A stretch of DNA of 32,098 bases, from NCBI GenBank assembly GCA_002784945.1, contig PFMD01000027.1, positions 19,576 through 51,673 of the forward strand, given 5' to 3'. The DNA comes from Candidatus Kerfeldbacteria bacterium CG_4_10_14_0_8_um_filter_42_10. GTDB lineage: Bacteria > Patescibacteriota > Patescibacteriia > UM-FILTER-42-10. The notes beneath the pieces are model-generated. The model worked only from the letters and a program-made list of their open reading frames with translations, was not told the DNA's origin and ran no database searches. The position numbers and the translations under genes were made by a program. Positions 1 to 32,098 of the stretch are shown here, in pieces. Position 1 is the first letter of the stretch; every line of letters begins with the position of its first letter.

Positions 1-1186
1 AATCGCCATGTTTAATACCGCGCTCAATAAATTCCAATCGGCCCTAATGGCGCCCACCGAAATACTGGCCCAGCAGCATTTTGAAACTTTAAAAAAACTC
101 TTTGCTAAATCAAAAATAAGAATAGGACTATTGACCAGCTCGGCCGCCCGGTTAACCGGTAAAAAGGAGATCAAGAAAAAGGAATTGTTAGAAAAAAACG
201 CCGAAGGAAAAATCGATATTCTAATTGGCACCCATGCTTTAATTCAAAAAAATGTCCGATTCAAAAATTTAGGACTTACCATTATTGATGAACAGCACCG
301 CTTTGGAGTAGAACAAAGAAAAAAACTGAAGGAAATGAATCTCTCTTCCAATGATGGGAGACCTCATTTGCTTTCCATGACTGCTACTCCTATCCCCCGA
401 TCATTGGCACTGACAGTCTATGGCGATTTGGATTTGTCGGTTTTAGACGAAATGCCGCCCGGCCGCAAAAAGGTATTTACTAAAATCGTACCGCCGGAAA
501 AACGAACCAAGGCCTATCAGTTCATAAGAACGGAAATAGAAAAGGGGCGGCAGGTTTTCGTAATTTGTCCTTTGATTGAGGAATCGGACAAACTGGGAGT
601 AAAAGCGGCCACCACCGAATATGAAAAGCTGAACGAGGAAATATTTCCCGATATTAAAATCGGCATTCTCCATGGAAGAATGCCCACCAAGGAAAAAGAA
701 CAAGTAATGAAAGGGTTTCTTAAAAAGGAATACAAGATATTGGTATCCACGGCGGTGGTAGAGGTGGGAGTAGACGTGCCTAACGCCACCATTATGATGA
801 TTGAAGGATCAGAGCGTTTCGGGCTGGCCCAGTTGCATCAGTTTAGAGGAAGAGTGGGTAGAGGAGAATACCAGTCATATTGTCTGTTATTTACCGAAAA
901 TGGCGGCGAAACGGTCAGTCAAAGACTAAATGCCCTGGTGAAAAGCCACGATGGATTCGCTTTAGCCGAACAGGATTTGAAATTTCGGGGTCCGGGAGAA
1001 GTATACGGCAGTAAACAATCCGGTTTTTTCCCTAATTTAAGGATCGCCCGGCTTACTGATTATGATTTAATTAAAATAACCCGCCAAGAAGCGGGGAGCT
1101 TGCTGAAAGACGACCTAGAATTAACCAAATATCCTGTTTTAAAAGATAAAGTGGCTAACTTTACCGAAAAAATTCATTTGGAGTAA
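1..1186 (+). CDS. recG: ATP-dependent DNA helicase RecG (C-terminal part, cut by window start)
   Basis: RecG is a superfamily 2 helicase that remodels stalled replication forks and Holliday junctions. The frame is open to the window edge, and the in-frame ATG at 8 is internal: the protein begins at the motif Ia region (SALMAPTEILAQQHF), so the wedge domain and Walker A lie upstream. Visible in order are motif II as DEQHRFG, motif III as TATPIPRSL, the motif IV/V region (ILVSTAVVEVGVDVPNA) and motif VI as QFRGRVGRG, followed by the RecG C-terminal block with DLKFRGPGEVYG. About 394 residues of a usual 680-700 are present. The 3' end lies close to a weak terminator-like hairpin and to the promoter of the next cassette. 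Identification is very secure. Confidence 0.97.
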   Translation, partial: IAMFNTALNKFQSALMAPTEILAQQHFETLKKLFAKSKIRIGLLTSSAARLTGKKEIKKKELLEKNAEGKIDILIGTHALIQKNVRFKNLGLTIIDEQHRFGVEQRKKLKEMNLSSNDGRPHLLSMTATPIPRSLALTVYGDLDLSVLDEMPPGRKKVFTKIVPPEKRTKAYQFIRTEIEKGRQVFVICPLIEESDKLGVKAATTEYEKLNEEIFPDIKIGILHGRMPTKEKEQVMKGFLKKEYKILVSTAVVEVGVDVPNATIMMIEGSERFGLAQLHQFRGRVGRGEYQSYCLLFTENGGETVSQRLNALVKSHDGFALAEQDLKFRGPGEVYGSKQSGFFPNLRIARLTDYDLIKITRQEAGSLLKDDLELTKYPVLKDKVANFTEKIHLE

Positions 1187-1198
1187 GAATAATTCACG

Positions 1199-1238
1199 AA
1201 TCGCCCCAAACTTTTATTTGACAATTAGGGGATTTTTT
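1199..1238 (+). terminator. Weak intrinsic terminator candidate after recG
   Basis: CCCC (1204-1207) can pair with GGGG (1228-1231), extended by AAT/ATT across a 2-nt bulge, and is followed by six T. The stem is short and the loop is long, so this is tentative. The loop contains the -35 box of the next promoter, so read-through and initiation could interfere here. Confidence 0.3.
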
Positions 1239-1245
1239 ATATACT
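1218..1245 (+). promoter_or_regulatory. Sigma70-type promoter of the DksA-like cassette
   Basis: TTGACA at 1218-1223, a 16-bp spacer, then TATACT at 1240-1245 (one mismatch to TATAAT). Transcription would start near 1252 and give a leader of almost 290 nt before the start codon at 1540. The position just before a folded RNA and an isolated gene supports it. Confidence 0.65.
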
Positions 1246-1281
1246 TAACTGTTGTAATTCAACACTGCCCTTTGACCTTGT

Positions 1282-1370
1282 GGAAGAGCCAGCGTTTGTC
1301 CCCCAGCGAGCCAGGACAACTCTGGAGGAATGTTGCTCCCCTTCAGAGAACGTTGGCTCTTCCCGTTTTT
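1282..1370 (+). ncRNA. Candidate structured RNA: three-way junction in the DksA-like leader
   Basis: Three helices fit end to end. The closing stem pairs 1282-1296 with 1349-1363 (15 bp, one G-U). Hairpin 1 pairs TGTCC 1297-1301 with GGACA 1314-1318. Hairpin 2 pairs CTCTGGAGG 1320-1328 with CCTTCAGAG 1340-1348 (9 bp, one G-U). Almost every junction base is used, and five T follow at 1366-1370, so the fold could end as a terminator or be processed into a small RNA. It lies about 30 nt after the predicted transcription start and 170 nt before the zinc-finger gene. I do not recognise a known RNA family: no SRP, 6S, tmRNA or common riboswitch core is apparent. The pairings are directly visible; any function is inferred. 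Confidence 0.55.
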
Positions 1371-1451
1371 CGCAATCAACACCCTAAATTGAGGGGAATA
1401 CAAATAAATACACAAGTGAGTTCAAACGCTCAAGTTGAAAGGAGACTGGGG

Positions 1452-1469
1452 ATGAAAAGAGGTCCCTGA
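1452..1469 (+). CDS. Possible five-residue leader peptide (MKRGP)
   Basis: An ATG at 1452 follows a good Shine-Dalgarno site (AAAGGAG at 1438-1444, 7-nt spacing) and opens a mini-reading frame encoding MKRGP before TGA. Strong ribosome sites are scarce in this genome, so one in front of five codons, inside the long leader of the zinc-finger gene, may mark a leader peptide or a ribosome standby site. It is too short to support by sequence alone. Confidence 0.25.
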   Translation: MKRGP

Positions 1470-1539
1470 TACCCTTCCTATAAATCAAACCTTACCGGCT
1501 CATTTGAAAGTAATAACTTTGTAGGAAGGAGCAACGAGT

Positions 1540-1926
1540 ATGTCCAGCTATGGACTAAGTACTCAAAACAATGGCATGCTAAACGCTAAAGCTAGAGCAG
1601 CACTTGCAAAGGCTCAAGAAGCATTTGCTGCTGTGCAAGTGAAACTTGGCACCCCTGAGTCAGCAGGTGAGAGTTCCTATCGTGGCATGCATCCCGCTGA
1701 CAACGCTTTTCCGCGTGAAATGGCACCGATTCACAATCTGGAACGTTCGCTTCTTGTGAAAGAGAGCGAAGATCTAGCCACGATCATTGCGCTGATTAAA
1801 CGAGGGCTTTACGGCATCTGCCAGGGTCCGAACTGCAAACTGCCCAAAAAACGTATACCCAAGGCAAGGATGGAAGCTGTCCTGACCGCTACTCGGTGCA
1901 TTGACTGTCAGTCTGAACTCGAGTGA
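1540..1926 (+). CDS. DksA/TraR-type zinc-finger protein
   Basis: A 128-residue protein with an Ala-rich N-terminal helix and a C-terminal four-cysteine zinc finger: C94 and C99 (CQGPNC), then C120 and C123 (CIDC). The 'RIPKARMEA...CIDCQ' pattern matches the DksA/TraR finger, whose members bind the RNA polymerase secondary channel and change promoter response. The spacing (C-x4-C-x20-C-x2-C) is wider than usual and no DxxDxA coiled-coil tip is evident, so the regulatory role is inferred from family only. The start is fixed by AAGGAG at 1526-1531, 8 nt upstream. The gene stands alone between its own promoter and a strong terminator. Base composition differs from the surroundings: 33 of 60 bases are G/C over 1681-1740, against 22 of 60 over 25681-25740, which suggests transfer or strong codon selection. 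Confidence 0.75.
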   Translation: MSSYGLSTQNNGMLNAKARAALAKAQEAFAAVQVKLGTPESAGESSYRGMHPADNAFPREMAPIHNLERSLLVKESEDLATIIALIKRGLYGICQGPNCKLPKKRIPKARMEAVLTATRCIDCQSELE

Positions 1927-1942
1927 AGCATTCTTGCTTCAC
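1923..1942 (+). other. Hairpin overlapping the stop codon of the DksA-like gene
   Basis: GTGAAGCA (1923-1930) and TGCTTCAC (1935-1942) form an 8-bp stem with a TTCT loop. The TGA stop (1924-1926) lies inside the 5' arm. No T run follows, so it is more likely a 3'-end stabiliser or translation-linked structure than a terminator. Confidence 0.5.
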
Positions 1943-1976
1943 CATCTTTCGAACCTTAACCCAACGGCTCGTTGTC

Positions 1977-2027
1977 GCGGTGCAAAGAGATTTCTTTTTT
2001 CATGATCTCTCTAGCACCGCTTTTTTT
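1977..2027 (+). terminator. Rho-independent terminator of the DksA-like gene
   Basis: GCGGTGC (1977-1983) pairs with GCACCGC (2014-2020). Inside it, AGAGAT (1986-1991) pairs with ATCTCT (2005-2010). Seven T follow at 2021-2027. The last three T are also the first bases of the 107-nt repeat. Confidence 0.9.
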
Positions 2028-2131
2028 ATCCCCACACCTGAATATGTTAAGAAAAAAATAATTGAATATAAAAAAACCGAATTTTTTATATTCACGAACT
2101 AATGAAAAATAAGTTCAGGTGTGGGGATAAA
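2025..2131 (+). repeat. 107-nt palindromic element, copy 1 (terminal repeats TTTATCCCCACACCTGAA)
   Basis: An AT-rich 107-nt unit is bounded by perfect 18-nt inverted repeats. It contains a 12-bp inner hairpin (GAATATAAAAAA against TTTTTTATATTC). A second unit of exactly the same length lies inverted at 16299-16405. By hand alignment the two share their first 27 nt exactly and about 85% overall. No reading frame is inside. The right end lies one base from the stop codon of the GIY-YIG gene. It resembles a non-autonomous miniature element; no clear target duplication is seen. Confidence 0.85.
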
Positions 2132-2132
2132 T

Positions 2133-2393
2133 TCAAGATTCTAAACTTTCAATAAGACGCTTTCGAAGTTGATTAAAAGCATTGGATCTAAGTTTCAGAT
2201 TTTGTTCCCTTTTTCTAGCATCTTTCTCTGAAAGATATGCTTCATAGTAAATAATTCTAAATGGACAATAATATTTTGTTGACCTTACCTGCCCTATATT
2301 GTGCATAGCTATCCTTTTCCTAAGGTTACCAGTAGAACCAATATATACCCAATTATTTACCTTTTTGCTTTTGATTAAATAAACATAAAACAT
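2133..2393 (-). CDS. GIY-YIG domain protein (UPF0213/YhbQ-like)
   Basis: An 86-residue single-domain protein. The N-terminal 'FYVYLIKS...WVYIGST' carries the GIY-YIG signature (YVY...YIG), followed by the catalytic Arg region (GNLRKRIAMHN) and, near residue 58, the E of 'SEKDARKREQNLK', which fits the metal-binding glutamate segment. Such minimal GIY-YIG proteins are numerous in Parcubacteria genomes. They are nuclease-fold proteins whose natural substrates are mostly unknown. Upstream bases show no clear Shine-Dalgarno site. The 3' end abuts the 107-nt palindromic element, with a single base between stop and repeat. A second, broken GIY-YIG gene of another subfamily at 24450-24705 also ends directly at a palindrome. 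Confidence 0.88.
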   Translation of the reverse strand: MFYVYLIKSKKVNNWVYIGSTGNLRKRIAMHNIGQVRSTKYYCPFRIIYYEAYLSEKDARKREQNLKLRSNAFNQLRKRLIESLES

Positions 2394-2414
2394 ATTTGTT
2401 TATATTTTAATGAT

Positions 2415-2966
2415 TCATTTTGTATAAAACCGCCACAACTTATTTTTATATTCTCCAGAATAATCAACTCCGATTCTTTTGGCGCGGCCGATTTGGCTTT
2501 TTTTAACCGCTATTCCCCGATCTTCCATCCATAAAACATTGCCGGTTAAATCGATACCATTAAGTTTTTTATCAATCTTTAAATAGCGGCATACTTTGCC
2601 GGGGCCATTGGTTGGCGTTTGTAGGCGAGGATATATATCCTCGCCTACGGTGATTGGTTGTATTGCCCTTATTAAAACCGCCGCCGGATAATCTTTTCTG
2701 CCAGTTACCACATTGAAGCAATAATACATTCCATAAATGAGATAAACATAGGCCTGGCCGGCCGGCCCAAACATTATTTCCGTTCGGGGAGTCCGGCCGC
2801 GCGAAGCATGCGAAGCTTTGTCCTTTAACCCGACATAAGCTTCAGTTTCAATAATTCTGCCAACAATCCTTTTCTTGCCAATGTTGTGGATTAAAAATTT
2901 ACCCAATAATTCTTGGGCGATTTTTAAAGTTGGCTGAAGGTAAAAACTGCTATTTAATTTATTCAT
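2415..2966 (-). CDS. 3-methyladenine DNA glycosylase (AAG/MPG family)
   Basis: A 183-residue base-excision-repair glycosylase that removes alkylated purines such as 3-methyladenine and hypoxanthine. Family motifs: LAQELLGKFL-type start (IAQELLGKFLI), the catalytic-region motif RIIETEAYVG, 'DKASHASRGRTPRTEIMFGPAGQAYVYLIYGMYYCFNVV', 'AAVLIRAIQP' and 'NGPGKVCRYLKI'. I chose the ATG at 2966-2964: the family normally begins a few residues before 'FYLxPTL', and the longer reading frame would start with TTG inside a dispersed repeat. No obvious ribosome site precedes it. It sits with radA and near recG, in a DNA-maintenance neighbourhood. Confidence 0.93.
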   Translation of the reverse strand: MNKLNSSFYLQPTLKIAQELLGKFLIHNIGKKRIVGRIIETEAYVGLKDKASHASRGRTPRTEIMFGPAGQAYVYLIYGMYYCFNVVTGRKDYPAAVLIRAIQPITVGEDIYPRLQTPTNGPGKVCRYLKIDKKLNGIDLTGNVLWMEDRGIAVKKSQIGRAKRIGVDYSGEYKNKLWRFYTK

Positions 2967-2993
2967 CAGCAGATAATTATCATTAATATATTC

Positions 2994-3122
2994 ATGCAAG
3001 AGACGGATCTGCCTCTGGCGCGACAAGGTATCAAATCACAAACAACAATTCAAAAGCAAAGTTTGAAATTTAGGATTTGTGATTTAGAATTTGTTTCGGA
3101 TTTCGATATTAGAATTTCGGAT
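2994..3122. repeat. Intergenic repeat debris between the glycosylase and radA
   Basis: The segment begins with CGGATCTGCCTCTGG (3004-3018), which recurs exactly at 19982-19996. It continues as AT-rich, loosely repeated units of the type 'ATTTAGAATTTG' / 'ATATTAGAATTTCGG'. There is no gene and no convincing promoter or terminator. Confidence 0.5.
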
Positions 3123-4454
3123 TTAGACAAAGGCTTCTCTAATGGCTTCTTTAAGGTCCTTTACAGGATAAATAGCTATTTCTTTCTTGCTTCTAGTTCC
3201 CATGGGAGTGATTATTTTTTTAAATCCCAGTTTAGAAGCTTCTTCCAGTTTCTTTTCTATTTGGAGCACGCTTCTTACTTCACCCCCCAGCCCGACTTCT
3301 CCTAGAACAACCAGGCCACCATCCAAAGTAATATTCTTCAGGGCGGAAACAATGGCCAAGCAAACGGCCAAATCGGCCGTCGGCTCTTTCACTTTTACCC
3401 CTCCCACCACATTGACATGAATATCCTTATCGCCCAAATAAACACCGGCCCGTTTGGAAAGAACGGCCAATAACAGTTGCAAACGCTTATAATCGAACCC
3501 GGCCGATTTCCGCTGAGGGTAGCCAAAGCTGGCTTTAGTAACCAGGGCCTGGACTTCGATTAAAAAGGGTCGGCTGCCTTCCATAATACAAGTCACTACC
3601 GAACCGGCCACTTTAGCCCGGTCTCTTAAAAAAGCTTCCGAAGGATTGGTTACCTCTTTCATTCCGTCTTCCTTCATTTCAAAAACGCCGATTTCATCCG
3701 TACCGCCGAAACGGTTTTTAATCGCTCTTAAAATTCGGAATGACTGGTAGCGATCGCCTTCTAAATATAAAACGGTGTCAACCAGATGCTCCAAGGTACG
3801 GGGACCGGCCACGGCGCCTTGTTTGGTAACATGGCCGATGATAATAATAGTGATGTTGTTTTTCTTCGCCACCTCCACCAACTTGCTGGTAGTGGCCTTA
3901 ATTTGCTGAACGCTGCCCGCTTGAGAAGCCACCTCTTGAGAGGAAAGGGTCTGAATAGAATCAATCACCGCAATCTGGGGCTGAGTACCTTCCAGCGTGG
4001 CGGATACTACGTCAATATCCGTTTCAATAACAAATTCTAAATTCCCCACGGCCAAGCCCAGCCGTTCGATACGCTGTTTTACCTGTTCTGGAGACTCTTC
4101 TCCTGAAACATAAACCACCCGTTTGTCTTTGCTTAAGTTAGCCGCGGTTTGTAAGACCAAGGTGGATTTTCCAATACCAGGATCACCGCCCAGCAAAACC
4201 ACTGAGGAAGAAGCCAGGCTCCCTCCCAGTACGCGGTCGAATTCGCCTATTCCTGTGGCATAGCGAATTACTGTTTCGCTTTTGACATCATTAAAGGAAA
4301 TGGTTTTTGCCATAGGAACAGAAGTTTTTTCTTTTGCCGAAACAACCTGTTCGCTGATCGTTCCCCAGTCGCCGCATTCCGTACAACGCCCCTGCCATTT
4401 AGGAAACTGGGCGTCGCACTTACTGCAAACAAAAATTTTTCTGATTTTTGCCAT
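3123..4454 (-). CDS. radA: DNA repair protein RadA (Sms)
   Basis: A 443-residue RecA-like ATPase that promotes branch migration in recombinational repair. In order: a four-cysteine zinc finger (C10, C13, C24, C27), Walker A GGDPGIGKST (89-98), a Walker B strand around 'IAVIDSIQTL' (161-170), the RadA-specific KNRFG motif (246-250), and a Lon-protease-like C-terminal domain beginning near 'FLIEVQALV'. Length and order match the family. The ATG at 4454 directly precedes the finger; the preceding bases show no Shine-Dalgarno site. It is downstream of the dsbA-like gene on the same strand, with a GC-rich palindrome between them. Confidence 0.97.
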   Translation of the reverse strand: MAKIRKIFVCSKCDAQFPKWQGRCTECGDWGTISEQVVSAKEKTSVPMAKTISFNDVKSETVIRYATGIGEFDRVLGGSLASSSVVLLGGDPGIGKSTLVLQTAANLSKDKRVVYVSGEESPEQVKQRIERLGLAVGNLEFVIETDIDVVSATLEGTQPQIAVIDSIQTLSSQEVASQAGSVQQIKATTSKLVEVAKKNNITIIIIGHVTKQGAVAGPRTLEHLVDTVLYLEGDRYQSFRILRAIKNRFGGTDEIGVFEMKEDGMKEVTNPSEAFLRDRAKVAGSVVTCIMEGSRPFLIEVQALVTKASFGYPQRKSAGFDYKRLQLLLAVLSKRAGVYLGDKDIHVNVVGGVKVKEPTADLAVCLAIVSALKNITLDGGLVVLGEVGLGGEVRSVLQIEKKLEEASKLGFKKIITPMGTRSKKEIAIYPVKDLKEAIREAFV

Positions 4455-4476
4455 AGTTTTTCACAAAGTAGGCGGA

Positions 4477-4504
4477 GAAGGCGCGATTCGCAAATCGCGC
4501 CTTC
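4477..4504. repeat. Perfect 12-bp palindrome between radA and the DsbA-like gene
   Basis: GAAGGCGCGATT (4477-4488) and AATCGCGCCTTC (4493-4504) flank a 4-nt loop. The only nearby T run is on the + side (4507-4511), opposite to the direction of both neighbouring genes. It is therefore not a normal terminator for them and may be a dispersed palindromic repeat. Confidence 0.6.
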
Positions 4505-4536
4505 CATTTTTACAATTCATTCAAATTATCGAGGGA

Positions 4537-5259
4537 TCATTTTCCCAGTTCTATTTCGATCAGTTTTTTAAAATCATCAACCGTGGCCGTTCCGCTTATT
4601 TCTTGATCGTTAATATAAAAATGGGGAGTCGCTTCAATAAAAAGATCTTGCCCCTGCTTAATGCCGTCGTCTACCAAAGCGGCTGTTTCTTTAGAATCGA
4701 CGCATTGGTCAAAATCGTCAATATTGAGATTCAATTCCTTGGCATAATCGGTATAGCTGCCTGAGTTCAAATTACCGCCCAGCAACAAATCGTGCATTTC
4801 CCAAAATTTTTCCTGTCTTTGGGCACAGCGAGCGGCAATAGCGGCCTCATAAGCATTATAATGAGTATCGGTTAAGGGATAATCTTTCCAGACCAAACTT
4901 ACCTTTTCAGGATAAGCCCTAAGAACGTCTTTTAAGATATCCTTCATCACGGAACAATAAGGGCATTCAAAATCGCCGAATTCCACTATAGTAACGGGGG
5001 CATCTTTCAAGCCACGAATCGGATCCAAACCGTTTATTTCCGGTTTAATGGCCACGACTGTTATTAAAGGATCGCCTCTTCTCGCGTTATCGGTGATTAG
5101 GGAACTGCTATTGGATAATGTTTGCGGTTGCTCATAAAATATTGAAATAACCAAACCAACTACCGCCACGAAACCAATTAAACCGACTATGCTTACGGCA
5201 ATAAATATTTTAGAAGAGAGAATGGATGTTTTTTGTTTGACTTCTTTTTTCTCCGTCAT
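4537..5259 (-). CDS. Membrane-anchored DsbA-like thioredoxin-fold protein
   Basis: A 240-residue protein with a short Lys-rich cytoplasmic tail, one membrane segment (about 17-41) and an external thioredoxin domain. The redox site is CPYC (99-102) in 'EFGDFECPYC', and the cis-proline loop is TPHF (211-214). The domain matches the DsbA/Thioredoxin_4 group, which forms or shuffles disulfides in exported proteins. Two further cysteines (near 145 and 186) lie in the helical insert. It is the distal gene of the secretion block. The pilin-like protein upstream has a cysteine-rich external domain, which makes it a plausible client. Specificity (oxidase or isomerase) cannot be read from the sequence. 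Confidence 0.87.
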   Translation of the reverse strand: MTEKKEVKQKTSILSSKIFIAVSIVGLIGFVAVVGLVISIFYEQPQTLSNSSSLITDNARRGDPLITVVAIKPEINGLDPIRGLKDAPVTIVEFGDFECPYCSVMKDILKDVLRAYPEKVSLVWKDYPLTDTHYNAYEAAIAARCAQRQEKFWEMHDLLLGGNLNSGSYTDYAKELNLNIDDFDQCVDSKETAALVDDGIKQGQDLFIEATPHFYINDQEISGTATVDDFKKLIEIELGK

Positions 5260-5315
5260 TGAGGATTATTAAAAAAGAGTTAATCTAGCTCAGTAAGCTA
5301 CTATATTATTTTTTA

Positions 5316-5420
5316 CCCTGTTAGAGAACAGCCGACGATTTTAATAGGCAGTTATAAACGATTAATGCTGGCGTTAATTCAATGTCGTAAACGATTATGG
5401 CCCCCTGTTCTCTAATGGGG
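5316..5420. repeat. Palindromic intergenic element, CCC-GTTAGA family, copy A
   Basis: Arms CCCTGTTAGAGAACAG (5316-5331) and CTGTTCTCTAATGGGG (5405-5420) pair over 16 positions, two of them G-T. The unit is 105 nt long. Its right end lies one base from the stop codon of the upstream propeller gene. Copies B and C share the CCC-GTTAGA outer motif but have different inner stems. Confidence 0.7.
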
Positions 5421-5421
5421 T

Positions 5422-6651
5422 TTATTTTAATTTTATGGATTGTAACTTTCCAGTGTTGGTATCGGTAAAATACAAAACGCTTTCATCCGGAGAAAGATAG
5501 ACTTGGGAAGCGTTATAAATACTGGTACCATCTTGATTGACCGGATTGGCTAATTTTGTTTTAGCTCCGGTTCTAAGATCGACTTTCCAAAAAACGTCAG
5601 GAATATCTTTAGCAATTGTCGGATAAATACCACTTCCCTTTTCTAAATAAGACGGCACGCCGCAATAAGCCGTACTGGCGCCAATGGTGCATTTACTTGG
5701 CCAGGTTTTTAATCCCGTATTCACTGTATTTCTTCCGGTATTGTTTCCACCATAATCAACAAACTTAAGCTCGGGATTGTAGTTAGTGGTTGAATCATAA
5801 GTGCTATAAAGCAGCTTGTCACCTGACTGATCCCAATTAGATTCAAATCCTCGCCCCTCTACATCCAACGATTTTAGGTTTTCTCCTTGCAGGCCGATAA
5901 AGAATATCTCTTGGCTTTCTCCGCTGCTCCCTTTTCGATAGGTGGCTAAAACCTGATTAGAGGGTGACCAGTTAATTGCCACATTCTCGCTTTGATCCCC
6001 CAAGTCTTCTACCGCTTTCATTTCTGATCCATTCGGTTTAGATACTCCCAGAAAATTATTATCCGGATTATCCGTAATATATTCAAATCCAATCTCGGTC
6101 CCGGCGGGAGAAAATTCTATTTCTTTCATCTCTTTAGGAAGAGTAGCCTGTTTTTTACTGCTGAAATCATAAAGAATATTAGCGCCATCGGGAAATGTCA
6201 AAACAACTTGTGAGGCATCCGGCGACCAAGCGATTTTTTCCACCTCTGGAAAAATTTCGTCGCTGATAAGCGATTTTATTTTGCCATCGGGAGAGATTTG
6301 GTAAAACTGCCCGGTAGTTTTATCGTAATAGCGAAGATTGGCTCCTGTTATGGTTACGCCAGCAACGCTGGAATCGACTACATCGCTCACCAAAGTATCA
6401 CCGCCTTTAGCCACTCGGGAAATAGGCAACTCCCCAATCCCCTCATTCACATTCGCGGCGGGACGATTAACGTTTTCATTAGCCAAAGGCAAATCAGAAG
6501 CATTTACTAAAACCCCGTTGACGTTAACTAACTGGCTGGGTTTTGCTTCGCCCCGGAAAAAAACGGCGTAAATTATGTAACCCAAAACCATTACCACGAT
6601 AATAAATCCCAGAATTAAGCCAACTATTTTAAGTGATGAGAGTGATTTCAT
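5422..6651 (-). CDS. Membrane-anchored beta-propeller (TolB/PD40-like) protein
   Basis: A 409-residue protein with one N-terminal membrane helix (about 9-33) and an external domain. From residue 120 onward it shows repeated PD40/WD-like blades: 'IAWSPDASQVVLTF', 'IEFSPAGTEIGFEY', 'INWSPSNQVLATY', 'NWDQSGDKLLYSTYD' and 'YLSPDESVLYFTD'. Such propellers usually bind proteins or glycans. The 'FYQISPDGKIKSL' segment is probably another blade. It lies 17 nt downstream of the pilin-like gene on the same strand, so it is probably part of the same envelope apparatus. The exact partner is unknown. No catalytic motif is seen. Confidence 0.8.
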   Translation of the reverse strand: MKSLSSLKIVGLILGFIIVVMVLGYIIYAVFFRGEAKPSQLVNVNGVLVNASDLPLANENVNRPAANVNEGIGELPISRVAKGGDTLVSDVVDSSVAGVTITGANLRYYDKTTGQFYQISPDGKIKSLISDEIFPEVEKIAWSPDASQVVLTFPDGANILYDFSSKKQATLPKEMKEIEFSPAGTEIGFEYITDNPDNNFLGVSKPNGSEMKAVEDLGDQSENVAINWSPSNQVLATYRKGSSGESQEIFFIGLQGENLKSLDVEGRGFESNWDQSGDKLLYSTYDSTTNYNPELKFVDYGGNNTGRNTVNTGLKTWPSKCTIGASTAYCGVPSYLEKGSGIYPTIAKDIPDVFWKVDLRTGAKTKLANPVNQDGTSIYNASQVYLSPDESVLYFTDTNTGKLQSIKLK

Positions 6652-6668
6652 AAAAACAAATTACGATT

Positions 6669-7598
6669 TCAATTTTTGCACTGCATATTGGTTATGTGGC
6701 CACACCCCGCTTTAATTTCGGCCGCCGTAAGAAGTTCGCCGAAATATTCAATAAAGCCGCTCAAACCACTACATTCAGAAATAGAAGGATCGGACGCAAA
6801 ACTACCAGTATCTCCGTCCAGATAGCAACGCGCTTTTTTATCAAGCAGTTCGGGACAGCCGTTGCCAACGAAGTATTTATGACTGCCCAAAGAGTCAAAC
6901 CACACTACCCCGCACTGTTTCCACTCCGATTGATAAGCAGGACCGTTATTTACATTAAACTCAGTGTAGCCGCTGGGATGATTAGTAATATTAATGAGGG
7001 ATTTTTCCGTACCGGTTTTTGCTGCAGAGGTCCCGCTACCTATTGTGGTAACCTGACAGTAGTTTTCATCACCGGCCGACCATATTCCTAAGCATTTCTC
7101 CGCTGCCACTTGTCCATTTTGATTCGTAGGATAGATAACCTCGCCGCAAGTTACCGGCAAATTAGTTTGGGTGTTTATTTCAAGGTTAAAATCACAGAGT
7201 CGGGAAGCGGATCCTTCAACCGCCATAGGCTGAACAATCGGAATCTCCAGTTTTTTTAAGGCGGTTATATCAGGATTAATGGTATTTAAAATAACGTATG
7301 AAGTCAGCGCCAGTACTAAACCAAGTGCAGCGCTGATAATGGTTTCTTTAGCTTCGCTGATTTTAGAAGAATTGCCTCCTGCCGTGATCCAACGATAACC
7401 GCCAAACATAATCATAACGGTCGCCAGAATTCCGGCGGAAGTAACGAAAAAAGTATAAAAAGTTCTGATATAATCGCTTAAATCGGTCACGGAGGTTTTT
7501 CCTCCAATCGGTATATTAAGCGTAACATCCGCTAAAACAATGCCGGGAAATAATAATAGAGCGGCGACTGTTAGGAATATTTTAAATGCTTTGCTCAT
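6669..7598 (-). CDS. TrbC/VirB2-like pilin-type protein with cysteine-rich tail
   Basis: A 309-residue exported protein. A signal peptide (1-23, likely cut after VLA) is followed by two hydrophobic helices (about 45-70 and 87-108) around 'MIMFGGYRWITAGGNSSKISEAKETIISAALGL'-type sequence (7 to 8 turns of a conserved CPR pilin motif: GGYRWITAGG then AKETI). That core matches TrbC/VirB2 major pilin subunits of type IV secretion systems. Unlike a normal pilin of about 100 residues, it carries a C-terminal external domain of some 190 residues with about ten cysteines, probably disulfide-bonded. It sits in a block with VirB4 and PrgI genes. Role as pilus subunit or inner-membrane spacer is inferred. 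Confidence 0.72.
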   Translation of the reverse strand: MSKAFKIFLTVAALLLFPGIVLADVTLNIPIGGKTSVTDLSDYIRTFYTFFVTSAGILATVMIMFGGYRWITAGGNSSKISEAKETIISAALGLVLALTSYVILNTINPDITALKKLEIPIVQPMAVEGSASRLCDFNLEINTQTNLPVTCGEVIYPTNQNGQVAAEKCLGIWSAGDENYCQVTTIGSGTSAAKTGTEKSLINITNHPSGYTEFNVNNGPAYQSEWKQCGVVWFDSLGSHKYFVGNGCPELLDKKARCYLDGDTGSFASDPSISECSGLSGFIEYFGELLTAAEIKAGCGHITNMQCKN

Positions 7599-7632
7599 AC
7601 TTTTATCTTAAGCTTTTTTATTAGTTTGTAAA

Positions 7633-7708
7633 CCCCGTTAGAAGTTCTATCTTTTGAGTTAGTTGTATATTTTTAAAAGAATCATTTTTTAAGGGACTTC
7701 TAACGGGG
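7633..7708. repeat. Palindromic intergenic element, CCC-GTTAGA family, copy B
   Basis: CCCCGTTAGAAGT (7633-7645) and ACTTCTAACGGGG (7696-7708) are perfect 13-bp arms, extendable by three more positions with two G-T pairs. The right arm overlaps the last codons of the upstream gene, so the motif supplies its stop codon (TAG at 7702-7700). Confidence 0.75.
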
Positions 7709-8494
7709 TAAAGATTGGGTCTTTTTTTGGATGCTATCAAGCGATTTTTGATTCGTCTGGATTTTTTCCCATGACTGACGCATCGCTTTAGTTACCCGGA
7801 TCGTCCAAGCGGGCAGAAGACCGGCATAAGGAATCATTTCTATTAATACAAATCCCCAGCCAACCATTCTGTCTTTGGAATTTTTTTCTATTCCTAAGAG
7901 ATAAGCGGATATTCCCAGTGAAATATCCAGCATCCAATCCAGCCAAGACCAGGTGCCCACGCTTAACAGCTCGCCCATAATATCGATAATGTCTTTTAAT
8001 AAGGCGACTGCCAGCACGGCCAGCAGCAAGGGTATTCTGGCTTTATGCCTTCTAATAGTCCATTGCGCTTTGCTTGCCGCTTGTTTTAAGGCTTTTTCTT
8101 GCTGGCCTTTTGTTCTGCTCGCATTTTGTTCTCTTGCTGCGTTTCTAACATCATTCAGCTGCTGCGAAGTAGCATCCTCGGACTTAGGAGAAACTTCCTC
8201 GGACTTTTCCGTTGTTTTTGAGGGGAAAGGCAGCGTCTCTCCCAGCCTTTCTGGAATATTTGCTCCGGTTGCAGAGGAAATCGTTCTGTTTGAAGGTCTT
8301 TCCCGCCTATTTAATCTGTTTCGAAATTTACTCATTAGCTGGGCGGCACCGGGCTGTTCTTCGGGAGACAAATCATCGGAAAGCATCGGACCATTTTTTT
8401 CGTTATCTTCTCGCCGCAAACGAACCTGATTTAGATGTCTCTTGGCCTTCAGGGCTTCTCTGGTAGAGTTAATGTTTTCACCATCGCTAATCAT
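7700..8494 (-). CDS. Hypothetical membrane protein of the secretion block
   Basis: I do not recognise a family for this 264-residue protein. The first 150 residues are hydrophilic and basic, rich in Arg, Gln, Ser and Glu, and probably disordered or coiled coil ('DVRNAAREQNASRTKGQQEKALKQAASKAQW'-like stretch, 118-148). Two or three hydrophobic segments follow between about 153 and 235 ('LLLAVLAVALL', 'WMLDISLGISAYLLGI', 'GFVLIEMIPYAGLLPAW'), with a short charged tail. The layout suggests an inner-membrane protein with a large cytoplasmic N-terminus. It lies between the pilin-like gene and a second membrane protein gene on the same strand, so a structural role in the secretion apparatus is possible. 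Its last codons are formed by palindrome copy B. Confidence 0.7.
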   Translation of the reverse strand: MISDGENINSTREALKAKRHLNQVRLRREDNEKNGPMLSDDLSPEEQPGAAQLMSKFRNRLNRRERPSNRTISSATGANIPERLGETLPFPSKTTEKSEEVSPKSEDATSQQLNDVRNAAREQNASRTKGQQEKALKQAASKAQWTIRRHKARIPLLLAVLAVALLKDIIDIMGELLSVGTWSWLDWMLDISLGISAYLLGIEKNSKDRMVGWGFVLIEMIPYAGLLPAWTIRVTKAMRQSWEKIQTNQKSLDSIQKKTQSLPR

Positions 8495-8650
8495 TAGACT
8501 TTTAGATATTAGAGATTAGGAGTTTTGGGAGTAAGGAACGAGGAGTGCGAGATGGGTATGGGAGTGCGGGGAAAGGAATGAGTTAAAATCTTACTCCTCA
8601 ATTCCCAATCCGTAACTCACGACTCATTCCCTACTCCTTAGATATAATAA
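8495..8650. repeat. Low-complexity palindromic spacer
   Basis: The spacer consists of purine-rich units (GGAGT/GGGAGT/GAATGAGT) followed by their pyrimidine-rich counterparts. GGAATGAGT (8575-8583) pairs with ACTCATTCC (8622-8630), and TAAGGA (8532-8537) with TCCTTA (8635-8640). It holds no gene. Confidence 0.55.
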
Positions 8651-9286
8651 TCACTGAACCGCTTGCCAGTTCGCTTCATTCACTTTCCAGCTTCCGCTTT
8701 CTTTAATAAATTTAATTGATAGATCCTGGTAAAATACTTTTGCGTCTTGATTCCCAGAAGTTTCTCTTCTCTGAGTGCTTACGGTAAATTCGGCCGTTCC
8801 TTTATTTTCATCCAGAGAAACAGTCTTGGTGCTTAAGACTTTGGTAGTTATGCCGTAATATGCCGCGTCAGGCTGATTGTCGGCTTGCTGCTCTTCAACA
8901 TAATTATCAGCCCATTCCTGCATGCTTTCGCTCATATAAATCGCGAGTTTGGTTATATTTTCGAAATTACTATCATTGGAATAGCTGCCAAAACGTTCAG
9001 TGAAATTAGAAGCGGTCGTTTTCAGACTTGCTTCCACAGTTGTGGTCGGTTCAGCATCATTGGTATTAGTAACTGAAGTATTAGTATTGCCGCCATTTGT
9101 ATTGGTAATGCTGGTATTGCCGGGGGTGATGTTGGTGGTTTGGCCTTCGTTAGTGATAGTGACGTTAGTGTTTTGATTAGTTCCTTTTTTGTCTGCCGTT
9201 AAAAAAGCAACGACTAAAGCGACAATCGTTAAAATAACCGTTAAAGCGGCTACTACGATAAAAACGACTTTTAAATTTTTGTTCAT
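8651..9286 (-). CDS. Membrane-anchored protein with Asn/Thr-rich linker
   Basis: A 211-residue protein with one N-terminal membrane helix (about 7-30), a low-complexity linker rich in Asn, Thr and Gly (35-82), then a folded external domain of about 125 residues. The C-terminal 'LSIKFIKESGSWKVNEANWQ' resembles the last strand of NTF2-like/VirB8-type cone domains, and the topology (short cytosolic tail, one helix, external domain) would suit VirB8, but similarity is too weak to name it. It is on the same strand and directly downstream of the VirB4 gene. The ATG (9286-9284) touches palindrome copy C, which takes the place of a normal upstream ribosome site. Confidence 0.68.
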   Translation of the reverse strand: MNKNLKVVFIVVAALTVILTIVALVVAFLTADKKGTNQNTNVTITNEGQTTNITPGNTSITNTNGGNTNTSVTNTNDAEPTTTVEASLKTTASNFTERFGSYSNDSNFENITKLAIYMSESMQEWADNYVEEQQADNQPDAAYYGITTKVLSTKTVSLDENKGTAEFTVSTQRRETSGNQDAKVFYQDLSIKFIKESGSWKVNEANWQAVQ

Positions 9287-9380
9287 CCCGTTAGAAATTA
9301 AGGTTTATAATTGATTTTACTCTTTATTATTGTTAAACTTTTTTACTGAAATCCCGTATACACAATTAATTTCTAACGGG
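9287..9380. repeat. Palindromic intergenic element, CCC-GTTAGA family, copy C
   Basis: Perfect 15-bp arms: CCCGTTAGAAATTAA (9287-9301) and TTAATTTCTAACGGG (9366-9380). The left arm is directly adjacent to the start codon at 9286, so the 5' leader of that gene is the palindrome itself. Confidence 0.8.
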
Positions 9381-9393
9381 ATTCATATTTTTT

Positions 9394-9478
9394 AGCTTAT
9401 TAGCTTGTAGCTTTTTAGGCTATTAATCGCAATGTAATCTTTAGACCTAAGAAGCTACCTCCTACAAGCTAATAAGCT
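9394..9478. repeat. Nested palindrome at the VirB4 3' end
   Basis: AGCTTATTAGCTTGTAG (9394-9410) pairs perfectly with CTACAAGCTAATAAGCT (9462-9478). An inner pair, GTAGCTTTTTAGG against CCTAAGAAGCTAC, differs at one position. The right arm overlaps the virB4 stop codon. Family differs from the neighbouring CCC-GTTAGA palindrome. Confidence 0.7.
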
Positions 9479-11378
9479 AGAAGCTAACTTCCTGACTCTT
9501 AGCCATCTCTTCATCAAACTCTTTTTTGGCCTCCTCAATCTCTAAAAGCTGGCGCGGATCAGAAGTGATTAATTGATCCTCCGTGTAAGAAGCGACTATT
9601 TTGATCGCGGCGTGTTTGGCCCCGGCAAAAAATATCCCCTCTCCTACTCCTGATTCCATTAAAAGATACTTTTCGCCTTCGGTAAGCATAAAGGTTTTAA
9701 CCAACAAATCGATTCCGGCCGGAGACTGTTTCAACAAAAGCTGCAAAGAAGAATTGGTAACAATGGCCTGTCCGTAAGGAGAGCGCAAAAAGTCGTTGAC
9801 ATCTTGGGTAATGGTAGTTACCCCTAAATAGTATTTGCGGCACCTTTTTACCAGAGCGTAAATAAATTTGGCGGAGTCCTCGTTCTGCATCAGCCACCAA
9901 GCTTCATCAATCACTAAAATTCTCCTTTTCATTTCTGAACGGACCACGTTCCAGATGTAATTGACAATGGTATAAATTCCAATCGGCCTTAGTTCATCCT
10001 CTAGATCTCTGACGCTGAATACCACCAGCTGGTTTTTGGTATCAATATTGGTGGGGCTGTTGAAGAGTCCGGAAAAGGTTCCTTTGGTGTATTTTTTCAA
10101 CCGTTCCGCCAAATCCGCTCCCCCTTCCATGCCTGACAAAATGTCTTCGAAATCTTGCATGACCGGCGCTTCTACTCTGGTTAAATCCGATTCGGCCGTA
10201 ATATCTTTTTTAGCGTAAGTTTCAATCAAAGCCCGATCAATTAAGGAATCCTCGGCATGGGTCAATTCGCCCAGCATCAAACGAATTAATCCTTTAAGAG
10301 TAATGACCGCCGATCGCAGGATATCCGCCGGCTTGTCTCGGCCAGCCACCGGCCGGGGCAGGTCAAAAGGATTTATTTTGCTTTCTGAATTTAAAGAAAT
10401 ATCGATGTAGGCGCCTCCTACCGCGTCACATAAATGTTTGTATTCCATTTCCGGGTCAATGATGATTACTTCGGTGCCCAACATCATTGTTCTTAAAACT
10501 TCCAGTTTAACGGCATAGCTTTTCCCAGCCCCGGAAGTGGCAAAAACCACAGTGTTGGCATTTTGGAGACTGAAGCGGTCAAATAAAATCAAGCTATTAT
10601 TATGGCGATTAATCCCATAGAGAATTCCGTCATCCGAGGTAAGTTCTGAAGAAATGAAAGGGAAAGAAGAAGCGCAGGGCGAAGTGTTCATGTTGAAATT
10701 GATGTAAAGTTCGTCGTTCCCTAAGGGAAGCGTAGAGTTGAATCCTTGCTCTGACTGAAAAAATACTCGCTTAGAATAGACCAGTTTAGAGCCGAAGATC
10801 GATTCAATTTTTTCCGTCAGCTTATCCAACTCCTTGGGATCATCGGCATAGACCGTTACGTAAAGAGCATATTGAAAAAACTTTTCTGTTCCTTGAGTAA
10901 TATCATCCCGCAGCTGCTCAATGTCTTTCAAAGCGGTCTCGCGAATGGGATCGCGGGGCGCTCCTTTTTCGGCATCAGAGAGAATTTGCGCTTCCAACGC
11001 CCCTACTTTATTTTTTAACTGCTTCAAGATCGCCTCGGGCTTAACCGGGTAAAAATACATCGCGATATCCATGGGTACGTTCAAATTAATGACCGGCGCA
11101 AACCAGCCTACGGTAATGTAACGAGGGTAAGTTACTACGAAAACAGTACTCGCGAATTTAGGACCAAGCTGAATATAGCGTGATTCCGCTTTTAAGGCGG
11201 AAGGAGCGATTAGATCTTTCACCGATACTACTCCCGCCCGAAAAGCTCTTTCGGCCTCTAACACCTCTTTTTCTTCTATCGCTTTTTGCCTATCCGCGTC
11301 AGCTTTTGCTTTAGACGTTAGAGCCTGTTTTTTTTCATCTGGTGAAGAAATAGCTTCTTTTTTGAATAGTTGAACCAT
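9477..11378 (-). CDS. VirB4/TraC-family type IV secretion ATPase
   Basis: A 633-residue ATPase that would energise assembly or substrate movement at the inner membrane. An N-terminal Lys/Glu-rich coiled segment (1-45) leads into a VirB4-type middle domain. The motor domain has Walker A ATSGAGKS (280-287), followed by 'VIIIDPEMEYKHL' (304-316) and Walker B ILVIDEAWW (487-495). The late motif 'TITQDVNDFL' is typical of VirB4/TraG-like motors. It is shorter than canonical VirB4 (about 800) because an N-terminal-like part is encoded by the preceding gene, 8 nt upstream. This split arrangement is common in CPR secretion clusters. No relaxase or VirD4 coupling protein is seen in the window. Confidence 0.93.
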   Translation of the reverse strand: MVQLFKKEAISSPDEKKQALTSKAKADADRQKAIEEKEVLEAERAFRAGVVSVKDLIAPSALKAESRYIQLGPKFASTVFVVTYPRYITVGWFAPVINLNVPMDIAMYFYPVKPEAILKQLKNKVGALEAQILSDAEKGAPRDPIRETALKDIEQLRDDITQGTEKFFQYALYVTVYADDPKELDKLTEKIESIFGSKLVYSKRVFFQSEQGFNSTLPLGNDELYINFNMNTSPCASSFPFISSELTSDDGILYGINRHNNSLILFDRFSLQNANTVVFATSGAGKSYAVKLEVLRTMMLGTEVIIIDPEMEYKHLCDAVGGAYIDISLNSESKINPFDLPRPVAGRDKPADILRSAVITLKGLIRLMLGELTHAEDSLIDRALIETYAKKDITAESDLTRVEAPVMQDFEDILSGMEGGADLAERLKKYTKGTFSGLFNSPTNIDTKNQLVVFSVRDLEDELRPIGIYTIVNYIWNVVRSEMKRRILVIDEAWWLMQNEDSAKFIYALVKRCRKYYLGVTTITQDVNDFLRSPYGQAIVTNSSLQLLLKQSPAGIDLLVKTFMLTEGEKYLLMESGVGEGIFFAGAKHAAIKIVASYTEDQLITSDPRQLLEIEEAKKEFDEEMAKSQEVSF

Positions 11379-11386
11379 GTTACTTT

Positions 11387-12112
11387 TTAGGTTTTAAGTT
11401 CTTTATTCTTATTTTCCGTTTCCAGATCTTCGTCTTCCTCCACTTGAATTTTATCCAGCTCCACCAGCTTTTCTTGGCTGGATATTTCCGGATTATAGGT
11501 ATTATAGTAAAGCTCAATCAGACTCTGGGTGTCTAATTGCACTGATTTCAATCCAAGCGAGTTAAGGGCGTCAATCACGTAATCCACTCTCTTATATAAT
11601 TCATTCTTGTACTTTTCGAATTTCTGGTGCCCTAAATGAATAACTGATCCCGGAGAAAGAGTCTCTTTTAAACGAGTGAAAAAGCCCTTCTGCTTGTCAG
11701 AAATGGGGGAATAAGGAACAACCACGTAAAAACGCTTGCTCATAATATCGGCAATTTCGATTAGCTCTTGGATATACTGGCGGTATTCCGCAGTCTGCAT
11801 TCTTAAAAGTTCGTTGGTCTGTTCCTTTTCCATTGTCTTCAGCCGTTCCAGATAATCCTCGATGCTTAGTTTTCGGGATTGAATGACAATTTCAAGAGAA
11901 AAATCAAAAGAATTCAAAAACTGGGTATACCCTTGGATAACGGCTATTTGCTCCTCTTCTGATTTCAGGGCAAAGTTGATCGACGAAACCAGAATTACCG
12001 ATCTTAAAGTACCGTCTTTTAAAATAACACAGTTGTCTTTTATCTCCAGGATATCAAGAAAATGCTGGGTGGAAGCTTTTATTTTTTGTCCGGCTAGTTG
12101 GTTAGAATGCAT
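11387..12112 (-). CDS. VirB4 N-terminal-like (TraC-like) protein
   Basis: A 241-residue soluble protein. 'QHFLDILEIKDNCVILKDGTLRSVILVSSINFALKSEEEQ' (about 15-55) looks like the start of VirB4/TraC proteins, which open with a domain of this type before the motor. A helical region with 'YTQFLNSFDFSLEIVIQSRKLSIEDYLERL' and an acidic tail follow. It has no nucleotide-binding motif. The VirB4 ATPase begins 8 nt downstream, so the two probably act together as a split VirB4. I place the start at the ATG at 12112-12110 instead of the upstream GTG, because the GTG lies in a small repeat (GTAGCACGTAGCATATAGCACG) that fills the gap to the PrgI gene. Confidence 0.78.
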   Translation of the reverse strand: MHSNQLAGQKIKASTQHFLDILEIKDNCVILKDGTLRSVILVSSINFALKSEEEQIAVIQGYTQFLNSFDFSLEIVIQSRKLSIEDYLERLKTMEKEQTNELLRMQTAEYRQYIQELIEIADIMSKRFYVVVPYSPISDKQKGFFTRLKETLSPGSVIHLGHQKFEKYKNELYKRVDYVIDALNSLGLKSVQLDTQSLIELYYNTYNPEISSQEKLVELDKIQVEEDEDLETENKNKELKT

Positions 12113-12153
12113 ATCGTTGGCTCGTAGCACGTAGCATATAGCACGTGGTAATA

Positions 12154-12597
12154 TTAGGTTAATTTTACTTTTTCCTCTTCTTGTTCGTGGTAAGCGCCGC
12201 CAGTATCAACCACTAAGGAAAGTTGGGCTAATTTGGAACTGGTAACCATTTTTTTTGGCAATACCACTTTGGCGGTTTTTAGCTTTTCTTTGCGATGAAG
12301 ACCTGTTTTGAAATAGATGGCTTCTTTGATCCAAATTTTGAGTTTAGGCCTTTTAAAAGCATAAATGATGTTTACAAGAAAAAAATGAAATGGCTGGCCG
12401 TTTACTTTAGCGAAGGCGATAATACCCGTTAACCCAAAAACTATTAATCCCATGAATAGAAAGGCGATAAAACCCAGTGTTTTAAAAAGGATAAAAATTA
12501 TCCCAAAACCCACCAAAAAAATCACAAACTGCCGAACCGAAAGCGGGCCGATAATTTTATCTTCTACGTCAATGAATTGGGGTACTACGAAACGCAT
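12154..12597 (-). CDS. PrgI family membrane protein
   Basis: A 147-residue protein starting 'MRFVVPQFIDVEDKIIGPLS', the usual N-terminus of PrgI-family proteins of Gram-positive and CPR type IV secretion clusters. Two close membrane helices (about 22-42 and 44-65) are followed by 'NGQPFHFFLVNIIYAFKRPKLKIWIKEA', another family hallmark, and a basic C-terminal tail. PrgI is regarded as a VirB3-like partner that sits next to VirB4, and here it directly precedes the split VirB4 genes. A hairpin fills the short gap to the upstream gene. Confidence 0.88.
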   Translation of the reverse strand: MRFVVPQFIDVEDKIIGPLSVRQFVIFLVGFGIIFILFKTLGFIAFLFMGLIVFGLTGIIAFAKVNGQPFHFFLVNIIYAFKRPKLKIWIKEAIYFKTGLHRKEKLKTAKVVLPKKMVTSSKLAQLSLVVDTGGAYHEQEEEKVKLT

Positions 12598-12603
12598 GGT
12601 TTA

Positions 12604-12635
12604 GAAAGTGGGCGAGACGTCGGCGTCTCGCTTTC
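12604..12635. repeat. Hairpin between the poly-proline protein gene and PrgI
   Basis: GCGAGACG (12612-12619) pairs with CGTCTCGC (12624-12631) around a 4-nt loop, with GAAA/TTTC as an outer stem. It lies directly after the upstream gene's stop and 7 nt before the PrgI start. It may attenuate or protect the message; no proper T run follows in either direction. Confidence 0.5.
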
Positions 12636-12636
12636 A

Positions 12637-13938
12637 TTAAAATCTTAATTCTTTATTTAAATCTCCCACCGCCTTGAATTCTTCTTCGTTTAAGGTGACG
12701 CGTCCATCCATTGTTCTGCTTGCTATCACTTCTTTCACTGATTTTCCCTTTTCCATACTTTCATTGCCAATATCTAGATACAGCTGATGTATTGCCGATT
12801 GCTTCCAGGCTTGAATCGCTTCGGCCTTTTTAGTGAATGATTCTTCTTCCAGTAATTCTATTTTTTCCTTGATTTTTTTTATGGCATCTTTCGGAAAAGA
12901 AGATAAGCGGCGAAAATCGGTTAAGGTCAGGCTTTTGATTTCTTCCACCGGTCCTAACAACCGTTCCGGAGTTTTAATGTCAATAATTTTGGGACGGCGG
13001 GTAACATCTTCTAAAGGTCTTCTTACCTGGGGAATGGTGGGAATGGGTCTTCTTTTGGGTAGCTTAGGAAGTGGAGGAGGAGGAGGTGGTGGTGGTGGTG
13101 GAGGAGGCGGAGGAGCAGATCTTTGCTGTAAAGTCTGAACTGCTTTCTTAATCTGTTCTCGGGCAACGGCTTGCCTCATGCGCAGTTGCGCTTCAGCTTC
13201 TTTCCGTTCTTCTTCTGCTTTCTTTTTTTGCCTTTGCTCCAATGCTTTAATGGTATCTTGATCATGGATAGTTTTGGCTTTCTCTTCTGCTATTCCGACA
13301 ATCAAATCCACTTTATCATCGGGCAGTTCTAGCCCTCCGACTTTTTTGGAACGGGCTAATAGTTCTTTCAGTTGCAGGGAATTTCTGATATCTCTTAAGC
13401 GCGAGGTAATTAGACTGGAAAACCTTCTTTTCAAAAATTCATCTGAAAAACTCACCCCGCTTTCTTGAGCAATCTGCTGGACAATCAATTCATAGTTAAT
13501 TACCGCCGCCGCCTTTCCTATCTTTTCATCATGCAGTTTTTGGATTTCCTCTTCGTCTTCCGCATCAAAATAAAAATTGGCGGTCAGCTTGTCAGAGGGT
13601 TTTTTCAGCTGGCTAAGCACGGGTCTAAATTGAGAGGCAGTAACTTGTTTTACCCCGTCAGAGAAGGCCGCCGCTTTAGCGCGGTTATCATCGCTAGAAG
13701 CTGGTTTGATACCGCCAGTAATGCCAGGTTCTTTAACCGGGTTTATTTCTTGTTTTTTAACCGGCGCGGAAGCAGTTAAATTAGTTGGTTCTTTCTCCCC
13801 TAGCAGATTGCTTCCTTCCAGATAATCAAACTTACCTTCTTTGTTCCGCACCAAAATTCTGGCCTTTTTGAGAAATTCTTTTTCTTCATCGGCTTTATTA
13901 TTGGCGGAATTGGATTGATTTTTGTTTTGATCCTCCAT
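12637..13938 (-). CDS. Hypothetical coiled-coil protein with a 14-proline run
   Basis: I recognise no family for this 433-residue protein. It has no membrane segment. An acidic, Lys-rich start is followed by a helical region (about 125-235), then a coiled coil rich in Gln, Lys and Glu ('RQKKKAEEERKEAEAQLRMRQAV'-type, 235-258), an uninterrupted run of 14 prolines (13072-13113), a basic proline linker, and a C-terminal helical part. The genomic position, just ahead of PrgI and VirB4, suggests a cytoplasmic or scaffold component of the secretion machine. The proline run would need EF-P for translation and might set expression level. The matching DNA is a (GGN)14 tract on the + strand with quadruplex potential. 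Confidence 0.75.
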   Translation of the reverse strand: MEDQNKNQSNSANNKADEEKEFLKKARILVRNKEGKFDYLEGSNLLGEKEPTNLTASAPVKKQEINPVKEPGITGGIKPASSDDNRAKAAAFSDGVKQVTASQFRPVLSQLKKPSDKLTANFYFDAEDEEEIQKLHDEKIGKAAAVINYELIVQQIAQESGVSFSDEFLKRRFSSLITSRLRDIRNSLQLKELLARSKKVGGLELPDDKVDLIVGIAEEKAKTIHDQDTIKALEQRQKKKAEEERKEAEAQLRMRQAVAREQIKKAVQTLQQRSAPPPPPPPPPPPPPPLPKLPKRRPIPTIPQVRRPLEDVTRRPKIIDIKTPERLLGPVEEIKSLTLTDFRRLSSFPKDAIKKIKEKIELLEEESFTKKAEAIQAWKQSAIHQLYLDIGNESMEKGKSVKEVIASRTMDGRVTLNEEEFKAVGDLNKELRF

Positions 13939-13944
13939 TTTAAT

Positions 13945-14889
13945 TTAGAGAGTGGTAATCGGCCTAGCTTGGGTAATATAAAATTTGTTTTTTTCTAAAG
14001 CCCATTCAATGTCCTGAGGATGCCGGTAATGCTCTTCAATATTTTCACAAAGCTTTACCAGCTCGATGATTTGCTTGCCGGTAAGTTTCTGCTTGCTTTG
14101 CTTAGCGGCCGGCACGACGGCTGTTTTGGTTCCTTTAGCCCCGGCTCGCACAATCATTTCTTTCTGTTCCGAGATATTGATATCTAAAATCGCTTTTTCT
14201 TTTTTGTCTACCACGTAAGCATCCGGAGTGATTTTTCCGGAGACGATGGCTTCGCCCAAGCCCCAGCCCGCTTCAATGACCATTTGATTGCGGTCATTGG
14301 TAACCGGATGCGCGGTAAAGGCCACTCCGGCTATTTCTGAATTAACCATCTTTTGGACCACGACCCCCACGCTTACTCGGTTTTTATCCAGTTTCTTTTC
14401 AAATCGGTAAAAAATGGCGCGGGGCGTGAAAAGCGAAGACCAGCATTTGCGCACCATTTCGGTAAGATTGGCTCGGGTAACGTACAAATAGGTTTCCAGT
14501 TCGCCGGCCCAAGATGCCACGCTGGAATCTTCCGCCGTGGCCGAAGAGCGTACCGCCACGTATGGGCAGTTCAATTTTTTAAAAGAAGCCAGAATTTCCT
14601 TATTAATATCGGCGGGAATCTTAAAATCGTGAATTAGATCCCGAATTACATTGGAATAGCGATCAACCGAATTGGTATCCTTTAAGTTAACCTTTTTTAA
14701 CTGGGCCTCAATATCCACGTCTAGGTCCGTTTCTTCTAAAAAACGCTCAAAAGCCTGGGAAAGCACCACGAATCCCGGGGGAACCGGAATTTTAGCCTTA
14801 GTTAGTTCGCCCAATTGAGCTCCTTTACCTCCCGCTTCGGAAACGCTATTCTTATCCAGATTAGCAAAAAATTTAGTATATTTGACCAT
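13945..14889 (-). CDS. Stand-alone PEP synthase/PPDK ATP-binding domain protein
   Basis: A 314-residue protein equal to the N-terminal ATP-grasp-like domain of phosphoenolpyruvate synthase. Motifs: GGKGAQLGEL (20-29), IPVPPGFVV, VRSSATAED (113-121), 'GWGLGEAIVSGKITPDAY' and the terminal 'FYITQARPITTL'. It stops there, so both the phosphohistidine swivel domain and the PEP-binding barrel (together a further 400-500 residues) are missing. The protein is complete, with a clean start and stop, not a fragment. In the full enzyme this domain moves phosphate from ATP to the swivel histidine. Six swivel proteins without an ATP domain lie in this window, so action in trans is conceivable but unproven. 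It is the first gene of the secretion block; the next gene starts 6 nt downstream. Confidence 0.88.
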   Translation of the reverse strand: MVKYTKFFANLDKNSVSEAGGKGAQLGELTKAKIPVPPGFVVLSQAFERFLEETDLDVDIEAQLKKVNLKDTNSVDRYSNVIRDLIHDFKIPADINKEILASFKKLNCPYVAVRSSATAEDSSVASWAGELETYLYVTRANLTEMVRKCWSSLFTPRAIFYRFEKKLDKNRVSVGVVVQKMVNSEIAGVAFTAHPVTNDRNQMVIEAGWGLGEAIVSGKITPDAYVVDKKEKAILDINISEQKEMIVRAGAKGTKTAVVPAAKQSKQKLTGKQIIELVKLCENIEEHYRHPQDIEWALEKNKFYITQARPITTL

Positions 14890-14903
14890 GAAAAATCTTT
14901 TAT

Positions 14904-14932
14904 ATTATAGCATAACTTTTTGAAAAATACAA
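14904..14932 (-). promoter_or_regulatory. Promoter of the ATP-binding-domain gene and secretion block
   Basis: On the - strand, TTGTAT (14932-14927), a 17-bp spacer and TATAAT (14909-14904). Transcription would begin about 8 nt before the ATG at 14889, giving a nearly leaderless message, in line with the absence of a ribosome site. The -35 box sits on the edge of the palindrome at 14929. Confidence 0.5.
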
Positions 14933-14968
14933 CCGAAGGCGGACAAGCGTTTGTCCGCCTTCGGTTGT
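14929..14968. repeat. Perfect 18-bp palindrome between divergent promoters
   Basis: ACAACCGAAGGCGGACAA (14929-14946) and TTGTCCGCCTTCGGTTGT (14951-14968) flank a 4-nt loop. It separates the divergent promoters at 14904-14932 (-) and 14979-15007 (+). It could be a two-way insulator or an operator. Its GC-rich core (CCGAAGGCGGA) resembles other dispersed CCGCC/GGCGG hairpins in the window. Confidence 0.7.
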
Positions 14969-14978
14969 GCGATTAATC

Positions 14979-15007
14979 TTGACAAAATCATCCAAGGGAT
15001 ATATAAT
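14979..15007 (+). promoter_or_regulatory. Consensus sigma70 promoter of the phosphatase-like cassette
   Basis: TTGACA (14979-14984), a 17-bp spacer and TATAAT (15002-15007): both boxes match consensus exactly. The start would be near 15014, leaving a leader of about 160 nt before the ATG at 15176. Confidence 0.85.
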
Positions 15008-15043
15008 ACTCTGTTAACAATAGAATACTCAGGGAGAGAGTAT

Positions 15044-15137
15044 AAAGACACACTGTTGTAGTTGAACTGTTTATTTCTCAAATATAGCGGCGTGTCTTTC
15101 GTTCTTTGACTACAACTAAACCATCGACTAAACAGTT
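15044..15137 (+). ncRNA. Leader region with three mutually crossing helices
   Basis: Perfect pairings: AAAGACAC (15044-15051) with GTGTCTTT (15092-15099); GTTGTAGT (15055-15062) with ACTACAAC (15109-15116); AACTGTTTA (15065-15073) with TAAACAGTT (15129-15137). The order A-B-C-A'-B'-C' means no two helices nest, so the RNA must form a pseudoknot or switch among alternative folds. It lies within the 5' untranslated leader of the next gene. I know no riboswitch class with this core. Confidence 0.4.
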
Positions 15138-15175
15138 AAAGATATAGTGTTAACTTCACGTAATTGGAGGTTTGT

Positions 15176-15781
15176 ATGTCAGTCCAGAAAACCCTCAGGA
15201 TTTACCGCCACTCACTGAAAGATGGCAAGAATGACAGCATCGGACCGTTAGGCATCGAGCTTGCCCGTCAGGTAGCGAAGCAAACCATTGACCGCGTGGT
15301 CACGGACATTTTTATTGGTCCCCTACCCAGAACCACGCAGACAGTCGAAGCCATGCAGAGTGCCGTGCCCGATTTCTTCTCGGGTGTCGTTACGCTCAAA
15401 TCTATTCCCAACCTGGGCTCCAAGGAAATGTTTACCTTCTTAACCGAGCCCAAGGTGGCCGGCAAGGGTTTTAAAGAACTTGCCGAGAGAATAGGAAACC
15501 TGAATGCCCTTTTCACCCTTCACACACCCGCCGCTTTCGATTTCCTGAAGTCAATCGTACGGCAAGGCGTCGTGAACATGTTCGCCGAAATGATCGGCAA
15601 TTTCGCGATCGGAATCTTCCACAGTCCCACCGTGGAGTTGGCGGCGGAGTCTTTCAGTATACAACTCCTGCTTCCGCCGCAGTTCCCAGAGATGAGCTAC
15701 GTAGAGTTCATTAAGCCGGAGGATGATGATTTCGAAATCCTTCCTAAACGCCACTGGATCTGCAACATCAAAGTTGACTAA
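15176..15781 (+). CDS. Histidine-phosphatase (phosphoglycerate mutase-like) family protein
   Basis: A 201-residue protein. The N-terminal 'LRIYRHSLKDG' is a variant of the LxxxRHG motif, with R11 and the presumed phospho-accepting H12 but Ser in place of Gly. 'IGPLPRTTQTVEAM' carries the phosphate-binding arginine R52, and 'IGIFHSPTVELAA' carries the second histidine H149. This order is that of the histidine phosphatase superfamily; the substrate is unknown. The start is the ATG at 15176, fixed by GGAGG (15166-15170) 5 nt upstream; a longer frame from TTG at 15164 would put the ribosome site inside the gene. The gene is GC-richer than its surroundings (32 of 60 over 15301-15360) and has its own consensus promoter, so it may be acquired. 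Confidence 0.7.
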   Translation: MSVQKTLRIYRHSLKDGKNDSIGPLGIELARQVAKQTIDRVVTDIFIGPLPRTTQTVEAMQSAVPDFFSGVVTLKSIPNLGSKEMFTFLTEPKVAGKGFKELAERIGNLNALFTLHTPAAFDFLKSIVRQGVVNMFAEMIGNFAIGIFHSPTVELAAESFSIQLLLPPQFPEMSYVEFIKPEDDDFEILPKRHWICNIKVD

Positions 15782-15834
15782 TTGTGCTCTGGTCCGCTTT
15801 TTAAGCGAATCCAAGTTAGAAACACCCAAACTAT

Positions 15835-15868
15835 TTTTCACCATTTGCTTTACGCGAGTGGGTGAAAA
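15835..15868 (+). other. Intercistronic hairpin before the second cassette gene
   Basis: TTTTCACC (15835-15842) pairs with GGTGAAAA (15861-15868). The ribosome site AGAGG (15870-15874) directly follows the 3' arm, so folding may influence initiation at 15880. Confidence 0.4.
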
Positions 15869-15879
15869 GAGAGGTACTG

Positions 15880-16218
15880 ATGAAAAACTGCATACTGGCT
15901 CAAATTTTCGGCTTGCCGAACGGCGATCCGAAGGCGGAAAAAATCGCCCATTCCACCGAAAAGGCTATCACCGCCTTTATCAAAGGAGAGGGGAAAATGC
16001 GTATCCCCAAATCGCACGTCCAAGTCGTTATCCCCATGGTTCTGCCGAATCCCGACGGCTCGCTGATTACAGTCACGGTATCCTCGCGCTTCCCCGATAC
16101 CGAATTCGCCGGCAAGGAACTGAGCTTCAGTACATGGCTTTCGTGGGAATTGGCGGATGTGATCGAAACCGCCATTCGGGAACACCTCGGAGATGAGGTT
16201 GTCATCACCGTTATATAA
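15880..16218 (+). CDS. Hypothetical protein, second gene of the cassette
   Basis: I recognise no family for this 112-residue soluble protein. It appears compact and mixed alpha/beta: a helix with 'PKAEKIAHSTEKAITAFI' (18-35), strands around 'HVQVVIPMVLP' and 'LITVTVSSRF', then a long helix 'SWELADVIETAIREHLG' and a final strand 'EVVITVI'. There is no cysteine pair or nucleotide motif. The start at 15880 is chosen for AGAGG 5 nt upstream; the longer GTG frame would bury that site. It is GC-rich like the preceding gene, 98 nt after it, and the pair ends at one terminator, so they probably share a transcript. Confidence 0.65.
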   Translation: MKNCILAQIFGLPNGDPKAEKIAHSTEKAITAFIKGEGKMRIPKSHVQVVIPMVLPNPDGSLITVTVSSRFPDTEFAGKELSFSTWLSWELADVIETAIREHLGDEVVITVI

Positions 16219-16261
16219 GTTCACGGCGGACAACATCATCTGCATTGCACATCACTTTACA

Positions 16262-16298
16262 GGGCGTTTCAAGAGAAATCTTGGAACGCCCTATTTCA
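16262..16298 (+). terminator. Terminator-like hairpin closing the phosphatase cassette
   Basis: GGGCGTT (16262-16268) pairs with AACGCCC (16285-16291). Inside, CAAG (16270-16273) pairs with CTTG (16280-16283) after one mismatch. The following sequence (TATTTCATTT) is T-rich but interrupted. The second palindromic 107-nt element begins just after, as in the first cassette. Confidence 0.65.
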
Positions 16299-16405
16299 TT
16301 TATCCCCACACCTGAATTCATTTTTTCATTATCATATGAATATGAAAAATTCAGTTATTTATATTCAGTTATTTATTACTTAACATATTCAGGTGTGGGG
16401 ATAAA
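16299..16405 (-). repeat. 107-nt palindromic element, copy 2 (inverted)
   Basis: Same length and terminal repeats as 2025-2131, in the opposite orientation. The first 27 nt on its - strand match copy 1 exactly, and overall identity is about 85% by hand. Inner hairpin arms (GAATAT/ATATTC) are kept while loop bases vary. The element again follows a terminator at the end of a GC-richer cassette. Confidence 0.85.
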
Positions 16406-16475
16406 CTTGAAAAATAACCGAATAAGTGATTGAATGTAACTATCAAATAGTATTAAGAATATTAACCAAAATTAT

Positions 16476-17915
16476 ATGGAACCAGCCTTTGAATATAAGG
16501 GGGAGGCAAACCCGGAGGAAGTTGAAGCGGAAATTTTAGACAAAGCCGGCAATCGAACCTTGGAAGAATCACAAGAACTAATGGCCGAATCAACCAGTCT
16601 TTTAGAAAAAAGACAGCGGGATGGTGAAAAAAGAATCTGCCACGCTGACACCGTAGATGATATTAATACCGCTAAAGGAACTAACTCCAGGGGTGAAAAA
16701 GTGGAAATGCAAAGATTCCAGGAAGGCGGAGTGGGCTATGCCAAAATTAATGGTGGGGAAATGATTATGACTTCTGATATCCATGGCGGCAAAGATAATT
16801 TAACGGTGCCTTTAAAAGAATTTTTAGAAAGGGTGGCCAAAGGAGAAAATGTCTATTTTTCCTGTTCCGGAGATATCACCAATGAAGGTAATGATAAACT
16901 GGGCTCTTTAGAAGCTTTGCTGGCGGCTCAGCAAAAATATCCGGACCGGGTTTTTATTACTCCCGGCAACGCTGATCGTCGGGGCACTTCTTTGTTCGTT
17001 GGTCTGGTGCCGGAAATATCACAGAAATACCTGCCGGCGGAAACCTTTGAAGATATTGAAAAAGAAACGGAATCAATCCTGAAAAGATTATGGCAAGAAC
17101 AAAAAGAACAGGTGGAAAAAGAATTAGAAGGCAAGCCGGATGATCAAAAACTAAAAAAACGGCTGGAAAAAATTAATGAATTTGCCACTAAAAAAGAGGG
17201 TCGTCGCATGGATTATGATATGATCTTTGGCGCAGTTCTAATGCAAGCGGCCCGCCATGCCGGCGCCGAGCCGTTTGATGCCAAACAGTTCGCCACCAGG
17301 CAAATCTATTTTGATTTTAAAGATCTACTGGGCATTGAAGGAAAATCTACGGTCTTAGAAAATTCTTTGGGCCGAGCCTTGATCTCCGCCACAAGAAAAA
17401 TTAAGAACCCGGAAAGAAAAATCGGCAATCCGGAAGAAATCAAAAGAGTGTTTGAACTGTGGCGAGGTGTTGATAAAGTCTTGAATAAACTGCCCACCAT
17501 GCAGATTATTGATACTCCCCAAGGCCGCATGATGGTTTCGCATACCCAGCCGGCCAAAATAGACTCTCTTAGTCCTTACGTTTACAATCCGGTTGACCAG
17601 CAAGAAGCACTGTGGCATAGATACAATCCGGAAATAGAAGGCATTAACGAGGGCAAAGGACATCACACCGGATATGGCCCCGACGTGGTAGCTAAATTTG
17701 CCACGAGAAATAAAATTGCCCTGGCTCAGTTTGGTCATACCCATGCTAATAGACAAGAAGTGCTGGAATCAGATGGACATAAAGTAATGCGGCTGGAATT
17801 AGCCACCAGCCACCGAGACAAAAAAAATGGCCCTCACTATGCCCGAGTAAACTTAAACCGTTTGGATGAAGTTACCGGACATCCCGAAAACGTTATTGAA
17901 CAAGTAAAAATATGA
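16476..17915 (+). CDS. Calcineurin-like metallophosphoesterase
   Basis: A 479-residue protein. Metal-site motifs in order: DIHGG (101-105), SGDITNEG (131-138), GNAD (164-167), the 'MMVSHTQP' histidine and GHTH (420-423). These define the two-metal phosphoesterase fold. The His of the usual GNHD motif is replaced by Ala, so catalysis may be altered. An acidic N-terminal 90 residues and a helical insert of about 170 residues (Lys/Glu-rich, 185-330) are additions to the core. It is the first gene of a four-gene run: its stop overlaps the next start by ATGA. No Shine-Dalgarno site is seen before the ATG; the promoter lies in the 70 nt after element copy 2, but no clear boxes are visible. Confidence 0.85.
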   Translation: MEPAFEYKGEANPEEVEAEILDKAGNRTLEESQELMAESTSLLEKRQRDGEKRICHADTVDDINTAKGTNSRGEKVEMQRFQEGGVGYAKINGGEMIMTSDIHGGKDNLTVPLKEFLERVAKGENVYFSCSGDITNEGNDKLGSLEALLAAQQKYPDRVFITPGNADRRGTSLFVGLVPEISQKYLPAETFEDIEKETESILKRLWQEQKEQVEKELEGKPDDQKLKKRLEKINEFATKKEGRRMDYDMIFGAVLMQAARHAGAEPFDAKQFATRQIYFDFKDLLGIEGKSTVLENSLGRALISATRKIKNPERKIGNPEEIKRVFELWRGVDKVLNKLPTMQIIDTPQGRMMVSHTQPAKIDSLSPYVYNPVDQQEALWHRYNPEIEGINEGKGHHTGYGPDVVAKFATRNKIALAQFGHTHANRQEVLESDGHKVMRLELATSHRDKKNGPHYARVNLNRLDEVTGHPENVIEQVKI

Positions 17916-18604
17916 AAAATCCCGACGAAAGAATTTTAAAGCTTTTCGCCACCCAAAAGGATTTTGGAACGGTGGGACCTTATCGCACCACCGGCGGCTG
18001 GTGGGTACCAATCTATTTTGATTCCCGAAAAGCTTTTTCCGAACCAAAAAAACTGACTGCTTTTGCTGAAATATTCATCGAGTTGATTAGAGAGAAAAAA
18101 ATTAGGTTTGACGTAGTGGTTGGCGGCGCTACTGCGGGAATGCCAATAGGACTAGCAGTAGCGTTAAAGCTGAAAAAGCCCTTCTGCTATGTACGAAAAC
18201 AAGCAAAGAAAGGAGGCTTGTGCAATGCCGTGGAGGGATACTATAAAAAGGGTTGGAAAGCGATTTTGATTGACGACTTTATTGCCAATGGGACTTCGAA
18301 AAAAGCTTTTATCAGGAATATGCGCAAAGACGGTTTGAAAGTGGACACCATTATAGTGGCCTTGCGCCGGCCAAAGAAAAAAAATTATTCTAAAATAAGG
18401 AAACTAAAAGTGAAAGTATATGATTTTGGCAGCTTGGACGATTTAAATGAATACATGGCGAAAAATAATTATATCACCAAAGAAGCCTTTCAATTAATGA
18501 ATTGGTACACTAAATATCCCGACACCTGGCAGAATGATCCGAAAAAAATGGAGTATTTGAAGAACTATAAAAAGATGAAAAAAAACTCAAAATTAGGAGT
18601 TTGA
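17912..18604 (+). CDS. Phosphoribosyltransferase, PyrE-like (first of two)
   Basis: A 230-residue type I phosphoribosyltransferase. The PRPP loop is LIDDFIANGTSK (119-130) with the acidic pair D121-D122. The 'VVVGGATAGMPIGLAVALKLKKPFCYVRKQAKKGG...VEG' region corresponds to the pyrophosphate/substrate loop of orotate phosphoribosyltransferase. The extra 45 residues at the C-terminus (WYTKYPDTWQNDP...) are not part of the classic fold. True substrate (orotate or another base) is unknown. It overlaps the phosphoesterase stop by 4 nt (ATGA), and a related second copy starts directly after its stop, so the operon is tightly coupled. Confidence 0.85.
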   Translation: MKNPDERILKLFATQKDFGTVGPYRTTGGWWVPIYFDSRKAFSEPKKLTAFAEIFIELIREKKIRFDVVVGGATAGMPIGLAVALKLKKPFCYVRKQAKKGGLCNAVEGYYKKGWKAILIDDFIANGTSKKAFIRNMRKDGLKVDTIIVALRRPKKKNYSKIRKLKVKVYDFGSLDDLNEYMAKNNYITKEAFQLMNWYTKYPDTWQNDPKKMEYLKNYKKMKKNSKLGV

Positions 18605-19312
18605 ATGCTTAAATACGCCACTAGTCAAAAGATAATTAAAACTTTTTCCGAAACACCCGGTTTCTTTATTGTCGGACCAGTGACTACTACTTCTGGCTAT
18701 ATTAATCCCATTTATCCGGAATCGCGCCGGACTTTTTCTTATCCCGATAGACTCCAGATTGTTTTGGATGAAATAAAAAAGTTCATCAAACAGAAAAAAA
18801 TAAAATACGATATTATTTGCGGCGGCGCGACCTGCGGAATCATGCTTTCTTCTCCCTTGGCAATGCAACTTAAAACCAGACAGATTTATGTAAGACAAAA
18901 ACCAAAAGCGGGAGGAATGGGTTTTGCGGTAGAAGGAGCATATCAAAAAGGAGAACGAGTGGTTTTAGTGGACGATGCCACAGCCAGCGGGGTACATAAA
19001 ATTGATTTCGTAAAAAATTTAAGAAAGGCGGGATTAAAAATAGATTGGATAATTGTTCCCTTTTCCCGAAACCGAAATTTAAATAGTGACAATTCTTGGG
19101 TGAAAAAAGCGAAAGTGAAATATCAATCCTTTGCCGATATTAATGACCTTCGGAAATACTGTGAAAAAAATAAAATCATTACCAAAGAAGCGTCCAAAAT
19201 TATTGGCTGGTATACCGGCGATCCATTGAATTGGCATAAAAATAAGGAAAAGTGGCAATTTTTCCTTGAATACAAACGGATGAAGAATAGAAAAAGTAAA
19301 AGTGGAATATAA
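18605..19312 (+). CDS. Phosphoribosyltransferase, PyrE-like (second of two)
   Basis: A 235-residue paralogue of the preceding gene. PRPP loop LVDDATASGVH (121-131), with D123-D124; 'IICGGATCGIMLSSPLAMQLKTRQIYVRQKPKAGG...VEG' as the second signature. The two proteins share the same layout and the same C-terminal 'IIGWYTGDPLNWHKN'-type tail, so they come from an old duplication, yet differ in most residues and in the substrate loop (GGATCGIM against GGATAGMP). A heteromeric enzyme or two different bases are possible. It begins 1 nt after the first copy's stop and is followed after 2 nt by the LOG gene. Confidence 0.85.
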   Translation: MLKYATSQKIIKTFSETPGFFIVGPVTTTSGYINPIYPESRRTFSYPDRLQIVLDEIKKFIKQKKIKYDIICGGATCGIMLSSPLAMQLKTRQIYVRQKPKAGGMGFAVEGAYQKGERVVLVDDATASGVHKIDFVKNLRKAGLKIDWIIVPFSRNRNLNSDNSWVKKAKVKYQSFADINDLRKYCEKNKIITKEASKIIGWYTGDPLNWHKNKEKWQFFLEYKRMKNRKSKSGI

Positions 19313-19314
19313 TT

Positions 19315-19962
19315 ATGAAAAATTTTAAGAAAAAAACTACTACCATCAATGGGTTTATCAATAAAAACATCCTGATAAAAAACAGCGCGGCTTTTTTAAG
19401 CATCAAAGCAGGAAGAAAAAAAGGCACTGTGGATATAGCCGTTTCCGGTTTAGCGGTGGCATTTAATGGCGGCGGCGATGTAAAAGAAAAAGATCCTGAA
19501 TTTAAAGAATCTTACCAAGCGGCAAAAGAAATAGTAAAAAGAGGGGGAATAGTAATCAGTGGCGGCCGCAATACCGGCATTATGGAAGCGGTTTCCCGCG
19601 GCGGCGGTAAATACGGATTAGGAATAAATTTCCCGGAACAGGTAAAACAAGGGAAGGCCAGCGTTTACGGCCACAAATTAGTTACTGATCCTATCACTAG
19701 AATGATTATTTTAACCAGTTGCTTTCCTTATGTAGTCGTATATTGCGGGGCAGTAGGAACGTTGCACGAGTTCATGAACGGAATTATCGCCTTGAAAAAT
19801 CATAATCTGTACGGCTTACCGGCGCCCAAGATACTAGTTCACGCTTTCTGGAAAGAGACGATTAATCACCTGGCAAAAAGAGGAATCTTAGACAAAGGAT
19901 ATTTAAAACAATTACATTTTTTCCAGTCTTCACTGAACGTGGTTAAATTACTATCAAAATAA
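19315..19962 (+). CDS. LOG-family nucleotide 5'-monophosphate nucleosidase-like protein
   Basis: A 215-residue Rossmann protein, often mislabelled 'lysine decarboxylase'. Signature parts: 'IVISGGRNTGIMEAVSRGG' (79-97), R129 after 'PIT', and GAVGTLHEF (145-153), which is this family's PGGxGTxxE motif with E152. Characterised relatives (LOG, PpnN) cleave nucleoside 5'-monophosphates to base and ribose 5-phosphate. That chemistry is the reverse counterpart of the phosphoribosyltransferases directly upstream, so the operon may exchange or salvage a base, or make a modified nucleotide. Lack of the canonical first Gly-Gly pair of PGGxGT (here CGAVGT) leaves specificity open. It ends the + operon. 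Confidence 0.82.
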   Translation: MKNFKKKTTTINGFINKNILIKNSAAFLSIKAGRKKGTVDIAVSGLAVAFNGGGDVKEKDPEFKESYQAAKEIVKRGGIVISGGRNTGIMEAVSRGGGKYGLGINFPEQVKQGKASVYGHKLVTDPITRMIILTSCFPYVVVYCGAVGTLHEFMNGIIALKNHNLYGLPAPKILVHAFWKETINHLAKRGILDKGYLKQLHFFQSSLNVVKLLSK

Positions 19963-19970
19963 AGGGTATT

Positions 19971-20022
19971 TCCGCCAAAGGCGGATCTGCCTCTGGTATG
20001 AAAACCCCAGGGCAAGCCCTGG
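19971..20022. repeat. GC-rich hairpins between the convergent LOG and HAD genes
   Basis: TCCGCC/GGCGGA (19971-19976, 19980-19985) and CCAGGGC/GCCCTGG (20007-20013, 20016-20022). The sequence in between contains CGGATCTGCCTCTGG, which also occurs at 3004-3018. No T runs follow, so these look like dispersed repeats more than terminators, though they lie between convergent genes. Confidence 0.55.
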
Positions 20023-20056
20023 ATCCCGCTCGCTATCCTCGGCAATAAACACGGGC

Positions 20057-20893
20057 TTATAAAATGAATTTCTTAATGGCTTCTTCCACTCCGCCATTCT
20101 CATTACTCCTGCTCGTTATGTAATCAGCGTGTCTTTTCAACTGCGGTACGGCATTATTGATCGCCACACCCAGCCCGGCGAATTTCAACATTGAAATATC
20201 GTTTTCTTCATCCCCTACGGCAATAGCCTCTTGCGGTTTTATTTTCCACTTTCGGCAAATTATAGATAAAGCTTTTCCCTTAGATACGGTTAATGGAGAA
20301 AGTTCCACGTTTCCCGGTTTGCTGCGGTATACGTTCACCTTATTTTTGAAATATTTTTTTAAAGCTAAAATGTATTTTTTTTCTTTGCCAATGGGCGTGT
20401 AAAAAATTATCTTACTGGGAACCTTTTTCAATAATTTTTCGAACTTATAATTCAATGGGTATTGCTTTTCCAATTTAAAACCATTTTTTTCATGATACTG
20501 CTCTTTTACGGGAATTAAGGGATTTTCTACCATAAATGCTTTATTATCGGAGGTAAAATAGCATTGCAGCTCAGGATACGTGTTCAGCATAAGACCAATC
20601 GCTTTAAGTGCGTACCGGGGAAGTCTTATTTCGAATAATAATTTATTTTTTACCGGATCTCCGATTATTGCCCCGTGATTGCATATCATTAAGTCTCTGA
20701 TACCCAGCAAATTGGCGTATTTCTTCGCAGAAAACAACGACTTGCCCGTTACAATGATAATTTTCACCCCCCTCTTATGGATTTTTTTAATGATTTTAAC
20801 CGTGTTTGGTAATACTTTCATGTCCGATTTCAATAAAACGCCGTCTAAATCCAAGGCGATTAATTTGTATTCTTTTGTAGATTTATTGACCAT
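20057..20893 (-). CDS. Cof-type HAD-IIB phosphatase
   Basis: A 278-residue haloacid-dehalogenase phosphatase. Motif I is LDLDGVLL with D15 and D17, motif II 'IIIVTGKS', a large C2 cap (about 85-200), the motif III lysine in 'VELSPLTVSKGKAL', and motif IV GDEENDISML. The order and cap type are those of Cof/YidA sugar-phosphate phosphatases. Substrate unknown. Its ATG (20893) lies only 6 nt from the ATG of the divergent inositol-monophosphatase gene, so each promoter must lie within the opposite gene or be shared. 'AAGGG' stands just before the start but too close for a usual ribosome site. Confidence 0.9.
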   Translation of the reverse strand: MVNKSTKEYKLIALDLDGVLLKSDMKVLPNTVKIIKKIHKRGVKIIIVTGKSLFSAKKYANLLGIRDLMICNHGAIIGDPVKNKLLFEIRLPRYALKAIGLMLNTYPELQCYFTSDNKAFMVENPLIPVKEQYHEKNGFKLEKQYPLNYKFEKLLKKVPSKIIFYTPIGKEKKYILALKKYFKNKVNVYRSKPGNVELSPLTVSKGKALSIICRKWKIKPQEAIAVGDEENDISMLKFAGLGVAINNAVPQLKRHADYITSRSNENGGVEEAIKKFIL

Positions 20894-20899
20894 GCCCTT

Positions 20900-21748
20900 A
20901 TGAATAATAGTTTAAAAAAATTTAACGACAGAGAAGACAAAGATGAAATATTATCGGCAGTTCTTGAATTATTGAAACAAGCTAATTCTATAATAAATTC
21001 GTGCTCCAGAAAAGCGTGCAAAACTTTAAGCAGTGAAAAAATTGTCACGGAATTGGATTACGAAATTAACAAACTAATAACTGATATCTTACACGATAAA
21101 TATCCGGACTTTGGACTATTGTCGGAAGAAACGGAAGATGATTTATCGCGGCTGACTAAAGATAAGGTTTTCATATTCGATCCTTTAGATGGGACGGATC
21201 GTTTTTTAAAAGGCGAGGGCGGCTTTTCCGTTAATATCGGGCTGGTGATTAATAACGTTCTGGTGCTTGGAGCGATTGCTCTGCCTGAAGAAAATTCCAT
21301 AATTTTTGCCGTTCAGGGTGACGGGGCTTATGTTGCTGATGATAAAGGCCAGAGAAGAATAAATTCCTCAAATAGAAGTTTGGAACAATGTTTTATTACG
21401 CTTTCGGATTCAAGCATGATAAACACCAATTTTTTCAAAATAAGAAAAGCGCTTGAATCGGTAAATAAAAATCCCTGGTCGCCTAAAGGAGCCGCCGGAT
21501 ACAAACTTGCCCAAATAGCCAAAGGTAATCAGGATCTTTGGATTAGAATGGGGAAACCTTGCCACGAATGGGATATTTGCGCGGGTGACATAATTATTAA
21601 AGAGGCTGGCGGAAAAATCACCGATTTTAAAGGAAAAGAACTATTATATAACCAAAGGGATTCGGAAAAAAATAATATTTTAGTTACGAATTCTATCGTT
21701 CATCAGTCGGTTTTAGATATAATCAAAAATTTATCGGAGAATTCTTAA
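20900..21748 (+). CDS. Inositol monophosphatase/CysQ family phosphatase
   Basis: A 282-residue metal-dependent phosphatase. Metal ligands: E76-E77 (LLSEETED), the signature DPLDGTD (94-100), and WDICAGD (224-230). The family dephosphorylates inositol phosphates, 3'(2'),5'-bisphosphate nucleotides or sugar bisphosphates; the lysine-rich context and 'KIVTELDYEINKLI' start resemble CysQ-type members, but the substrate cannot be assigned. It is divergent from the Cof gene (6-nt gap) and converges on the PfkB gene with an 18-nt overlap of 3' ends. Such close packing implies a functional set. Confidence 0.88.
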   Translation: MNNSLKKFNDREDKDEILSAVLELLKQANSIINSCSRKACKTLSSEKIVTELDYEINKLITDILHDKYPDFGLLSEETEDDLSRLTKDKVFIFDPLDGTDRFLKGEGGFSVNIGLVINNVLVLGAIALPEENSIIFAVQGDGAYVADDKGQRRINSSNRSLEQCFITLSDSSMINTNFFKIRKALESVNKNPWSPKGAAGYKLAQIAKGNQDLWIRMGKPCHEWDICAGDIIIKEAGGKITDFKGKELLYNQRDSEKNNILVTNSIVHQSVLDIIKNLSENS

Positions 21749-22633
21749 ATTTTTTGATGTCGGCAATCCGGTCTGCGCACCGGTTTTTTTGATAACCTCC
21801 GAAGCGACGAACGAGCCTATTTTTAAACTGTTAATGGTACTATGATTTTTCAACAATCCATAAATGAACCCCGCGGCGAATCCGTCACCGGCTCCTGTTT
21901 CGTCAATTTCGTCGGTCCTAATTGATTTCACCTTAATAATTTTCTCCCCGTCAAAATATTCAGCGCCGCGCTTACCTTTGGTTAGAATTACTTTTTTGGG
22001 TCCCAATTCACGCAGCCGGCGCAATATATTCTTTTCGCTTATTCCTTTATGGTTCAACAGATGAAACGCTTCGAGGGAATTCAACTGGATAATGTCGGTG
22101 AAACTAAGAATATCTTTAAAATACTTTGGTTTGTTTTCGCAAAAATATGTTGACGGCAAAAATACGTTTAGACGGGCTATTCTCTTGCTGAATATCTTTC
22201 TAATGCTTTTTGAATCGACGTTTCCGGAAACAACGATATATTTCGGTCGGTACTGCGCTATTTTTTCAGGATTAAATTGGTCATTCTGCCCGGTCAACTG
22301 CCTGAAAAAGAACCTTTTGTCCTTAGTATTGATTATAACGACTAACGGGGTTTTCTTTTTAACTGAACTAGCGATGTATTTGACTTTTTCCCTACGAAGA
22401 TTTGTTTTAAGGTAATCGCCTAACTCATCTCTGTAATCATTCGCGTACAAAGCGGTTTTTATGCCTAACCGTGAAAGCCCTACGGCAATATTCGCGGCTG
22501 ATCCTCCGGGAAAATATTCGCAGGAATCGACGAAATTTTTTTCACCATCTTTAATACCAGCCAAGGAGAAGTCTCCTTTAAGGAAAAAATCGACCTTCCA
22601 AGAGCCCAGGCATAATACTTCAATATTCTTCAT
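21731..22633 (-). CDS. PfkB-family carbohydrate/nucleoside kinase
   Basis: A 300-residue ribokinase-fold enzyme. The N-terminal 'GGSAANIAVGLSRLG' is PfkB signature 1. 'DETGAGDGFAAGF' (244-256) is signature 2, with the catalytic aspartate D250 and the anion hole GAGD. Members phosphorylate ribose, fructose 1-phosphate or nucleosides; no specificity residue can be read here. It is the last gene of a three-gene - operon: its ATG overlaps the APH-like gene by 4 nt (ATGA). The 3' end overlaps the convergent phosphatase gene. Confidence 0.9.
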   Translation of the reverse strand: MKNIEVLCLGSWKVDFFLKGDFSLAGIKDGEKNFVDSCEYFPGGSAANIAVGLSRLGIKTALYANDYRDELGDYLKTNLRREKVKYIASSVKKKTPLVVIINTKDKRFFFRQLTGQNDQFNPEKIAQYRPKYIVVSGNVDSKSIRKIFSKRIARLNVFLPSTYFCENKPKYFKDILSFTDIIQLNSLEAFHLLNHKGISEKNILRRLRELGPKKVILTKGKRGAEYFDGEKIIKVKSIRTDEIDETGAGDGFAAGFIYGLLKNHSTINSLKIGSFVASEVIKKTGAQTGLPTSKNLRILR

Positions 22634-23637
22634 ATAATTTCCTTCTTATCGTTCAATATTAGCTTCAAACGATTAACATAGTACTTGATAATTCTGGCAT
22701 AGATGAAGTGGTTTTTTCTGGGAATCTTTAAATCTAGATACCAAATTAGTCTGTCTAAGTACATTAAATTAAATATTTTTTTGGCATTTGCCAGGTCAGA
22801 ACCGTATCTTTTTCGAAAGTATTCCTTAAAAAAGCTTATTATTTTGTAATTGCCCGGCAAATTCGTTTTACTATCCAAAATTTTTGTTAAGCCAATCTTA
22901 TTCAATATTTTTTTATCGTACATTTCCGCTCGAAGAAGTATTCTAGCCCAGTCAGTAAAAACACTGCCGCTATGCGCCTGTTCCCAATCAATTAGATAGA
23001 ATTTTTTTTCTGTAAAGATAAAATTTAATTCGGAAAAATCGCCGTGGCATAATTTACCGCAATATTTTGAAAATTCGCCGCTAGAAATATGGTTGTATTT
23101 ACTAATTATTTTCTTTTCCAATTTTTTAGGCAATAGTTTGCATTTCAACAGCCTCTTTATCCTTAAAAGAGCATCTCGTTTATAAGCAGTTAAGCCATAA
23201 ACCGGCAAAGAAGATTTTTTAATTTCTATTTCTTGTATTTTTTCTAAAATATTCCCTATGAATAAACCTTCGTTGTTTTTAAAGTATCTTTTTTTATAGG
23301 ATAAAGAGTTGGCAACGTATTCTTGGGTAAAATAAGTCATTTTAAATCGTTTTAATTCTCCGACTTCAATCGACTTGGGAATGCCAAATGATTTGCTTTT
23401 TTGGGATTGTATTAACTTATAAACAGATAAACTGTTCTTGAATTCTCTTAATATAATCTTCTTTCCGAAATTGTCGCCCGGCGGCGATATTTTGACAACG
23501 ACAGGCAAGCCGTTTTTTCGGCATTTGATTACGGCAAAACGAGGCATCCCGTATTCCTGTTTAAGCATTTTATAGTTGCCTAAATCATAACCTCTTATTT
23601 CCAACGATTTTCGCAACTTAAGTATTTTATCATTCAT
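22630..23637 (-). CDS. APH/choline-kinase-type small-molecule phosphotransferase
   Basis: A 335-residue protein-kinase-like enzyme. K49 in 'LPVVVKI' and E65 in 'LREF' fit the ATP-anchoring pair. The catalytic loop is CHGDFSELNF with D200 and N205, and the metal-binding segment is LIDWE with D217. 'DWARILLRAE' follows, as in aminoglycoside, choline and homoserine kinases. The substrate is unknown. The start overlaps the HAD gene by 8 nt, and the stop overlaps the PfkB start by 4 nt, so three phosphate-transfer enzymes are translated as one unit. Confidence 0.82.
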   Translation of the reverse strand: MNDKILKLRKSLEIRGYDLGNYKMLKQEYGMPRFAVIKCRKNGLPVVVKISPPGDNFGKKIILREFKNSLSVYKLIQSQKSKSFGIPKSIEVGELKRFKMTYFTQEYVANSLSYKKRYFKNNEGLFIGNILEKIQEIEIKKSSLPVYGLTAYKRDALLRIKRLLKCKLLPKKLEKKIISKYNHISSGEFSKYCGKLCHGDFSELNFIFTEKKFYLIDWEQAHSGSVFTDWARILLRAEMYDKKILNKIGLTKILDSKTNLPGNYKIISFFKEYFRKRYGSDLANAKKIFNLMYLDRLIWYLDLKIPRKNHFIYARIIKYYVNRLKLILNDKKEII

Positions 23638-24232
23638 AATTTAATATTCCTCGGATTTCTTTTTCGAAAGACGGATAATTTTTAACTAAAATCGTTTTAA
23701 CGCCCATTGCCCGGGCGTCTTTTAAATTTGTCTCCTGGTCATCAGCGTAAATTATTTCGTGGGCAACCACTTTAAACCGTTTCATGATTTCTTTTAAGGT
23801 TTCTTTGCTCGCTTTGGGCAAACCGAGTTCCCAGGTATTAATGACATTTTTGAATTTCTTTTTCAGGCCAAAGCGGCGGCAGGTATCGGCAAACTGGCTA
23901 CGGGTATTTTTAGAAAGCAGCAGTGTTTTATAGCCTTTTTTATTCAGTTCACGGTTCAATTCAATTGCCTGGCTATTAATTTTAAACAAATGGTAATGTA
24001 AATCCTTCAGCTCCTGCCAGGTGATGGGCAATTGGAAATAGTCAACGGTATTCTGCCAAGCTTCTTTTTGGCTTATTTTTCTTTCCGCGGCTAAATTAAA
24101 GTACTTCTTATACATAATTTCATAATACTTTTTCCATGGGCCGCCGTATTTTTTCGCTAAAGCTTTGGCGGTATTAGGATAGCCTTCGTTTAACACTAAG
24201 CCGTAGCAGTCGAAGATAATGAGTTTGATCAT
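23630..24232 (-). CDS. HAD-superfamily hydrolase (subfamily IA)
   Basis: A 200-residue HAD protein. Motif I is FDCYG: the nucleophile D8 is present, but the second aspartate normal for phosphatases is Tyr, as in L-2-haloacid dehalogenases. Motif II is 'LLLSKNTRSQF', the motif III lysine lies in 'TWELGLPKASKETL', and motif IV is 'IIYADDQETNLKDA'. A small helical cap occupies about 15-85. It is the first gene of the operon with the APH-like and PfkB kinases. It may be a phosphatase with unusual acid catalysis, or act on a non-phosphate ester. No ribosome site is visible. Confidence 0.85.
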   Translation of the reverse strand: MIKLIIFDCYGLVLNEGYPNTAKALAKKYGGPWKKYYEIMYKKYFNLAAERKISQKEAWQNTVDYFQLPITWQELKDLHYHLFKINSQAIELNRELNKKGYKTLLLSKNTRSQFADTCRRFGLKKKFKNVINTWELGLPKASKETLKEIMKRFKVVAHEIIYADDQETNLKDARAMGVKTILVKNYPSFEKEIRGILNYE

Positions 24233-24323
24233 ATGCCTCTACTAATTACGAATAAATACGAATATACGAATAAATAATTAATTTGATATTAACGATTCTT
24301 TTAAACTTTATGCCAGAGTTTTT

Positions 24324-24449
24324 AAAGAAAGCATTTTGCTAGACTGTCATTCTGAGTGTTAACGAAGAATCTCGATATAATTTGGATATTCTTAGAAACT
24401 GGGATCCTTCACTGCGTTCAGGATGACGTTGGAGCAAAATGCTTTCTTT
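24324..24449. repeat. 126-nt palindromic element with nested inverted repeats
   Basis: Outer arms: 17 nt, AAAGAAAGCATTTTGCT (24324-24340) and its exact reverse complement at 24433-24449. Inside them, GTCATTCTGA pairs with TCAGGATGAC (one G-T), framing a sequence of the widely dispersed type 'GTCATTCTGAG...GGATCCTTC...TCAGGATGAC'. It ends directly at the stop codon of the broken GIY-YIG gene. The 90 nt before it (24233-24323) is AT-rich with short 'ATACGAAT' repeats and holds no gene. Confidence 0.75.
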
Positions 24450-24705
24450 TTACAATTCATTAGAAAGATCCTTTAACTTTAGATTGAATGACTTGATCAA
24501 TTCCAGTTTCTTCTTTCTTACCCAGCCCTTTATAACCTTTTCACGACTAATCGCCTCATAGACATCATTGAATAGTTCATAATAAACGAGTTTCTCTACA
24601 TTATACTTGGAAGTAAAACTTTTAGAATCGACCAGTATAAATTACCGTATTTCGGCAATTCATCATTAAGTAAACATAATACTCTTTATCTATATAGCGA
24701 TTCAT
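24450..24705 (-). pseudogene. GIY-YIG endonuclease-like pseudogene (internal deletion)
   Basis: Reading from the ATG at 24705 gives 'MNRYIDKEYYVYLMMNCRNTVIYTG', the GIY-YIG start, then a stop. Another frame to the TAA at 24452-24450 gives 'FTSKYNVEKLVYYELFNDVYEAISREK' and 'VIKGWVRKKKLELIKSFN', the end of the same family. The stretch that usually holds the catalytic arginine (about 17-20 codons) is missing at the junction, and the frames are shifted. It was therefore once a normal protein of about 90 residues and is now inactive. It belongs to a different subfamily from the intact gene at 2133-2393, but likewise ends at a palindromic element. Confidence 0.8.
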
Positions 24706-24727
24706 AAATTCGTAATTCGTAGTTGAG

Positions 24728-26251
24728 TTAAATCTTCCTAACCTCCCCCCTATTGGCGTCCACCTCTACCCTATCTCCATCTTTCAGAACCTTGGTAGCA
24801 ATTTTAGTGCCAATCACGCAAGGAATTTTCAGCTCGCGGCTGATAATGGCCGCATGACAAGTAACCCCGCCTAAATCAGTAACAATGGCCGCAGCCTTTT
24901 TCATGGCCGGCACTAAATTAGGATTGGTCATTTGAGAAACCAAAATATCGCCGGATTTCATTTTGGGCAGATCCTTGATAGTATTAATAATTTTGACTGT
25001 GCCTGTGGCTTTGCCCAAACAAGCTGTTTGGCCGTGAAAATAGTTGACTTCGGTTAAATCTTCTTTTTTTAACAGTAACTTTTTTACTGCTTCTTTGCTT
25101 TGATCAACCAGAACTTTTCCAGGCAATTTTCGATCCACCACGATATAGATGCATTCTTTTATTCTTTTGGTTAGGTCTTTCGGTCTGGCTAATTCTCCCA
25201 TTAAAAGTTTTTCAATTTCAGAGAGTAAACAACTTCTTACTTCGTTCAGCTTTAAGTTAACTCTTTTAGCAATTTCTTTTATTAATGGCTCCACCTCGTA
25301 ATACGATTGTACCAGACTCATCTTACGATAATCTTTGGAATAAATAAAACCTTTGGTAACAGCCAATAGTTTTTGGTGCTTGGAGTCAATTTTCAACGCT
25401 CTGATTAATTGAGTTTGATTCTTTCGGGCGGATTGCTTTTCCCGATAAATTTTGTTGATTTGCTGGCTCGGTTTTTGCTGATCAATCGCCATATCCTTCA
25501 ACCTTTTCCAGAAATAACTATCAGGCAGAGCCGGCCCTTCCCAGTTGTAACCCAGATATTTGAATTTAGAACAATGGTTATTAAATCTCTTTAAAGTTTC
25601 TTGGGTTAATTCTTTTTTGGTAAATTTTTTATTTTTAATCTGGCTGGCGATTTTTAACAAAGCTATTTCCTCTAACTGAACCTTGGATAATTTTTCTAGA
25701 ATGGTCAGATGGGCAAAACATTCTTTAGCGGTTTGTGAAAACTTTATTTTTTTAATTTGACCGTCAAGGTATTCCACCAAATAATTGGTCAAATGGGGCT
25801 TGTATAAATCCAAATAAACCGGGATCAGCGAGGGATTATAAACTTGGGACTGTTTGTCTAAATAATTTTTGTAAAGCAAGCGGAGTTGCTGGTTGCTTAG
25901 TTTTTTTAGATTGGCTTGAAAAATCTTATTATGCGAAAAATGAACTAAATTGTCGGATGCTTTTTGAATTCGATTATTCAGCCTAAAACCCCATTCAGGA
26001 TTTTTAATGATTTTTTTGAGGACAAATTGGCCTAAGTCGGTCCATTCCCGATGATTAATGAAAATAGTTTCCAAATTACCCTGAAATAAGCAGGCAATGC
26101 TTTTTTGATACTTGCCCAAAATTTTTCCGGTATCTTTAATTACACCGTACCATCCCGGATACATAATGGGGTACAGATGCACTGGCTGGTTTTCCTCCAA
26201 AACACCCCATTTGATTTTTTTGATGTTGTCTAGAGAGTAATAATTTTTCAT
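24728..26251 (-). CDS. Swivel-domain protein 1: PEP-utilising mobile domain
   Basis: A 507-residue protein. The first 400 or so residues are divergent, mostly helical and rich in Lys and Leu, without a recognised catalytic motif. A small segment with 'LTKRIKECIYIVV' leads into the C-terminal phosphohistidine swivel domain: 'GKATGTVKIINTIKDLPKMKSGDILVS', '[21 protein letters not shown]', then TCHAAIISRELKIPCVIGT with the phospho-acceptor His, and 'LKDGDRVEVDANRGEV'. In PEP synthase, PPDK and rifampin phosphotransferase this domain carries phosphate between two active sites, neither of which is present here. It is the distal gene of the array; its ATG overlaps the vestigial tail of the preceding paralogue by ATGA. 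The exact reaction is unknown. Confidence 0.85.
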   Translation of the reverse strand: MKNYYSLDNIKKIKWGVLEENQPVHLYPIMYPGWYGVIKDTGKILGKYQKSIACLFQGNLETIFINHREWTDLGQFVLKKIIKNPEWGFRLNNRIQKASDNLVHFSHNKIFQANLKKLSNQQLRLLYKNYLDKQSQVYNPSLIPVYLDLYKPHLTNYLVEYLDGQIKKIKFSQTAKECFAHLTILEKLSKVQLEEIALLKIASQIKNKKFTKKELTQETLKRFNNHCSKFKYLGYNWEGPALPDSYFWKRLKDMAIDQQKPSQQINKIYREKQSARKNQTQLIRALKIDSKHQKLLAVTKGFIYSKDYRKMSLVQSYYEVEPLIKEIAKRVNLKLNEVRSCLLSEIEKLLMGELARPKDLTKRIKECIYIVVDRKLPGKVLVDQSKEAVKKLLLKKEDLTEVNYFHGQTACLGKATGTVKIINTIKDLPKMKSGDILVSQMTNPNLVPAMKKAAAIVTDLGGVTCHAAIISRELKIPCVIGTKIATKVLKDGDRVEVDANRGEVRKI

Positions 26252-26340
26252 ATTTTCTTAATTATACCATTAGTCGCCCGCCTTTGACCCGCTTCGCCAT
26301 AGCGTAAGCGAGGCGAGCGGACTCTGCGAGGCGCAAAGAT
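26248..26340 (-). other. Vestigial second C-terminal tail plus palindromic repeat between swivel genes 2 and 1
   Basis: After the stop of gene 2 (26341) comes a 63-nt GC-rich repeat (26278-26340). Then codons GCG-ACT-AAT-GGT-ATA-ATT-AAG-AAA-ATA-TGA (26277-26248) read ATNGIIKKI-stop, a second copy of the family's C-terminal end. That TGA overlaps the ATG of gene 1 by four bases, exactly as at the intact gene 3/2 and 4/3 junctions. The tail therefore looks like the original 3' end, cut off by insertion or recombination. The same arrangement recurs at 31827-31892. Confidence 0.75.
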
Positions 26341-27417
26341 TTATATTTTTGTTACAATGCCTCGCGTCGCATCCACCTCCACTAAATCTCCGTCTTTTAA
26401 CATCTGGGTAGCGGTTTTAGTGCCGATTACGCAGGGTACTCCCAATTCTCTGCTGACGATAGCCGCATGGCAGGTAACACCCCCTTCATCGGTAATAATC
26501 GCTTTTGCTTTTTTCATTATTGGTATGAAGTATGGATTCGTCATAACAGTTACGAGAATATTCCCTTTTTTAAAATTAACCAATTCTTCATTTCGTAAAA
26601 TTATTGACACTCTGCCTTTTACCGAAGACGGTCCGGAACAGGCAATTAATCCCTTTAGTCCTAAAGCGGAACGATCGATAATTTTCGGATGGTAGATCAA
26701 TCCGCGCTTTTTTAAGAAAACTTCAAAAGAAATTCCGGTATCTACCCTATCTTTCAAGAAAATATAATGTTTTGATCTCGCTTTTAATTGTTTAATTTCA
26801 GGATAATATTTTTTGTCATATAGCATTTTCTCTAACTCGCCATAAGTGATAAAAGATGCGTATTTTGGCGATATCTTTCGGGCTATCAGTAATTTCCGAC
26901 CCATGGTTCGCCAATACTCCACCAGATATTCAATAGTGCCTTCAGAAACTACTCTTGCTTTAACCAAACGAGCTAAAATTATATGAGCTTTTTTGGGATT
27001 TTTCCGGATTAATTTCTTCGACCACCGCTCTTGCGGCAGTAAATAGGAAACCGTGTACCAAGGATACATTTCTTTCGACATTGCTTTTATGCTTTCAAAA
27101 ATCCTTGGGTCGGTGGAATTATTTTCATTAGGTATTGATGCTCTTATCTTTTTAATAAGGTGGGTATATCGTTTGATTTTAGCCGCTTCCAGCACTCCCT
27201 GTTTATCACCGGCCTTAATAACCGCATCGATAAAGCTTTCTGCCTCTTTTTTTAAACGATAAGTTTCAAGTAACCTTCCGTTGTAATACGAAAGTTGATT
27301 GGGTATTCCTTTCCCAAAAACTTCAACCAGCCGTGGATGCATATCCCTGGACCACCATTCCGCCCAAGTCAGAGTAAAATCACGAGTCCAAGCTAAAATT
27401 AATTCTTTCTTCTTCAT
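26341..27417 (-). CDS. Swivel-domain protein 2
   Basis: A 358-residue member of the array, about 150 residues shorter than genes 1, 4 and 5 because the N-terminal part is reduced. The N-terminal portion has '[15 protein letters not shown]' and is otherwise helical; '[11 protein letters not shown]' corresponds to the segment before the swivel. The C-terminal domain includes '[29 protein letters not shown]', [19 protein letters not shown] with the acceptor His, and '[13 protein letters not shown]'. Its start overlaps the stop of gene 3 by ATGA. The stop is followed by a palindromic repeat and a vestigial second tail, so its 3' end has been rebuilt. The function is unknown; a phosphate carrier or phosphotransferase is inferred. 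Confidence 0.82.
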
Positions 27418-28511
27418 ATTTTTTTAACAATACCCTTTGTTGCATCCACCTCCACCAAATCACCGTCTTTAAGGACTTTAGTAGCAATTTTCGTACCCAC
27501 AATACCTGGTATTTTCAACTCTCTGGATACGATGGCCGCGTGCGATAATAAACCGCCCTCATCAGAAACGATTGCTTTAATATTTTTTAATTGATTGATC
27601 ATCCCCGGTCTGGTAGTTGATGTAACTAAAATGCACCCCTTAGGCATTTTATATTTAGAATCTGTTGATTTTAAAACTAGCGCCTTACCCCTTTTAATTC
27701 CTTTATAAATTGGCTGTCCTTTAATAGTATTGTTAATTGATACTTTTTTTTCAAGTAATCTTTTTTTCATCAGTTCAACCACTTTCCCTGAAAAAACATA
27801 TTCCTTATTATTTTTTTCAGTATAAATATAGAGGTAGCCTTTTGAGCGTACTAATAGAACATCTTTATTTAATTCCATTTTTCCGGCAAGATAATCCGTC
27901 ATTTCCCTGCCAGTTGCCTGCATCAACAATTCACCTTTGATGCCGATTTTACTTCCCAGTCTTATGCAATATTTTTTAATCAAACGGTCCAAGATAAGAT
28001 AAATTGCCGTATTATGATGTCGGTCGGTGGCTATTTTTCCCAACTGCTCAGCGGAAAGTGCCGAATCTTTTTTTAAAAACATACTGTACCGCCAAAAAGA
28101 GTTGTAAACGCCGATACGGACCGAGCAGTATTCATAAATTCTCAGTATTTTTTTTAAAGCGGACTCCGGTTTCAGATTCTGAAATTTAAAAACGCTTAAA
28201 GAATCGGTTACCTGTTTTATTTCCCTGTTAACTCGGGTTAAAAATCCGAGTAAGTCCTTAAAATTATTTCTGTTTGCCAGATACTTTGCCATTTCCCCGG
28301 CCCAGTGCTTCTCGTTTAAAAGCATGTAAAAATAGTTGTTGCCGCCGATAAGTCCTGCGGCTTTAGTGCTAAAACCAAAATACTTTCTGATGCCTTTAGC
28401 ATACGCTATTGGATAATATGAACTGGGCAAAAGATACATTTTTCTGTAGGAAACAACTTTCAAGCCGTATTTTTTAATAACTTTATTAATAAATTTTGAC
28501 TCTTGTTTCAT
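27414..28511 (-). CDS. Swivel-domain protein 3
   Basis: A 365-residue array member, short like gene 2. The N-terminal part (about 270 residues) is helical and unlike the others except for '[14 protein letters not shown]' before the swivel. In the swivel, the motif is [22 protein letters not shown]: the acceptor His is kept but Thr-Cys is replaced by Leu-Ser, and PCVIG by PGIVG, so it is the most divergent copy there. The last 30 codons, by contrast, are almost identical in DNA to gene 4: 51 nt match exactly (27420-27470 and 28514-28564), a sign of recent gene conversion. ATGA overlaps join it to both neighbours. Confidence 0.82.
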
Positions 28512-29983
28512 AGTTTTTTAACAATACCCTTTGTTGCATCCACCTCCACCAAATCACCGTCTTTTAAAACCTGAGTGGCGGTTTTGGTGCCGATAACACA
28601 GGGTTTTTTTAACTCCCTAGCGACGATAGCCGCGTGGCAGGTTATGCCGCCTAAATCGGTAACAATGGACGAAGCCAATTTCATCGCCGGTACAATATCC
28701 GGATTGGTCATATGAGAAACCAATATATTGCCGGCGTGCATTTTAGCCATTTCTTGAATAGTGTTGATAATTTTCACTCTTCCTTTAGCTTTGCCTGAGT
28801 AGGCGGCCTGGCCTTTGATTATTTCTCCAGTGCCGCTTTTTTCCGCTTGCCTATAAAACTTTATCCGGGACATTATTTTCTTGGCGGCTGCGCCGGCCCA
28901 ATAACTGGTTTTGCCCTTATCAGAAATGTGCAAACTGTATTTTTGCCTTTCTGAAGTAATTTGGGAATAATCCTTGCCGTCGATTAAAGCTTTTTTGTAA
29001 TCTTCCGGCGCTAAGAAACGAACTTGTTCCAGCGATAAACCGCAACGTTTGCCTATTTCTTTTAACAATCCCTCGATACAGTAATAGCCGTAGAATTGAG
29101 CATATTTGCTGTTTAGCCGGGTATAAAAATCGTTCCGCACTATTTCAAATATTTTTTGGTGGGTATTTCCGATTTTATATTTTTGACAAATATTTTTTTG
29201 ATTTTTCAATAGATTCGAGGAGGCTTGCGATATTTCTTTCAGCAGATTTTTGGGATTCTGTTTCAATATAATTTTTATTTCCTTATTAAAATGATCTGCT
29301 TCCAATAACTTTTTTCCTTGCAGCCCGTATTCCAACCATTCATATTTCTTGGCATGCTTAATCAAATTGCTTTTTCGCTTAACTAAATCCCTGGTTTTCG
29401 CTATATTAATCAATTCCTCTCTTTCTATGGTCAAAATACTTTTTCTGGTTGGAGTAACCAATGTTTGAAAGGCTTCAGCGGGTTTTATTTTCGCCGGTTT
29501 GTTTTCTGAGTAACATTCTTCCAGATAATTATACAGATAATCAGTTAAAAAATTTACCGGCGTTTCCATTAAAAACATCGGGCCCCTGGTAACATGCACG
29601 CCTAATTGAACCTTAATAAAAGACCGCATCAAATTCAACAATTGCCGATTGGAAAGTTTTGTGACATTTAATTTTTTGATCTTGCGCCCAAAAACAAACA
29701 TTTCCTTGGCGCTTTTATCATTTAACTTGTGCAATTTGTCCCAGATTTCCGGTTTGGTAAAAAGAGTTCGGAAATAATCTTTATTGGCGCGTTCATTAGG
29801 TTCATATAAAGTAAACAGATTGCAGGCACTATTAATGTATTCCGCCGCTAAATAGCGGCCGTTGATAAATCCCCATTTTTTCGGCAAATAAGTATAGCCG
29901 TTCCAGGTGGAAACGACGAACAAATAATTGGCGTAATCCTCTTTTTCCATGAACAGCCATTTTTCCTTGAATGGTATCTTCAT
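28508..29983 (-). CDS. Swivel-domain protein 4
   Basis: A 491-residue array member of the long type. The N-terminal region starts 'MKIPFKEKWLFMEKEDYANYL' and is predicted helical with aromatic clusters ('GYTYLPKKWGFINGRY'). 'LIDGKDYSQITSERQKYSLHI' is the segment before the swivel. The C-terminal domain has 'GNILVSHMTNPDIVPAMKLASSIVTDLGG', [19 protein letters not shown] and '[13 protein letters not shown]'. The 3' end overlaps gene 3 by ATGA, and the 5' end is 48 nt after the small gene upstream. The role is unknown; the intact His and conserved surrounding residues argue that it is active. Confidence 0.84.
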   Translation of the reverse strand: MKIPFKEKWLFMEKEDYANYLFVVSTWNGYTYLPKKWGFINGRYLAAEYINSACNLFTLYEPNERANKDYFRTLFTKPEIWDKLHKLNDKSAKEMFVFGRKIKKLNVTKLSNRQLLNLMRSFIKVQLGVHVTRGPMFLMETPVNFLTDYLYNYLEECYSENKPAKIKPAEAFQTLVTPTRKSILTIEREELINIAKTRDLVKRKSNLIKHAKKYEWLEYGLQGKKLLEADHFNKEIKIILKQNPKNLLKEISQASSNLLKNQKNICQKYKIGNTHQKIFEIVRNDFYTRLNSKYAQFYGYYCIEGLLKEIGKRCGLSLEQVRFLAPEDYKKALIDGKDYSQITSERQKYSLHISDKGKTSYWAGAAAKKIMSRIKFYRQAEKSGTGEIIKGQAAYSGKAKGRVKIINTIQEMAKMHAGNILVSHMTNPDIVPAMKLASSIVTDLGGITCHAAIVARELKKPCVIGTKTATQVLKDGDLVEVDATKGIVKKL

Positions 29984-30031
29984 AAATTTAATGATTTCCC
30001 GATTATTAATTTGTTACGCATTAAAATCATT

Positions 30032-30247
30032 TTAGTTTTGTTCTATTTTTTTCAATTGATCCATTCGACAAATATGGGCTAGCTCCTCTCCCTCGAATTG
30101 CACCCTTAACGTGTTGGGATGCATATGGTCGTTATTCAATTCTACCACTTTTCCTCTATTACCCTGCAAATCTTCGACCGGTTCGCCAATCTTAAATTCC
30201 GGTAAAGGTTCCTCAAAATACTGTTCTCCAAATTGTTGCATTTCCAT
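30032..30247 (-). CDS. Small hypothetical protein within the swivel array
   Basis: A 71-residue acidic protein, 'KIGEPVEDLQGNRGKVVELNND...LRVQFEGEELAHICRMDQLKKIE'. The alternating pattern with 'G-x-VV' and 'VxFEGE' suggests a small beta-barrel of the KOW/SH3-like kind, but no family can be named. It is not a swivel protein. It lies between swivel genes 5 and 4 on the same strand, with gaps of 27 and 48 nt, so it is probably co-transcribed and may be an accessory or regulatory subunit. A second in-frame ATG lies two codons after the first. No clear ribosome site. Confidence 0.55.
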   Translation of the reverse strand: MEMQQFGEQYFEEPLPEFKIGEPVEDLQGNRGKVVELNNDHMHPNTLRVQFEGEELAHICRMDQLKKIEQN

Positions 30248-30274
30248 ATACTTAAATATTATTATCTATCTTAG

Positions 30275-31819
30275 TTATATCTTTTTTATTTTCTTTAATT
30301 TCCGAACAATTCCCTTGGTCGCATCCACTTCCACCAAATCTCCGTCTTTTAAAACTCGCGTGGCGATATTTGTACCGATAACGCAAGGAATCTTTAATTC
30401 GCGGCTGACAATAGCCGCGTGACAGGTAATACCGCCGACATTAGTTACAATCGCTGCAGCCTTTTTTATAGCCGGCATTAAATTGGGGCTAGTGGCTTCG
30501 GAAACTAGAATATCACTTTGTTTCATTTTTTTCATGTCCGCTACTACGTTAATGATTTTTATCCGTCCTTGAGCAAACCCAGGTGAAGCGATCATGCCCG
30601 TTATTCTATCTGCAGTTTTAACATTGTCTTCTTTCCAATTTAAAGAATTTACAAAAAACTTTGCTTGCAGGCCTACCAAAATCTTTCCTGATTTTTTTCC
30701 TTGATAATGATATAAATGATAATCATATCTTCTTTTAAGAAAATCCAAAGATACCCCATCTTTTAAAATTACTTCCTTAATTTCTTGAGGATAAATATAT
30801 CTGATTAATTTAATTGGGAGGTTTTTTCGGCGACAGATTTCTTTAAATAAATTATCTCGTGCTTGACAGCCGAAAAACATGGAATCTTTACGAAAACCTT
30901 TTAAATAAACCAGGTCGGAAAAAATCCCGAAAAGCAGCTGATGTTTTTTATCTATGCTCAATTTTTTAAATATTGCTTGTTTATTGCTTGTTGAATTTAT
31001 CTTCGACGGTAAATTTTTACTATTCTTCAACCAATCTTTAAGCTGTTGGTAGAAATGCTTTTCGTTCCAGCCGGGACCTTCAAATTGGTAGCTTATCCAG
31101 CCGTATTTCTGTTGATAGTTGCTGATTAATTTAGCCAGCAATGGATTAATCTGAGGAATTATCTTTAAAAGTCTACTGCTTGTGGAAGATAAAAACAACT
31201 TCTTTGTTCTTTTTGATCTATTGATTATCTTATATATATTCAATAACTCTTTCTCTGCTTTTTGAGCATGGCTTAATCTATTAATTTGAGTCAGTTGGTT
31301 AAAAAGCTCCGCTAAGGATTGTTTAAGTTCTAATTTTCTCGTTTTGTTGGCCAGATAATTGGTTAAATAACTATGCATTTGTCCATCGTAATCCACGGCA
31401 TTGCCAAACCAGCCGCTGACATGCATTTTTAAATGGGCCTGGAAATATTTAGAATACCATTGGTACAATTCTTGATTAGTCAGTTTTTGATAATTCAATT
31501 TTAAAATTTCTTGGCTGACTTTGAATACATTATTGCTGCGCCTAACAATATCCCGATTATTCTTTATCGCCCAGTTGGGATTGGCCAGGACTTTGTTCAA
31601 AACCAATTTAACCAGTTTGTTCAACTGATTGATGTTAAAACAATGATCAAGATTACCGTTATGATAAATATATAGTAATTCCTGAGTAGGATAATTTTTT
31701 AAACCCAAACTCTTGGTTAAATACTCATCTAAATAATCCTTATCTAAATATAAAGAGTAGGTATTGCCGGTTTGCGGATTACATTTGAATATTGTTTCAA
31801 AAACTGTCCACTTATCCAT
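30275..31819 (-). CDS. Swivel-domain protein 5
   Basis: A 514-residue long-type member. I start it at the ATG at 31819-31817 ('MDKWTVFETIFKC'), which lies 7 nt after the vestigial tail; the longer frame would run back through that tail and the repeat. The N-terminus is helical with 'NYPTQELLYIYHNGNLDHCFNINQL' and 'KYGWISYQFEGPGW', the latter resembling gene 1 ('YLGYNWEGPALP'). The swivel domain has '[28 protein letters not shown]', [19 protein letters not shown] and a Lys-rich extension (LKKIKKI) after '[12 protein letters not shown]'. A 45-nt stretch (30345-30389) is identical to gene 6 (31945-31989). Confidence 0.83.
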   Translation of the reverse strand: MDKWTVFETIFKCNPQTGNTYSLYLDKDYLDEYLTKSLGLKNYPTQELLYIYHNGNLDHCFNINQLNKLVKLVLNKVLANPNWAIKNNRDIVRRSNNVFKVSQEILKLNYQKLTNQELYQWYSKYFQAHLKMHVSGWFGNAVDYDGQMHSYLTNYLANKTRKLELKQSLAELFNQLTQINRLSHAQKAEKELLNIYKIINRSKRTKKLFLSSTSSRLLKIIPQINPLLAKLISNYQQKYGWISYQFEGPGWNEKHFYQQLKDWLKNSKNLPSKINSTSNKQAIFKKLSIDKKHQLLFGIFSDLVYLKGFRKDSMFFGCQARDNLFKEICRRKNLPIKLIRYIYPQEIKEVILKDGVSLDFLKRRYDYHLYHYQGKKSGKILVGLQAKFFVNSLNWKEDNVKTADRITGMIASPGFAQGRIKIINVVADMKKMKQSDILVSEATSPNLMPAIKKAAAIVTNVGGITCHAAIVSRELKIPCVIGTNIATRVLKDGDLVEVDATKGIVRKLKKIKKI

Positions 31820-31826
31820 GTTTTCG

Positions 31827-31892
31827 TTATTTAACTTTTTTAACAATTCCCTTTGTCGCCCGCCTTTGGCGGACTCTGCGAGGCGCAAAGAT
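31827..31892 (-). other. Vestigial second C-terminal tail plus palindromic repeat between swivel genes 6 and 5
   Basis: After the gene 6 stop (31893), a 33-nt repeat (31860-31892) is followed by GCG-ACA-AAG-GGA-ATT-GTT-AAA-AAA-GTT-AAA-TAA (31859-31827), which reads [10 protein letters not shown]-stop. This matches the normal end of family members. The repeat is the same as at 26278-26340 but without a 30-nt inner insert. In both places the junction is at a GCGAC pentamer at the conserved Asp-Ala-Thr codons. Confidence 0.75.
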
Positions 31893-32098
31893 TTATATTT
31901 TTGTTACAACGCCTCGCGTCGCATCCACTTCGACCAGGTCTCCATCTTTTAAAACTCGCGTGGCGATATTTGTACCGATAACGCAAGGAGTATTTAATTC
32001 ACGAGCGACTATGGCGGCATGGCAGGTTAATCCCCCAGTATCAGTGACTATGGCGGCCGCTTTTTTCATCGCCGGGACCAAGGATGGATTGGTTATTT
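31893..32098 (-). CDS. Swivel-domain protein 6 (C-terminal part, cut by window end)
   Basis: The last 68 codons of a sixth array member; the frame is open to the window edge ('[22 protein letters not shown]'). It has [21 protein letters not shown] with the acceptor His and ends '[13 protein letters not shown]'. The internal ATG (32081) is not a start. The coding ending and the following repeat are nearly identical to those of gene 2: about 58 nt around 31870-31926 and 26318-26374 differ at one position. This ties the two distant copies together by recombination. Confidence 0.85.

What the first reader, a model, noticed from the sequence alone, without database searches (positions are those of the whole stretch)
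1282..1370. Compact three-way-junction RNA in the leader of the DksA-like gene
A 15-bp closing helix and two internal hairpins (5 and 9 bp) use nearly every base of the 82-nt domain, followed by T5. The degree of pairing is far above that expected for an untranslated leader. It could be a riboswitch, an attenuator or a processed small RNA of an unknown class. A five-codon frame with a strong ribosome site follows downstream.
Basis: seen in the sequence. Interest (0 to 1): 0.6.

Follow-up and report, generated by a model that had tools for sequence, protein, structure and literature searches.

The report
Conserved structured leader of DksA-like gene
In a lineage of tiny uncultured bacteria (Kerfeldbacteria), a small transcription-regulator-like gene begins with a tightly folded, evolutionarily preserved RNA that appears, together with a five-codon mini-gene, to control whether ribosomes can start on the main gene; it matches no catalogued RNA family, but its trigger is unknown.

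Summary
The structure is real. Positions 1282-1363 form a three-way junction (15-bp P1, 5-bp P2, 9-bp P3; -42.7 kcal/mol, z -5.4). It is the most stable 94-nt fold in the window. A congener, Ca. Kerfeldbacteria CG08, has it at the same recG-dksA locus: about 77% identical, all 27 comparable pairs kept, with one double compensatory change and one pair deleted on both sides. The DksA-like protein is only 32% identical, so the RNA is preserved better than the gene it precedes. The T5 is not conserved (TTCC), which argues against an intrinsic terminator. No Rfam family matches, and no homologue turned up in about 380 class and 380 phylum genomes. The leader also holds a sigma-70-like promoter, a covarying 5' hairpin, a short ORF (MKRGP* / MMRGGP*), and a hairpin that buries the gene's Shine-Dalgarno directly after the short ORF's stop. 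The P3 loop is complementary over 8 Watson-Crick pairs to that ribosome-binding site in both species. Best reading: a lineage-specific cis-acting translational control leader. Short-ORF translation opens one lock, and the junction's loop provides, or withholds, a second. Two sequences only; the trigger is unknown and nothing is tested experimentally.

The parts
1218..1245 (+). sigma-70-like promoter: -35 TTGACA (1218-1223), 16-nt spacer, -10 TATACT (1240-1245)
   Evidence: 11 of 12 consensus matches (shuffles give 1.5 such sites by chance in this region); the same two hexamers at the same place in the congener
1250..1264 (+). 5' hairpin UGUUG-UAAUU-CAACA at about +1 (or an operator palindrome)
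   Evidence: Congener has AGGUUG-..-CAACCU: outer U-A becomes G-C on both sides
1282..1363 (+). three-way junction RNA: P1 1282-1296/1349-1363, P2 1297-1301/1314-1318, P3 1320-1328/1340-1348
   Evidence: the + strand folds better than the - strand (z -5.4 vs -3.0), and A-U to G-U changes fit only the + strand RNA
1302..1313 (+). loop L2; its GAGCC is conserved and complementary (GAGC:GCUC) to loop L3
   Evidence: L2 x L3 -5.7 and -6.1 kcal/mol; not significant against shuffles (0.22, 0.13)
1329..1339 (+). loop L3 AAUGUUGCUCC, complementary to the ribosome-binding site of the DksA-like gene (1528-1536) and alternatively to the P1 5' strand
   Evidence: L3 x RBS -14.0/-14.1 kcal/mol; 0.0004/0.001 of L3 shuffles as good; about 0.03 when the whole domain is shuffled
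1366..1370 (+). T5 after P1; not conserved (TTCC in the congener)
1438..1469 (+). Shine-Dalgarno AAAGGAG and short ORF ATG AAA AGA GGT CCC TGA (MKRGP*)
   Evidence: Sequence; congener (M)MRGGP* with the last Gly and the Pro codon changed only at third positions and TGA in the same place
1473..1529 (+). hairpin burying the Shine-Dalgarno: CCUUCCUA 1473-1480 pairs UAGGAAGG 1522-1529
   Evidence: kept in the congener with a different loop
1522..1536 (+). ribosome-binding site of the DksA-like gene, within the 13-nt block GGAAGGAGCAACG identical in both species
1540..1926 (+). DksA/TraR-like zinc-finger protein, 128 aa
   Evidence: PF01258 E 6e-5, just below cut-off in this copy; congener copy E 4e-15
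1977..2027 (+). hairpin GCGGTGC..GCACCGC plus T run after the gene: probable terminator of a one-gene transcript
   Evidence: Sequence; congener has AGCGGTAC..GTACCGCT followed by a T run; not reported by the terminator scan, whose maximum loop is 8

Best explanation
This is a cis-acting 5' leader that controls translation of a DksA/TraR-like gene in one genus of Kerfeldbacteria. The transcript starts near 1252, folds a 5' hairpin and the three-way junction, then carries a five-codon leader ORF ending Gly-Pro-stop and a hairpin that buries the main gene's Shine-Dalgarno. A ribosome at the short ORF's stop covers the hairpin's 5' arm and frees the Shine-Dalgarno, as in translation attenuation. 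The junction adds a second layer: its P3 loop (UGUUGCUCC) can pair with the Shine-Dalgarno and spacer (GGAGCAACG). That loop is also a possible partner of P1's 5' strand and, weakly, of loop L2, so folding or a bound factor could decide whether it locks the ribosome-binding site. Shown by sequence and comparison: conserved junction, short ORF, Shine-Dalgarno hairpin, complementarity. Inferred: translation of the short ORF, direction of regulation, the loop-RBS contact, and any trigger.
For: Junction about 77% identical at the same locus in the congener, R1 model score 61 bits, 27 of 27 comparable pairs kept including one G-C to C-G double change, plus a symmetric pair deletion (P(no broken pair) 0.002 with substitutions placed at random over the domain, 0.05 if confined to paired columns). 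DksA protein 32% identical against RecG 84%. Reading frame across the junction broken by non-triplet indels, so selection is on RNA. Short ORF kept with third-position changes in Gly and Pro codons. Modelled cost of opening the Shine-Dalgarno falls from 8.6 to 2.7 and from 9.3 to 4.5 kcal/mol when a ribosome occupies the short ORF's stop. L3 x RBS -14.0/-14.1 kcal/mol; best of 15 SD-bearing candidate start sites in the window, next -8.5.
Against: Only two independent sequences exist in the collections searched, so covariation is thin. The L3-RBS match was found after the fact: shuffling the whole junction gives an 8-nt match in about 3% of cases, and the net gain after opening competing pairs is only about -3 to -4 kcal/mol before any pseudoknot penalty. 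Both species share the match by descent. The short ORF has only five codons, no stall motif was tested, and G001's first Shine-Dalgarno is itself partly paired.
Confidence: 0.5

Rival explanations
1. Metabolite-sensing aptamer (riboswitch) with loop-loop contact: the junction packs P2 and P3 through GAGC:GCUC, binds a ligand, and the Shine-Dalgarno hairpin or L3 is the expression platform.
For: Invariant GAGCC in L2 and GUUGCUC in L3 while the neighbouring loop bases diverge; a three-way junction with complementary loops resembles known aptamers in outline.
Against: Almost no unpaired junction bases to form a pocket (one A; AA in the congener); L2-L3 complementarity is only 4 bp and not significant; restricted to one genus; no enzyme or transporter downstream; no Rfam match.
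Confidence: 0.15
2. Binding site for an RNA-binding protein (or the DksA-like protein itself), or a stability/processing element such as an RNase III substrate giving a stable 5' end or a small RNA.
For: A 15-bp helix is a plausible RNase III site; DksA-family genes can be feedback-regulated (general knowledge).
Against: The protein has diverged to 32% identity while the RNA kept 77%, which makes recognition by its own product less likely; ribosome-binding-site-like targets elsewhere are no commoner than in G002, which lacks the RNA (13 and 16 against 17 sites), so no sign of action in trans.
Confidence: 0.2
3. Intrinsic terminator or transcription attenuator: P1 followed by T5 ends transcription unless an alternative fold forms.
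For: G+C-rich stem followed by CG-T5 in this genome.
Against: T5 is replaced by TTCC in the congener; a terminator scan finds none.
Confidence: 0.05
4. Chance or neutral relic: a palindromic repeat or mobile fragment that happens to fold well.
For: Restricted to one genus; a MITE-like repeat family does lie nearby at 2025-2131.
Against: Single copy in the genome; kept at one locus with compensatory change while the adjacent gene diverged.
Confidence: 0.05

Closest known systems
Translation attenuation by a leader peptide (erm-type; B. subtilis tlrB/yxjB, PMC6851288)
   Same: Short leader ORF with its own Shine-Dalgarno followed directly by a hairpin that buries the main gene's Shine-Dalgarno; a ribosome on the leader ORF would block the hairpin
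   Different: Leader has only five codons ending Gly-Pro-stop, with no macrolide R/K-X-R/K motif; regulated gene is DksA-like, not a resistance gene; preceded by a large conserved three-way junction
Translational cobalamin riboswitch, regulatory kissing loop (PMC10653944)
   Same: An aptamer-side loop that makes a long-range loop contact deciding whether the ribosome-binding site is closed
   Different: No cobalamin core (no Rfam match); here the loop is complementary to the ribosome-binding site itself; ligand unknown
Purine riboswitch (three-way junction; strand exchange studied in yxjA, PMC9756952)
   Same: Three-way junction with potential L2-L3 pairing and competition for the P1 strand
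   Different: No conserved purine-pocket junction (1-2 junction bases here), different loops, no Rfam match

Membership tests
Rfam families (any of 4227) | Score at or above the family's gathering threshold | tested here: not met
   no match in the window; only a 13.6-bit chance match to a microRNA family (threshold 95.5)
Leader-peptide translation attenuator | Short ORF with a Shine-Dalgarno upstream of the regulated gene, conserved as a coding frame | tested here: met
   MKRGP* and (M)MRGGP* at the same place; last Gly and Pro codons changed only at third positions; two sequences only
Leader-peptide translation attenuator | Hairpin that buries the main Shine-Dalgarno and whose 5' arm is covered by a ribosome on the short ORF | tested here: met
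   computed folds in both species
Leader-peptide translation attenuator | Ribosome stalling on the leader ORF in response to a signal | not testable with these tools
   Needs toeprinting or ribosome profiling
Riboswitch | Direct binding of a small ligand changing expression | not testable with these tools
   Needs in-line probing and reporters
Riboswitch | Conserved structured aptamer with covariation in several lineages | tested here: inconclusive
   Structure kept in two species of one genus; none found in 381 class and 380 phylum genomes
Intrinsic terminator / transcription attenuator | G+C-rich stem followed by a conserved U tract | tested here: not met
   T5 becomes TTCC in the congener; no terminator-like site
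DksA/TraR family (downstream gene) | C4 zinc-finger domain PF01258 | tested here: met
   Congener copy E 4e-15; window copy E 6e-5, 23.4 bits against cut-off 24.9 alone, over the cut-off with neighbouring frame residues

The most novel reading that the evidence does not exclude
A previously undescribed class of two-lock leader RNA: a three-way junction whose P3 loop is an anti-ribosome-binding-site, whose own P1 strand and L2 mimic that site and compete for the loop, coupled to a five-codon leader peptide that opens an independent Shine-Dalgarno hairpin, so that a DksA-like regulator is translated only when two signals agree.
Probability: 0.2. Interest if true: 0.75.

Novelty: new variant of a known kind. 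Interest (0 to 1): 0.45.

Why it matters
I found no paper on leader-based regulation in Patescibacteria in the library searched, and DksA/TraR-like proteins there have no assigned role that I know of. A leader RNA preserved better than the protein it precedes points to strong selection on when the regulator is made. It also gives a compact test case for layered translational control (short ORF plus long-range loop pairing) in a reduced genome.

Tried and rejected
Coding explanation for the junction: the 83-aa open frame 1218-1469 starts in the -35 box and the frame is broken by 2-nt indels in the congener. A GTG/ATG at 1279 opens about 35 codons in both species, but the peptides diverge after EPAFVP through frame changes, and no Shine-Dalgarno precedes it.

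Minus-strand RNA: folds less well, and the G-U changes do not fit it.

Intrinsic terminator: T5 not conserved.

Trans-acting RNA with other targets: GAGCAACN(1-9)ATG sites are as common in G002, which lacks the RNA.

Distant homologues: the DNA pattern over 84,980 genomes gave one real hit, the congener, plus four others. None of these four reached even 20 bits with the R2 model, against 98-104 bits for the two true copies. A viral contig scan and plasmid and phage BLAST found nothing. G111, the only further class hit, lies at a contig end, with no DksA-like gene noticed by eye in the 1.2 kb read, and is taken as chance.

L2-L3 kissing: complementarity real but not significant.

Other DksA-like genes of the order: L053 (G001) has a short leader by eye; L051 and L052 lie on the reverse strand and their upstream regions were not read. 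The CCTTCCT..GGAAGGAG architecture occurs elsewhere only once in these three genomes, in a stretch taken as chance by eye.

Full report
Observation. The sequence at 1282-1363 folds as described: a 15-bp closing helix, a 5-bp and a 9-bp hairpin and one junction base, with MFE equal to centroid at -42.7 kcal/mol and none of 200 dinucleotide shuffles as good (z -5.41). Of 10,668 94-nt stretches sampled on both strands of the window it has the lowest MFE. The opposite strand folds less well (z -3.0). 58 of 82 bases pair, so 'nearly every base' is a little strong. The T5 is at 1366-1370.

Context. The window belongs to a 1.36-Mb genome of 83 contigs. The gene order here is recG, the leader with the DksA-like gene, GIY-YIG, methylpurine-DNA glycosylase, and a RadA-like protein (the names recG and radA are from domain content and my own reading). 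G001 has recG, leader and DksA-like gene, then the glycosylase (read by eye). In G002, of the same family, recG is followed directly by the radA-like gene, so the insert is confined to this genus among the genomes held.

Conservation. The leader aligns at 77% DNA identity over the 139-nt query. A covariance model built from the window copy alone finds the congener at 61 bits, E 2e-13 per genome. On a structure-aware hand alignment all 27 comparable pairs are kept: two A-U to G-U, one G-C to C-G double change; one pair of P3 is removed on both sides. P2 gains a pair and a bulge. Placing the same substitutions at random over the domain leaves no broken pair in 0.2% of trials; confining them to paired columns gives 5%. 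This is modest evidence on two sequences, but it goes the right way everywhere. The frame across the junction is broken by 2-nt indels, so selection is on RNA, not peptide. RecG is 84% identical between the two genomes and the DksA-like protein only 32%: the leader has been held more tightly than the gene.

Rest of the leader. A sigma-70-like promoter (TTGACA-16-TATACT) precedes a 5' hairpin whose outer pair changes from U-A to G-C. After the junction come a Shine-Dalgarno and the ORF ATG AAA AGA GGT CCC TGA (MKRGP*). In the congener it reads ATG ATG AGA GGA GGC CCG TGA, with the last glycine and the proline codon changed only at third positions. Three bases after the stop, CCUUCCUA pairs with UAGGAAGG, the Shine-Dalgarno of the DksA-like gene; the same hairpin with a different loop exists in the congener. 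Blocking the footprint of a ribosome on the short ORF's stop lowers the cost of opening the Shine-Dalgarno from 8.6 to 2.7 kcal/mol here and from 9.3 to 4.5 in the congener. This is the anatomy of leader-peptide translation attenuation as described for macrolide resistance leaders (PMC6851288).

Link of the junction to the gene. A 13-nt block, GGAAGGAGCAACG, covering the Shine-Dalgarno and spacer is identical in both species while the sequences on either side differ. Loop L3 of the junction (AAUGUUGCUCC here, AACGUUGCUCG in the congener) is complementary to it over eight Watson-Crick pairs in each species. The duplex is -14.0/-14.1 kcal/mol, matched by 0.04% and 0.1% of L3 shuffles. Among 15 SD-bearing candidate start sites in the window the DksA-like gene ranks first, the next at -8.5. 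Against this, shuffling the whole junction gives an 8-nt match in about 3% of cases, and the net gain after opening competing structure is only about -3 to -4 kcal/mol before a pseudoknot penalty. The P1 5' strand (GGAAGAGCCAGCG) resembles the ribosome-binding site. In truncated transcripts it pairs with L3 in both species before P3 and P1 form, so L3 has competing partners. Whether L3 represses, or is kept away by L2 or P1, is inference.

Distribution. No Rfam family matches. The models found no homologue beyond the genus in 381 class genomes, 380 phylum genomes or the three genomes held for the order. Searches over 40 genomes use stricter filters that lose some weak matches. A DNA pattern over 84,980 genomes gave the congener only as a real hit. 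Viral contigs, phages and plasmids gave nothing.

Verdict. A real, conserved, lineage-restricted structured leader RNA with no known family. It works most like a leader-peptide translation attenuator with an added structured domain that may pair with the ribosome-binding site. The trigger is unknown, and the decisive tests are more homologues and reporter mutagenesis.

Noticed in passing
window 2025-2131: Perfect 18-bp terminal inverted repeats (TTTATCCCCACACCTGAA) around a 71-nt A+T-rich core; several dispersed places in the same genome match it at 71-100% identity over about 100 nt or more. It looks like a MITE-type repeat family; it lies beside the GIY-YIG gene and was not seen at the congener's locus.
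   Followed up: partly
window 2133-2393 (- strand): 86-aa GIY-YIG endonuclease-domain protein present here but not seen at the congener's locus.
   Followed up: no
L002, downstream of the DksA-like gene, and inside the glycosylase gene: The congener carries palindromic repeats of the form GGCGAAAATGGCCATTTTCGCC, one between the genes and a related stretch (AAAAATGGCCATTTTCGCC) within the glycosylase coding sequence.
   Followed up: no
window 1279-1389: An open frame with GTG here and ATG in the congener at the same base at the foot of P1, ending at an aligned TAA in both; peptides agree only in EPAFVP because of internal frame changes, and no Shine-Dalgarno precedes it.
   Followed up: yes
window 1540-1926: The first zinc-finger half of the DksA-like protein is altered (CQGPNC instead of CQEC, with five extra residues before the second pair of cysteines), so metal binding may differ from the congener's copy.
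   Followed up: no
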